Shown here one piece after another: positions 1-64,000 of a DNA stretch of 64,000 nucleotides. The DNA lies in NCBI RefSeq assembly GCF_006376615.1, contig NZ_VEXQ01000005.1, forward strand, positions 186,001-250,000. The letters run 5' to 3'. The stretch comes from Buttiauxella sp. B2 (GTDB taxonomy: Bacteria > Pseudomonadota > Gammaproteobacteria > Enterobacterales > Enterobacteriaceae). The number at the start of each line of letters is the position of its first letter. Position 1 is the stretch's first letter. The translations under genes and the position numbers were made by a program. The notes beneath the pieces were generated by a model. The model worked only from the letters and a program-made list of their open reading frames with translations. It did no database searches and was not told where the DNA came from.

Positions 1-2
1 TG

Positions 3-1114
<1,112 letters not shown>

Positions 1115-1116
1115 CG

Positions 1117-1494
1117 ATGTTAAATTCGCCCCGCGTATGCATTCAGGTACAAAGCGTTTATATCGAATCACAGTCCTCCCCGGAGAACGAACGTTTCGTC
1201 TTTGCTTATACCGTCACCATCCGTAACCTGGGGCGAACACCGGTGCAATTGCTTGGCCGTTATTGGCTTATCACCAATGGTAACGGCCATGAAACTGAAG
1301 TTCAGGGTGAGGGCGTGATTGGCGTCCAGCCTCATATTGAACCGGGCAACGAATACAGCTACACAAGCGGTGCTGTTATTGAAACACCGCTTGGTACCAT
1401 GCAAGGCCATTATGAAATGGTCGACTCTCAGGGCGATGCTTTCCGTGTCGCTATTCCCGTATTCCGTCTGGCTATCCCAGCCTTCATTCACTGA
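1117..1494 (+). CDS. apaG: ApaG domain protein
   Basis: A 125-residue single-domain protein of the ApaG (DUF525) family, which has a fibronectin-III-like beta sandwich. Recognisable stretches are YTVTIRNLG near residue 30 and [10 protein letters not shown] near residue 50. Its biochemical role is not settled; in E. coli it is cotranscribed with apaH. It starts two bases after the rsmA stop, and apaH starts four bases after its own stop. Confidence 0.95.
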
Positions 1495-1498
1495 TACG

Positions 1499-2350
1499 AT
1501 GTCTACATACCTGATTGGTGACGTTCACGGTTGTTATGATGAACTGGTCGCCCTACTGCAACAGGTTGAATTTACACCTGGCAAAGATATTTTATGGCTT
1601 ACGGGCGATCTCGTCGCGCGTGGACCTGGTTCGCTTGAAGTGCTGCGCTACGTGCGTGGGCTTGGTGATAGCGTGCGTATTGTGCTCGGCAATCATGATC
1701 TGCATTTACTGGCGGTTTATGCAGGCATTAGCCGCAATAAACCGAAAGATCGCGTATCTCAATTGCTTGAAGCACCTGATGCAGACGAACTGCTGAACTG
1801 GTTACGTCGCCAGCCTCTACTTCAGGTTGATGAAAAGAAAAAGCTAGTGATGGCTCACGCAGGTATTACACCACAATGGGATTTGAGCACCGCTTTAGCC
1901 TGTGCACGTGATGTCGAAGCGGTGTTATCAAGCGACAGCTATCCTTTATTCCTCGATGCCATGTATGGCGATATGCCAAATAACTGGTCACCAGAGCTCT
2001 CAGGGCTTGCTCGCTTGCGGTTTATTACTAATTCTCTGACCCGCATGCGTTATTGCTTCCCGAACGGGCAACTGGACATGTACTGCAAAGACACACCAGA
2101 AAGCGCACCTGCACCACTGAAGCCATGGTTTGCTATTCCAGGACCGGTGACGAATGAGTACTCCGTTATTTTCGGGCACTGGGCATCACTGGAAGGTAAA
2201 GGAACGCCAGAAGGGATCTATGGGCTGGATACCGGTTGCTGCTGGGGCGGTGAGTTAACCTGCTTGCGCTGGGAAGATAAAACTTATTTTGTTCAGCCAT
2301 CAAATCGCCAGCAGGATGTTGGCGGTGGAGAAACGGCTATCGCTTCATAA
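1499..2350 (+). CDS. apaH: Diadenosine tetraphosphatase ApaH (symmetrical)
   Basis: ApaH splits Ap4A and related dinucleotides, including dinucleoside polyphosphate caps on RNA, into nucleoside diphosphates. I place the start at the ATG at 1499, four bases after the apaG stop, because [20 protein letters not shown] is the family N-terminus; the frame stays open upstream inside apaG but that part is not ApaH-like. The 283-residue product shows the phosphoesterase signatures [16 protein letters not shown] and GNHDLH. An intrinsic terminator follows at once. Confidence 0.97.
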
Positions 2351-2351
2351 T

Positions 2352-2382
2352 AAAAAGCCCGGTTAACAAACCGGGCTTTTTA
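2352..2382. terminator. Bidirectional terminator between apaH and folA
   Basis: An 11-bp stem, AAAAAGCCCGG with CCGGGCTTTTT around an eight-base loop, has U-runs on both strands. It lies between the convergent apaH and folA stops and can end both transcripts. Confidence 0.93.
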
Positions 2383-2383
2383 T

Positions 2384-2863
2384 TTAACGACGCTCCAGAA
2401 CTTCGAAGCAGTAACTGTGTGAGTTACTTTCGTCCGCATCATGGAATTCACTGAAAGTAGACTGCCATTCATCTGGTTCATAATCTGGGAAGTGCGTGTC
2501 CCCTTCTACTTCCGCATCAATATGCGTCAGATAAAGGCGCTGCGCCCTCGGCAGGAACTGTTCGTAAATACGTCCACCGCCAATCACCATAATCTCTTCC
2601 GCATCGCTACAGGCCTTAATAGCATCCTCAACGGATGAAACCCACTCAACACGCTCATCGGTGCCAGGTTTGCTGCTAATGACGATATTCTTGCGCCCTG
2701 GAAGCGGTCGACCGATAGATTCCCAAGTCAAACGCCCCATAACGACAGGTTTATTCAGTGTATTACGTTTAAACCAAGCCAGATCGGCAGGCAAGTCCCA
2801 GGGCATGGCGTTTTCCATGCCAATTACACGATCTACCGCTAATGCAGCAATCAGACTGATCAT
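2384..2863 (-). CDS. folA: Dihydrofolate reductase
   Basis: FolA reduces dihydrofolate to tetrahydrofolate with NADPH and is the chromosomal trimethoprim target. The 159-residue product is full length. Asp27 of the active site and the wild-type residues Pro21, Trp22 and Leu28 are present, so nothing suggests resistance. Position 45, after Arg44 in the NADPH phosphate-binding loop, is Leu ([10 protein letters not shown]) where E. coli has His; from memory, related genera also carry Leu. It is convergent with apaH and divergent from the exporter gene at 3133. Confidence 0.98.
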
Positions 2864-2898
2864 TCTATTAACCCAAGGGTGGTGAAAAAATTGCCGCC

Positions 2899-2927
2899 AC
2901 TATACGGAAAGCGCATTCTTTCGTCGA
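2899..2927 (-). promoter_or_regulatory. folA promoter
   Basis: On the minus strand a -10 TATAGT (2899-2904) lies 17 bp from a -35 TCGACG (2922-2927). The TATAGTGGCG stretch matches what I remember of the E. coli folA promoter. Confidence 0.7.
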
Positions 2928-3132
2928 CTGTCCGCATGCCTGTCCGTGAGAATTTTTTTGTTCTGCTACTGTAAACACGTAACGTATTGCTTCCTGATAC
3001 AGCAGGAACAATGAGTTAGCGTAAAAACGTCAAAAAGAGCGTAAAAAATTCTTAACCGGGCTGCCATCCACTATAAGTTTACGCAATTGCTGCGGTATAG
3101 TTCCTCTTTCTTCATCTCTGCCGGATAAAACC

Positions 3133-3747
3133 ATGCTAGAAACCACGCTTTTCGTCGCTACCCTTGCCACTTTGGGAATGCTCTCTCCGGGGCCTGATTT
3201 CTTTCTGGTAATCAAGAATGCGGCTCGTTATCCACGCGCTGCGGCGATGATGACTTCATTGGGTGTCATTGGCGGCGTTGCCACGCACATGACTTATTGT
3301 GTCGCTGGTTTAGCAGTAGTGATCACGACCACACCGTGGTTGTTTGATGTCCTCAAATATGCCGGTGCCGCATATCTGATCTGGATTGGTTTACACGCGC
3401 TATTTTCTCGCGGCGGTAGCAAGATGGATGTCAGTAATGTTGAACGCCAGCAAACCACGCTTAAAAAAGCTTTCTTACAGGGTTACTTGTGCAACCTGCT
3501 GAACCCGAAAGCGACGCTCTTTTTCCTGTCTGTTTTCACTCAGGTATTAAGCGTGAACTCCGGTACTATGGAAAAACTCTGGTATGCAGGTGTGATTCTG
3601 ATTCTGTCCGTAGTCTGGTGGCCGCTGTTGGTCGTATTGATTCAAAGCGAACCAGTTCGTCGTGGTCTGGCTAAGGCTCAAAAGATTGTCGATAAGCTAT
3701 TGGGTGGAATGCTGATTGGGCTCGGAATTAAAGTTGCGTTGAGCTGA
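3133..3747 (+). CDS. LysE/RhtB-family amino acid exporter
   Basis: A 204-residue integral membrane protein of the LysE/RhtB family, which exports amino acids such as lysine, threonine or homoserine lactone. The family signature LSPGPDFFLVIKNAARY follows the first hydrophobic segment at residues 15-31, and about six membrane segments can be drawn. The exported substrate cannot be told from sequence. It is inserted, in opposite orientation, between folA and kefC, which are neighbours in E. coli. Its last 36 codons are repeated as a fragment at 4801-4910. Confidence 0.9.
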   Translation: MLETTLFVATLATLGMLSPGPDFFLVIKNAARYPRAAAMMTSLGVIGGVATHMTYCVAGLAVVITTTPWLFDVLKYAGAAYLIWIGLHALFSRGGSKMDVSNVERQQTTLKKAFLQGYLCNLLNPKATLFFLSVFTQVLSVNSGTMEKLWYAGVILILSVVWWPLLVVLIQSEPVRRGLAKAQKIVDKLLGGMLIGLGIKVALS

Positions 3748-3859
3748 TTTTTGGGCGGGATTGACCCGCCCATTGTTATTATTCTGCTAGTATCACGGGT
3801 GGATCATCAGCCAGTTTTCCCGAATGAATCCCCTCTTCCGTTCCTTGCCAGCCATGGTA
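3639..3859. repeat. Imperfect direct repeat, copy 1 (exporter end plus kefC end)
   Basis: These 221 bases align without obvious gaps to 4801-5021 at about 90 percent identity by eye. The repeat runs from the last 36 codons of the exporter gene, through a short GGCGGG...CCCGCC hairpin, into the antisense of the kefC 3' end. Copy 1 is the one in which the exporter gene is intact. Confidence 0.85.
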
Positions 3860-3892
3860 CTGGATCATCTTCAGATGTGGAAAATGCTCCTG
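3779..3892 (-). pseudogene. kefC 3'-end remnant with an internal deletion
   Basis: Read on the minus strand, this repeats the last codons of kefC with substitutions: the tail reads VILAE instead of VKPAE. Near 3860-3873 the sequence jumps about 300 bp relative to intact kefC and resumes with TCAGATGTGGAAAATGCTCC, which matches intact kefC at about 5333-5352. It cannot encode a functional protein. Confidence 0.8.
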
Positions 3893-4043
3893 CTGTTTTT
3901 GTGCTAAAATCACGTAACAGAAATGACAATTATCGCTTATATTTTAACCGCTCGATAACCTTAAGAAAAAATTATAACTCTGTGTTTTTCATAGAGACGA
4001 CTTTAAAAAACATGATATTAAAGACATGTTGTTAATAACAGTA

Positions 4044-4071
4044 TTGACACACGCATAAAAATGAGTAGATT
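4044..4071 (+). promoter_or_regulatory. Candidate promoter in the AT-rich stretch
   Basis: A perfect -35 TTGACA (4044-4049) is followed after 16 bp by TAGATT (4066-4071), predicting transcription from about 4078. No protein gene follows in a sensible position, but an intrinsic terminator lies 500 bp downstream. Confidence 0.45.
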
Positions 4072-4124
4072 AGATTTCAACGGCAGAGAAACTTAATTTG
4101 TCGTTGATATAGAAAGTGTTCAAT

Positions 4125-4199
4125 ATGTTCTTTAATAATATTGCGATAAAGGCCACGAAGTATTTTTTGTATGGGTTAATCAATGCGGGGAAAAAGTAA
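4125..4199 (+). CDS. Possible 24-residue hydrophobic or amphipathic peptide
   Basis: A short frame encodes a lysine-tipped, mostly hydrophobic peptide that begins MFFNNIAIKATK and ends AGKK. It lies within the predicted transcript that starts near 4078. Its Shine-Dalgarno match is poor, and nothing I know is clearly homologous. Size and composition fit small membrane peptides such as type I toxins, but a chance frame in AT-rich DNA is at least as likely. Confidence 0.15.
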   Translation: MFFNNIAIKATKYFLYGLINAGKK

Positions 4200-4286
4200 C
4201 CGTCTCGCTTGATGATGCTTTAAGGCCACGTAGTCAGTAACGACAATCGCAAGGTGTGGACCAATGCGCGATGATGTAAGGCCATG
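4148..4286 (+). repeat. Three copies of AAGGCCAYG
   Basis: The motif occurs at about 4149-4157, 4222-4230 and 4278-4286, the GGCC cores being 73 and 56 bases apart. The second and third copies are preceded by GATGATG. All three lie inside the predicted transcript. Confidence 0.6.
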
Positions 4287-4581
4287 ATTTAATCTATATT
4301 GTTGCGAGTAAATTGAGTTAGTATTAGGCAGTAAATAGCGCAACAGCAGTCAGGCAACGCATCAAAAGTTTATATCGCGCCGGAAGATGTACTTGTTTAA
4401 CCCGCTATGTTTTCAGGCAACCTGAATACCTGCGGAGTGTTCAACCGATAACTAATGGGAGGAGTTTTCATTTTTCAGTACCCAATATTATCAGTGATAA
4501 ACGCGTACATTTAAGGTTGTACAAATAGCAGTACGAACCATTTAAGTGTATTAATGTTAAATTTTAGTTTAGTTGTAACGT

Positions 4582-4613
4582 AAAAGCCCTGGCATCTACC
4601 GTCAGGGCTTTTT
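4582..4613 (+). terminator. Intrinsic terminator closing the AT-rich stretch
   Basis: The stem AAAAGCCCTG/CAGGGCTTTT (10 bp, 11-base loop) is followed by more T residues. No recognised gene ends just before it, which is why it draws attention. Confidence 0.85.
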
Positions 4614-4675
4614 TATTTATGCAGCAAACACATTGATAATAAAGACTCTATTGTTTGCCGTGTCGCAATCGAGGT

Positions 4676-4800
4676 TCATACCTCCAGAATGATGACCTGA
4701 ACCCGGTCTCCCCCTTCTCTATAGACCAAACGATACCCATCTCCCGCAGGAGAGGTGATATGCAAAACCGAGGTTGTTTGGTGGCTCTTGTTAATTGTGG
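4676..4800 (-). pseudogene. Possible toxin-like gene fragment
   Basis: Read on the minus strand, this gives a C-terminal-like segment ending GDGYRLVYREGGDRVQVIIL plus EV. The GYRLVY pattern followed by a beta strand faintly recalls RelE/ParE toxin C-termini. The frame continues upstream only into the antisense of the exporter fragment, so no intact gene exists. This is a weak resemblance, not an identification. Confidence 0.2.
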
Positions 4801-4910
4801 TGATTCGACGTGAACCGGTTCGTCGTGGTCTGGCTAAGGCACAAAAGATTGTCGATAAGCTATTGGGTGGAATGCTGATTGGGCTCGGAATTAAAGTTGC
4901 GTTGAACTGA
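4801..4910 (+). pseudogene. 3' fragment of the LysE-family exporter gene
   Basis: Encodes the last 36 residues of a protein nearly identical to the exporter at 3133-3747 (EPVRRGLAKAQKIVDKLLGG and onward) with small changes such as a final Asn for Ser. The rest of the gene is missing. It adjoins the intact kefC end exactly as the intact exporter adjoins the kefC remnant. Confidence 0.85.
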
Positions 4911-4941
4911 TTTTTGGGCGGGGTTGACCCGCCCATTGTTA

Positions 4942-6801
4942 TTATTCTGCTGGTTTCACGGGTGGCTCATCAGCCAGTTTTCCCGAATGAATCCCCTCTT
5001 CCGTTCCCTGCCAGCCATGACGCTGGATCACGTTGAGATGCGCACGGTCTTCGTTGATCACCTCAGTCAGCCTCGCGCTGGTGCGTTTAAGCACATCTGC
5101 CCGTGATGTCCAGTCTGGCGCTGGCACCATTTCTTCCACCATCTGCGTATTGAAGCGGCGGAAATGATCGGCCCGTTCACGCGCTTCGTAGCTTCCCACA
5201 CCTAAACCTTCCAGCGCCCTGCGCCCAACTTTCAACGCACCTTCAAAGGTTTCACGTTCTGGTTGTTCAACACCGGCAAGTCGCAGCCGAATGAAGTGGT
5301 CAAGATCACGTGCACGTGCAATCACTGTCAGATGTGGAAAATGCTCCTGTACCAGTTCTGCTAACTGCATATTGGCATCAGGGTCATCGATGGCATTGAT
5401 CAACACCTCGGCTTTTGCCGCTCCGGCAGATTCCAGCAAATCCACGCGAGTTGCATCGCCATAAAAGACTTTAGTTCCAAACTTACGCAGCGTTTCAATG
5501 TGGTCAGGATCATGGTCGAGAACCACCATCTTCACACCGCTGGTTAGCAGCAAACGCCCGGCAATTTGTCCAAAACGCCCGAAACCTGCAATTATCACTC
5601 GCGGCTGTTCTTCGTCGATTTCATCCGCTTCGCGTGCCTGCTCTTTACCTGATTTTTCCAGACGATTTAGCATCACCAGCAACAGTGGCGTTGCCGCCAT
5701 TGATAATGCAACGGCAAGGGTGAGCGATTTTGCCCAACTGTCGTCCAACACCTGTGCCATTTTCGCTGTTCCAAAAATAACAAAGGCAAACTCACTACCC
5801 TGCCCCAGTAGGACGGCAAACCAGCGCCGTTGTTTACGTGGCACATTAAGCGGTTTTGCTACGATCCATAACGTGATGATTTTAATCGCCAGGAAGCCGA
5901 ACAGCAGCGCGATAATTCGCAGCGGATTTTGTTGTAGTGTTCCAAAATCTATCGACATCCCAACGCCAATGAAAAACAACCCTAACAGCAAGCCTTTGAA
6001 AGGTTCGATATCACTTTCCAGTGCATGACGATATTCCGAGCTTGCCAGTAGAACGCCTGCGAGAAACGCACCCATGGCCATTGAAAGCCCAGCTTCTTCC
6101 AGCAATAAACCAAAACCAAACACCATAAATAATGCCATGGCACTGAAGACTTCACGCAGGCCAGAGCGTGCAACAAATCGCAACAGCGGGCGCGTTACAT
6201 AACGGCCTAAGAGTATGACTATCGCTAATGCACCCACCACTTTCAGCGCCGAAATAGAGAATGTGGCAAAGGTAGTCGTTGCGCCACTGCTGGCCAGTAA
6301 TGGAATCATCGCCACCAGCGGGATAGCGGCAATGTCCTGGAATAGCAGTACGGCGAAGGCGCTACGCCCCATTTGCGAAACAGTCAGGTTGCGTTCGTTC
6401 ATGGCTTGCATGGCTATGGCGGTTGAAGAAAGCGCCAACGTCAGGCCAATTAGCACGGCTACTTGCCAACGCAAACCGAGGAACATACAGAACAAACCTA
6501 GCAACAAACCACACGCCACCATTTGTAGCATGCCGCCGCCAAAGACTGACGCACGCAGCGTCCACAAACGTTGCGGATCAAGCTCCAGACCGATGACGAA
6601 CAACATCAACACCACGCCAATTTCCGCAAAGTGCAGAATAGTTTCGGCATCGGTAACCAACCGTAATCCCCATGGGCCAATAATGCATCCTGCTATCAAG
6701 TATCCAAGCACCGAGCCTAGCCCAAGGCGAACCGCAATCGGCACAATTATCGCGGCTGAGCCGAGGTAGATCAGCGCCTGGATCATGCTGTGGCTATCCA
6801 C
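4942..6801 (-). CDS. kefC: Glutathione-gated potassium efflux antiporter KefC
   Basis: KefC exports potassium in exchange for protons and is opened by glutathione-electrophile adducts. The start is GTG at 6801, seven bases after GGAGG and overlapping kefF by eight bases; from there the 619-residue protein begins [16 protein letters not shown] like E. coli KefC (620). Residues 1-380 form the CPA2 membrane domain, including the regulatory [12 protein letters not shown] loop. A Rossmann RCK domain follows ([18 protein letters not shown]), then a C-terminal tail. Part of its 3' end is duplicated upstream as a remnant. Confidence 0.97.
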
Positions 6802-7324
6802 GATTTGCCTCCTGCCAGTCGAGTAACCGCTGTTTGTACATTTCGGCTTGTACCTCGAGGGTGTTTTCGTCACAGACAAAAGTGAAATGGATGGTGAAGT
6901 GCGGCAACCAGTTCATACCGCAATACAATGCGGTAGCCTGCAGAGGCTGCCCGAGAACATCGAAACCAGGATGATTACCCAGCACGAAGTGGTTATCACC
7001 GCCTCCGGTCGTGACAGCCCACATCACGTTCTTACCGCACAGTGCCGTTCCGCCATGGCCATACGCCCAACCATGAGAAAGCACTTTATCGATCCACAGT
7101 TTCATCAGCGGAGGCATGCTGTACCACTGCATAGGATGCTGCCAGATAACCAAATCAGCGCGGCTTAATGCTTCCTGTTCGGCAACAATATCAATGCTGA
7201 AATCGGGGTATAACTCATAGAGCGAACGCACTTCCACGTCAGGCAAAAGCGAGGCCTGTTCGATCATTTTTCGGTTTGCATGAGAGTGTTGCGGGTAAGG
7301 ATGTGCATAGATAATCAAAATCAT
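6794..7324 (-). CDS. kefF: KefC ancillary quinone oxidoreductase KefF
   Basis: KefF is a flavodoxin-like FMN oxidoreductase that binds KefC and is needed for its full activity; it also reduces quinones. The 176-residue protein begins [20 protein letters not shown], the phosphate-binding N-terminus of the DT-diaphorase family, and carries [20 protein letters not shown] near the flavin site. Its stop lies eight bases inside kefC, which implies coupled translation. Confidence 0.96.
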
Positions 7325-7403
7325 AGTATTGCTTGTCCATATGCTTAGTCATCACAGTGTAGACGCTTAACAATAATCAGCCTACACGCGTGATTTACAT
7401 CAC

Positions 7404-7431
7404 AAAAAAAAGGCCCACCGAAGTGAGCCTT
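7404..7431 (-). terminator. carAB terminator
   Basis: On the minus strand, just after the carB stop, AAGGCTCAC-TTCG-GTGGGCCTT forms a nine-pair stem (one G-U) with a UUCG tetraloop, followed by a run of T. Confidence 0.93.
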
Positions 7432-7452
7432 ATTAAACTGAGCAACCAAAAA

Positions 7453-10400
7453 TTATTTGGTTATCTGCGCGTGCATTTCCTGAACTGAAATCACTTTTTC
7501 AGTTGCATCAGCATTTAACGCCATCGCTGTCGCAAAACCACCGTTCAATGTGGTGTCGTAGTGCACTTTGTATTGCAGTGCGCTGCGGCGGATGAGTTTG
7601 GAATCCTCAATCGCCTGACGGCCAGCGGTAGTGTTGATGATATAGGTGTATTCGCCATTCTTGATACGGTCCTGAATGTGCGGACGACCTTCATGCACCT
7701 TGTTCACCAGACGTGGGTTAATGCCTGCTTCACCCAGCACAACAGCCGTACCGTGGGTTGCATCCAGTTCAAAGCCCTGCTTCAGCAGCTTGGCCGCAAG
7801 GTCCACGACGCGTTTTTTGTCGCCTTCACGCACTGACAGCAGCGCACGGCCTGGTTTACGCATGGTGGACTGGCTACCCAGCATCGCTTTCGAGAACGCT
7901 TCCGCAAAGGTGCGGCCCACGCCCATCACTTCACCGGTAGAGCGCATTTCAGGCCCTAACAGTGGGTCAACGCCTGGGAATTTGTTGAACGGCAGAACCA
8001 CTTCTTTTACAGAGTAGTAAGGCGGGATGATTTCTTTCGTCATACCCTGCTCAACCAGCGTTTGCCCAACCATCACACGCGCGGCAACTTTCGCAAGCTG
8101 CATGCCCGTTGCTTTAGAAACAAATGGTACGGTACGCGCAGCACGAGGGTTCACTTCAATCAGGTAGACTTCGTTATCTTTCACCGCAAACTGCACGTTC
8201 ATCAAACCGCGAACTTGCAGTTCGAAAGCCAGTTTTTGCACCTGTTGGCGCATCACATCCTGAATTTCCTGGCTCAATGTGTAAGCTGGCAGAGAACATG
8301 CGGAGTCACCGGAGTGAACGCCAGCCTGTTCAATGTGCTCCATGATGCCACCAATCAGCACGGTTTCACCATCGCAGATCGCGTCAACATCCACTTCTAC
8401 CGCGTCGTCGAGGAAACGGTCCAGCAGTACTGGCGCGTCGTTCGAAACACTAACTGCAGTCTGGAAGTAACGACGTAAATCCACTTCGTCATAGACGATT
8501 TCCATCGCGCGGCCACCCAGTACATAGGATGGACGAACAACCAGCGGATAACCGATGTGCGCCGCTTTTTCTACGGCCATTTCGATAGTCGTAACAGTGG
8601 CGTTCGCAGGCTGTTTCAGCTTCAGGCGGTCAACTGCGTGCTGGAAACGCTCACGGTCTTCTGCACGGTCGATTGCGTCAGGGCTGGTGCCGATAATCGG
8701 TACGCCCGCGGCTTCCAGTTCACGAGCCAGCTTCAGTGGCGTCTGGCCGCCATACTGCACGATAACGCCTTTTGGTTTCTCAACACGGACGATTTCCAGC
8801 ACATCTTCGAAGGTTACAGGCTCGAAGTACAGGCGGTCAGAAGTGTCGTAGTCGGTAGAAACGGTTTCCGGATTGCAGTTAACCATGATGGTTTCATAGC
8901 CATCTTCGCGCAGCGCCAGCGACGCGTGTACACAGCAGTAGTCAAATTCAATGCCCTGGCCGATACGGTTCGGCCCACCGCCCAATACCATGATTTTGTC
9001 ACGGTCGTTGTTAGGGTTAGATTCGCACTCGTCTTCATACGTAGAGTACATGTACGCGGTATCAGTAGAGAATTCCGCAGCACAAGTATCAACACGCTTA
9101 TAAACCGGATGCAGTTTGTATTGTTCGCGCAGTTTACGGATTTCTGATTCGCGAACGCCAGCCAGTTTAGCCAGGCGCGCATCAGCAAAGCCTTTACGCT
9201 TGAGCATACGCAGGAAGTCGTAGTCCAGACCGGTAATACCAATCTCTTCAACTTTTTCTTCCAGGCGAACCAGCTCTTCAATCTGTACCAGGAACCAGCG
9301 GTCGATGTTGGTCAGGTTGAATACGCCATCGACGGACAGGCCTGCACGGAATGCATCAGCAACGTACCAGATACGCTCTGCGCCAGCATCTTTCAGCTCA
9401 CGGCGGATTTTGGTCAGCGCTTCCGGGTCATCCAGATTCACTTTCGGGTCAAAACCTGTCGCACCCACTTCCAGGCCACGCAATGCTTTTTGCAGTGATT
9501 CCTGCTGCGTGCGGCCAATCGCCATCACTTCACCCACAGATTTCATCTGTGTAGTCAGACGGTCATTCGCACCAACGAATTTCTCGAAGTTAAAACGTGG
9601 GATTTTGGTCACAACGTAGTCGATGGACGGCTCGAACGACGCAGGCGTTTTACCGCCGGTGATATCGTTCATCAGTTCATCAAGGGTGTAACCCACAGCC
9701 AGTTTGGCTGCTACTTTAGCAATCGGGAAGCCAGTTGCTTTTGATGCCAGTGCAGAAGAGCGCGACACACGCGGGTTCATCTCGATAACAATCAGACGAC
9801 CAGTTTTCGGGTTAACCGAGAACTGCACGTTAGAACCACCAGTTTCCACGCCGATTTCACGCAGTACCGCCATCGAGGCGTTACGCATGATTTGATATTC
9901 TTTGTCGGTCAGCGTTTGGGCAGGAGCCACGGTGATGGAGTCACCAGTGTGGATGCCCATCGGGTCAAGGTTTTCGATGGAGCAAACGATGATGCAGTTG
10001 TCGTTTTTATCACGCACAACTTCCATCTCATACTCTTTCCAGCCAATCAGGGATTCGTCAATCAGCAGCTCTTTGGTTGGCGAAAGATCCAAGCCTCGTT
10101 CACAGATTTCTTCGAATTCTTCACGGTTATAAGCGATACCGCCACCGCTGCCGCCCATGGTAAATGAAGGGCGGATGATGCACGGATAACCCACGTCAGC
10201 CGCAACAGCCAGCGCTTCTTCCATGGTGTGTGCAATGCCAGAACGCGCAGTATCAAGACCGATTTTTTTCATCGCCACGTCGAAACGACGGCGATCTTCA
10301 GCTTTATCAATCGCATCGGCGGTAGCACCAATCATGGTGACGCCAAACTCGGCGAGTACGCCCTCACGTTCCAGTTCCAGCGCACAGTTCAGTGCAGTCT

Positions 10401-10677
10401 GGCCGCCCATGGTTGGCAGCACAGCGTCCGGACGCTCTTTCTCAATAATTTTGCGAACCACTTCCCAGTGAATCGGCTCGATGTAAGTGGCATCGGCCAT
10501 TTCCGGGTCGGTCATAATTGTCGCTGGGTTGGAGTTCACCAGAATGACACGGTAGCCCTCTTCACGCAGCGCTTTACACGCCTGAGCACCGGAGTAGTCG
10601 AACTCACACGCCTGGCCGATAACAATCGGGCCTGCGCCGAGGATCAGGATGCTTTTTATATCTGTACGTTTTGGCAT
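7453..10677 (-). CDS. carB: Carbamoyl-phosphate synthase, large subunit
   Basis: CarB makes carbamoyl phosphate from ammonia, bicarbonate and two ATP for both arginine and pyrimidine synthesis. The 1074-residue product (1073 in E. coli) has the two homologous ATP-grasp halves, each opening with a nucleotide-binding segment ([41 protein letters not shown]), and a C-terminal allosteric domain that binds UMP, IMP and ornithine. It lies 18 bp after carA and ends at a strong terminator. Confidence 0.98.
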
Positions 10678-10695
10678 TTTCTTAGCTCCTGATAC

Positions 10696-11856
10696 TTACT
10701 TGCTATTAAGAGTGGCGGTAGAACGATAGTGCTTAATCAATTCGATAAAGTGGTCAAACAACGGTGCTGCATCGTGCGGACCTGGACTCGCTTCTGGGTG
10801 CCCCTGGAAGCTAAATGCTGCTTTATCAGTACGATGAATACCTTGCAGCGTGCCATCGAACAGTGACTTGTGTGTTATGCGCAGGTTCGCCGGAAGTGTT
10901 GATTCTTCTACTGCAAAACCGTGGTTTTGAGCAGTAATCATCACGCAATCACGGTCGAGGTCTTTAACCGGGTGGTTGCCACCGTGGTGACCAAACTTCA
11001 TCTTCACCGTTTTCGCGCCGCTCGCCAGAGCCAGCAACTGGTGACCCAGACAGATACCGAACACTGGCACATCTGTTTCAAGGAAAGATTTGATTGCACT
11101 GATCGCGTAATCGCACGGAGCCGGGTCACCAGGGCCGTTAGACAGGAAGATGCCGTCTGGATTTAACTTCAACACATCTTCTGCAGGCGTTTGCGCCGGC
11201 ACGACAGTCAGGCGACAGCCGCGGTCAACTAACATACGCAGAATGTTACGTTTCACGCCGTAATCGTAAGCTACTACGTGGAACAGTAAATCTTCTTCTT
11301 TAGCCGCTTCTGGCAAATCGCCTTCAAGCGTCCAGCTCCCCTGTTGCCAGGCGTAAGATTCTTGCGTGGTCACTTCTTTAGCAAGGTCCATGCCGTTAAG
11401 GCCTGGGAATGCTTTCGCTTTTTCGAGCGCTAATGTGGCGTCCAGGTTGTCACCGGCAATAATGCAGCCGTTCTGCGCACCTTTCTCACGCAGAATGCGA
11501 GTCAGCTTACGGGTATCTATATCGGCGATGGCCACAATGTTATGGCGCTTGAGGTAAGAAGAAAGGTCTTCGGTATTGCGGTAGTTACTGGCAATCAGTG
11601 GTAGGTCACGGATAACGAGGCCTTGCGCATGTACCTGGGAGGATTCTTCATCAGCAGCATTGGTGCCGACATTACCGATATGAGGATAAGTAAGAGTGAC
11701 TATCTGGCGGGAGTAGGAAGGATCAGTGAGGATTTCTTGATAACCGGTCATTGAGGTATTGAAAACGACTTCCCCAACAGCCTGACCCGATGCCCCGATG
11801 GCCCGACCGTGAAATTGGGTTCCGTCTTCCAGAACCAATATTGCTGACTTAATCAA
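10696..11856 (-). CDS. carA: Carbamoyl-phosphate synthase, small (glutaminase) subunit
   Basis: CarA hydrolyses glutamine and channels ammonia to CarB. I start it at TTG (11856), six bases after GGAGG: the product then begins [20 protein letters not shown], and E. coli carA is known to use the same rare UUG start. The frame is open nine codons further upstream but has no ribosome site there. Of the 386 residues, the C-terminal class I amidotransferase domain has the nucleophile motif [10 protein letters not shown] and the catalytic His-Glu in [10 protein letters not shown]. Confidence 0.97.
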
Positions 11857-11866
11857 AACACCCTCC

Positions 11867-11904
11867 AGAGAATAAACAGTCAATTTATTTGCATATTAAT
11901 TCAA
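11867..11904 (-). promoter_or_regulatory. Tandem ARG boxes at the proximal carAB promoter
   Basis: Two imperfect ArgR half-site palindromes lie just upstream of the carA ribosome site: TTGAATTAATATGCAAAT (revcomp of 11887-11904) and ATTGACTGTTTATTCTCT (revcomp of 11867-11884). Two boxes three bp apart is the usual ArgR arrangement and corresponds to the arginine-repressed P2 of E. coli carAB. Confidence 0.7.
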
Positions 11905-12135
11905 AACCATTTCATGAATCAATGCAAAACAGCCTGTCATTTGGATTTTTGACAAACGGCGGCATTCTAGTGAGCAGCCGCGGAAAAGTCTACCATAAGA
12001 GCAACTTTTTATGTGTTTTTTAGCGTTCTTATGGAAAAAAGATGAATTGACCGTTGAAATCAACAGCAAAGTTATAATGCGTAATCGGTTGCGGACCAGG
12101 ATGAATAGGAAAATGGTGCCATGACGCATAAAAAG

Positions 12136-12151
12136 TGGACCGGATGGTCAA
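12136..12151 (-). promoter_or_regulatory. RutR-like site upstream of carAB
   Basis: The reverse complement reads TTGACCATCCGGTCCA, matching the RutR palindrome TTGACCAnnTGGTCAA at 12 of its 14 fixed positions. RutR is known to activate the distal carAB promoter of E. coli when uracil is low. Confidence 0.6.
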
Positions 12152-12241
12152 AATCAACAGCAAAACAACGAAACAACACCAGAAAAAGTAAATTTATGAC
12201 GACTTTGAACAAAAAATAAAGAAAAGCACTTAAAAAAACAA

Positions 12242-12271
12242 TAAATAAAAAGGGCAATAAAATATTGCCCT
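12242..12271 (-). terminator. dapB terminator
   Basis: On the minus strand AGGGCAATA-TTT-TATTGCCCT (nine-pair stem) is followed by TTTTTATTTATT, 52 bp after the dapB stop. Confidence 0.9.
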
Positions 12272-12323
12272 ATCAATCAAACAATTATGATTGAAATAAC
12301 CACATCACGATGGGTAATAACGT

Positions 12324-13160
<837 letters not shown>

Positions 13161-13319
13161 TTAATCTGCACAGATAACATTCTCAGGTTAACCAGCCCGC
13201 TCGCAGGCCGCCACCCGAAAACACGGATAATAAGAAATTTATGACAAAACCCCGTAATTATCAGTAAAAGACATTATTCCCGTAATAAAAGCAGGCCATT
13301 GTCGATTCTGGTGATCTGC

Positions 13320-14339
13320 TTAACGCGTTTGTGATCCAAAACCACACGATTCTCGTACCACCAGTGTGGGCGGGAGTATTATTCGTTTCGGCGGCTCGTC
13401 ATTACCCTGAATACGGCTATACAACAACTCACCGGCTTTACGACCAATCTCTTTGGCAGCAACCGAAACGGTGGTCAGAGCAGGCTGTACCAGCGATGCT
13501 TCGGTGATGTCGTCAAATCCTACCAGCGCAAAATCAACGCCTGGCTGGTGGCCCATTTTGCGTAGCGTCTGCATCACGCCCAACGCGACAATATCCTGAT
13601 AACACACCGCCGCCGTGATTTCCGGGTAGCGACGGAACAAATTTTCGGCCACTCGCGCACCGTCACTTTGGCTGGCCAATGACGAAACCACCCACTCGCT
13701 ATTTGGCTGAATACGATGTTCCAGCAATTTACTGCTGTAACCACCAATACGTTGCGCGCGGCTGATGGAGTTTTCACTACCGCCGATAAACGCGATATGG
13801 CGATGCCCCAGACGCAGCAAATGCTGTGTCGCCATTTGTGTGCCCAAAAAGTTATCAGTGCCGACGAAATCGAAATCCACGTCATCCATTGGGCGCACCA
13901 CCATAATCGCCGGAATGTTGCGCCGTTTCAGGGTTTCAAAAAACAGCGGTGGTGTCTCCCTTGCCGCGCACAGCACCATCCCGCAGGCGTTATTGCGCAT
14001 CAGAGAATCGACAAATTTTTGCTGCCGTTCGCCGGACTCTTCGCTATTTGCCAGAAACAGCAACAAGTCATGGCGTTCCATTTCCTGGCTCAGTCCAGCT
14101 GTCATTTCGCCGTAAAAAGGGTTGGTGATGTCGTGCAGCAACAGCCCCACTTGGTTGCTGGTGCGATTGCGTAAATTCGCCGCCGTCTGGTTGTAAACGT
14201 AGCCCAAATCATCCAGCGCTTTAAGTACGCGTTGACGGGTGGCATCAGAAATACGGCCTCGATTGTGCAAAACCATCGACACAGTTGCGGTTGATACAGC
14301 TGCCTGTTTAGCAACCTGGGCAAGGGTAACGGTGCTCAT
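13320..14339 (-). CDS. LacI-family regulator, MalI-like
   Basis: A 339-residue repressor-type protein: an N-terminal LacI helix-turn-helix (VTLAQVAKQAAVSTATVSMV) with hinge, then a periplasmic-binding-protein-like effector domain (VGLLLHDITNPFYGEMTAGL). The wording is closest to MalI among the LacI members I remember. I prefer ATG at 14339, five bases after GGAG, over the GTG two codons upstream. It is divergent from the sugar-phosphate isomerase and PTS genes and probably regulates them through the TTAATCGATTAA-type sites in between. Confidence 0.88.
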   Translation of the reverse strand: MSTVTLAQVAKQAAVSTATVSMVLHNRGRISDATRQRVLKALDDLGYVYNQTAANLRNRTSNQVGLLLHDITNPFYGEMTAGLSQEMERHDLLLFLANSEESGERQQKFVDSLMRNNACGMVLCAARETPPLFFETLKRRNIPAIMVVRPMDDVDFDFVGTDNFLGTQMATQHLLRLGHRHIAFIGGSENSISRAQRIGGYSSKLLEHRIQPNSEWVVSSLASQSDGARVAENLFRRYPEITAAVCYQDIVALGVMQTLRKMGHQPGVDFALVGFDDITEASLVQPALTTVSVAAKEIGRKAGELLYSRIQGNDEPPKRIILPPTLVVRESCGFGSQTR

Positions 14340-14371
14340 CGGCACTCCTCTGAATGGTGCGATTTTTCACA

Positions 14372-14387
14372 GATTAATCGAATAACC
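14372..14387. promoter_or_regulatory. LacI-type operator 1
   Basis: GATTAATCGAATAACC is a near palindrome with the central CG typical of LacI-family operators. It lies 33 bp upstream of the regulator start, where binding would autoregulate it. Confidence 0.6.
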
Positions 14388-14406
14388 AAAAAATTGCATA
14401 TTTCAA

Positions 14407-14422
14407 TGTGAATGCCATCACA
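14407..14422. promoter_or_regulatory. CRP site between the regulator and the PTS operon
   Basis: TGTGAATGCCATCACA matches both CRP half sites perfectly (TGTGA-N6-TCACA). It lies in the middle of the 198-bp divergent region, so it could serve both directions. Confidence 0.75.
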
Positions 14423-14461
14423 GATAACTCAAGTTTAAGCCACACCTTGTTAAAAATGGCG

Positions 14462-14478
14462 GGTTAATCGCGTTTACC
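14462..14478. promoter_or_regulatory. LacI-type operator 2
   Basis: GGTTAATCGCGTTTACC resembles the other two sites in its left arm but is less symmetric. It is 32 bp from operator 3, about three helical turns. Confidence 0.45.
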
Positions 14479-14493
14479 ACACTGTTCAAAATG

Positions 14494-14509
14494 GGTTAAT
14501 CGATTAATC
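14494..14509. promoter_or_regulatory. LacI-type operator 3
   Basis: GGTTAATCGATTAATC contains the perfect 12-bp palindrome TTAATCGATTAA. It ends 28 bp before the start of the PTS operon's first gene, a position suited to repression. Confidence 0.65.
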
Positions 14510-14537
14510 TTAATCTATCAGAAACAGGGAGAATACT

Positions 14538-16286
14538 ATGCATCCGGCATCCTACGATAAGTATCCCGAAGTCCGCGTTTCGGGGTTTGACCATCAGGCA
14601 TGGCAGGGATGGTCCGCCATAAAACAAGCCGTCAGTGAGCAACTCTCGTGCTCAGGTAAAACAGTACTGGTGATCGACTGTTACCCCGGCGTTCAGTTAG
14701 ACACTCTGCACACGCAACTCATCACCCACCTTAACCCAGCGCTTATCATTAATGCCGAGTCAGCGCGATTAAGCGAGCAACACCTGCATGATTTGCTGGC
14801 TTATAACCTGACAGACGATCGCGTATTCGGTGTGCTTTCTTGCCACGAATTAACCGAGTTTTTCTGCCCGCAGACACTGGCCGCTGCACAGCAGGAAATC
14901 GCTGACATTAACGAAGGCCTGGTCGTGGTTTATGGCCCAGGCGCTGCACTTATCCATGCTGGCGACGTGCTGGTTTATGCCGACCTGGCTCGCTGGGAAA
15001 TTCAGCAACGTTTTCGTCGGGGTGAATTAGGTAACTGGGGAGCGAATAATAACGATGAAGATATTCTGCGCCGCTACAAACGTGCTTTTTTCATTGAATG
15101 GCGCGTATTCGACCGCCATAAAACGCCACTTCTGAAGCGCGCTGATTTTCTGCTAGATACCAATAATCCGGATAAACCGGCAATGGTTAGCGGTGCAGCA
15201 CTGCGCCACGGCCTGCAACAAACCACGCAACAACCCTTCCGGGTGGTGCCATTCTTCGACCCCGGTGTTTGGGGTGGGCAATGGATGAAAGACAAGTTTA
15301 ATCTCGATCCCTCAAAGCCAAATTACGCATGGTGTTTTGACTGTGTGCCCGAGGAGAACAGCCTGTTACTGCGTTTTGGTAATGTGCGGATCGAGATCCC
15401 TTCTCAGGACTTGGTATTACTCTATCCTCGCCATTTACTTGGCGAACGCGTCCACGCCCGTTTTGGCGCTGAGTTCCCGATCCGTTTCGATTTCCTCGAT
15501 ACCATCGGTGGGCAGAATTTAAGTTTCCAGGTTCATCCGATTACTGAATACATCCAACAGCATTTTGGAATGCATTACACCCAGGATGAAAGCTATTACA
15601 TGCTGGAAGCCGAACCCGGTGCGGAAGTTTATCTGGGGACGAAAACGGGAATCGATCCACAAGAAATGCTCGACTCTCTTGCTCGCGCCCAACGCGGTGA
15701 GAAAGCGTTTGATGATGAGAAATTTGTTAACCGCTTCCCTGCACGTAAACACGATCACTTCTTGATCCCTGCAGGCACAGTGCATTGTTCCGGCTCTGGC
15801 GCAATGGTTCTGGAAATCAGCGCCACTCCGTACATCTTCACCTTCAAATTATGGGACTGGGGCCGTTTGGGTCTGGATGGTTTGCCACGCCCAGTGCACC
15901 TTGAACATGGCGCACAGGTCATTGACTGGCAACGCGATACACAGTGGGTTACCGAACATCTGGTTAACCATTTTGAACCGATTGCCGAAGGTGACGGTTG
16001 GCGTGAGGAACGCACTGGTTTGCATGAGCGTGAGTTCATCGAAACCCGTCGCCATTGGTTTACTCAACCCGTAACACATCATACGCACGGTGGCGTGAAC
16101 GTGCTGAATCTGGTGGAAGGTGCCGAGGCTCTGGTCGAAAGCCCAGGTGGCGCATTTGAACCTTTTGTCGTGCATTACGCCGAAACATTCATCATTCCAG
16201 CAGCCGTAGGGGAATATCGAATTTCACCTTATGGCAGCGGTAAAAATCAGCAACTCGCCACCATGAAAGCTTGGGTAAGGGGATAA
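14538..16286 (+). CDS. Class I mannose-6-phosphate isomerase-like protein with extra N-terminal domain
   Basis: 582 residues, much longer than E. coli ManA (391). The C-terminal part, from about residue 235, is a cupin-type class I phosphomannose isomerase with QVHP (zinc ligands) near residue 333 and FLIPAGTVHCSG near residue 411. The first 220 residues form a separate alpha/beta domain whose GKTVLVIDCYPG stretch vaguely recalls nucleoside-kinase folds but lacks a canonical Walker A. It heads the PTS operon and follows the CRP and LacI-type sites, so it probably isomerises the imported sugar phosphate. The true substrate is unknown. Confidence 0.8.
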   Translation: MHPASYDKYPEVRVSGFDHQAWQGWSAIKQAVSEQLSCSGKTVLVIDCYPGVQLDTLHTQLITHLNPALIINAESARLSEQHLHDLLAYNLTDDRVFGVLSCHELTEFFCPQTLAAAQQEIADINEGLVVVYGPGAALIHAGDVLVYADLARWEIQQRFRRGELGNWGANNNDEDILRRYKRAFFIEWRVFDRHKTPLLKRADFLLDTNNPDKPAMVSGAALRHGLQQTTQQPFRVVPFFDPGVWGGQWMKDKFNLDPSKPNYAWCFDCVPEENSLLLRFGNVRIEIPSQDLVLLYPRHLLGERVHARFGAEFPIRFDFLDTIGGQNLSFQVHPITEYIQQHFGMHYTQDESYYMLEAEPGAEVYLGTKTGIDPQEMLDSLARAQRGEKAFDDEKFVNRFPARKHDHFLIPAGTVHCSGSGAMVLEISATPYIFTFKLWDWGRLGLDGLPRPVHLEHGAQVIDWQRDTQWVTEHLVNHFEPIAEGDGWREERTGLHEREFIETRRHWFTQPVTHHTHGGVNVLNLVEGAEALVESPGGAFEPFVVHYAETFIIPAAVGEYRISPYGSGKNQQLATMKAWVRG

Positions 16287-16288
16287 AT

Positions 16289-16717
16289 ATGATCAACGTC
16301 ATTCTGGCAACACACGGTTCACTGGCAGAGGCACTGCTGGCAAGTTCTCGCATGGTATACGGCGAACTGCCGCATGTTTTCCCCGTCATGCTGACTGAAA
16401 ACAAAGGTATCAACAGTTTTGGAGATGAGTTTGCGGCAGTTCTGCAACAGGCAAGCAAAGGGGCCGATGGAGTGGTGGTGTTGTGCGATTTGCAAAGTGG
16501 TACGCCGTGGAACGTGGCTTGCCATCATGCCTTCAACCCTGAGACACAGCCACCGGTTACCGTGCTCGCAGGGGTCAACTTCCCCATGCTCCTTTTGAGC
16601 GATGAGATAAAAGATCTTCAGGATATCGAGCAAGCCACCACGCAATTACTGGCTAACACCCAGGACACGCTGGTACAGGCAATGCTTACTGAAACTGCAC
16701 AGTCAGATGATTTCTAA
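16289..16717 (+). CDS. Mannose-class PTS EIIA component
   Basis: A 142-residue EIIA-Man domain; the phospho-accepting histidine lies in ILATHGSLAEALL near residue 9. I start it at 16289, just after AAGGGG, rather than at the in-frame ATG inside the preceding gene. It accepts phosphate from HPr and passes it to the separate EIIB. E. coli ManX fuses the two domains; here they are two genes, EIIB following nine bases after the stop. Confidence 0.9.
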   Translation: MINVILATHGSLAEALLASSRMVYGELPHVFPVMLTENKGINSFGDEFAAVLQQASKGADGVVVLCDLQSGTPWNVACHHAFNPETQPPVTVLAGVNFPMLLLSDEIKDLQDIEQATTQLLANTQDTLVQAMLTETAQSDDF

Positions 16718-16726
16718 GGGGCAACG

Positions 16727-17221
16727 ATGAGCATTTCCTTTGTACGCATTGACGACCGGGTGATCCACGGCCAGTTGGTCACCCGCTGGGCAAAAGAGCT
16801 GCCGTGTGATGGCATCATCGCCATTGACGACGCCGTCGCCGCCGATCCTTTGCTCTCATCGGTGATGAAAGGCGCGGTTCAGGACATCAAAGTCTGGCTG
16901 TTTGATACCGCAACCGCGATTGAGAAATTGCCAAAAATAATCGCCAGCGAAAAGCGTTATTTCGTGATTGGCAAATCGCCCGTCACGCTAAAAAACATAG
17001 AAGAAGCAGGTATTAGCCTGCAAAACAGTAATCGAAAAATCAACGTTGGCCCGATGAGCGCACGAGCCACAACCACCACTATTGGCCCTAACCAGTCTGT
17101 GAACCCGGAAGAGGCAGCTGCGTTCGACTACCTCGTGCAGCACGGGCATCAGATTGAATTTCGTCTGGTGCCCGATGCCAGCAGCTACAGCTGGCAGGAC
17201 GCTCGCCAAAAACTCAAATAA
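16727..17221 (+). CDS. Mannose-class PTS EIIB component
   Basis: A 164-residue EIIB-Man/Sor family protein. The phosphorylated histidine is in RIDDRVIHGQLVTRW near residue 14, the family signature. It transfers phosphate to the sugar as it crosses the EIIC-EIID channel. It lies between the EIIA and EIIC genes in a tightly packed operon. Confidence 0.92.
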   Translation: MSISFVRIDDRVIHGQLVTRWAKELPCDGIIAIDDAVAADPLLSSVMKGAVQDIKVWLFDTATAIEKLPKIIASEKRYFVIGKSPVTLKNIEEAGISLQNSNRKINVGPMSARATTTTIGPNQSVNPEEAAAFDYLVQHGHQIEFRLVPDASSYSWQDARQKLK

Positions 17222-17232
17222 AGGAGTCCATT

Positions 17233-18033
17233 ATGGCTTTCGAAGCAGCTTTAATCGGCATTCTGTGTTACCTCGGTGCGTTAAGCAGCCCTTGGCTGCT
17301 GGGGCTAACCGGCGGCTGGTATCTGATTACCCGCCCACTGGTTTCAGGGATGCTGGTAGGATTTATTCTCGGCGATGTGCAAACCGGGATTATCATTGGC
17401 GTGGCGGTTCAGGCCGTGTATATCGCGATGGTAACCCCCGGTGGTTCGATGCCTGCGGATCTTAACTTTGTTGCCTTCCCGGCTATCGCACTCGGTATTC
17501 TTTCCAATAAAGGCCCGGAAGTGGCCGTGGCATTGGCTGCAACAATCGGTATTGCAGGTACCGTGTTATTCAACGCCATGATGGTACTGAACTCCTGGTG
17601 GAACCACCGCGCGGATTTGGCGCTTGAGAAAGGCGACGAGCGCGGCGTATACCTCAACAGCGCTATTTGGCCGCAAGCTACCAATTTCGTGATGCGTTTT
17701 GTGCCAACGTTCATTGCGGTCTATTTCGGCGCGCAATACATCAATACTTTTATGGATAGCCTGCCGCACATCGTTCTGTCGACGATGAACGTGCTCGGCG
17801 GCATTCTGCCCGCTGTCGGTATTGCTATTCTGCTTAAGCAAATCATCAAAAACTACAGCATGTTGATCTACTTCCTGGTGGGGTTTATCTGCATCGTTTT
17901 CCTGAAACTGAACATGGTGGCGCTGGTGATCGTCGGGGCGCTGCTGGCGTTAATTCACTACAACTATAAACCCGAGCCGCAGGCTGAACGTGCAGCCTCC
18001 TCAACCACCACTGATGATGAGGATGAATTCTGA
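17233..18033 (+). CDS. Mannose-class PTS EIIC component
   Basis: A 266-residue membrane subunit of the ManY/SorA type that forms the sugar channel with EIID. The conserved stretch GVAVQAVYIAMVTPGGSMPADLNFV lies near residues 57-81, and hydrophobic segments cover most of the chain up to a charged C-terminal tail. Its stop overlaps the EIID start by one base (TGATG). Confidence 0.92.
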   Translation: MAFEAALIGILCYLGALSSPWLLGLTGGWYLITRPLVSGMLVGFILGDVQTGIIIGVAVQAVYIAMVTPGGSMPADLNFVAFPAIALGILSNKGPEVAVALAATIGIAGTVLFNAMMVLNSWWNHRADLALEKGDERGVYLNSAIWPQATNFVMRFVPTFIAVYFGAQYINTFMDSLPHIVLSTMNVLGGILPAVGIAILLKQIIKNYSMLIYFLVGFICIVFLKLNMVALVIVGALLALIHYNYKPEPQAERAASSTTTDDEDEF

Positions 18034-18851
18034 TGGAAGAACGTAAACTCACTCGCCAGGATCTGCGCCGTTGCTGGCGCAGCTGGATGATGTACAACCT
18101 CTCCTCCATGAGCTTTGAACGTCTCGAATCTTTCGGTTTTTGTTTGAGCATGTTGCCGGTGGCGAAAAAGCTTTATCCCGACGAACAAGAGCGCAAAGAA
18201 ATGCTCAAGCGCCATGCCTCGTTTTACAACACCGAGCCACAGCTTGGCGCGATTGTGAATGGGATGGTGCTGGGTCTTGAAGAGAAGCGAGCGAACGGTG
18301 AACCGATAGACGGCGAAACCATAAACACCCTGAAAGTGGGGCTGATGGGGCCAGTGGCAGGTATTGGTGATTCCATGATTCCGGGGATGCTGATACCAAT
18401 CCTGCTCAGTATCGGCATGGCGCTTGCAGCAGGCGGCAATATCCTCGGGCCACTTTTCTACTGCGTAGCATGGCTTGCGATTATCATTCCTGGATCATGG
18501 TTCTTGTTCCTGAAGGGTTATCGCATGGGATCGACATCGGTTGAGATGTTGGTCAGCAGTAAATCGACGCGTTTGCGTGAAGCGTTGTCGTTACTGGGTG
18601 TGTTTGTGATGGGTGGCGTTGCGGCAAGTTACGTGAAACTGGGCACCGGGCTTGAGTTTGTCACCAAAGATGGCGTGAACATTCATGTGCAGCAAATGCT
18701 AGACGGGATCTTCCCGAATCTACTACCGCTGTTAGTGGTGATTGGCACGTGGTATTTGATGGCTAAACGTGGCGTTTCGCCGGTGAAAGCGATGTTGCTG
18801 TTACTGGTTCTGGCAGCGGCGGGTGTAGCGGTTGGGTTGTTTGCAGGCTGA
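18033..18851 (+). CDS. Mannose-class PTS EIID component
   Basis: A 272-residue ManZ-type subunit. The N-terminal cytosolic part has the family sequence NLSSMSFERLESFGFCLSML, and a helical membrane portion follows (VGLMGPVAGIGDSMIPGMLI). With EIIC it forms the membrane complex. It is the last gene of the operon and is convergent with ygiQ; no mannose-class ManO-like gene is present. Confidence 0.92.
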   Translation: MEERKLTRQDLRRCWRSWMMYNLSSMSFERLESFGFCLSMLPVAKKLYPDEQERKEMLKRHASFYNTEPQLGAIVNGMVLGLEEKRANGEPIDGETINTLKVGLMGPVAGIGDSMIPGMLIPILLSIGMALAAGGNILGPLFYCVAWLAIIIPGSWFLFLKGYRMGSTSVEMLVSSKSTRLREALSLLGVFVMGGVAASYVKLGTGLEFVTKDGVNIHVQQMLDGIFPNLLPLLVVIGTWYLMAKRGVSPVKAMLLLLVLAAAGVAVGLFAG

Positions 18852-18856
18852 ATAAT

Positions 18857-18930
18857 GCGCCCTCTCCTTCTAGAGGGCGAAAACCGTACCTAAAACCCTC
18901 TTCTGGGGGAGAGGGTTAGGGTGAGGGCGC
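18857..18930. repeat. Composite palindromic intergenic repeat
   Basis: Outer arms GCGCCCTC (18857-18864) and GAGGGCGC (18923-18930) enclose two smaller hairpins, GCCCTCT/AGAGGGC and AACCCTC/GAGGGTT. The GGGAGAGGGTTAGGGTGAGG core is, from memory, widespread between genes of enterobacteria and other proteobacteria. It lies between convergent genes and probably also stops transcription. Confidence 0.7.
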
Positions 18931-18942
18931 ACTTACCGCAAA

Positions 18943-21210
18943 TTAAGCAGGTCTCTTCTTAGCTGTGCCAGCAGGTTTTCCGGCTCCAATCGGCGCCACC
19001 TTCGCTACAGCAGCAGATTTCCCGGCAACTTTTGGCGTAGGCTTCGGACCAGCAACAGGTTTGGTGCCAGTTGCTGGTGTTGCACGGCGCTGATGCGTCA
19101 TTGGTGTATGCTTTGTCAGAGCCGGGCGTGCGCCACGGTTGTAACGACGCGCTTCACGCATTTCTTCAATTGTTGGTGAAGGCACCAGGCACTCGCGACG
19201 GCCACCAATCAGGTGCTTTTTACCCATCGCTTCCAGCGCTTCACGAATCAACGGCCAGTTAGCAGGATCGTGATAACGCAATAGCGCTTTATGCAAGCGG
19301 CGCTGGCGGTCACCTTTCGGCACCACAACGTCTTCACTTTTGTAGCTAATCTTACCCAGCGGGTTCTTGCCGGTGTAATACATGGTCGTAGAGTTCGCGA
19401 GCGGTGACGGATAGAAGTTTTGCACCTGATCCAAACGGAAGCGGTTTTTCTTCAGCCACAGCGCCAGATTCACCATATCTTCATCACGCGTACCAGGGTG
19501 TGCGGAGATAAAGTAAGGGATCAGATACTGCTCTTTACCGGCCTGTTTAGAGTAGGTATCAAACAGCTCTTTGAAGCGCTGATAGCTGCCCATTCCCGGC
19601 TTCATCATCTTAGACAGCGGCCCTTCTTCGGTGTGTTCCGGGGCAATCTTCAGATAACCACCGACGTGGTGCGTCGCCAGCTCTTTGATGTAACGCGGGT
19701 CTTCCACAGCAATGTCATAACGCACACCGGAAGCAATAAGGATCTTCTTGATGCCTTTCAGTTCGCGCGCACGACGGTATAAGTTAATCGTCGGCTCATG
19801 GTTAGTATCCATGTGCGGGCAAATGTCCGGGTAGACACAAGACAAACGGCGACAGGTTTGTTCTGCACGCGGTGACTTACAACGCAGCATGTACATGTTA
19901 GCCGTTGGGCCACCAAGATCCGAAACCACACCGGTAAAACCTGGAACGGTATCGCGCATGGCTTCGATTTCGCTGATTATCGAGTCTTCAGAACGGCTCT
20001 GAATAATGCGCCCTTCGTGCTCGGTAATAGAACAGAACGAGCAACCACCGAAACAGCCACGCATGATGTTTACCGAGAAGCGAATCATCTCATAAGCCGG
20101 GATGCGTGCCTTGCCATAGGCAGGGTGTGGAACACGCTTGTAAGGCAGAGCAAACACGCTGTCCATCTCTTCGGTAGACAGTGGGATAGCAGGCGGGTTG
20201 ATCCAGATATAGCGATCGCCGTGTTTTTGCATCAATGCACGAGCACAACCTGGGTTGGTTTCGTGGTGCAAAATACGTGAAGCATGCGCGTACAGAACTT
20301 TGTCGTTTTTTACTTTTTCGAACGACGGCAGCAACACATAGGTTTTTTCCCACGGTTTCATCGGAGCAGGTTTCACCACGATAGCTTTCGCTTCGTCTAC
20401 TGGCTGCTGCGGTTTACCGGTTTCTGCACACGGTAAATCTTCACCGTATGGATGTGGAATCGGGTCGATACGACCAGGCATATCCAGACGCGTAGAATCC
20501 ACGCCAGACCAGCCCGGCATCGCTTCTTTACGCATCATTGCGGTGTTACGCACATCGCTGATTTCATCGATCGGTTCACCAGATGCCAGGCGATGAGCCA
20601 CTTCCACAAGCGGACGTTCACCGTTGCCGAAAATCAGCATGTCGGCCTTGGCATCCACAAGTATTGAGCGACGAACGGTATCAGACCAGTAATCGTAATG
20701 CGCGGTACGGCGCAGACTCGCTTCAATGCCACCCAAAATGACTGGCACATCGCGCCAGGCTTCTTTACAGCGTTGGGTGTACGCAAGAGATGCACGGTCA
20801 GGGCGTTTGCCCGCTACGTTATCCGGCGTGTACGCATCGTCATGACGCAGTTTACGGTCAGCCGTGTAGCGGTTGATCATGGAGTCCATGTTGCCTGCAG
20901 TCACACCGAAAAACAGGTTCGGTTTGCCAAGGCGCATGAAGTCATCTTTCGTGTTCCAGTCCGGTTGGGCAATGATACCCACGCGGAAGCCCTGAGCTTC
21001 CAGCATACGGCCACAGATAGCCATACCAAAACTCGGATGGTCAACGTAGGCATCTCCGGTAACCAGAATGATGTCACAGCTGTCCCAGCCTAACTCGTCC
21101 ATTTCCTTACGTGACATGGGTAAAAATGGTGCCGGGCCAAAACAGGCTGCCCAGTATTGTGGCCACGAAAAGAGTTCGCGATCGGGCTGGATCAAGCTAA
21201 TAGAGCTCAT
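18943..21210 (-). CDS. ygiQ: YgiQ-family radical SAM protein
   Basis: A 755-residue radical SAM protein of the UPF0313/YgiQ family (739 in E. coli), function unknown. It has an N-terminal B12-binding-like region ([19 protein letters not shown]), the iron-sulfur motif CFGGCSFCS near residue 383, and a DUF3362 C-terminal domain. The last 60 residues are a lysine/proline/alanine-rich low-complexity tail, more repetitive than I recall in E. coli. It is the first gene of the 68-min block after the synteny break. Confidence 0.93.
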
Positions 21211-21343
21211 AATGCTTCCGAAAAAATGAATAAAAATGATTTAAAAATAACCAAAGCCGGCGATTATACGCTGGTATGGGGGAAAAAATGAAGGGTTATT
21301 ACAATGTTAAATTTATACGCCCTTTTATGACAAAAGGGCTATA

Positions 21344-21466
21344 TACCCAAAATAATTCGAATTGCAGGAAGGCGGTGACGCAGTAAATCCCCAGGAGCTT
21401 ACACAAGTAAGTGACTGGGGTGAGCGAGGAAAGCCAACGCACATGCAATTTGAAATATGAAGGGTA
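21344..21466. repeat. ERIC (IRU) element, full length
   Basis: About 123 bp starting ATACCCAAAATAATTCGA and ending in the inverted end GAAATATGAAGGGTA. It contains the hallmark core AATCCCCAGGAGCTTACA and AAGTAAGTGACTGGGGTGAG. It lies between the ygiQ start and the ftsP stop, nearly touching the latter. Confidence 0.93.
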
Positions 21467-21469
21467 AAA

Positions 21470-22882
21470 TTATGGTGCGGGTTGTACCAACAATTGCCCA
21501 ATGGAACCACGGTCTGCCATTTCCAGCGTCTGGCTGGTATAGAGGAAGGGGAAATGCTCCCAGGAAGGTTGGCCGAAATAGACCAGTAACTCAACCTGCC
21601 CATCGACCCAAACCGTGTCTTTCCAGCCTCTGTCTTCACCAAACGGGGATGCGCCGTTAACGTTTTTAATCAGGAAACTCACACCTTCGATATGGAAAGA
21701 TTGCGGCATATCGGAACGCACCGTCCAACGCTCCCAGGTGCCTTGCTGAGTCTGAATATCAATACGTTTCATGTCCCAGAGCTGACCGTTAATGCCAGGA
21801 TCATCGCCAAGCGTAATTTCACGACTACGTGCCGGATTACCATTGATAATCTCGTCCGGTAACAGGCGCATTGGCAGCGTATCAGTCACCAGCGGTAACA
21901 GCCCTGTTGCACGCAACGTTAAGACTAGCGTAGAGACCAGAATGCTCGACGGCTCAAAGAAGCCGCGAATACGATCCATAATGCCTGCAGCTTCACCGCA
22001 GGTGATCGACACTTCTTTCCCATCGCTCATATCAACCAGAATTTCGCGACGCTCACCCGGGGCCAGTGAAAGTTGCTTCACGGAAACCGGAGCTGGGAGA
22101 AAACCCTGATCGCTGGATATCACAGCCATCGCACGACCATCGCTCATTTGCAGTAAATAGCGCCGTGAGTTCGAGGCGTTCAGTAAACGCAAACGCACCC
22201 AGCCGCGAGAGACCTCAACATATGGCCCCTGCACACCATTCACCAAAAGCGTATCACCCACAAATCCGCCGCTACCCGGTTCGACATATTCAGGCGCACC
22301 GAAGTTATCGAGGCGTTTATCCTGGATGATTACCGGGAAATCATCGACACCATAATGGTTCGGGATCGGGAGTGACTTGCTGACTTCATCTTCAATCAGC
22401 CACATACCTGCCAGGCCATTGTAGACCTGCTTTGCAGTACGATTAGGAGTGTTAGCGTGATACCAAAGTGTTGCCGCCTGCTGGCGAATTGGCAGAACTG
22501 GAGCCCAGTCTACGTTTGGCGACATCATACGCGCAGCACCGCCCATAAGGGGGCCTGGGACTTGTAAACCAGCAATCGTCATAGCGATATTTTCTTGTAG
22601 ACGATTACTGTAAATCATCTTCACGTCATCGCCGCTCCATACGCGGATGGTCGGCCCGAGATAACGTCCGTTCAAACCCCAAACCGGAGCCTTAGCACCG
22701 CCGGTAAATGACCAGTGTGCCCGCTGTAACGTAAGGAACAAAGGCTGGCCACGACGAGACTCCAGTAAAGGAGGAACGGGTAAAGGTTGCTGCTGCCCTG
22801 CCGCGTTTGCCCTCAGTGGCACCGAGCCTGCACAAAGTGCGACTCCTGATGCCTGTATAAACTGACGCCGACTGAGTGACAT
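21470..22882 (-). CDS. ftsP: Cell division protein FtsP (SufI)
   Basis: FtsP is a periplasmic multicopper-oxidase-fold protein that stabilises the divisome under stress and lacks the copper ligands. The 470-residue product equals E. coli in length. It begins with a Tat signal (SRRQFIQASG and hydrophobic stretch, cleavage after RANA). Cupredoxin domains follow, with VWGLNGRYLGPTIRVWSGDD near residue 66. It is read from the same strand as plsC and parC. Confidence 0.96.
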   Translation of the reverse strand: MSLSRRQFIQASGVALCAGSVPLRANAAGQQQPLPVPPLLESRRGQPLFLTLQRAHWSFTGGAKAPVWGLNGRYLGPTIRVWSGDDVKMIYSNRLQENIAMTIAGLQVPGPLMGGAARMMSPNVDWAPVLPIRQQAATLWYHANTPNRTAKQVYNGLAGMWLIEDEVSKSLPIPNHYGVDDFPVIIQDKRLDNFGAPEYVEPGSGGFVGDTLLVNGVQGPYVEVSRGWVRLRLLNASNSRRYLLQMSDGRAMAVISSDQGFLPAPVSVKQLSLAPGERREILVDMSDGKEVSITCGEAAGIMDRIRGFFEPSSILVSTLVLTLRATGLLPLVTDTLPMRLLPDEIINGNPARSREITLGDDPGINGQLWDMKRIDIQTQQGTWERWTVRSDMPQSFHIEGVSFLIKNVNGASPFGEDRGWKDTVWVDGQVELLVYFGQPSWEHFPFLYTSQTLEMADRGSIGQLLVQPAP

Positions 22883-22923
22883 AATTACTCCATGGAAAAC
22901 TGACTAACGTGGGGCGGCACAAA

Positions 22924-22983
22924 TAACCGTCATACTTCAAGTTGTGGGGGTGTTGGCTGCAACTCGAATTATTTAAGGTATAC
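22924..22983. repeat. Internally deleted ERIC element
   Basis: Only the two ends of an inverted ERIC remain: ACCGTCATACTTCAAGTTG on the left and TGCAACTCGAATTATTT plus AAGGTATA on the right. The conserved core is missing. It lies between ftsP and plsC. Confidence 0.75.
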
Positions 22984-23000
22984 CGCCAAAATAAAGGCGA

Positions 23001-23756
23001 TCAGCTCGCCTGATTTTTTTCAATTCGACCGGATGCTTCACGCTCCGCGACTTCTTTATCCAGCTCGTCGATTTTTGCCATCATAATTTCGCGGCAATCA
23101 GTGGCGAGTTTGCGCACCTGATCTTTACCGTAATGGCTGATATCAATCGGTGGCAACATTTCAACAATCACTAAACCGTTATTCCAGCGATTCAGTTTAA
23201 TTTTATTACTGGTATTAGAAACACACACCGGAATAATTGGAACACCCGCTGCAATTGCGGCATGGAATGCGCCGGTTTTAAATGGCAGCAGGCCACGGCC
23301 ACGGCTGCGCGTTCCTTCCGGGAACATCCAGACTGAAACATTGCGCTTTTTGATTTGAGCAACGACCTGGGAAATGGTGCTAAGGGCTTTCGCGCGATTA
23401 TCGCGGTCGATAAGCATATTCCCGGTTAGCCAATAGATTTGGCCAAAAAATGGAATCCACAGCAGGCTTTTTTTCCCAACAGTAACTGTCGGTGGCTGCA
23501 CAATACTCGCCGCCGTCACCATGTCGAAATTATTCTGGTGGTTACAGATATAAATCGCCGTCGGATGATTTTCAGCACCTGCCGGTAAACGGGTTTCTAC
23601 TTTTAAACCAAAGACCGGAGCCATACGACCAAAAAGATGGCCAAACGTCGCAACATGGCGCGGGTTACGTGGGCTGAACAGGCAATAAATGCAGCCAAAA
23701 ATGCACACCAGCAGGCAATAAATTATAACGATTATAAAACGTACAATGGATAGCAT
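23001..23756 (-). CDS. plsC: 1-acyl-sn-glycerol-3-phosphate acyltransferase
   Basis: PlsC adds the second acyl chain to lysophosphatidic acid at the inner membrane. I start at ATG 23756, eight bases after GAGG, where the product (251 residues, 245 in E. coli) begins MLSIVRFIIVIIYCLLVCIF; ten further upstream codons in frame are not family-like. It has the NHQNNFD (HX4D) catalytic motif, FPEGTRSRGR (acceptor binding) and VPIIPVCVS. The C-terminus is charged and helical. Confidence 0.96.
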   Translation of the reverse strand: MLSIVRFIIVIIYCLLVCIFGCIYCLFSPRNPRHVATFGHLFGRMAPVFGLKVETRLPAGAENHPTAIYICNHQNNFDMVTAASIVQPPTVTVGKKSLLWIPFFGQIYWLTGNMLIDRDNRAKALSTISQVVAQIKKRNVSVWMFPEGTRSRGRGLLPFKTGAFHAAIAAGVPIIPVCVSNTSNKIKLNRWNNGLVIVEMLPPIDISHYGKDQVRKLATDCREIMMAKIDELDKEVAEREASGRIEKNQAS

Positions 23757-23817
23757 AACAACCTCAAAAACCAAAACCGCTGACAAGTATGACTTGCTTT
23801 AGCGTAAAACACACCGT

Positions 23818-23841
23818 TCTGGCGGCATTACCGCCGCCAGA
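23818..23841 (-). terminator. Hairpin after parC
   Basis: TCTGGCGGC and GCCGCCAGA pair around six bases, six bases after the parC stop. There is no long U-run, so termination may be partial and leave some readthrough to plsC. Confidence 0.55.
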
Positions 23842-23847
23842 TTTCGA

Positions 23848-26118
23848 TTACTCTTCGCTGTCACCCGCGCTGGCACGAAGTGGTGAATCCACTTCAACAC
23901 GATCAATACGTTGTAGGCCACGCATCAATGTGCCGCGACGACCGCGCTCACCCGTTATTTTCTGAAGCTCTTCAGGACGGAGTTTAATTTTACGTTTGCC
24001 GACGTGCAAAGTGACGGTGCTTTGTGGTGGTAACACAAACAGATGTGCCAGTTTGTCTTCACCTTTTGCCGCTTCCGCAGAAGGAATAGAGATAATTTTA
24101 TTCCCCTTCCCTTTTGAAAGCTGCGGCAAATCACCCACTGGGAACATCAACATGCGGCCGGCAGCGGTTATAGCCAGTAGCATGTCATCAACACTTGAGA
24201 TCTCCATCGGCGGCATCACTTTCGCGTTTTCCGGCAATGAGATAAGCGTTTTACCCGCACGGTTACGCGCGACTAAATCGTTAAAGGTACAAACGAAACC
24301 GTAACCTGCGTCAGATGCCATCAGCAGTTTCTGGTCATCTGGCGCCATTAAAACGTGCTCAACAACTGCACCCGGCGGTGGCGTCAGTTTACCGGTCAAC
24401 GGCTCACCTTGACCACGCGCAGAAGGCAGCGTAATTGGGTCAAGTGCGTAACTGCGTCCGGTGGAGTCGATAAATGCGACAGGCTGATTGCTCTTACCTT
24501 TAGCGCAACCCAGGAAACTGTCGCCCGCTTTGTAGTTAAGTCCTTGCGCATCGATATCATGGCCTTTGGCGCTACGCACCCAGCCCATTTGCGATAGCAC
24601 AATGGTAACCGGCTCAGATGGAGTCATATCATGCTCGCTCATGGCTTTCGCTTCGCCACGTTCACGCAGAGGTGAACGACGATCGTCGCCATAAGCATCG
24701 GAGTCAGCCTGCAACTCTTTCTTCAACAAGGTATTCATTTTGCGTTCGGACGCCAGAATGCCCTGCAATTGGTCACGTTCTTTTTCCAGCTCACCTTGCT
24801 CGCCGCGAATCTTCACTTCTTCGAGTTTCGCGAGATGGCGCAATTTCAGCTCGAGGATAGACTCAGCCTGGGTTTCGCTTAATTCGAAGCGCGACATCAG
24901 CACCGGCTTCGGCTCATCCTCGGTACGAATGATATGAATCACTTCGTCGATATTGAGGAACGCCACCAGCAAACCTTCGAGGATATGCAGACGTTTGAGT
25001 ACTTTTTCGAGACGATAGCTCAGGCGACGGCGTACCGTTTCACGACGATAAACCAGCCATTCAGTCAGGATTTCCAGCAGATTTTTCACTGATGGGCGGT
25101 GGTCCAGGCCGATCATATTGAGGTTCACACGGTAACTTTTCTCAAGATCGGTGGTGGCAAACAGGTGGTTCATGACCTGTTCTACGTCGATACGATTAGA
25201 ACGTGGAACAATCACCAGACGCGTCGGGTTTTCGTGGTTCGACTCATCGCGCAAATCCTCAACCATCGGCAGCTTTTTAGCGCGCATTTGGTTAGCTATT
25301 TGCTCAAGAACACGCGCACCAGAAACCTGATGCGGCAACGCAGTAATGACCACATCGCCATCTTCTTTTTTCCACACTGCGCGCATGCGCACAGATCCAC
25401 GGCCGTTCTGGTAGATTTTACGAATCTCATCACGCGGGGTGATGATTTCAGCTTCCGTTGGATAGTCCGGCCCCTGAACAATATCAAGCAGTTCATCGAG
25501 CGTGGTTTTCGGATGGTCAATTAAGGTGATGGCCGCTTTCGCCACTTCCCGCAAGTTATGCGGCGGAATGTCGGTTGCCATACCCACGGCAATGCCGGTA
25601 GTACCGTTGAGCAAAATATTCGGCAAACGCGCAGGCAGCATTTTCGGCTCCTGCATGGTGCCGTCAAAGTTAGGCACGTAATCAACCGTCCCTTGCCCTA
25701 ACTCACCCAGCAAGACTTCCGCATATTTCGACAGGCGCGATTCGGTATAACGCATCGCGGCGAAGGATTTCGGATCATCCGGCGCACCCCAGTTCCCCTG
25801 CCCATCAACCAGCGGGTAACGATAAGAGAATGGCTGCGCCATCAACACCATGGCTTCATAGCAGGCGCTGTCGCCGTGCGGATGATATTTACCCAGCACA
25901 TCACCCACCGTACGGGCTGATTTTTTGAATTTAGCGCTGGCGCTTAATCCCAACTCCGACATCGCATAGACGATACGGCGTTGTACGGGCTTTAAACCAT
26001 CGCCAATGAACGGCAGTGCGCGGTCCATAATGACGTACATGGAATAGTTGAGATACGCATTTTCCGTGAATTCGTGCAGCGCAAGGCGTTCTGCACCATC
26101 ATGAGTTAAATCACTCAT
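23848..26118 (-). CDS. parC: Topoisomerase IV subunit A
   Basis: ParC with ParE unlinks daughter chromosomes. The 756-residue product is four residues longer than E. coli at the N-terminus. The catalytic tyrosine lies in [10 protein letters not shown] (residue 124). The quinolone-determining region [12 protein letters not shown] keeps Ser and Glu at the positions equal to E. coli 80 and 84, so it is wild type. In E. coli ygiS, mqsA, mqsR and ygiV lie between parC and ygiW; here ygiW follows directly. Confidence 0.98.
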
Positions 26119-26245
26119 TAATTATTCATCCTCAAACTGACGAGCCGAATGTGGCCACAAACGGCGTAATTGCCGCCGATAGTACCTTATCTGACAGTCG
26201 TAGTCACAGAGGAGTGAGTATCTTTAGGAAAGTGAAGAAGGAAGA

Positions 26246-26270
26246 AATGAGCCGCTATTTGCGGCTCATT
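26246..26270 (-). terminator. ygiW terminator
   Basis: AATGAGCCGC and GCGGCTCATT form a 10-bp stem with a five-base loop, followed on the minus strand by a T-rich tail. It lies nine bases after the ygiW stop. Confidence 0.85.
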
Positions 26271-26278
26271 TTGGGGAG

Positions 26279-26680
26279 TTATTTTACTTTAGTAATTTGT
26301 TTTACATCGATTTCAGCAGAGTTCCAGTCTTTGTCGACTTTCCCTTGAATTTCGACGGTATCTTGCGGAGTAATGGTCTGCCCATTCCAACGTTTTTGGT
26401 CAATTTCCACATTGATGGTGCCTGAAGCGTCACGGAAGATGTAGTTATCACCACCAATACGTTGCTCAATTTTACCGCGCAAGGTCACATAGGTATTATC
26501 AGATAAAGATTTCGCCTGTGCCGCAGTGGTGTTGCTACCGCTTGGGCCAACAAAACCACCCGTGGTTTGCGTGGTTTGTGCAGCTGGCGCATTAGGATCC
26601 GAGAATCCACCTTGTTGTGCAGCGATTGCAGGTGCTGCGGTAATAGCGAGAATAGTCAGAATAGCGGCTATTTTTTTCAT
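26279..26680 (-). CDS. ygiW: YgiW/VisP family periplasmic OB-fold protein
   Basis: 133 residues with a Sec signal peptide (MKKIAAILTILAITAAPAIA) and a bacterial OB-fold (BOF) domain from about residue 55 (NTYVTLRGKIEQRIGGDNYI). Members are periplasmic stress proteins; Salmonella VisP binds peptidoglycan and modulates lipid A modification. It is divergent from qseB, as in E. coli, so the 197-bp intergenic stretch carries both promoters. Confidence 0.94.
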   Translation of the reverse strand: MKKIAAILTILAITAAPAIAAQQGGFSDPNAPAAQTTQTTGGFVGPSGSNTTAAQAKSLSDNTYVTLRGKIEQRIGGDNYIFRDASGTINVEIDQKRWNGQTITPQDTVEIQGKVDKDWNSAEIDVKQITKVK

Positions 26681-26877
26681 TGTTAATTTTCCCTATATGA
26701 ATGAATGTTTTCTGTGTGCTATTTAACGCTGTAGATCTTAACGCGATCTTAATTTTTCCGGACAAATACGATTTTTTTAATAAATTGCGGCCATCTCCGA
26801 AGCATCGTGTTTTTCCTCTGTACACGCCGAATCAAACGTTATTAACTTCCGATAAATGGACATTAAAGGGCAGCACC

Positions 26878-27537
26878 ATGCGCGTATTACTCATTGAAGA
26901 CGATAAGCTCATTGGTGACGGACTAAAAGCTGGGCTGACTAAAATGGGCTTTACCGTCGACTGGTTTACCGATGGCCTTCAAGGCCAGTCGGCGCTGAGC
27001 ATGGCACCCTATGACGCGGCGGTACTGGATTTAAGCCTGCCGGGAATCGACGGGCTGGATATCCTAAAAACCTGGCGTCGTAGTGGCCGTACCGAACCGG
27101 TATTGATTCTAACCGCGCGTGACACACTTGAACAACGAGTGGAAGGATTACAGCTCGGTGCCGATGACTACTTATGTAAACCTTTTGCGTTAATAGAAGT
27201 TGCCACTCGGCTTCAGGTTTTAATTCGCCGTAACCATGGGCAGGTTCAATCGACCCTCAAACACGCAGGGGTCGAACTTGATCCAATTAAATTAACGGTC
27301 ACCCTAAGCGGCGAACCGTTGCAGTTAACACCCAAAGAATTTGCCTTGCTGGAATTATTTATGCGTAACGCAGGACGCGTATTACCGCGCACGCTTATTG
27401 AAGAGAAGCTCTATAACTGGGATAACGATATTTCCAGAAATGCTCTGGAAGTTCATATCCACCATTTACGTCGAAAACTCGGCAGCGGGTTTATTCGCAC
27501 GGTGCACGGTATTGGCTATACGTTGGGTGAAGAATGA
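26878..27537 (+). CDS. qseB: Response regulator QseB
   Basis: OmpR/PhoB-type regulator of the QseBC two-component system, linked to flagellar and virulence genes. I start at ATG 26878, where the 219 residues match E. coli in length, although the frame is open upstream. The receiver has the acidic pair in LLIEDD, the phospho-acceptor in [10 protein letters not shown] near residue 51 and the conserved Lys in YLCKPF. The winged helix ends [20 protein letters not shown]. It overlaps qseC by four bases. Confidence 0.96.
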
Positions 27538-28889
27538 TCAAAACGCTACCCCAAAGTTTACGCGCCAGGCTTATTGCTGGGTTTATTTTACTGACGCTCG
27601 CAGCATGGATTGGCGCAAGCATCGCCGCCTGGCATCAAACCAGTAAAAGTCTCAACAAACTATTTGATACCCAACAAGTGCTGTTTGCCAAACGCCTGAG
27701 TGCGTTAGAGCTTGATGGCGTGCAAAGTGGTACACAGTTGCCGCGAACCAAAAGCCTGATCTCGCATTATCGCGGTAAACAAGATGACGACACTCTGGCC
27801 TTCGCTATTTACAGCAACCAAGGGCAATTGCTGCTCAACGATGGCGATAACGGCACGCACCTGACTTACCGCTATCAGCGCGACGGATTTGTGGATGGCA
27901 AAGTGATGGGCGATGACGATTTGTGGCGGATGGTGTGGGTTACCACGCCAGATGGAAAATACCGCATCGTTGTCGGCCAGGAATGGGAGTACCGTGAGGA
28001 TTTGGCGCTGGATATTGTTTTGTCGCAGCTCACACCATGGTTGGTCACCCTACCGCTAATTCTGCTGATGCTAGTGTGGTTAGTCAGCCGTGCGCTCGCA
28101 CCACTCCATAAACTGGCGTATCAATTACGCAACCGCAAACCTGACGACACAAGTGAACTACCGACACAAACGTTACCGCAAGAAGTGCGCCCATTGGTGG
28201 TTGCGCTTAACCAGCTATTCACCCGAACCGGGGAATTTATGCAGCGTGAGCGGCGTTTTACCTCTGATGCAGCGCACGAATTACGCAGCCCGCTTGCTGC
28301 GTTAAAAATACAAGCTGAAGTCGCACAACTGGCGCAAAACGACGAACCAGTACAAAATCATGCACTCAATAACCTAAGTGTCGGAATCGATCGTGCGACA
28401 CGCCTGGTTGATCAGCTACTGACTATATCGCGCCTGGATACTTTAGCGGGTCTGGACGATGTGCAAGAGGTGGCCTTCCAACCATTACTGCAAAATGCAG
28501 TGATGGATATCTACCACGAGGCACAGCGCGAAGGTATTGATATTCGACTAGATATCCAGGACACGAGTGTTAAACGCCAGGGGCAACCGTTATTGCTGAG
28601 TTTAATGGTCAGAAACGTGCTGGATAATGCCGTGCGTTACAGTCCTCGCGGCAGCGTGGTGGATGTCGTTTTGCAAAGCCACGAAATAACGATTACCGAT
28701 AACGGCCCCGGAGTCAGCCCAGAGTTTTTAACTTCACTTGGGGAGCGCTTCTTCCGCCCGCCTGGGCAGGAAAAAACCGGCAGTGGTCTGGGGTTATCCA
28801 TTGTTCGGCGCATTGCCACTTTGCACGGTATGCAGACGCTATTTTTGAACACCACCAGCGGGGGATTCCAGGTGCGGATACGCTGGTAA
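27534..28889 (+). CDS. qseC: Sensor histidine kinase QseC
   Basis: Inner-membrane kinase partner of QseB, 451 residues. Two membrane segments (residues 12-33 and about 160-180) flank a periplasmic sensor domain of about 125 residues. The H-box is [19 protein letters not shown] and the ATP-binding domain has [21 protein letters not shown] and GSGLGLSIV. The start overlaps the qseB stop (ATGA), typical of this operon. Confidence 0.95.
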
Positions 28890-28955
28890 AAACACACTCT
28901 ATCATCGGATTATTGCGTTTTTAGCAAAAGTCTTTACCCGTTTGCGGCATTTTAC

Positions 28956-28971
28956 TGTGACACACATCACG
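28956..28971 (+). promoter_or_regulatory. CRP-like site upstream of mdaB
   Basis: TGTGACACACATCACG matches the CRP palindrome in nine of ten positions. It lies 40 bp upstream of the mdaB start, in the qseC-mdaB gap. That is close to the start codon, so repression or a very short leader would have to be assumed. Confidence 0.45.
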
Positions 28972-29010
28972 TTAAACTCCGTTTCAAACGCAATGATTCG
29001 AGGACTAACG

Positions 29011-29592
29011 ATGAGCAACATCTTGATTATTAACGGTGCGAAAAAATTCGCCCATTCTAACGGCCAACTTAACGACACCCTGACTGACGTCGCGGAAAGC
29101 TTTTTGCGAGACCTCGGGCATGATGTTCAGGTCACTCGTACCGACAGCGAGTACGACGTAAAAGAAGAAGTCGAAAAATATCTGTGGGCCGATACTGTCA
29201 TTTATCAAATGCCGGGCTGGTGGATGGGTGCACCGTGGACCATGAAAAAATACATTGATGATGTGTTCACTGAAGGCCATGGTTCACTGTATGCCAGCGA
29301 TGGCCGTACCCGTTCTGACGCTGAGAAAAAATACGGTTCCGGCGGTCTTATCCAGGGTAAAACCTATATGCTTTCTCTGACCTGGAATGCTCCGCTGCAA
29401 GCTTTTGAGGACAAAGAGCAGTTCTTCCACGGCGTGGGGGTTGACGGTGTTTATCTGGCTTTCCACAAAGCCAACCAGTTCCTGGGTATGGAAGGTCTGC
29501 CGACGTTTATCGCAAATGATGTGATGAAAGTACCTGATGTTCCGCGTTTTATCGCAGAATACCGCGAGCATCTCGGCAAAATTTTTGCTTAA
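29011..29592 (+). CDS. mdaB: NADPH:quinone reductase MdaB
   Basis: A flavodoxin-like FAD enzyme that reduces quinones by two electrons. The chosen ATG at 29011, after GAGG, gives 193 residues, as in E. coli, beginning MSNILIINGAKKFAHSNGQL; an in-frame upstream extension is not family-like. MPGWWMGAPWTMKKYIDDVF is the flavin-side motif. The quinol oxidase partner gene ygiN follows 30 bp later. Confidence 0.96.
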   Translation: MSNILIINGAKKFAHSNGQLNDTLTDVAESFLRDLGHDVQVTRTDSEYDVKEEVEKYLWADTVIYQMPGWWMGAPWTMKKYIDDVFTEGHGSLYASDGRTRSDAEKKYGSGGLIQGKTYMLSLTWNAPLQAFEDKEQFFHGVGVDGVYLAFHKANQFLGMEGLPTFIANDVMKVPDVPRFIAEYREHLGKIFA

Positions 29593-29622
29593 CTGTTGGT
29601 CTGCTTACTAAAGGAGTTAGCC

Positions 29623-29940
29623 ATGCTGACCGTAATTGCTGAAATTCGTACTCGTCCAGGTGCCCATCACCGCCAGGCGGTTTTAGACGCCTTCGCAAAA
29701 ATTATTCCTACCGTGCTGCAAGAAGAAGGCTGCCATGGTTATGCGCCTCTGATCGATCATAACGCGCAAGTCGCATTCCAGACAGCCTCTCCTGATTCCG
29801 TATTTATGCTGGAAAAATGGGAGAGCGTTGCTCACCTGGAAGCTCATCTGCAAACGCAGCATATGAAAGATCACAGTGCTGCGGTAAAAGACGATGTGCT
29901 GGATATTCATATCCATATTCTGGAAGAAGCAATTAAGTAA
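29623..29940 (+). CDS. ygiN: Quinol monooxygenase YgiN
   Basis: A 105-residue ABM-fold (antibiotic biosynthesis monooxygenase) protein that oxidises menadiol, closing a quinone cycle with MdaB. I start at ATG 29623, seven bases after AAGGAG, rather than nine codons upstream. LEKWESVAHLEAHLQTQHMK near residue 65 is the family signature. An intrinsic terminator follows. Confidence 0.94.
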   Translation: MLTVIAEIRTRPGAHHRQAVLDAFAKIIPTVLQEEGCHGYAPLIDHNAQVAFQTASPDSVFMLEKWESVAHLEAHLQTQHMKDHSAAVKDDVLDIHIHILEEAIK

Positions 29941-29958
29941 TTTGCTCGACCCAAAAAT

Positions 29959-29993
29959 AAAGGGAGCGGTGTTTGCACCGGCTCCCTTTTTTA
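29959..29993. terminator. Terminator between ygiN and nanA
   Basis: AGGGAGCGGTG and CACCGGCTCCCT pair with one bulge around TTTG, followed by a run of T on the plus strand and preceded by an A-rich stretch that serves the minus strand. It can close both convergent transcripts. Confidence 0.88.
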
Positions 29994-30041
29994 TTCGAAC
30001 CAATCTGAGTCAAATATATTTGTTGTTAGAATGCAGTGCGG

Positions 30042-30932
30042 CTACAGGAAATCCGCCTTGCGGAAAGCCTGCAATGCATCTTGTTTTTGCAGTTCAGTCA
30101 TTGGGCGCAGCGGACGACGTGGATCACCTACATCAATTCCGTGAAGTTTCATAGCAACTTTCCCGGCCGCAACCCCACCGTATTGCACCAGAACGCGGAT
30201 GATAGCGATAACTTTATCCATACACGCCGCTACATCTTGTTGGTCACCTCGGTTAAAACTATCAATCAGACGGTGATACAACGGAGCCGCGTAGTTGTAA
30301 GTACTACCAACTGCACCAACCGCACCACATGCCAGCCCTGCAGGCAAAAACTCATCCACACCAAACGGAATATCGAACTGACCGTTGTTAACGCGCACAC
30401 AGCGTTGATATTCATACATATCGCTGGAGTTAAATTTCATACCAGTGAGGTTAGGAATACGGTCCGCAGCAACCTGAAGGAATTGCTCCATATCGAGATT
30501 CACACCAGACATGCCGGAATGGTAATAGTAAAAACCTTTAGATGGTGCAGCAGCAGCGTTGATGCGGCAGTATTCCACCAAGTCTTCAATGTTGCCCGGT
30601 TTGAAGAAGCATGGGCCAATCACTGAGGTAGCAAAGATATCCAAAGTTTCGGCGTGTCGGCTAAGTTCAAGGGAGTCGGCGATGCTAAGAGCACCAGTAT
30701 GCAAGGTGATACTCAGTTTACCTGCGCTTGCGCTAACCCAACGTTCTGCAACTTTTTTACGTTCTTCAACCGAGCAATGAATGCCTTCGCCGGTCGTACC
30801 CAGAACATATGCCCCTTTAACACCTTGTTTGATCAGGTGTTCTGCAATTTGATCAATTACAGGATAATTGACACTTCCATCAGCGGTAAACGGTGTATGT
30901 GGCGCGGCGATTAAGCCAGTTAACTTTTCCAT
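30042..30932 (-). CDS. nanA: N-acetylneuraminate lyase
   Basis: Splits sialic acid into ManNAc and pyruvate by a Schiff base. The 296-residue TIM barrel carries GTTGEGIHCSVEER near residue 44, GFYYYHSGMSG near residue 133 (catalytic Tyr) and TGMKFNSSD (Schiff-base Lys) near residue 163. Wording such as FYYYH and GVDE...GAVGSTYNY is closer to what I recall of vertebrate NPL than of E. coli NanA. It has its own promoter and lies apart from the other nan genes, beyond the regulator gene. Confidence 0.9.
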   Translation of the reverse strand: MEKLTGLIAAPHTPFTADGSVNYPVIDQIAEHLIKQGVKGAYVLGTTGEGIHCSVEERKKVAERWVSASAGKLSITLHTGALSIADSLELSRHAETLDIFATSVIGPCFFKPGNIEDLVEYCRINAAAAPSKGFYYYHSGMSGVNLDMEQFLQVAADRIPNLTGMKFNSSDMYEYQRCVRVNNGQFDIPFGVDEFLPAGLACGAVGAVGSTYNYAAPLYHRLIDSFNRGDQQDVAACMDKVIAIIRVLVQYGGVAAGKVAMKLHGIDVGDPRRPLRPMTELQKQDALQAFRKADFL

Positions 30933-30971
30933 GCAAGCCTCTTCGGAGTTTTACTTCTAATTAATTTCACT

Positions 30972-31027
30972 AATGAAGTTTAACTCTATATTAAGGCGAC
31001 AAACGGAGCGTTGCAACCACGTTCACA
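30972..31027 (-). promoter_or_regulatory. nanA promoter with operator-like motif and weak CRP site
   Basis: On the minus strand a -35 TTGCAA (31011-31016) and -10 TAATAT (30988-30993) are 17 bp apart. The motif AATGAAGTTTAACTC (30972-30986) follows the -10 directly and also occurs at the nanE promoter. A CRP-like site with eight of ten matches (31012-31027) overlaps the -35. Confidence 0.55.
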
Positions 31028-31070
31028 TGGCTAAAAAGGCGTAATACGTTGAACTGTGATCAATGCCGCT

Positions 31071-31088
31071 ATACCCAAAATAATTCGA
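31071..31088. repeat. ERIC end fragment
   Basis: ATACCCAAAATAATTCGA is identical to the first 18 bases of the full ERIC at 21344. The rest is absent. It ends two bases before the stop of the RpiR-type regulator. Confidence 0.65.
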
Positions 31089-31090
31089 GA

Positions 31091-31972
31091 TTATTTAGCG
31101 ATATTAAGTGCGTCCATAGTGCGTAATTTACTTTCGCGGGCTTGTTCTGGTGCGGCTTGTACCAGTAGCGTGTAGAGCAAATCCAGCACAAAGAGCTGTG
31201 CCGTTTTAGTCCCAATCGAATCGCCTTGTAGCATACCCTGCCGGTTGCCGTTAATCAGACTAAAGTCCGCGACTTCACTAAGTGGGGAACCCAGATTGTG
31301 GGTAAGAGCGACCGTTGTGGCACCCGCTTCTTTGGCAAGATTAAGTGCATGGACAGTTTCAGGAGAAGTACCGGTGTGGCTGATAGCAATGGCAACATCG
31401 CCCGCTTTTAATAACGTAGCCTGCATATACATAAAGTGATTATTGGTGACAGCGTCGACTCGCAAGCCAATACGCATCAGTTTATGTTTCATATCCTCGG
31501 CTGTAATTCCGGAGGAACCCACACCGAAGATATACACCGAATTGCTGTTTCGCAACGCGTTAACCACCTGAGTAACTTGCTCCATATCCAGCAAGTTCAG
31601 GGTTTCAGACAACACGTTGTTGATGGTGCTTTGCAGTTTTAAGCCGATGGTGTGCGCATCGTCCAGCTCACTGATTTCTGCATCCAACAACGGGCTGTTG
31701 TTATCCGAATCCGTCGTGGCTAACTCAATGGCCAAATCCATTTTAAAGTCCTGAAAACCTTTATAGCCCAGGGTGCGGCAGAAACGAATGACGGTAGCTT
31801 CGCCAGCCTGCGTTTCACGCGACAGTTCGGCAATAGATAGTTGAGTCACCTGTTGCGGAGAGGTCAAAATATAGTGTGCGATACGCTGTGCAACACGCGT
31901 CAGGCTATTTTGCATGGCACCCAGTGTGTCGAGGATTTTACCAGGTTTGAGGCGTAGGGCTTGAGGCTCCAT
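31091..31972 (-). CDS. RpiR-family transcriptional regulator of the nan genes
   Basis: 293 residues: an N-terminal RpiR helix-turn-helix (LSIAELSRETQAGEATVIRFCRTLGY, residues 46-71) and a SIS sugar-phosphate-binding domain (YIFGVGSSGITAEDMKHKLM; AISHTGTSPET). E. coli controls nan genes with the GntR-type NanR, whereas vibrios use an RpiR-type NanR sensing ManNAc-6-P. By position this protein probably does the same here. It stands between nanA and the nanE operon, with terminators or promoters on both sides. Confidence 0.88.
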   Translation of the reverse strand: MEPQALRLKPGKILDTLGAMQNSLTRVAQRIAHYILTSPQQVTQLSIAELSRETQAGEATVIRFCRTLGYKGFQDFKMDLAIELATTDSDNNSPLLDAEISELDDAHTIGLKLQSTINNVLSETLNLLDMEQVTQVVNALRNSNSVYIFGVGSSGITAEDMKHKLMRIGLRVDAVTNNHFMYMQATLLKAGDVAIAISHTGTSPETVHALNLAKEAGATTVALTHNLGSPLSEVADFSLINGNRQGMLQGDSIGTKTAQLFVLDLLYTLLVQAAPEQARESKLRTMDALNIAK

Positions 31973-32039
31973 AAATTTCCTGCTCTTTAGCGCGAAGGGT
32001 GGCGAAACGCCTGCAATAGTACATTGAAGTATGACGTTA

Positions 32040-32081
32040 AAAAAAGCGCGATGTAAGCATAGGGGGTATGCCTACATCGCG
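32040..32081 (-). terminator. Terminator of the nanE-nanK-siaT-nanQ operon
   Basis: GCGATGTAGGCATA and TATGCTTACATCGC on the minus strand pair over 14 bases with one mismatch around CCCCC, followed by a run of T. It separates the operon from the regulator gene. Confidence 0.88.
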
Positions 32082-32137
32082 TCGTCAAAGAAAAACAGCT
32101 TTATTACTAAATATTATTGTGACGTTAAAACGCTAAT

Positions 32138-34095
<1,958 letters not shown>

Positions 34096-34162
34096 GACAC
34101 TTTCCTGCTTATATTTTTAGTAGGGATAAGGTAACCGTCTGAATTTGTTTTCTTATTAACGA

Positions 34163-35038
34163 TCAGACTGCGTAATGTTCAGACCAGAGGGCAGCTCCCA
34201 TTAACCCTGCATCATGTTGATAATGAGCGGAATAAATAGGGACGTGGAATGCCGCGGGTAGCGTTGATAAGTGTTGTTCCACCTGTTGACGGTAGCCCTG
34301 AGCAAGCCCGACACTGCCACCTAATACGATGCATTCGGTATCCAGCAAGGCTTTAAGATTGGCAATCAATTGGCAAATCGCCTGCGCTGAACGCGCGACG
34401 AGTTGTTGAGCTTGTGAATGACCGGACTGTGCCTCGGCAAAAATCTCACGGGCATTTTTGCCTTCAAGGTCTTGCAGTGCACCTGCGGCAATGGCGCGCC
34501 CTGATGCGATGGCCTCGATGCAGCCAACACGCCCGCAACCGCACCGTGGGCCATTTGGATCGGCCTGGATGTGTCCAATATGGCCTGCAAATGCACGAGG
34601 GCCAGTTAACAACTCGCCGTTGACGACGATGCCGCCACCGACGCCAGTGGAAACCGTGATAAATGTGATGTGTTTAAATTGGGTAGATAAATAGCAATAT
34701 TCTGCCCACGCGGCAGCCTGAGCATCATTAAGAACAACACACGGTAACCCAGTAAGATTTTCAACAGTGGCCTGCAGCGGAAATTGATTAAGCCCGCCAA
34801 GGTTATCTGGATTGAGCGCAGTAAGAATTCCCTTATCAATAATTCCCGTAGAGGCAATCGCAACCCGTTGCGCTTTCCCCTGATAAGGTTCCACTAATTC
34901 CGCTAAAGCCTGTTTCAACGCTTCAGGCATAGCATTTGAAGGATTTGGGATTTCCATCCGTTGCAAAACTTCATGCTGTGCGTTGATAAGCGCCGCGGCC
35001 AGTTTGGTGCCGCCGATATCAATGGCAAGTGTGTTCAT
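34163..35038 (-). CDS. nanK: N-acetylmannosamine kinase
   Basis: A ROK-family kinase that phosphorylates ManNAc. The ATG at 35038, after GGAG, gives 291 residues, as in E. coli, with the ATP loop [14 protein letters not shown] at the N-terminus. The frame is open 56 codons further but into nanE. The catalytic Asp lies in [14 protein letters not shown] and a zinc site in [20 protein letters not shown]. It starts 13 bases after nanE. Confidence 0.95.
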
Positions 35039-35051
35039 GGTGTTCTCCGGT

Positions 35052-35732
35052 TTAACGCTTAACCGCATGGCTAAACCACTGGCAAATATGTTCGATTCGG
35101 GTAATTGCAGAGCCGACGGTAACGGCCCAGGCACCGTGGTCGATGGCCTGCGCTGCCAGCTCAGGAGAGTTGTAACGCCCCTCGGCAATGACACGACAAC
35201 CCGCATTGCTTAACTCAGACACCATCATCAAATCCGGTCCTTCCGGCGTAACCGCAGTGGTGTAACCCGACATCGTCGTGCCAATAAACTCGACACCTTT
35301 ATGTTGGCAACTAAGGCCTTCTTCTACGGTTGAGCTATCCGCCATCGCCAGCAATCCGTGATGACGAATGCGCGCAAGCAATTCATCAATGGCAACCGGG
35401 CGCGGGCGGAACGTGGCGTCAAAAGCAATAATGTCGGCACCAGCTTTCGCCAGCGCATCAACATCATGCAGGAATGGGGTGATACGTACCGGGGAATCTT
35501 CCAGATCGCGTTTAATAATCCCAATGATGGGAACACTGATGAGTGGGCGTACCGCTTGCAGGTTTTCTATTCCTTCAATTCGGATAGCAACCGCGCCCGC
35601 AGAAACAGCGGCTTGAGCCATTGCAGCAACGATATCAGGCTTGTCCATTGGGCTGCCTGGTACGGGTTGGCAAGACACAATAAGTCCACCGCACTCACCT
35701 ACGCTTTGTTCTAGTTTGGCTAATAATGACAT
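35052..35732 (-). CDS. nanE: N-acetylmannosamine-6-phosphate 2-epimerase
   Basis: Converts ManNAc-6-P to GlcNAc-6-P, which then enters the NagA/NagB route encoded elsewhere. The 226-residue TIM barrel has [20 protein letters not shown] at residues 15-34, IIGIIKRD (catalytic Lys) near residue 69 and [11 protein letters not shown] near residue 185. It is the first gene of the four-gene operon. Confidence 0.94.
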
Positions 35733-35752
35733 TCTGCTCCGCCTTGCATACC

Positions 35753-35838
35753 TTAATGAAGTTTAACTCCAAAAAAGAATAGCGGATGGAGTATTACTAT
35801 TTCAAGCGACAAACGGGAAAAATGTGAAGATAGTCATA
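35753..35838 (-). promoter_or_regulatory. nanE operon promoter with operator-like motif and CRP site
   Basis: On the minus strand -35 TTGAAA (35800-35805) and -10 TATTCT (35776-35781) are 18 bp apart, predicting a start near 35769. TTAATGAAGTTTAACTC (35753-35769) lies right over that start and shares AATGAAGTTTAACTC with the nanA promoter. A CRP-type site with nine of ten matches (35823-35838) is centred 61.5 bp upstream, a classic class I position. Confidence 0.6.
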
Positions 35839-35974
35839 ACGCGCGATAGGCAATCCTGTGTTCAGTGAAGAGCTTTATGCGCGCAGAGGGCATTGTGACT
35901 GCATTTCTGTGGAAGGAAGTGAAAAAAATGGAGGTGAAAAATGAGAACAGGCATTCCGTACCGGGGTATTCAGA

Positions 35975-36011
35975 AAATGTGATCAACTTTATCCAACCAT
36001 TGATCACATTT
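35975..36011 (-). terminator. Stem-loop after parE
   Basis: Perfect 12-bp inverted repeat AAATGTGATCAA/TTGATCACATTT with a 13-base loop, 14 bases after the parE stop. It is followed on the minus strand by TTCTG rather than a long U-run, so it may be a weak terminator. Confidence 0.5.
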
Positions 36012-36025
36012 CCCCGGAAGTGGGA

Positions 36026-37924
<1,899 letters not shown>

Positions 37925-37964
37925 TTATTCGTTCAGATAGCGAAACAGGAATTCGACATCAGGC

Positions 37965-38540
37965 CTAATGCAGGCCAAGGAAGCCGACGATCTGTGTGAA
38001 ATAATCTTCGAAGCCCACAAAGGCGTGATTACCACCGGTTTCAACCGTCTGGCGACAGGAGGTGTAGTACGCCACCGCCTGGCGGTAATCAAGCACTTCG
38101 TCACCCGTTTGTTGCAACAACCAGATAAGATCTGGCGCTTCCAACGGGTCAACTTGCATGACTTTAAGATCGTAAATATGGCGAGACTCTAGCACATATT
38201 GCTGCCCGGTGTAGGGGTTCTCGTTGGCGCCCAGGTAATCGGCCAGCAATTCAAAAGGCCGTACCGCCGGGTTAACGACGACTGCTGGCAGCATAAAACA
38301 TTGTGATAACCAGGTGGCGTAATAGCCGCCTAAAGACGAGCCCACAACGCCCAGCGGTTCACCGCCATGTTCCAGCACCAGCGACTCCAGCAACTCGGCC
38401 GCTTCCGCGGGATACGGGGGGAGTTCAGGCACTACCATGTTGATATCTTGATGATTCTGCGCAAGCCACGCTTGCAAACTGGTAGCCTTTGCTGAACGCG
38501 GTGAACTGTTGAAGCCGTGTAAATATAGTAATGTTGACAT
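37965..38540 (-). CDS. yqiA: Esterase YqiA
   Basis: An alpha/beta-hydrolase of the UPF0227 family; E. coli YqiA hydrolyses acyl esters in vitro. The 191-residue product begins [20 protein letters not shown] and carries the nucleophile elbow GSSLGGYYA near residue 67 and a late catalytic His in [12 protein letters not shown] take ATG 38540, which overlaps the cpdA stop by one base (TGATG), over the TTG just before it. Confidence 0.94.
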
Positions 38541-39367
38541 CAATACCCTTCTGAAGCGGTATCAGGGTTGAATACCGCACCTTTCAGGCGGCAAACCTCA
38601 GTGGTCACTTCGCCGTTTGGACCAAGTTCCAACCAACGCCAGCCTGGTTCAATGGTATCAAGTGTGAAATTGGCACAGTGCGGCTTGAATTGTACGCAAG
38701 TTGACGGCGTTGCCAGCATACGTCGGCCATTCCAGTCGAGATCTAACTCCTGGTGAATATGTCCACACACCAGTGTTTTCACTTTCGGGAATTTTTGCAG
38801 GACGTTATCAAGCTCTTGCGCGTTACGCAGGCTATGTTGGTCCAACCAACTACAGCCAGCCGGTACAGGGTGATGATGTAGCAGCAAAAGCGTGTGCCTT
38901 TCTGATGTGGCAGCGAGCTTTCGCTCCAGCCAGTCGAGCTGGTAGTCGCTCAGTTCACCATGTGGGACACCGAATACCTGGCTGTCCAGCATCAAAATCT
39001 GCCAGTTTTCACCGAGGAAAACCTGCTTCGCCGGAGAAATTCCGGCTTCCAACAGCGAGCTAAACATCGCCGGCTGGAAATCGTGATTACCCGGTAGCCA
39101 AACGCAAGGCGCAGGGATCTCCGCAATGCCTTCAACAAAATGTTGGTAGGCCTGCACACTATGATCTTGGGCTAGATCCCCAGTTGCAACGATGAGATCG
39201 TAGTGACGCTGCTCAGCGAGGATGGCATCAATAACAGCCTGATAGCTCATCCAGGTATTGATACCAAGCAGCGTTTCGTTCTTTCCAGAGAACAGGTGGG
39301 TATCTGTAATTTGCAGGATCCTGATCTGGCCCCCACCGGCCACAGGAAGATTTAACAGGCTTTCCAA
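38540..39367 (-). CDS. cpdA: 3',5'-cyclic-AMP phosphodiesterase CpdA
   Basis: A binuclear metallophosphoesterase that hydrolyses cAMP. The 275 residues match E. coli. Metal-binding motifs are ITDTHLF (residue 20 on), [28 protein letters not shown] and VCGHIHQE. It lowers CRP activity, a relevant neighbour to the several CRP-type sites in this window. The start is 25 bases after the yqiB stop. Confidence 0.97.
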
Positions 39368-39392
39368 ATGGTGTCCTTAGGTTTCACCCTCA

Positions 39393-39815
39393 CTAACAAA
39401 CCGGAACCGCCATCGCTCCATGCGCCAAACAATATCGCAGCCAATCGGCTAGAAACTGGTTAATTTGATGCTTTTCATCGCGTTGATGCAACTTTTTATT
39501 AGGATAATCATAACGCGCTTTGAAACGAAAGATCTGCTGACTTGAACACACTTCCGCGACCATGGCGTCATGATAAAGCCTGACCGACATCGACGGTAGA
39601 CTCCAATAGCTTATAGCCGGGGCAGTTTGTTCGATTTGTACAAGCGTAGTGTAACGGGTCGACTCAAGGATAGTGAGTCGATATTGTGCGCTACTGACCT
39701 GATACGTCACTTTTTCACCCGCCTCGTCATTACGCGGGAGCAGCCGTCTTAGTTGTGCGAAATTGGTTTCGCACAAGCGCATCATTTCAGGGAAGTCAGG
39801 TGTGTAGCGCTTCAT
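39393..39815 (-). CDS. yqiB: DUF1249 family protein YqiB
   Basis: A 140-residue conserved protein of unknown function, almost always next to cpdA. The family start [20 protein letters not shown] decides ATG 39815; the frame is open five codons more. The second half, [20 protein letters not shown], is highly conserved. It starts two bases after the nudF stop. Confidence 0.94.
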
Positions 39816-39817
39816 GT

Positions 39818-40450
39818 TTAGTTGTTCCACTCTGCTCTTAATTTCTCATAATGCAATTGCAGCCAAAGCAAGGCGATGACTGAAGCTGCGTTGTCGATTT
39901 TCCCTTCTTCTACTAACTGATAAGCCCGATCCCGGCTCACGACATGAACTCGAATATCTTCGTTTTCATCTGCCAGGCCATGAATACCCTGCGCATTTGT
40001 CGCATCCACTTCCCCAACCAGAATTGAAAGACGCTCACTGGTTCCACCTGGGCTTGCCAGATAGTTGATAACCGGTTTAGTGCGACCCACAACCAGCCCA
40101 GCCTCTTCAACTGCTTCGCGGCGCGCTACGTCTTCGACGCTTTCACCTTCTTCAATCATCCCGGCAACCAGTTCGAGCAACCACGGGCTGTCGCTTGTGT
40201 CATATGCCGCAATCCGAATCTGTTCTATTAGTACAACTTCGTCGCGCACAGGGTCATAGGGTAGCAGCACTGCGGCGTGCCCGCGTTCTAAAATTTCACG
40301 TCGAACTTCACCACTCATTTCGCCATTAAACAAGCGATGGCGGAATCGATAAAGATCCAGCGAAAAAAAACCGCTATAAAGCGTTTCCCGTGCAATAATT
40401 TCAACATCGTTTTTACCTAACGTGACAAGTTGAGAGTTTTGCTTAGTCAT
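39818..40450 (-). CDS. nudF: ADP-ribose pyrophosphatase NudF
   Basis: A Nudix hydrolase that splits ADP-ribose to AMP and ribose 5-phosphate. The 210-residue protein has a complete Nudix box, [20 protein letters not shown] followed by AGLV, near residue 97, preceded by [14 protein letters not shown]. It is the first gene of the operon and is divergent from tolC. Confidence 0.96.
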
Positions 40451-40551
40451 GGTGGTTTCCTGATTTTTTATGGTTATGAAATGCGTAATTTCAAGCCAGT
40501 GTGACTGCCGTTTCTTTTTCTATATGGTAGATTGATGAAAATTAAGGGCAG

Positions 40552-40570
40552 ATGGCACATTACGCCAAGC
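40552..40570 (+). promoter_or_regulatory. Marbox upstream of tolC
   Basis: ATGGCACATTACGCCAAGC fits the MarA/SoxS/Rob consensus AYnGCACnnWnnRYYAAAY with one mismatch. It lies 21 bp before TAGAAT (40592-40597), a likely -10 without a good -35. E. coli tolC has the same arrangement. Confidence 0.8.
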
Positions 40571-40662
40571 CGCCCAGCTGGCAGATTCTGCTAGAATCGG
40601 CGATCATTTTCGGCTCTTGTCAGCGCTAACAAACAATTTCTGCTTCACAACAAGGAATGCAA

Positions 40663-42150
40663 ATGAAGAAACTGCTCCCAATTCTTATCGGTCTGAGCCT
40701 AACGGGTTTCAGTGCCATGAGCCAGGCAGAAAACCTGATGCAGGTTTATCAGCAGGCACGTTTAAGCAACCCGGACTTGCGTAAATCCGCTGCTGACCGT
40801 GATGCCGCATTCGAAAAAATTAACGAAGCACGCAGCCCGTTGCTGCCTCAGCTCGGCCTTGGCGCAGATTACGAATACAGCAATGGTTTCAGTGATGCTA
40901 ACGGCATCGACTCAAAAGTGGGCAGTGCGTCGTTGTCATTGACCCAGACCATTTTTGATATGTCGAAATGGCGTCAGCTGACCCTGCAAGAAAAATCTGC
41001 GGGCATTCAAGATGTAACCTATCAGACAGATCAGCAAACTCTGATCCTAAATACAGCGACAGCCTATTTTAATGTGCTGAGTGCGATTGATGCGCTCTCC
41101 TTCACCGAAGCACAGAAACAGGCGATTTATCGTCAGTTAGATCAAACCACTCAGCGCTTTAACGTAGGCCTGGTTGCCATTACCGACGTGCAAAACGCCC
41201 GTGCACAATACGATAACGTATTAGCGAACGAAGTGACTGCACGGAATAATCTGGATAACGCGGTAGAAACGCTGCGCCAGGTCACCGGTAATTACTATCC
41301 ATCCCTTGCATCGCTGAATGTTGACGGCTTTAAAACCAGCAAACCTGATAACGTTAATAATCTGCTGAAAAATGCAGAGAAAAGTAACCTGGCATTGCTG
41401 CAAGCACGCCTGTCTCAGGACTTAGCTCGTGAGCAAATTCGCTATGCCGAAACCGGTCACATGCCTATCGTTGGCTTAACCGCTTCTACAGGTGTTTCTG
41501 ACACCAAATACAGTGGTTCAAAAACGAATAGTAGCCAGTTCAACGATAACGATAATGGTCAGAACAAAATCGGCATTAATTTCTCACTGCCGTTGTATCA
41601 GGGTGGCCAGGTCAACTCTCAGGTGAAACAAGCGCAATACAACTTTGTGGGTGCCAGTGAGCAACTGGAAGGCGCACATCGTAGCGTGGTGCAGAATGTA
41701 CGTTCATCGTTTAACAACATGAATGCTTCTATCAGTACTATTAACGCGTACAAACAAGCAGTTGTGTCTGCGCAAAGTTCTTTGGATGCCATGGAAGCCG
41801 GTTATTCAGTAGGGACTCGTACCATCGTTGATGTGTTGGATGCGACCACTACGCTGTATAACGCAAAACAACAGCTCTCCAGCGCACGTTATAACTACCT
41901 GATTAACCAGCTTAATATTAAGCAAGCATTGGGTACGCTTAACGAACAAGACTTGGTTGCGCTAAACAGTACACTGGGTAAACCTGTGTCGACTACTGCG
42001 GACAGCGTTGCGCCAGAAACGCCTGACCAAAATGCTCGTGCAGATGGTTATACGGGCGATACCGCAGAAACGACTGCGGCTGCAACACCTGCAAAAGCGA
42101 CTCCAGCTTCAGCAACTAGCACGAAATCAGCTAACCCATTCGGTAACTGA
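40663..42150 (+). CDS. tolC: Outer membrane channel TolC
   Basis: TolC is the trimeric outer-membrane exit duct shared by AcrAB and other efflux pumps and type I secretion. I start at ATG 40663, six bases after AAGGA, not at the ATG directly abutting that site. The 495-residue precursor has a signal peptide (MKKLLPILIGLSLTGFSAMS, mature ENLMQVYQQ), two outer-membrane-efflux repeats and a variable, Ala/Thr-rich C-terminal tail ending NPFGN. Confidence 0.97.
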   Translation: MKKLLPILIGLSLTGFSAMSQAENLMQVYQQARLSNPDLRKSAADRDAAFEKINEARSPLLPQLGLGADYEYSNGFSDANGIDSKVGSASLSLTQTIFDMSKWRQLTLQEKSAGIQDVTYQTDQQTLILNTATAYFNVLSAIDALSFTEAQKQAIYRQLDQTTQRFNVGLVAITDVQNARAQYDNVLANEVTARNNLDNAVETLRQVTGNYYPSLASLNVDGFKTSKPDNVNNLLKNAEKSNLALLQARLSQDLAREQIRYAETGHMPIVGLTASTGVSDTKYSGSKTNSSQFNDNDNGQNKIGINFSLPLYQGGQVNSQVKQAQYNFVGASEQLEGAHRSVVQNVRSSFNNMNASISTINAYKQAVVSAQSSLDAMEAGYSVGTRTIVDVLDATTTLYNAKQQLSSARYNYLINQLNIKQALGTLNEQDLVALNSTLGKPVSTTADSVAPETPDQNARADGYTGDTAETTAAATPAKATPASATSTKSANPFGN

Positions 42151-42161
42151 TCATAGTTTGA

Positions 42162-42183
42162 GGGGGCGTGGCAACATGCCCCC
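42162..42183 (+). terminator. GC-rich hairpin after tolC
   Basis: GGGGGCGTG-GCAA-CATGCCCCC forms a nine-pair stem with a GNRA tetraloop, 11 bases after the tolC stop. There is no U-run, so it may attenuate or protect the mRNA end while ygiB and ygiC are still read. Confidence 0.5.
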
Positions 42184-42319
42184 GTCACAACTTGCGCCTT
42201 TTAACGTAAGGCAACGTAAAGATCCCCCTGCAAACGCCCGTCATCGCTTTAATTTCAACCATTCATCCCCTATTCTAAGCACAACATAAGCTTTACTCCT
42301 TTGGGCTCAGGACAGATAA

Positions 42320-42991
42320 ATGAAACGGACAAAAACTATAAACCACGCATCGTTCCGCAAAAACTGGGGCGCTCGCCATTTAACGCCAGTTGCTTTGGCG
42401 GTTACCGCTGTGTTTATGCTCGCTGGTTGTGAACAAAATGATGAAACAGTCTCCATGTATCAAAATGCGGATGACTGCTCACAAGCCAACCCAGGCAAAA
42501 GTGCCGAATGTACGACAGCCTTCAATAACGCGCTGAAAGAAGCAGAACGTACCGCTCCGAAATACGCATCACGCGAAGAATGTATCGCTGAGTTTGGTGA
42601 AGGCCAATGCCAGCAAGCACCTGCTCAGGCTGGCATGACGGGTGAACAAGCCCAGGCGCAGCCACAACAGAGTGGTAGCTTCTGGATGCCTCTGATGGCT
42701 GGTTACATGATGGGTCGCCTGATGGGTGGCGGTGCGGGCTTTGCGCAGCAGCCACTGTTCTCCTCAAAGAACCCAGCAAGCCCAGCTTACGGTAAATATG
42801 CCGATGCCAGTGGTAAGAGCTACGGAGCCGCTACACCAGGCCGTACGACAACCGTACCGAAAACAGCCATGGCGCCAAAACCCGCAACAACCAGCACGGT
42901 AACCCGTGGCGGTTTCGGTGATTCTGTTGCTAAGCAATCAACCATGCAGCGCAGCAGCGCAACAGGTTCTTCTCGCTCCATGGGTGGCTAA
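42320..42991 (+). CDS. ygiB: DUF1190 family lipoprotein-like protein YgiB
   Basis: 223 residues, as in E. coli. The N-terminus has a basic stretch, a hydrophobic segment and a lipobox-like VFMLAGC at residues 30-36. A cysteine-containing region follows ([20 protein letters not shown]), then a glycine/methionine-rich patch ([15 protein letters not shown]) and a Ser/Thr-rich tail. Function unknown; it is in the tolC-ygiBC unit of the MarA regulon in E. coli. Confidence 0.94.
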
Positions 42992-42996
42992 GCATT

Positions 42997-44157
42997 ATGG
43001 AAAGAATCGCAATTACTGAGCGCCCGGACTGGCGCGAAAAAGCCACAGAATACGGTTTCAATTTTCACACCATGTATGGCGAACCGTACTGGTGTGAAGA
43101 TGCTTATTACAAGTTGACTCTCCCTCAGGTTGAACGCCTGGAAGATGTCACTGCTGAACTTCACCAGATGTGCCTGAAGGTTGTCGAGAAAGTGGTGAGC
43201 AGCGATGAGCTGTTAGCTAAATTCCGTATTCCTAAGCACACCTGGGAGTTTGTGCGTCAGTCATGGCGTACTCAGCAACCCTCACTTTACTCTCGTCTGG
43301 ATATCGCATGGGACGGTGTTGGTGAGCCAAAACTGCTCGAGAATAATGCCGATACACCGACTTCTTTATACGAAGCTGCTTTTTTCCAGTGGATCTGGCT
43401 TGAAGATCAGACTCAAGCTGGGAATCTGCCAGCGGGCAGCGATCAATTCAACAGCCTGCAAGAAAAGCTAATTGAGCGTTTTGCTGAGTTAAAGCAACAA
43501 CATGGCTTCAACTTGCTGCATTTTGCTTGCTGCCAGGACACTGTAGAAGATCGCGGTACGGTTCAGTATCTGCAGGATTGCGCAGCGGAAGCCGAAATAG
43601 CGAGCGAATTCTTGTACATGGAAGAAATTGGTCTGGGTGAAAGAGGCCAATTTACTGATTTGCAGGATCAAGTTATCAGTAACCTGTTCAAGCTCTATCC
43701 ATGGGAATTCATGCTGCGTGAAGTGTTCTCCACCAAGCTCGAAGATGCTGGCGTTCGCTGGCTGGAGCCGGCCTGGAAGAGCATTATTTCCAACAAAGCA
43801 TTGCTGCCAATGCTTTGGGAAATGTTCCCGGACCATCCAAACTTGCTGCCTGCTTATTTTGCCGAAGATAACTATCCAGCAATGGAGAAGTATGTCGTTA
43901 AGCCAATCTTCTCCCGTGAAGGGGCAAACGTGAAGATCATCGAAAACGGCGAAGAAGTTGCGCGTGTCGATGGCCCATACGGTGAAGAAGGCATGATCGT
44001 TCAGCAGTTCTATCAATTGCCAAAATTTGGTGACAGCTATGTCGTGCTTGGTAGCTGGCTTATCAACGATCAACCGGCAGGGATTGGTATTCGTGAGGAT
44101 CGTGAGTTAATTACTCAGGATCTTTCACGCTTCTACCCGCACGTGTTTGTAGAGTAA
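42997..44157 (+). CDS. ygiC: ATP-grasp family protein YgiC (glutathionylspermidine synthase-like)
   Basis: 386 residues, as in E. coli. It belongs to the ATP-grasp family of the glutathionylspermidine synthetase C-terminal domain but lacks the amidase half, and E. coli YgiC was not found to make glutathionylspermidine. ATP-grasp landmarks include [20 protein letters not shown] near residue 112 and the [15 protein letters not shown] lysine loop near residue 297. It starts five bases after ygiB. Confidence 0.94.
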
Positions 44158-44162
44158 ATCCT

Positions 44163-44191
44163 GTTCCCCTTCTCCGCTGAAGAAGGGGAAC
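44163..44191. terminator. Hairpin between ygiC and ygiD
   Basis: GTTCCCCTTCT and AGAAGGGGAAC form a perfect 11-bp stem with a seven-base loop between convergent genes. U-runs are absent on both sides. Confidence 0.6.
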
Positions 44192-44196
44192 TCGCT

Positions 44197-44985
44197 TTAC
44201 CCAATCTGCACCGAAAGCATACTCAACGACCCCATCTCTATTCCATCAACTGGTAGCGTTATCGCTTCTTTGCCATCCCACGCTCCCAGAACATAGAGCA
44301 AAGGTAAATAATGATCGGCCGTAGGGTTAGATAACGAGCCGCCTTCATGTTGCAAATAGTTCACCAACGGGTGCTCGGCGACAGGGCCATGCCAGGTGAG
44401 ATTATCTTTCACGTATTGGTTAAATGACTCAGCCCAGGGGTACGGCGTGTTTTCACCATGCCAGCGTGCGGTTCGCAGGTTATGTACCACGTTACCGCTG
44501 GCAATCAGCATAATGCCCTGGTCACGCAGTGACGCCAGCTTACGGCCAATTTCAAAATGCCAGGCAGCTGGTTTAGTGCTGTCGATACTGAGCTGCACCA
44601 TTGGAATATCAGCATCCGGATACATCTTAATCAGAACGCCCCAGGAGCCGTGGTCAAACCCCCAGGCTTCTTTATCCTGCATCACCGGAACCGGCGCCAG
44701 AAGATCGACTAATTGCTGAGCAAGTTCAGGGGAACCCGGAGCCGGATAATGGGTATCGTACAGCGCCTGCGGGAAGCCACCGAAATCATGGATAGTTTTT
44801 GGCGTTTCCATAGCTGTTACACCAGTGCCTTTAGTGAACCAGTGCGCAGATACCACCACAATTGCTTTTGGCCGCGGTAAGGTTTCTCCCAAATGCCGCC
44901 ACGCTTGGGTATAGTGATTATCTTCCAGCACGTTCATTGGGCTGCCGTGTCCCAGGAACAGTGCAGGCATTCTTTGAGTTGTCAT
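44197..44985 (-). CDS. ygiD: 4,5-DOPA-extradiol-dioxygenase-family protein YgiD
   Basis: A LigB-superfamily non-heme metal dioxygenase; E. coli YgiD opens the ring of L-DOPA in vitro. The start is ATG 44985 after AGGAC, giving 262 residues that begin MTTQRMPALFLGHGSPMNVL; the upstream open frame is unrelated. Metal ligands are the His in GHGSPMN, SAHWFT and GNVVHNLR, with a catalytic His in WGFDHGSWGVL. It is divergent from zupT. Confidence 0.95.
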   Translation of the reverse strand: MTTQRMPALFLGHGSPMNVLEDNHYTQAWRHLGETLPRPKAIVVVSAHWFTKGTGVTAMETPKTIHDFGGFPQALYDTHYPAPGSPELAQQLVDLLAPVPVMQDKEAWGFDHGSWGVLIKMYPDADIPMVQLSIDSTKPAAWHFEIGRKLASLRDQGIMLIASGNVVHNLRTARWHGENTPYPWAESFNQYVKDNLTWHGPVAEHPLVNYLQHEGGSLSNPTADHYLPLLYVLGAWDGKEAITLPVDGIEMGSLSMLSVQIG

Positions 44986-45149
44986 GGTGGTGTCCTTTAT
45001 CGGAAATGTCAGTTTATAAACACCACAGTACGCGCTTTTACGTTTTGAAGAACTCAGATAAGCATGATGAAGATCTTCAGGAAATTTGAATGTAAGCGAT
45101 GTGTAAAGCTTCTCATCTGGCTCTCGATTTTTATCACATCGCCCATTAA

Positions 45150-45169
45150 TATAAATGAGAATCATTATC
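45150..45169 (+). promoter_or_regulatory. Fur-box-like site over the zupT promoter
   Basis: ATAAATGAGAATCATTATC (45151-45169) matches the 19-bp Fur box GATAATGATAATCATTATC at 15 positions. It overlaps a possible -10 TATAAA (45150-45155) and ends three bases before AAGGAG of zupT. Confidence 0.6.
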
Positions 45170-45183
45170 AAAAGGAGCAATAA

Positions 45184-45951
45184 ATGTCAGTACCCTTGAT
45201 TCTGACCCTATTAGCAGGGGGAGCCACGTTTATTGGAGCCTTTCTTGGCGTACTCGGCCAGAAGCCATCAAACCGTGTGTTGGCATTTTCTCTCGGTTTT
45301 GCAGCGGGCATTATGCTGCTTATCTCGTTGATGGAGATGTTGCCTGCAGCACTTCATACCGAAGGAATGTCACCGGTACTGGGTTATGGCATGTTTATGC
45401 TGGGCCTGCTGGGTTACTTTGCCCTTGATCGCGCCCTTCCCCATGCGCATCCGCAAGATTTGATGGATAGCAAACCGCAGCCTCGTAATTTGCGACGTAC
45501 GGCGTTATTGCTAACTCTGGGTATTAGCCTGCATAACTTCCCGGAAGGCGTTGCCACATACGTCACCGCAAGCAGTAATCTGGAATTAGGTATGGGAATT
45601 GCGCTCGCTGTGGCATTGCACAATATTCCTGAAGGATTAGCCGTTGCTGGCCCTGTTTATGCGGCGACGGGTTCAAAACGTAAAGCTGTTTTCTGGGCTG
45701 GAATATCAGGGCTTGCCGAAATTCTGGGTGGTGTGCTGGCCTGGCTAATTCTCGGGCCAATGGTGTCACCAGTTGTTATGGCGGCAATAATGGCTGCTGT
45801 CGCAGGGATTATGGTGGCACTGTCAGTCGATGAACTGATGCCGCTCGCCAAAGAGATAGATCCCCATAACAATCCAAGTTATGGCGTACTTTGCGGTATG
45901 GCGGTGATGGGATTTAGTCTGACGCTGCTACAAACAAACGGAATTGGATAA
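45184..45951 (+). CDS. zupT: Zinc and divalent metal uptake transporter ZupT
   Basis: A ZIP-family transporter that imports zinc and, less specifically, iron, manganese and cobalt. The 255-residue protein has eight predicted membrane helices. The metal-binding motifs are in helix 4 ([14 protein letters not shown]) and helix 5 ([15 protein letters not shown]), and a His-rich short loop, PHAHP, precedes helix 4. A Fur-like site overlaps its promoter. It is convergent with ribB. Confidence 0.96.
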
Positions 45952-45952
45952 G

Positions 45953-45982
45953 AAAAAGCCCGGTGTAAAAACCGGGCTTTTT
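45953..45982. terminator. Bidirectional terminator between zupT and ribB
   Basis: AAAAAGCCCGGT and ACCGGGCTTTTT form a 12-bp stem with a six-base loop, with A- and T-tracts suited to both strands. Confidence 0.93.
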
Positions 45983-45987
45983 GCATC

Positions 45988-46641
45988 TTAGCTGGCTTTG
46001 CGTTCGTGAGTCTGGCGATACTCAACCAAGTCTTCAATCGTCACTACAGCCATGTTGTGCTGGCGGGCAAAGGTGATGCACTCTGGTGCTCGTGCCATGC
46101 TGCCATCATCGTTAGTCAGCTCACACAGCACACCCGCAGATTTGAAACCAGCAAGGGTGACCAAATCAATAGTTGCTTCAGTGTGACCACCACGGGTTAA
46201 CACGCCACCAGGCTGAGCGCGCAGCGGGAATACGTGCCCAGGACGGTTCAGGTCGCTTGGTTTTGCGCCATCAGCAATAGCTGCTCGCACGGTAGTAATA
46301 CGGTCAGCGGCAGAAACACCGGTAGTCACACCGCTTGCGGCCTCGATAGTCACAGTAAACCCGGTGCCATAAGCACTGGTGTTGTTCTCAACCATCATTG
46401 GCAAATCGAGTTGTTTACGGCGTTCTTCGGTCAGGCACAGGCAAACAATACCGCTACCATGACGAATGGTCAGAGCCATTTGCTCAACGGTCATGGTTTC
46501 CGCAGGGAAAATCATGTCACCTTCGTTCTCGCGATCTTCATCGTCAAGAACCATTACCCCGCGGCCTTCACGTAGTGCTTCAAGAGCGTGTTCTACGCGT
46601 TGAGTAGGGGTGCCAAATGCAGAAAGGAGCGTCTGATTCAT
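45988..46641 (-). CDS. ribB: 3,4-dihydroxy-2-butanone-4-phosphate synthase
   Basis: Makes the four-carbon precursor of riboflavin from ribulose 5-phosphate. The 217 residues equal E. coli RibB. The acidic catalytic loop [18 protein letters not shown] lies near residue 32, and [20 protein letters not shown] with the second metal His near residue 130. Translation is controlled by the FMN riboswitch upstream. Confidence 0.98.
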
Positions 46642-46740
46642 GGTAAAAAAACCTCATTAAAATTATGGTTACCAGAATCAGGGCAGTCTTAGGAGCTATA
46701 AAAATAACGCGAGCAGGCTTACAAAAGCTTAGGCTTAGTC

Positions 46741-46885
46741 GTTACTCTCTCCCATCCGGACTATAACCGTCGGCTCCGGAGTTACACCGGATCTGCTGAC
46801 CTCCAGATTGCTCTGGAGCGCTCGCGGGCTTTCAGCGTGCGCTGATTTACCGCCGGTGGGGAGTTACACCCCGCCCTGAGAATAA
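46741..46885 (-). ncRNA. FMN riboswitch (RFN element) of ribB
   Basis: On the minus strand the characteristic blocks occur in order: GGGCGGGGTGTAACTCCCCA, CCGGCGGTAAAT, AGCCCGCGAGCG, GCAGATCCGGTGTAACTCCG, GAGCCGACGGTTATAGTCC and GGATGGGAGAGAG. It ends about 100 bases before the ribB start. In E. coli the same leader turns ribB down when FMN is plentiful and yields the small RNA SroG. Confidence 0.96.
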
Positions 46886-47021
46886 GCAGACTTACTATAA
46901 CGCCGATGATTTTCTCTGGCAACGCCAAACCTTATAACATTTCGGGTTTCTAAGGAGCCTCACAGGCATTACAATTAGTGTTAATACCGTAAGACAATCC
47001 CGTAAGATTATGGAAGCCGCT

Positions 47022-47306
47022 ATGATTGACCCGAAAAAAATTGAACAGATCGCACGCCAGGTCCACGAGTCAATGCCGAAAGGGATTCGTGAATTCGGGG
47101 ATGATGTCGAGAAAAAAGTTCGTCAGGTTTTGCAATCGCAATTAACCCGTCTTGATCTCGTTAGCCGTGAAGAGTTTGATGTCCAGACACAAGTACTGCT
47201 GCGCACTCGAGAAAAACTAGCCTTGTTGGAACAGCGCCTAAAGGAGCTTGAGAATCGTAGCGATCAAACGCCTGAAGTCACTCCGCCGACTGAACCACAT
47301 ATGTAA
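47022..47306 (+). CDS. ubiK: Ubiquinone biosynthesis accessory factor UbiK
   Basis: A 94-residue BMFP-family protein that assists the aerobic ubiquinone-8 biosynthesis complex, probably as a trimeric coiled coil at the membrane. I take ATG 47022, where the family start [20 protein letters not shown] lies, over the in-frame ATG four codons upstream. The coiled coil covers [20 protein letters not shown]. It is convergent with hldE. Confidence 0.94.
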
Positions 47307-47335
47307 AAAAACGCCCCGTTGCTGGGGCGTTTTTT
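47306..47335. terminator. Bidirectional terminator between ubiK and hldE
   Basis: AAAAAACGCCCC and GGGGCGTTTTTT form a 12-bp stem around six bases. The left arm includes the last base of the ubiK stop. Confidence 0.93.
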
Positions 47336-47336
47336 A

Positions 47337-48767
47337 TTATGCGTCGTGGCTTTGAATCTTTTTAATGATATTGGTCGTTGAACAACCGTCTTCAAAATTC
47401 AACACCATCACTTCACCGCCGTTGGCCCAGACTTCTTTACTCCCGGCAATATCATCCGGTTTGTAATCGCCACCTTTGACCAGCAAATCAGGCAAAATCT
47501 GGCCAATTAAACGTTGTGGCGTGTCCTCTTCAAACAGCACCACCCAATCCACCGCTTCAAGCGCACCTAACACGATCATACGTTGATCCTGCGGGTTCAC
47601 CGGGCGAGTTTCTCCTTTCAGGCGTTTGGTCGAAGCATCGCTGTTTACCGCCACAATTAAACGGTCACCCAACTTACGTGCATTCGCCAGATAAGAAACG
47701 TGGCCGGCATGGAGGATGTCGAACACACCGTTAGTCATGACGACTTTCTCACCACGCTTACGCGCGGATGCCACTGCGACTTTCAACTCAGCTTCGGTCA
47801 TCACGCCAAAACCAGAGTCGGCACGGCCACGTACTGCGTTTTCCAGTTCAATTGGGGAAACGGTAGACGTCCCCAATTTACCGACGACTACGCCTGCCGC
47901 AGCATTCGCAAAATAGCATGCTTCTTCAAGACTATTACCCGCCGCGAGCGTTGCCGCCAGTACGCCAATCACCGTGTCGCCAGCACCAGTCACATCGTAA
48001 ACTTCTTGTGCCTGAGTTGGCAGATGGAATGGCTTAATACCCGGCTGCAACAGCGTCATACCGTGCTCGGAACGGGTGATAAGCAAAGCGGAAAGATCGT
48101 ATTCAGCGATAAGCTGCATACCACGTTCCACCAGCTCTTCATCGTTCTTACACTTGCCCACCACCGCTTCGAATTCAGAGAGGTTTGGTGTCAGCAGTGT
48201 CGCACCGCGATAGCGATTAAAGTCCGTACCTTTTGGATCGATAAGCACCGGAACCTTAGCCGCACGAGCAAGGCTAATCATGTGCTGAACGCTCGCCAAT
48301 GCACCTTTTGCATAGTCAGAAAGCACCAGAGCACCAATGTGCGGCAGAGCCTGGCTAATACGCTCATGCAACGGTTCAGGATCGACACCTTCAAAACCTT
48401 CTTCGAAGTCGAGGCGAATTAGTTGCTGGTTACGGGAAAGTACGCGCAGTTTGGTAATTGTCGGGTGGGTCGGCACCGAAACAAAATCGCATTTAACGTT
48501 CACGCCAGCCAGCGTTTGGCTTAGCGCACGCGCCGCATCGTCGATGCCTGTCAGGCCAACCAGGCGTGAATTTGCGCCCAACGAAGCAATGTTCATTGCC
48601 ACGTTTGCCGCACCACCAGGACGTTCTTCAATGGTATCGACTTTCACCACTGGCACGGGAGCTTCCGGGGAGATGCGGCTTGTAGGGCCATACCAGTAGC
48701 GATCCAGCATCACATCACCTACTACCATGACGCCTGCACGGCTGTATTCGGGCAGCGTTACTTTCAT
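47337..48767 (-). CDS. hldE: Bifunctional heptose 7-phosphate kinase / heptose 1-phosphate adenylyltransferase
   Basis: HldE makes ADP-heptose for the lipopolysaccharide inner core. The start at ATG 48767 gives 476 residues (477 in E. coli). The N-terminal PfkB-type kinase has [16 protein letters not shown] near residue 51 and [14 protein letters not shown] near residue 261. The C-terminal nucleotidyltransferase starts near residue 340 with [16 protein letters not shown] (HxGH). It lies 55 bp after glnE. Confidence 0.97.
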
Positions 48768-48822
48768 TCCTGACTCTCCAGAGAGGGATAAAATTTTGTC
48801 GCGGATAATATCACAATTAATA

Positions 48823-51675
48823 TTATGCGCGTGTTTGCGACTCACCCAACCAAGTGTTCCAGCTCCTCAATACTTGCTCGCGTTCCTGAGTGAAGGTATC
48901 CATTGCCACGTTTCCAGGCAGCTCTTGCAATGCAAGGTGATGGAGTTCATCGCGTAACGTGACATAAGCATGCGTCAGCGCCTTCGCTTCGTCTTCATTC
49001 ATGATGTCGTTTTGCGCCATTAATTCCAGAATGCGTACATTGTCAGACCAACGAGTCAGTTTTGGGGCCTGTGACGCATAACGTAACACCAGGTATTGAG
49101 TGATAAATTCAATATCGGTAATACCGCCCTCATCAGCTTTAATATCAAAGCGTTCACGGTTTTTCCCGCCCAAGTGCGCACGCATTTTTTCGCGCATTTC
49201 ACGCACTTCGGTCTGGAGGGTTTCGCCCTCACGCGGAATGCATAATATCTTGCGGCGAATAGCATCAAATTCCTGCCTCAGCTGTGGGTCGCCATATACA
49301 ATTCGCGCCCGCACCAAGGCCTGGTGTTCCCAGGTCCAGGCTTCATTTTGTTGATAATTCGCGAAGGCTTCAGCGGTGGTAACCAGCATTCCAGCAGCAC
49401 CAGATGGGCGCAAACGCGCATCCACTTCATACAAAATGCCCGATGAAGTTCGGGTACTGAACAGGTGCATAACACGTTGCGCCAGGCGCAGGTAAAACTG
49501 ACGACCATCGATTTCGCGCTCGCCATCCGTCATCACATCTGATGGGCAATCGTGCAGGAAGACCAGATCCAAATCAGAGCTATAACCCAATTCCCAGCCG
49601 CCGAGTTTGCCGTAACCGACGACAGCAAAACCGCGCCCTTCACGATTGTGCAAATGCTTTGGTTGACCATAGCGCTGTACCATTTGTACCCACGCCTGTT
49701 GTACTACGGCGTCAATCATCGCCTCTGCCAACCAAGTGAGATGATCACTGACTTTCATCACTGGCAGTGTACCGGTGATATCGGCCGCCGCAACACGCAG
49801 CAACTGCGCCTGTTTAAACTGGCGCAAAGCTTCGAGCTGCTGTTCTTCATCATCATCGGGAACACGCAGTAAATACTGGCGTAGTTCATCACGATAAGCA
49901 TCAGTTGCCGTCGGTTGGTAAAGAGTATTTGGGTCGAGTAGTTCATCGAGCAACAGCGGGTAACGGGCCAACTGGCTGGCAATCATTGGCGAGGCTGCAC
50001 ACAGTGTTATCAAGTGCTTTAATGCCCCCGGATATTCCGTCAGCAACTCAAGATAAGTCGTACGCGTGACAATACCGAGCAGCAGCGGTGTTAAGCGGGA
50101 TAACGGCAATGGTGCATCGTTGCGGGAACAAGCCTCGCATAACAAACGCGGCATAAGTTGATCCAACACCTGGCGGCCACGCGGGCCGATGGTGCGCTTG
50201 TCAGTATCCTGGCGGAAATCACTCATCAAACGTAAAACTTCGCCACGCGCTTGCGGCGTTAAATGTTCCAGAACTGGCGTATTTGCATCAGCGTCCAGTG
50301 CATCCTGCCAAAGCTCACGCCAGGCTTCCGCGAGCTTATCTTCACCGGGTTCCGGTTCATCATCACCAATTAATTCGTTGAAAACCTGGCGCACAGCATT
50401 CATATGATGCTGCAAAACTTGCTGCAACTCGTCCCATGTTTGCACGTTCATACCCCACGCCAGACGGGCGCGGTTTAGCTCATCACCAGGCAGGGTCTGA
50501 GTCTGTTCGTCATTGATACTTTGCAGGAGGTTTTCGAGGCGGCGAAGATATAAATAGGCATCCTTCAGTTTCGCTGCGTCATTTTCTGGTAGCAGGTGCA
50601 AATGTTGGATGGCTTCAAGGGTTGGTAGCAACGAACGAGACTGTAAAGCAGGTTCGCGCCCACCGCGAATCAACTGGAAAACCTGAACGATAAACTCGGT
50701 TTCGCGAATGCCACCAGCGCCGAGTTTGATGTTATCCGTCAAACCTCTGCGGCGCACTTCACGGGCTATCATCCCTTTCATGTTACGCAGCGACTGAATC
50801 ACGCTAAAGTCGATATAACGACGGAAGACGAAAGGCCGGAGCATGTTCCGTAGCTCCTGGCTCCATACGTCGTCGTTATCGCCCATAACTCGAGCTTTGA
50901 CCATCGCGTAACGTTCCCAGTCACGCCCTTGTTCCTGATAGTAATCTTCTAAGGCGGCATAGCTCAGCACCAGCGGGCCACTGTCGCCAAAAGGACGCAA
51001 GCGCATATCAACGCGATAAACAAAACCGTCTTGAGTTGGTTGGTCCAAAACTTTTATCAATCGTTGGCCCAGACGGGTAAAGAACTGCGCGTTATCAAGC
51101 TCGCGCCGTCCGCCCTGTGTCGAACCATTTTCCGGCCAGGCAAAAATCAGGTCGATATCGGAGGAGAAATTCAGTTCGCCACCACCAAGTTTACCCATAC
51201 CGAGGATCATCAGCGGTTGAGCCACACCAGCCTGATTGCATGGCGTACCCCACTCGCGACAACATGCGGTATACAGCCAATCTCGGGCGGCAATAATGAG
51301 CGTTTCGGCCAATGTACTCAGTTGCTGGAGTGAGCTTTCTGTCGGCATCAGTTGCAACGCCTGCGCCCAGGCGATTCGCACCATCATGCGACGGCGGAAT
51401 AGACGCAGCGCGGTCATTAACGCGGGCTCGCTATCGACACCTTGTAATTCCTGCTGCAGCCATGCTGCATAATTCTGCCATTCATCGGCAAGCGGCGGCG
51501 ATTGTTCAAGCTCCGCAAGCCAAACGGGATGAGCCGCCATGCTGTCACAAACAAAATCACTAAACGCCAACACCGCTTGAGCTTTCTGGCTTAGCGTCTG
51601 ACGGTCAATCTCTTGTGGCAGACGCGCCAGCGCCGCCTGCAAATGCTGCTGTAAAAGTGGCGCTTGCGACATCAT
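48823..51675 (-). CDS. glnE: Glutamine synthetase adenylyltransferase/adenylyl-removing enzyme
   Basis: GlnE attaches AMP to, or removes it from, a tyrosine of glutamine synthetase under PII control. The 950-residue product (946 in E. coli) has two nucleotidyltransferase domains: the deadenylylating N-terminal one ([15 protein letters not shown] near residue 165) and the adenylylating C-terminal one ([16 protein letters not shown] near residue 690). The ygiF gene precedes it by 24 bp. Confidence 0.97.
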
Positions 51676-51699
51676 GGTCGTATCCCTTACAAACGATGG

Positions 51700-52998
51700 T
51701 TATTTCCCGCTATGCAGCCAGAAAGGTGCCTGGGAGATAGCTTCATTACGGTAATGTTCAATTTCAACCTGCTGGCGAGTCACAATGGCATGGCGCAACC
51801 CTTGCCAATTATCCAACCAGGGTTGAGTTTTCGCATCGTCATAAACGCCTGCCAGCAAGCGGATAGAGCCGGTTTCACGAGCCAGACGTGGCAGTTGGTC
51901 GGCATAGCTATCGCCCAGCGGGCGCTGGAATGTTTCTTTCAGTTCTGCGGCGTGACGGGAAAGATGGGTATCCGCAAAACGCTTATACGAACCCGCCAGT
52001 TTAACAGTGGCTTTGTCATCAGTGAATTTCTGCCATTGGCGCCCAACCAGCCACTCGGTGAGTGCTAATTTGGCCTGGCTGCTTTGTGCGCTGAAAGCCA
52101 GTTCTGGCGCTTTCAGTTCTTGAGCCAGCATGGTTTCGTAGGTTGCTAACAGCTCACGTAACTGGGTACTCGCTTTTCGCGGAACAATGCCACCGAACAG
52201 CGCCAAAGCGTGACGCACAAGGCCAACCGCTTCCAGAACCTGAGCTTTAGCTTTGCCGTTGCCACGCAACCACAGCTCTTCGTGATATTGCCAGTGGCTC
52301 AGTGCCAGTTCCAGCGAGCCTTCCAGCCCTTGTTCTACTGTTGCTTTCTGCGCTACACGCAGAACGGTTAACGGTTTAATCTCTCTTTCCAGATTTCCCT
52401 GCGCCAGATGGTAACCGCGTGCTGCTTTGCTCAGGTTTCCCTGACGTAAGCCAGGTTGTGTAACCAGTTGTTTGGCAAAAGCCAGAACATCTGCTGTTTC
52501 GCCTTCCAGCAATTCAAGTTCCAACTCGCACAATGGCTCAACCTGTTCGCCCGCTTTAACTTCACCTAAATCCAAGGCAAGCTCGATACGGCTTTTACCG
52601 TGAGTGACTACCCACTTTTCACGTACAAAGTCAGTGCTAAAGAGCGGGTTCAGTTGCGTTTGTAAAACTTCAGGTGAAAGCCCTTCTGGCCAGATTTCTT
52701 GCGGGAACAGCGACAAATCCAGCTCAGGCCCATTCAGCTCCACATTGTATTCCGGACGCTGGTGCAACCCACCGGTCACACGGCCTGCAATTTTCATCGT
52801 CATTTCATAACGACCATTATCACCACGGATACGCAACCCCATATCATGACGGCGCAATTGGTTATCGGACGTTTCATAATAGATATTGAGCAACTGGCGG
52901 GGTTCGCTATGCTGGCTTTCAAGCGCGTTTAATGTGTTACGAAGAGAATCCAGTTCAGTTGGATTAACAATAAATTTGAGTTCGATTTCTTGAGTCAT
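51700..52998 (-). CDS. ygiF: Inorganic triphosphatase YgiF
   Basis: A CYTH-CHAD protein that hydrolyses inorganic triphosphate. The 432 residues match E. coli (433). The CYTH tunnel domain begins with the signature EIELKF at residues 4-9 and continues through residue 200. A helical CHAD domain with several conserved His and Arg follows and may bind polyphosphate. It is cotranscribed ahead of glnE and divergent from ygiM. Confidence 0.95.
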   Translation of the reverse strand: MTQEIELKFIVNPTELDSLRNTLNALESQHSEPRQLLNIYYETSDNQLRRHDMGLRIRGDNGRYEMTMKIAGRVTGGLHQRPEYNVELNGPELDLSLFPQEIWPEGLSPEVLQTQLNPLFSTDFVREKWVVTHGKSRIELALDLGEVKAGEQVEPLCELELELLEGETADVLAFAKQLVTQPGLRQGNLSKAARGYHLAQGNLEREIKPLTVLRVAQKATVEQGLEGSLELALSHWQYHEELWLRGNGKAKAQVLEAVGLVRHALALFGGIVPRKASTQLRELLATYETMLAQELKAPELAFSAQSSQAKLALTEWLVGRQWQKFTDDKATVKLAGSYKRFADTHLSRHAAELKETFQRPLGDSYADQLPRLARETGSIRLLAGVYDDAKTQPWLDNWQGLRHAIVTRQQVEIEHYRNEAISQAPFWLHSGK

Positions 52999-53241
52999 CG
53001 TCTTTTTACTTTTAGTTGTGTCACATCGGGCTCACACCCGGCGAACTTAATCGGCTAATAGCGGTCAGTAGATAATATTTTTCGCCAAATTACCATGAGT
53101 GGCGCGTATTTTGACGGGCCATTGAGCGTGAGCAATTGGTCAAATTCACACCAGGATGATTCTCATTCAGGTTTACGGATTGCACCGTCAGACTGATGCC
53201 ACTACTATCGTTCCACTATTTATGACAATAATGACGAAATC

Positions 53242-53862
53242 ATGCACAAATTCCGCCTAATTTGCCTTACTTTGCTCTCTCTTAGCGTTTCCGTTGTGGC
53301 CCATGCCGATGAAAAACGTTATGTATCTGACGAACTGAACACCTGGGTACGTAGTGGTCCCGGAGATAATTACCGCTTGCTCGGCACCGTGAATGCGGGT
53401 GAAGAAGTCACCCTGCTGCAGAGCAATGAAGAAACAAAATACGGCCAGGTGCGCGACAGCAATGGCCGTACTTCCTGGATCCCGCTCGCGCAATTGAGTA
53501 CCACGCCAAGCCTGCGTACTCGTGTACCAGATCTTGAAAATCAAGTTAAGACACTGACCGATAAGCTCAACAACATCGACACTACCTGGAATCAGCGCAC
53601 CGCTGATATGCAGCAAAAAGTGGCACAGAGCGACAGTGTTATCACTGGTCTGAAAGAAGAAAATCAACAGCTTAAAAACCAATTAATCGTCGCGAAGAAG
53701 AAAGTCGATGCCGCGAACGTTCAGTTGGATGACAAGCAACGCGCCATTATCATGCAGTGGTTTATGTACGGCGGTGGTGTCGCAGGTTTCGGTCTGCTGC
53801 TTGGCCTGTTACTGCCACACATGATCCCAAGCCGTAAGAAGAAAGACCGCTGGATGAACTGA
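53242..53862 (+). CDS. ygiM: SH3-domain membrane protein YgiM
   Basis: 206 residues, as in E. coli, function unknown. A signal peptide (MHKFRLICLTLLSLSVSVVA) leads to a bacterial SH3 domain at about residues 25-90 (NTWVRSGPGDNYRLLGTVNA). A coiled coil of about 65 residues follows, then one C-terminal membrane helix (GGGVAGFGLLLGLLLPHMI) and a basic tail. The layout suggests an inner-membrane-anchored periplasmic protein. It precedes cca. Confidence 0.94.
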   Translation: MHKFRLICLTLLSLSVSVVAHADEKRYVSDELNTWVRSGPGDNYRLLGTVNAGEEVTLLQSNEETKYGQVRDSNGRTSWIPLAQLSTTPSLRTRVPDLENQVKTLTDKLNNIDTTWNQRTADMQQKVAQSDSVITGLKEENQQLKNQLIVAKKKVDAANVQLDDKQRAIIMQWFMYGGGVAGFGLLLGLLLPHMIPSRKKKDRWMN

Positions 53863-53929
53863 TCTGCAACCCTGTATCCTACACTTATGTATTATCGTCA
53901 TTGGTTAACAGATGCAGGGGCATTAAAGC

Positions 53930-55177
53930 GTGAAGATTTATCTGGTCGGTGGTGCGGTACGTGATGGGTTGTTGAGATTACCGGTCAAAGATAAAGATTG
54001 GGTTGTTGTTGGCGCTACGCCGCAAGAAATGCTGGATGCAGGCTACCAGCAGGTTGGTAAAGACTTCCCAGTATTTCTGCACCCCAAATCGCGTGAAGAG
54101 TATGCATTAGCGCGCACCGAGCGTAAATCAGGCCCGGGCTATACAGGTTTTACCTGCTATGCCGCGCCTGATGTCACGCTTGAGCAAGACTTGTTGCGCC
54201 GCGATTTGACTATCAACGCGATTGCCCAGGACGAACACGGCGAGTTTATCGACCCCTATAACGGGCGTGCCGATATTGAAAAGCGCCTATTGCGCCATGT
54301 GTCTCCCGCTTTCAATGAAGACCCGCTACGTGTTTTACGCGTGGCGCGTTTTGCTGCGCGCTACGCCCATCTCAATTTCCAGATTGCTCCAGAAACCATG
54401 ACGCTGATGACGTCAATGGCCGCTAATGGCGAGCTCGCGCATCTGACGCCTGAACGCGTCTGGAAAGAGACGGAAAACGCGCTCACCAGCCGTAATCCAC
54501 AGGTTTATTTCGATGTACTGCGCAAATGCGGCGCGCTGGCGGTGCTATTCCCGGAAATCGACGCCCTGTTCGGCGTTCCTGCACCAGAAAAATGGCATCC
54601 GGAAATCGACACAGGCATTCACGTTTTGATGACGCTGGCGATTGCCGCCCAACTCAGCCCGGAAGTCGACGTGCGTTTTGCCACTCTGTGCCACGACTTG
54701 GGTAAGGGGTTGACGCCAAAAGAATTCTGGCCTCGCCATCACGGCCATGGCCCGGCGGGTGTGAAACTTGTCGAGCAATTATGCCAGCGTATGCGCGTGC
54801 CCAATGACATCCGCGATCTTGCCAAACTGGTTGCCGAATATCACGACTTGATTCACACGCTACCCATTTTGCAGCCGAAAACCATCGTCAAATTATTCGA
54901 TGCCATCGATGCATGGCGCAAACCGCAACGCGTTGAACAAATCGCCTTAACCAGCGAAGCTGACGCACGTGGACGCACCGGCTTTGAAGGCAGTGATTAT
55001 CCTCAAGGCAGGCTGCTGCGCGCGGCATGGCTTGCGGCACAAAGTGTGACCAACAAAGAAGTGATTGATGATGGATTTAGCGGCCCAGCGATTCGTGATG
55101 AGCTAAATCGCCGCCGTATTGCCGCCGTTGAAGCATGGAAGAAAGAAGCCGGATTGGTTACGCCTACCGCTAAGTGA
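53930..55177 (+). CDS. cca: CCA tRNA nucleotidyltransferase (multifunctional)
   Basis: Adds or repairs the 3' CCA of tRNAs. The start is GTG 53930, as in E. coli. The 415-residue protein has the nucleotidyltransferase head ([22 protein letters not shown]), the [15 protein letters not shown]-type neck ([17 protein letters not shown]) and a C-terminal HD phosphohydrolase domain ([24 protein letters not shown]) with phosphatase and phosphodiesterase activities. In E. coli uppP follows; here a mannoside locus intervenes. Confidence 0.97.
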
Positions 55178-55215
55178 TGACCACAGAGGTTGGCGCAACT
55201 TTGGGCCAACCAACA

Positions 55216-55314
55216 TCAACACCAGCATGCCCACAAGAAGAAGGCCCACGCCAATACTGCCAACGGTTTGCGCATGCTTTGCGTTTCACCAGGTAAAGTA
55301 GTGGTTAAAGTCAT
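55216..55314 (-). CDS. Possible 32-residue membrane peptide or decayed gene
   Basis: A short frame begins MTLTTTLPGETQSMRKPLAV and ends in a hydrophobic segment rich in Trp, Phe and Cys. Its ATG lies 15 bases after the HPr-EI-EIIA stop, with AAGGA too close to be a good ribosome site. The adjacent frame reads as a hydrophobic GVGLLLVGMLVLMLVG without a start, which suggests a frameshifted small membrane protein gene. I recognise neither version. Confidence 0.2.
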   Translation of the reverse strand: MTLTTTLPGETQSMRKPLAVLAWAFFLWACWC

Positions 55315-55329
55315 TTCCTTTTTAGTCCC

Positions 55330-57810
55330 TTAAAGTGCCAGCTCTGACGACAAGAGATCCGTTAGCGTCGCAGCATCCGAGAGCGTTTGCAGCTGTTCGC
55401 GGAAATCGCTGTGCATCAGTTTGCGAGCCAGGCGCGAGAAGATCTTCATGTGGTTATTTTGTTCCTGTTCGTTTACCGTCAACATGATAACCAGTTGCAC
55501 ATCAATACCTTCCCCCCAACTCACAGGCGAATTAGCGCGCAAAAGAGAAATGCTGCTGTGCGACACATGTGGTGATTTGCAGTGCGGAATGGCCACTGAA
55601 AAACCGAGCGCGGTTGAGAACACGGCTTCACGCTCCCAGATAGCCCTTTCCACTTGCGACCCCGAAATAGCCCGCTGCTGTACTTCAAGGTTATCAGTCA
55701 GCAATTTGATAGCTTCTTCTTTGCTGTTCACGGTTTTATCCAGTAACAGCAATTCAGATGCCAGCACCGGTTTTTGCGATTGTGCTCGTGTGAACTTTTC
55801 TACAATTTCCACCACATCTTCACCGGTGTCGCAGGCAATAGCCGTTTCCAGAAGCTTTTGGCATTGCTGAACATTCAGCGTAGTTAGCGCTTCCTTACAT
55901 TGCGTGATAGCTCCCGTCGCCATACTCAACTCCGTTAGCCCCATTCCGACGAGCAGTGGTAGCATTTGCTTATCTGCCGCCATTTCACCACATAGACTAA
56001 TCGCCAGCCCCGCCGCTTGGGCACGCTGCGTAATATCGCGCATTAGCGCTAAAAACGTTGGGTTTCGATAGTCATACAGATGGCGTACATACGGATTCCC
56101 GCGATCGCATGCCAGGAAATACTGCGCCAGATCATTACTGCCGATAGAAACAAAATCGAGATAGTTAGCGGCTTTTTCCAGAAGATAGAGCGTTGATGGC
56201 ACTTCAACCATAATACCAAGGTGCCACTCCCCGAGCGGAATATCCTCCTGCTGCAACGTGGCTGCGATGCGCTGAAACTCGCTGTGTAACCATTGTATTT
56301 CCGCAAGCGTTGCCACCATCGGCACCATGATATTCAATGGCCCAACCGCACTCGCTCTTAATAACGCACGGGCCTGCGTGGTGAAAACGTCATGAAACTG
56401 CGGGTACATACGCACGGCGCGATAGCCCAGGAACGGGTTTTCCTCTTTTGGTAAATCCAGAAAATCACAGGGTTTATCGCCACCAATATCCAGCGTACGA
56501 ATAGTGATTTTTTTGCCCGCCGCACTTCTTAGTACTTCGCTGTATGCCTGAAATTGCTCATCTTCATCAGGCGCCTGGCTACGCTCACAAAACAGCATTT
56601 CGGTGCGGAACAGACCAACGCCATCAGCCCCAAGGGCAAACGCACTTTGCGCTTCAATGGCGAGTGCAGTATTCGCCAGCACGCTGACGGTGACACCATC
56701 AGCCGTAGAAACCTGTTGCCCGCACAATGGTGCACTTCGTTTCGCAATCGCCCGCTGTTTCGCTGTTTCCAGCCGATACCAGCTTTCCATTGCTTCATTC
56801 GGATTCGCCACCAGCAAACCGTAGCGGCTATCCAGAATCAACATGCTGGCCTCATGCGTCAGCCCCTCACTTTGCGTCACACCGCATAGCAACGGTATAC
56901 CGAACGAACGGGCCAGAATCACGGTATGTGAGGTTTCACCACCGTCGCCCATCACAATGCCTTTCAGATGTGGATTGCGCAGCCGCAGAAACTGGCCGGG
57001 AGTAAGCGTACCGCTACAAATAACAATGCTGTCTTGCGTAAGCATTAGCTGGCTTTCAAGCGGTCTCCCTAACAGATTTGTGGCAATACCCTGGCAAAGA
57101 TCACGAATATCAATAACGCGTTCGCGCAGATACTGGCTGCTGCTGTTGAGTAACGGTTGGCTCAACGTCTGCGCTGTCAGCACGATAGCTTGTAATGCGT
57201 TGCGCGCGGTAATGTGTGAAAACAAACATGATTTAAACGCAGGATCGCTGAGCAATTTAAGCTGCGCCGCCAGGACATGTTCGGCCCCCACATCTGCACT
57301 GCACAGCGTCTGTTGCGTTATGGCCCAAGCTTCAAGCAATTGCTGCTGTTGAAGAACAACATCCGTTGCAGGTTCATGACGCGACAATTCATGGAGATCC
57401 ACCGAATCAATATGAACCGGAACACCACGGCCAATCCCCTTACTGACGCCATTACCACGCATGTATTTCGGGCAGGCATGTTCAATAAAGACCGGCAGCG
57501 GTTGTGTGTGATTGTCCGGCGATAACACTAGCGGTTCGTCACAATCTTCAAACTCATCGTGCATAAACGCATGAAGCAATTCAAAGGCCACTTGTTGATC
57601 TTCACCTTCAATCAAAAACTGGCACTGGTCGCCATGAGTAATATCCGCACCAATCATACCCAATACGCTTTTCGCATCAGCCTGCGTTTTTTTGCTCAGA
57701 TTTATCAATGTAATAGAAGCTTTAAAAGGTTGCGTACGCTGTTCGATTTCACTGGCCGGACGCGCATGAATGCCATTGGGCAGAGTACAAATAAAGTCGA
57801 GTGTTAGCAT
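55330..57810 (-). CDS. Fused PTS protein HPr-Enzyme I-EIIA (fructose class)
   Basis: 826 residues with three PTS modules: HPr at residues 1-85 (PNGIHARPASE), Enzyme I at about 105-665 (phospho-His in GGETSHTVILARS; GVGLFRTEMLF; SLCGEMAAD) and fructose-type EIIA at the end (AIPHCKSPHVSHSS). The architecture is that of E. coli FryA and PtsA. All phospho-histidines are present, so it can take phosphate from PEP and pass it to its own EIIB. I choose ATG 57810, 13 bp after the mannosidase stop; an in-frame start ten codons upstream overlaps that gene. Confidence 0.9.
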   Translation of the reverse strand: MLTLDFICTLPNGIHARPASEIEQRTQPFKASITLINLSKKTQADAKSVLGMIGADITHGDQCQFLIEGEDQQVAFELLHAFMHDEFEDCDEPLVLSPDNHTQPLPVFIEHACPKYMRGNGVSKGIGRGVPVHIDSVDLHELSRHEPATDVVLQQQQLLEAWAITQQTLCSADVGAEHVLAAQLKLLSDPAFKSCLFSHITARNALQAIVLTAQTLSQPLLNSSSQYLRERVIDIRDLCQGIATNLLGRPLESQLMLTQDSIVICSGTLTPGQFLRLRNPHLKGIVMGDGGETSHTVILARSFGIPLLCGVTQSEGLTHEASMLILDSRYGLLVANPNEAMESWYRLETAKQRAIAKRSAPLCGQQVSTADGVTVSVLANTALAIEAQSAFALGADGVGLFRTEMLFCERSQAPDEDEQFQAYSEVLRSAAGKKITIRTLDIGGDKPCDFLDLPKEENPFLGYRAVRMYPQFHDVFTTQARALLRASAVGPLNIMVPMVATLAEIQWLHSEFQRIAATLQQEDIPLGEWHLGIMVEVPSTLYLLEKAANYLDFVSIGSNDLAQYFLACDRGNPYVRHLYDYRNPTFLALMRDITQRAQAAGLAISLCGEMAADKQMLPLLVGMGLTELSMATGAITQCKEALTTLNVQQCQKLLETAIACDTGEDVVEIVEKFTRAQSQKPVLASELLLLDKTVNSKEEAIKLLTDNLEVQQRAISGSQVERAIWEREAVFSTALGFSVAIPHCKSPHVSHSSISLLRANSPVSWGEGIDVQLVIMLTVNEQEQNNHMKIFSRLARKLMHSDFREQLQTLSDAATLTDLLSSELAL

Positions 57811-57823
57811 GTTTTCCCCACCC

Positions 57824-60412
57824 TCAGAAAGTGATGACAAAAGTAGCAGGCGCGCACGTTGGCACCGTTCCTGGATGGGTATTCAACGCAGTTTCAGCAA
57901 GCGTCGCGGGCGTTACTTCCCCGTTTGCGCTAACCGCCCCTCGTGGTAAAGGTTGCGTAGACGGGTTCCAGCTACGCACCACTAACGCATCGCTATGTTG
58001 CGCTTTTTTCAGCACGCTGAAATGAAGATCGGTATCCCAACTTAATATGCTGAAATGATGTGGGAAAATGCGGCTGTGAGGATTAGAACGGAAACGGGAC
58101 CAGCCAGTTGCAAGCCAGGCGTGAAGCATACTGCGGGCACGTTCAACGTCACGCCAGAACACCTTATCCGCGCCGTTATTCATCAATAACAGGCTGAGTT
58201 TGAAATGGTGCATTCCCTGAATTTGCGACTCTGGCGACGGCAAAACCATACCGGATGCGCGACCAGGACGATAAGGCATATTGGCCTGCCCGAGCCAACC
58301 CACGCTACGCAACAAAGTCACCGCAATCACGTCCTGCCGATTTTCTGGGATTTGATATTCACGCAACCCTTCAGTCACAACGCACAACCCGCGCTTCTCG
58401 TCGAACATCATGACCTGGCTTTGCATCGGATAGAGTGCTACCGGGGCTTCAGTCCACTGCTCGTCTTTCCAAACTGCCATTTCAGGCGGTTGGTTATAGC
58501 GTTCAATCAGGCCAAATGGCTGATCAGCGAAGTGAATATGTTGCTGAACATCAGTCGGTAGCAAGACCTGCAAACGATGATCGCAAACCGTGTTATTCAC
58601 GCTGATAGCCACATCAAGCCAGGTATTACTATGCACAAGCGTGATGACCATCGAAATATCGAGATTGGCATCGATCTTGCGCTCTTTGCGCGCCGCTAAA
58701 TCCTGCGGTACAGCCATCTGCCAGTTCAGCGTTAAACTACTTTGCAACGGCCCTTGCTGACCACTGATGGAAGCCAGAAATGCATCACTATTGATAAGCC
58801 AGTCATCGAACGGAGGCGAATAGTTGTAGTTATCACCTGCGTCCCCACCATCTACCAATTGCAAAATGTGGTGATAAACCTGTCGACTGCGCTTGTCGGT
58901 CAGCGTCAAAATCCCTCGTTCGTCAGCATCTAATCGCAGCCATTCGTTTTCAAGTTTCACTATCGGTTTACTATGCTGTTCAAAACCCGCGCTGACACCC
59001 TCTTGCAAGTACAACGTCTGATAACCGCACGCAGGGATATCGGCGACTTCCAGCACCAACTGACATTTGCGGTACCAGGTGGTTTCGGTGCTGTTTGATA
59101 ACTCCTGAACGATTATCGACATATCCTGGCGACCTTCTTCGACAATCTGCCAACGGCACTCTTTGCCTGCGCCATCTACCACGCGGAAATCGTGATCCGG
59201 TGTGAAAATCGTTAGTTCGACCAGACCGTGACGGACTTGCGGACGGGCATTGAAGATGATGATTTTCTTGCCTTCCTGTAGCGCTGAGATCCCTTCAGCG
59301 AGCATCTTCATATTCAGATCGATAAGCTGTTCAGCCATTTCGAGGCCCGATTCAAGGCGATTTTTCACCATCGCGTTCACCCGGTCTGAATTGCAGCCGC
59401 CAATACTGTCGTGAGCATGGGACTTCATCGCTTCGCGCCAGATGTTATCCACTGCATGTTGCGGATACGGAAGGCCCAGCCGCCAGTTGACGGCTAATAG
59501 CGGCTCCAGATGTTGGCTCAGTGTCTGTTCCAGGCGTGCATTCAACTGTTTAATGTCGACACGAGTTGAGAAAATACCGCGATGAACACGCATGTATTTT
59601 GGGCTGATTAGCTCTCCCTGGTAAGTCGGCAACTCTGCATTCGTGCTTTCCAGCGCCTGGAAAAACTGGCTGAAACTGCTGCGTACAAAACGATAGTTAT
59701 CTTGCTGCTGATTCAGCTGGTCGAGCATTGCCGGAACGCGATACTCAAACGGCGACTGGTCATTGCCATTTGGTAGCAGAACATGGTCGGTTAATGAGAA
59801 ACGTGTCTGTTTTTCCAGAGTCGTTTCCAGTGTCTTTAACCCGTCAAGTGGGGAGTCCGGCAACCATTTTGCACAACCATATCCCCACGGCAGTACGGCG
59901 GCGGTGACTTTACTGCCATCGGCACTGTGCCAGCTAAATTCACTGTGCGACACGTTGTATTCGCTCCAGCCACGCCAGATAACTGCATGGTCGATAGCAA
60001 ACTGTTGCAAAAACATTGGTAATTGTGCGCTTTGCCCAAATGAATCAGGAACATAACCTATAGGCATTAAGCCACCAAAGCGTTGGCAATCGGCGTGCCC
60101 TAGCAGCAAGTTACGGGTTATAGACTCCGCCCCCACCACCAGAAAATCGCTTTGCGTATACCATGGACCGGTAACAATTCGACCCTGCTCAATTAATTTC
60201 CGTAATCGTGTTTCCTGATGAGGTGCCACATTTAAATAATCTTCGATAATGACCGTTTGCCCGTCGAGAACGAATGGCCCTAATGTTTTATCTTCTTCCA
60301 GGCGCTGTAATAAATCGTCCATAAAATAATAAAGCACTGCTTTTGAATCATTCTCGGTGAAATACCACTCACGATCCCAATGAGTATGTTGTACCAGATG
60401 AACAGTTTTCAT
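57824..60412 (-). CDS. mngB: Alpha-mannosidase, GH38 (MngB-like)
   Basis: 862 residues (877 in E. coli MngB, which cleaves 2-O-(6-phospho-alpha-mannosyl)-D-glycerate). The GH38 head has the zinc motif QHTHWDREWYF at residues 8-18, GPWYTQSDFLVVGAESI, and the nucleophile Asp in GYVPDSFGQSAQLP near residue 140. A beta-sandwich half follows (VAISVNNTVCDHRLQVLLP). There is no signal peptide, fitting an intracellular enzyme acting on a PTS-phosphorylated mannoside. The symbol follows E. coli; the exact substrate is unproven. Confidence 0.85.
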   Translation of the reverse strand: MKTVHLVQHTHWDREWYFTENDSKAVLYYFMDDLLQRLEEDKTLGPFVLDGQTVIIEDYLNVAPHQETRLRKLIEQGRIVTGPWYTQSDFLVVGAESITRNLLLGHADCQRFGGLMPIGYVPDSFGQSAQLPMFLQQFAIDHAVIWRGWSEYNVSHSEFSWHSADGSKVTAAVLPWGYGCAKWLPDSPLDGLKTLETTLEKQTRFSLTDHVLLPNGNDQSPFEYRVPAMLDQLNQQQDNYRFVRSSFSQFFQALESTNAELPTYQGELISPKYMRVHRGIFSTRVDIKQLNARLEQTLSQHLEPLLAVNWRLGLPYPQHAVDNIWREAMKSHAHDSIGGCNSDRVNAMVKNRLESGLEMAEQLIDLNMKMLAEGISALQEGKKIIIFNARPQVRHGLVELTIFTPDHDFRVVDGAGKECRWQIVEEGRQDMSIIVQELSNSTETTWYRKCQLVLEVADIPACGYQTLYLQEGVSAGFEQHSKPIVKLENEWLRLDADERGILTLTDKRSRQVYHHILQLVDGGDAGDNYNYSPPFDDWLINSDAFLASISGQQGPLQSSLTLNWQMAVPQDLAARKERKIDANLDISMVITLVHSNTWLDVAISVNNTVCDHRLQVLLPTDVQQHIHFADQPFGLIERYNQPPEMAVWKDEQWTEAPVALYPMQSQVMMFDEKRGLCVVTEGLREYQIPENRQDVIAVTLLRSVGWLGQANMPYRPGRASGMVLPSPESQIQGMHHFKLSLLLMNNGADKVFWRDVERARSMLHAWLATGWSRFRSNPHSRIFPHHFSILSWDTDLHFSVLKKAQHSDALVVRSWNPSTQPLPRGAVSANGEVTPATLAETALNTHPGTVPTCAPATFVITF

Positions 60413-60546
60413 ATTTCGACCCTACATGATGACGAGATCATATTAATCACGGCATAATGACTTTTATTTAAACGCGGAGAACCCTGAGAATAATCACTCT
60501 CATTTATATTTCCCAGACACTCATCAGAACACCATAAAATAAACCG

Positions 60547-61674
60547 TTAACGGCTCACTTTAAATTTAGGTGCTGGTGTAGTGGTTTTTTCTTCTTTGTT
60601 GGTTAATGGTTTCATTTGGCGAAAAACCAGCAGTGAACCCACTGCGACAATCGCGGAACCTACGGCAATCGACAGGATGTAAATCGGCCAACCATCCACG
60701 GCCAACCAACCATAAAACCCGGAAATGGGCGCATGATTTACTGCACCTAAACCCACCGCCATCGCAGCCCCCGTGGCTGTACCTACAACGTTGATAATAA
60801 TAATTTTGGGATTTGCCAGGGCAAAAGGAATTGCACCTTCCGAAACACCAATCAAACCCATAAGCGTTGAAGCTTTACCTGCTTCTTGCAACGATTCCGG
60901 GAAGCGGTTTTTCCAGATAAGTGAAGCAACGCCGAGGCCAATTGGCGGGATGATAATCGCCACTTGTGCCGCCGTATTGGGGTCGTAAATACCGGAAGCT
61001 AGTAACGCCATTGCGGTAGTGACTGCCGCTTTGTTTACCGGCCCGCCAAGGTCAAAGCCCACCATACCGCCGACCACTGCCGCCAGGATGATTTTGTTGG
61101 TGCCGGACATCGCCATTAACCACGCTTCCATACCGTGATTTAATGCCGCCAGAGGCGTGCCAATCACAAATGCCATGATGATGCAGGTCAGCAGCGTGCC
61201 ACCAACAGGCAGAATAAAAATCGGTCCCGCAGAGGCCAGCGAGCGTGGCAGTTTAACTTTCGCCGTCAACAAGCGAATGATGTAACCCGCGACGAAACCC
61301 GCCGCCAGTGCTCCCAGGAAGCCCGTTCCCAGGTTACTAGCCAAAAGACCACCCACCATGCCTGGCGCAATCCCCGGTTTATTGGCAATCGCAAAACTGA
61401 TGTAACCCGCCACAACCGGCAACATCAATGACAACGCTAGCCCACCAAACCCATCGAACTTGTGTAGCATCTGCACGACCAGGCTTGCAGCTTGTTCATG
61501 GCTGGCATCCCAAATATTATCGATGCCATACATCGAGGCACCAATACGGGCGATCCCCATAATAACCGCACCTGCGATGACAAACGGCAGCATGTACGAT
61601 ACACCCGTCATGATAGCGTTTTTGACTTCTGTACCCGTGGAGGATTTCGGTCCGCCACCCTGAAATTTAGCCAT
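60547..61674 (-). CDS. Fructose-class PTS EIIC component
   Basis: A 375-residue membrane permease domain of the fructose/mannosylglycerate class. It starts with a short cytosolic leader and YMLPFVIAGAVIMGIARIG, with further helices such as GFGGLALSLMLPVVAGYISF, and carries the family stretch NHAPISGFYGWLAVDGWPIY. In E. coli MngA the A, B and C domains are one protein; here they are separate genes. The start overlaps the EIIB stop by eight bases. The mannosidase gene follows after 134 bp. Confidence 0.9.
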   Translation of the reverse strand: MAKFQGGGPKSSTGTEVKNAIMTGVSYMLPFVIAGAVIMGIARIGASMYGIDNIWDASHEQAASLVVQMLHKFDGFGGLALSLMLPVVAGYISFAIANKPGIAPGMVGGLLASNLGTGFLGALAAGFVAGYIIRLLTAKVKLPRSLASAGPIFILPVGGTLLTCIIMAFVIGTPLAALNHGMEAWLMAMSGTNKIILAAVVGGMVGFDLGGPVNKAAVTTAMALLASGIYDPNTAAQVAIIIPPIGLGVASLIWKNRFPESLQEAGKASTLMGLIGVSEGAIPFALANPKIIIINVVGTATGAAMAVGLGAVNHAPISGFYGWLAVDGWPIYILSIAVGSAIVAVGSLLVFRQMKPLTNKEEKTTTPAPKFKVSR

Positions 61675-61981
61675 GATTTATCTCCTGCTCAATGGCTTCA
61701 AAGACGGCCTCACCAAACTTTATCGGGTCTGCCACGCTGCATTCCAGTTTTAGCATGCCATCAAACCGTTCTCTGTTATTGATAGCAACATCGGCGGCAA
61801 TGATCACACCATCGGCACGCACCAGGTCTTCTGCGGTAATCTCGTTCTCTACCCCCATGCTGCCCTGGGTTTCGACTTTAATTTCATGCCCACGGCTTTT
61901 GCCAGTGATTTCCAGCGCTTCAGCGGCCATAAAGGTATGAGCGACGCCTGTCGGACATGCAGCTACACAAACGATATACAT
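61667..61981 (-). CDS. Fructose-class PTS EIIB component
   Basis: A 104-residue EIIB domain. The phosphorylated cysteine is in VCVAACPTGVAHTFMAAEAL near residue 9. It takes phosphate from the EIIA domain of the fused protein at 55330 and gives it to the sugar in EIIC. It is the first recognised structural gene of the operon and follows an intrinsic terminator by only 36 bases. Confidence 0.92.
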   Translation of the reverse strand: MYIVCVAACPTGVAHTFMAAEALEITGKSRGHEIKVETQGSMGVENEITAEDLVRADGVIIAADVAINNRERFDGMLKLECSVADPIKFGEAVFEAIEQEINHG

Positions 61982-62463
61982 AATGGATTCTCTCTCGGGT
62001 CGGATTTAGACAATAAAAAAAGCACAATGGCGGTGAGGCGCATTGTGCTTTTTAATCGATAAAACAGCATATTATGTGAATCTGAATTGGCGTCTGACTC
62101 GCCGCTTAAACGATGGCAAACCAACAACTGGTGGACACTGCGGGTAGTAAAGCTAAACGCCAGCTCGTGGCGAAGTTGCGCCACCAGGCGAACCTGAAAA
62201 ATAGTTTTTACAGCACCTGAGGCTTGTGGAATCGGTAGCCGGGGAGATGCAGCTACCAAGCTCTGGCTTGCACAACCCCATAAACGTGACCAGCCACAAG
62301 AAAAATCATCATCGCTATTTTCATGCGTAGATTCTTCAGCAGAACTCAGTGACTGAACGGAGTTGAAACAACAAAGTCCACACAGCAATGACTTCACGCT
62401 GCTGAATCTCTCCAGCAGACAATAGAAGCAATAGCTGATAAATCGGTGGACAATGGTTGACAT
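61963..62463 (-). CDS. Unrecognised 166-codon frame in the leader of the mannoside PTS operon
   Basis: Begins MSTIVHRFISYCFYCLLERF with a strong ribosome site (GGAGG six bases before ATG) 18 bases after the predicted transcription start. The product is rich in Cys and Ser and resembles nothing I know. Codon use looks noncoding in places, the frame runs through the terminator hairpin, and it overlaps EIIB by 19 bases. A second, shorter frame, MKIAMMIFLVAGHVYGVVQA, looks like a signal peptide. It may be a real gene, a leader peptide or a decayed one. Confidence 0.3.
   Translation of the reverse strand: MSTIVHRFISYCFYCLLERFSSVKSLLCGLCCFNSVQSLSSAEESTHENSDDDFSCGWSRLWGCASQSLVAASPRLPIPQASGAVKTIFQVRLVAQLRHELAFSFTTRSVHQLLVCHRLSGESDANSDSHNMLFYRLKSTMRLTAIVLFLLSKSDPRENPLCISFV
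62017..62053 (-). terminator. Intrinsic terminator just upstream of the EIIB gene
   Basis: AAAAGCACAATG and CATTGTGCTTTT pair perfectly around 11 bases and are followed by more T on the minus strand. It stands between the predicted promoter and the first PTS gene, the position of an attenuator. Confidence 0.8.
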
Positions 62464-62487
62464 ATTTCCTCCAGAAACGAGTAGATG

Positions 62488-62530
62488 ATAATAGTCAGGA
62501 ATGAATTGGGGGAATGTGATTGTTCGCACA
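62488..62530 (-). promoter_or_regulatory. CRP-dependent promoter of the mannoside PTS operon
   Basis: The minus strand holds TGTGCGAACAATCACA (62515-62530; nine of ten CRP positions) and -10 TATTAT (62488-62493). With transcription from about 62481 the CRP centre is at -41.5, the class II position. No good -35 is needed or seen. Confidence 0.6.
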
Positions 62531-62566
62531 ACTTCTCACATTACGCTAATCCCTAATCAAAAATAA

Positions 62567-62593
62567 AAAAGCCACTCATTATGAGTGGCTTTT
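62567..62593 (-). terminator. uppP terminator
   Basis: AAAAGCCACTCAT and ATGAGTGGCTTTT are perfect inverted repeats around one base, followed by TTATTTTT on the minus strand, 17 bases after the uppP stop. Confidence 0.9.
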
Positions 62594-62610
62594 AATATTA
62601 GTGGTGAATA

Positions 62611-63429
62611 TTAGAAGAACACGAAATAAACCACTGCCGCAACCGCAAAACGATAAATTGCGAACGGAATAAAAGAAATACGCTTGATAATTTGCAGGAA
62701 TGTTTTAATAGCAATTAGCGCAACGATAAATGCGGTAATAAAACCAACGGCAAACATTGGAAGATCGGCCATAGTTAAAAAACCGATGCTCTTATAAACA
62801 TCCAACACTGTGGCACCCATCATCATTGGCACGGCCAGCAGGAAAGAAAACTCAGATGCAGCGTATCGGCTAACACCCATTAGCATCCCGCCTGAAATTG
62901 TCGCACCGGAGCGCGAAAATCCCGGCCACAAAGCTAAACACTGGAAGCAACCAATAGCAAATGCCTGACGATAAGTGATGTCATCAACACCTTCTGCACG
63001 CGCAACTTTTGGTTTTAACAGTTCTGCGGCTATCAGCAGCACACCGCCCACCACTAGCGCATACATGACGTTCACCGGATTAAATAGCGATTTAATCATG
63101 TCATGGAAAACCAGCCCCAGAACCACCGCTGGCACCATACCCAACAGGATATGGATCAGTGTCAAACGCCCTGTTCCCGTGCCTTCATGCGGTTGGCGAC
63201 CAAAGTGAATACCAATAAGCCCAAACAAGCGACGCCAGAACATCACCACCACCGCAAGGATAGAACCAAGCTGGATAACCACTTCAAATGTTTTCGCCGT
63301 ATCGCCTTCAAATCCGAGCAAGTGACCGACAATAATCATATGGCCAGTGGACGAAACAGGGAGGAACTCCGTAAGACCTTCAACAACCCCAAGAATTGCA
63401 GCAATAACTAACGAGTGCAGATCGCCCAT
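62611..63429 (-). CDS. uppP: Undecaprenyl-diphosphate phosphatase UppP (BacA)
   Basis: Recycles the lipid carrier undecaprenyl diphosphate for peptidoglycan and other envelope polymers; extra copies give bacitracin resistance. The 272-residue membrane protein (273 in E. coli) has the two family motifs [17 protein letters not shown] near residue 17 and [13 protein letters not shown] near residue 172. In E. coli it follows cca. Confidence 0.97.
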
Positions 63430-63460
63430 TAATAAACCCTCTAACCCCTAAAGCAAACAT

Positions 63461-63482
63461 AAAAAAAGCGGCAACTGCCGCG
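63461..63482 (-). terminator. folB terminator
   Basis: On the minus strand GCGGCA-GT-TGCCGC is followed by seven T residues, 54 bases after the folB stop. Confidence 0.85.
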
Positions 63483-63535
63483 AATAGATAACAGTTATGA
63501 CCAGGTTACACATGCTTGGTTTAACAAATATGAAT

Positions 63536-63904
63536 TTAATGATTAGCTTTCAGATTACTGCCACGTTCAATAACAACCCCAACATTGGCTGCCTGCGCAA
63601 CCGCACCTGGTTTGCTGACTTTTAAACGTACCCAAGGTGAATTAAAGCGGGTCAGCAGGAGTTGTGCGACCTCTTCAGCAACACGTTCAACCAGAGCAAA
63701 ACGCCCCCCGGAGACATGGTTAATTACCGCTTCACTGACATCAGCATAGCTTAAACAATCATTTACATTGTCGCTGCTGGCGGCCTGGCGGTTATCCCAT
63801 GCCATTTCGATATCGAATACCAATTTCTGGGAGATAGTTTGTTCCCAGTCGTAAACACCAATTGTGGTGATTACAGTGAGTTGCTCTATAAATACAATGT
63901 CCAT
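63536..63904 (-). CDS. folB: Dihydroneopterin aldolase
   Basis: Makes 6-hydroxymethyl-dihydropterin for folate synthesis and also epimerises dihydroneopterin. The 122 residues begin MDIVFIEQLTVITTIGVYDW, as in E. coli; ATG 63904 is preferred over the GTG just before it. The catalytic Lys is in VRLKVSKPGAV near residue 100 and the pterin-binding Glu near residue 74 (ALVERVAEEVAQ). Confidence 0.96.
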   Translation of the reverse strand: MDIVFIEQLTVITTIGVYDWEQTISQKLVFDIEMAWDNRQAASSDNVNDCLSYADVSEAVINHVSGGRFALVERVAEEVAQLLLTRFNSPWVRLKVSKPGAVAQAANVGVVIERGSNLKANH

Positions 63905-63907
63905 CAC

Positions 63908-64000
63908 GCCCTGCCCGGTTTTTAGTCACGCCAGATACCACTTCTGGCGAAATATGCGTATTATCCACAGATGCAGAGAATACAACGACACTTTCAAAAT
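63908..64000. other. Intergenic edge upstream of folB
   Basis: No gene is visible in the last 93 bases. In E. coli the divergent neighbour is plsY, whose start would lie beyond the window. TATTAT near 63958 on the plus strand could be its -10. Confidence 0.4.

Follow-up and report, generated by a model that had tools for sequence, protein, structure and literature searches.

What is a predicted transcription terminator doing inside an open reading frame, directly in front of a set of sugar-uptake genes? This question is raised by a minus-strand operon of Buttiauxella sp. B2 within the 64,000 nucleotides of contig NZ_VEXQ01000005.1 analyzed here (positions 186,001 to 250,000; hereafter, the window). 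The operon lies between bacA, which was identified by Pfam, and a cca-like gene, which was named from its translation alone, and it comprises, in order, a leader frame, EIIB, EIIC, a GH38 gene, and an HPr-EI-EIIA gene (Table 1). The end of the leader frame overlaps the EIIB start by 19 nt, and 35 nt separate the end of the hairpin at 62017 from the EIIB start in the window. A first-pass annotation of this sequence had offered two alternatives, i.e., that transcription is attenuated in the leader or that the leader encodes a protein. Our comparison with relatives says both, and adds that the protein gene is conserved and that the terminator is conserved inside it. The window also has a strong terminator-like hairpin after bacA (62593-62567), directly upstream of the CRP promoter, and this hairpin probably insulates the operon.

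Table 1. Features of the leader locus and operon in the window
Feature	Position	Strand	Basis and remarks
CRP site TGTGCGAACAATCACA (TGTGC-N6-TCACA)	62515..62530	(-)	Sequence; center ~41.5 upstream of predicted start, class II
-10 hexamer TATTAT	62488..62493	(-)	Sequence and conserved spacing; predicted start near 62481
Shine-Dalgarno GGAGG of leader frame	62468..62472	(-)	Sequence
Leader gene, ATG 62463, 166 codons + TAG	61963..62463	(-)	Homologues, dN/dS
Conserved core of leader protein, codons 1-121	62101..62463	(-)	Alignments; dN/dS 0.166 in Buttiauxella core
Linker between core and hairpin, 49 nt	62052..62100	(-)	Counted to start of AAAGCAC
Predicted intrinsic-terminator stem-loop inside leader frame	62017..62053	(-)	Fold; near-invariant arms
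T7 run of terminator	62015..62021	(-)	Sequence; 6-8 in relatives, once 10
PTS EIIB (fructose-like), ATG 61981	61667..61981	(-)	Pfam PF02302; TIGR00829 above cut-off
PTS EIIC (fructose-like)	60547..61674	(-)	PF02378; TIGR01427 above cut-off
GH38 alpha-mannosidase, mannosylglycerate-hydrolase-like	57824..60412	(-)	858.6 bits, below NCBIfam cut-off of 1138
HPr-EI-EIIA multiphosphoryl transfer protein	55330..57840	(-)	Family match

The sequence upstream of the leader frame has the arrangement of a class II CRP promoter, with a site near -41.5, a -10 hexamer, and no -35 element, from which the transcription start is predicted. A simple promoter and terminator scan omitted this promoter since it has no -35 box, as expected for class II CRP. 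The first-pass annotation had already placed such a promoter here with a start near 62481; its coordinates are correct, and the geometry recurs in 35 of 36 aligned rows (one genome being counted twice), in which 21-22 nt separate TCAC[AG] from a downstream TANNNT. The left CRP half-site is TGTG in 27 of those 35 rows, with weaker left half-sites in Providencia, Chimaeribacter, and one Enterobacter. The exceptional row (G747) has a CRP-like site without a TANNNT hexamer at the expected spacing. A promoter between the terminator and EIIB, or a lack of conservation, had been named in the first pass as observations that would speak against its reading; a simple consensus scan of the window revealed no promoter-like site there, and conservation of the leader is strong.

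The leader frame itself, which had been described as well initiated (GGAGG and ATG 62463), 166 codons long, and overlapping EIIB, is correctly placed. A check of its conservation and Ka/Ks, proposed at the same time, uncovered homologues in relatives and, by the Nei-Gojobori method, core dN/dS values of 0.166, 0.280, 0.084, 0.250, 0.155, 0.225, and 0.322 in seven lineages (i.e., 0.08-0.32), versus 0.84-2.55 for the two alternative reading frames of this DNA. Within Buttiauxella, dN/dS was 0.189 in the linker and 0.577 in the tail that overlaps EIIB; values for the hairpin and tail of Providencia and Chimaeribacter were left unused because they compare different frames. By these comparative measures, the leader frame is a real protein gene under purifying selection. 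A chance open frame over a non-coding leader, in favor of which there is the absence of a family match and nothing else, is ruled out by the dN/dS contrast with the control frames and is further opposed by frame conservation and by protein homology in nine genera and Photobacterium, so that we assign it a vanishingly small probability.

The conserved core displays a hydrophobic N-terminus followed by CCF/CWF, W..LW, R.EL.F, and QL..C....G motifs, and beyond the core there is little conservation between genera. As a gauge of an N-terminal export or membrane signal, Kyte-Doolittle maxima over 17-residue windows range from 1.02 to 2.99 in 35 rows, the signal being clear in Superficieibacter and weak in some others (1.29 for the protein of the window). 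Searches of Pfam, NCBIfam, PHROGs, and the PDB yielded no convincing relative of the leader protein (best E 0.0063, for one of 19 members), and neither Pfam and NCBIfam (19 members) nor NCBIfam (40 members) returned a match to a ribosome-rescue factor or ArfA. Two AlphaFold predictions of the protein were poor (pLDDT 41.5 and 55.3). In the one gene table that covers such a leader, itself incomplete, the leader gene is unannotated.

Leader DNA is present at 77-83% identity in 7 of 11 congeners, in each of which the frame is open for 166-167 codons, and is absent from the remaining 4. When 295 genomes of the family were searched with the protein, 15 matches turned up in 7 of 154 genera; a second query, run against 392 genomes, gave 24 matches in 10 of 154 genera, of which we kept 23 in 9 genera. 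The one discarded match (G185; E 0.0014; a genus of its own) has neither hairpin nor EIIB, was judged spurious, and is outside the count of 23. The carriers therefore represent eight genera besides Buttiauxella, from the family search, together with a diverged one in a Photobacterium. EIIB follows the leader in all 23 homologues, once beyond an inserted intron. In the genus of G747, 5 of the 14 genomes searched are carriers.

A pattern scan of the genome collection returned 82 stretches, and 28 of the 80 listed are the leader locus, all of them in Enterobacterales by title (Buttiauxella, Cedecea, Chimaeribacter, Citrobacter, Enterobacter, Klebsiella, Kluyvera, Pluralibacter, Providencia, Superficieibacter, and one record titled Enterobacteriaceae); the other 52 lack this leader frame and EIIB and were set aside. 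Order-wide searches found 3 of 394 genomes each, in Buttiauxella only, from a draw that may or may not include other carriers, and with the profile search scoring at most nine candidates per genome. Among 198 genomes searched, seven EIIBs of at least 79% identity were all in leader-bearing genomes. No leader was found within ~1.5 kb on each side of 23 EIIBs of 46-51% identity (best score 6.3 bits) or beside a Vibrio EIIB (best score 4.2 bits). In E. coli, the query finds matches in 4337 of 5426 genomes, via EIIB (frwB) in the matches listed, and no match among the 5426 genomes covers 80% of the query. On a plasmid of Chimaeribacter arupi (L168:7597-10129), GH38 is annotated as two adjacent pieces, and this copy may be broken; the incomplete gene table of this plasmid has no entry for the leader gene.

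The hairpin at 62053-62017 folds with -18.2 kcal/mol (z -7.6; 0 of 200 shuffles as good) and is followed directly by T7. A simple terminator scan, whose rule allows loops of up to 8 nt, omitted it. The strong intrinsic terminator that the first-pass annotation had drawn before EIIB is nevertheless correctly positioned, and its arms are exactly AGCACAATG...CATTGTGCTTT in 22 of the 23 protein-found homologues. The 23rd, G747, has GCACAACG...CGTTGTGC, in which a T-A pair is replaced by a compensated C-G pair, and this change is common to all five carriers of its genus. In a selection of 27 rows, 22 of them distinct, from which other loop lengths and a number of close relatives were omitted, 96.4% of cells pair, 10 of 14 pairs are invariant, and one pair varies on both sides; these figures are good for a stem but amount to only one independent compensated event. 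The number of pairs changed on both sides is reached in 298 of 500 shuffle controls and so lends no support. The arms and the inner GCGC/GCC letters are near-constant while the loop varies; dS in Buttiauxella is 0.797 in the core versus 0.115 in the hairpin, and a six-row Cedecea/Enterobacter group has zero changes in the hairpin. Judged from these substitution patterns, the terminator is conserved as nucleic acid inside the leader gene.

Beyond the terminator, the consensus fold of 31 leaders contains two small local helices only, with no conserved alternative antiterminator pairing among these 31 sequences. A single-sequence fold of the whole leader, terminator included, gave z -2.84. In a search for known RNA families, nothing in 57000-64000 scored above gathering, and there were two weak matches at the bacA terminator. 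Early in the leader frame (alignment columns 86-102), we observed a small hairpin whose two sides have changed in a paired manner in several rows, which may reflect either a second RNA element or the relatedness of the rows.

In uncultured Cedecea sp. 73 (L119:2300-4230), with a leader identical to the G319 one, the T-run is immediately followed by an inserted group II intron that carries a reverse transcriptase, and EIIB comes after the intron. The reverse transcriptase is above the TIGR04416 cut-off, and RF02001, RF01998, and RF00029 are above their gathering scores. Group IIC introns target a terminator stem-loop, according to PMC7161350. By analogy, the insertion of this group II intron may be an independent hint that the hairpin is read as a terminator.

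The leader frame enters this hairpin in three phases, giving, for example, STMR in Buttiauxella, KAQC in Superficieibacter, and KHNA in Citrobacter. Mapped onto a tree of EIIB proteins, which was built from 34 rows by a quick search and has 12 weak branches among its 28 inner ones, the leaders require at least 5 changes of entry phase, 2 of loop length, and 7 of T-run length; of these indel events (at least 14), only the five entry-phase and two loop changes bear strongly on the frame test. From 45 nt before the hairpin to the end of the T-run, stop codons occur in 0 of 35 leader frames versus 44 of 70 alternative frames. A single frame would be open by chance at ~0.37 (26 of the 70 alternative frames) and five independent phase changes at ~0.007, although the 35 rows are related and the test thus gives no simple probability. 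What had been noted for the window, a frame open through the hairpin, accordingly extends to 35 of 35 sequences, none of which has a stop before the T-run end. Given that the frame is free to change and is still open in every phase, selection seems to act on passage of the ribosome through the terminator and not on the peptide made across the hairpin.

Spacing around the hairpin is also maintained. The last conserved glycine of the core is 39-43 nt from the hairpin outside Buttiauxella and 49 nt within it, whichever of the three phases is used, and where EIIB is adjacent (34 rows) it lies 62-73 nt from the hairpin. The ends of the leader frames range from 6 nt beyond the T-run to well inside EIIB, with the stop ~60-95 nt inside EIIB in several relatives. 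In Kluyvera genomosp. 3 (L126), a T-run of 6 rather than 7 results in an in-frame leader-EIIB frame of 258 codons; in K. georgiana (L149), the leader and EIIB frames are separate.

A diverged homologue of the leader is found in Photobacterium sp. DA100 (NZ_CP119424.1, L206:2969-3643), of the Vibrionaceae, in a single record deposited as a plasmid. Its core match scores 29.9 bits versus 7.2 for the best of 500 shuffles, and hhalign gave E 0.00012 with a probability of only 55%. The hairpin differs (AAAAGCACAG...CTGTGCTTTTT; -16.3 kcal/mol; z -5.4), retaining only the outer AAAAGCACA/TGTGCTTTT, and stands 74 nt before a related EIIB. It has the same placement and is crossed by the open leader frame; of the two alternative frames, one is interrupted by stops no more than 45 nt ahead of the hairpin and the other by a stop 60 nt ahead of it. 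When searched against plasmids, the Photobacterium protein found itself alone, and among 64 genomes of the order to which the window belongs it gave one match, the EIIB-overlapping tail of the leader locus in the window, which was not counted.

Collectively, these observations lead us to favor, with slightly better than even confidence, a reading of the leader as a translated attenuator, i.e., pyrBI-type attenuation coupled to translation, in which the leader is a conserved protein. Translation of the leader would thus probably decide transcription of the uptake genes. More specifically, CRP-cAMP would initiate transcription ~18 nt before the leader gene, and a ribosome following close behind RNA polymerase through the ~410 nt of leader frame would cover the 5' arm of the hairpin by the time the polymerase is at the T-run. 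With that arm covered, the hairpin would be blocked and transcription would proceed into the EIIB-EIIC-GH38-EI genes. Conversely, if the leading ribosome were late (owing to poor initiation, a pause, or arrest in the core), the hairpin would form and transcription would stop. Since a transcript ending at the T-run has no stop codon, the consequence would be arfA-like, and the leader product would be tagged by tmRNA. The likeliest sensor of ribosome timing would be the leader protein, as a nascent chain or after its synthesis.

Translation-coupled antitermination requires a frame that crosses the hairpin without a stop, as this one does in every phase, and to this extent the model put forward in the first pass is strengthened; a non-stop role, which that pass had left out of account, fits the data too. 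Precedents exist for the coupling step: PMC5021804 describes that termination at the pyr leader hairpin is inhibited by the ribosome as it advances and that a stall site upstream of the pyrL hairpin lowers downstream expression when EF-P is missing, and PMC4824070 states that terminators late in a coding region are partially repressed by the ribosome, for which its authors' explanation is translation pausing. However, a closely following ribosome would nearly always silence the terminator, which demands a regulator of coupling; no such regulator was found. Ribosomes passing to stops inside EIIB might also hinder EIIB initiation. Furthermore, the near-invariance of the arms exceeds what a plain terminator needs, with one independent compensated pair only.

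An ArfA-like non-stop device, which we regard as unlikely, would use the same terminator to produce a stop-less leader mRNA, such that the protein is tagged by tmRNA, accumulating only when trans-translation is saturated, and PTS read-through is secondary. Its design needs a stop beyond the T-run, and this is the case in 35 of 35 rows in any phase; the poor conservation of the protein past the core between genera also suits it. The arfA gene provides the precedent, having an in-frame stem-loop that is both an intrinsic terminator and an RNase III site, and repression by trans-translation (PMC10107115). Against such a device, the leader was never found without EIIB (23 of 23), the hairpin-EIIB distance is held at 62-74 nt wherever no intron intervenes, which a purely leader-directed device would not need, and the family libraries contain no rescue-factor match.

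An ordinary operon could also account for part of the data: the leader protein would be an accessory protein of the PTS or the mannosidase, and a partly effective terminator would make it more abundant than the downstream proteins, with no regulated coupling. Purifying selection on the protein and the constant association with EIIB agree with this, as do the T-runs of 6-8, a length that is usual for working terminators. In such an operon, however, the gene should stop before the terminator, whereas the stop comes after it in 35 of 35 rows and makes the abundant short transcript non-stop; in addition, the arms are much better conserved than a plain terminator needs. We consider this arrangement rather improbable.

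The boldest reading, which we regard as doubtful, is that the leader is a nascent-chain sensor for a sugar PTS. The chain would arrest its own ribosome in the conserved C-terminal part of the core, at 39-49 nt from the downstream hairpin, and the ribosome would be freed by some signal, such as the insertion of the chain into the membrane or the transporter's state. Such an arrest would uncouple the ribosome from the polymerase, whereupon the terminator would fire, yielding a non-stop transcript and sending the leader to tmRNA. If true, the locus would represent an arrest-peptide-controlled transcription attenuator for carbohydrate uptake. SecM and VemP have hydrophobic N-termini and are ~150-170 aa long. 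They, and MifM, resemble the present leader in that a leader protein is encoded just upstream of a regulated membrane-machinery gene (PMC10951299, PMC11470409); the likeness is anatomical only. The core here ends 39-49 nt before a predicted transcription terminator and not before a translation-blocking hairpin.

Alternatively, the hairpin could also serve as a binding site at which an RNA-binding protein, a small RNA, or a DNA-binding regulator recognizes AAAGCACAATGCGC...GCCATTGTGCTTT and decides termination. The hardly varying arms and inner letters around a variable loop, along with the 10 invariant pairs, are what this would predict, but loop length varies over 9-11 nt, one lineage has the compensated pair, with G-U pairing in three of its four distinct rows, and Photobacterium keeps the outer AAAAGCACA/TGTGCTTTT only. 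Moreover, there is no regulator gene among the frames read between bacA and cca, and the exact hairpin pattern occurs once in the genome of strain B2. We hold this to be very unlikely.

Returning to translation-coupled attenuation, comparison with known systems brings out what is particular to this leader. In BglG/LicT-type antitermination, a PTS operon likewise has a terminator in its leader; here, in contrast, the leader is translated. No antiterminator-protein gene was found among the operon genes (by Pfam) or the neighboring frames from bacA to cca (by translation), in line with what the first-pass annotation had reported for the surroundings. For pyrBI, the signal is UTP-dependent pausing of the polymerase. 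The locus resembles pyrBI and its pyrL leader in having a terminator within a leader gene before the first enzyme gene, where closeness of ribosome and polymerase decides (PMC5021804, PMC4824070), and it shares a frame open past the T-run (35 of 35) and a start codon 18 nt from the predicted transcript start. It differs in that pyrL is ~135 bp long (PMC4824070), whereas the Buttiauxella leader has a conserved core of ~120 residues and a variable tail and belongs to a sugar PTS operon with a CRP promoter. The likeness to arfA is that an intrinsic terminator inside the frame results in a transcript without a stop codon (PMC10107115); arfA is a ribosome-rescue gene, whereas the present leader precedes a PTS operon and encodes a protein that family searches do not relate to ArfA. 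In the open-licence literature, we found no paper on attenuation or a leader peptide of such a PTS-alpha-mannosidase operon, and among papers on mannosylglycerate/mngB PTS operons in Enterobacteriaceae none was on the leader locus by title.

Relatives of this operon provide a natural series of ~40 sequences with a maintained core, terminator, and spacing but repeated changes of the frame in which the terminator is crossed. The series makes it possible to ask directly whether selection is for a ribosome that passes the terminator or for the peptide made there. Our preferred reading would extend translation-coupled attenuation to sugar uptake and would add an uncharacterized protein family, and the locus would offer a test bed for the interplay of coupling, trans-translation, and catabolite control at a single site.
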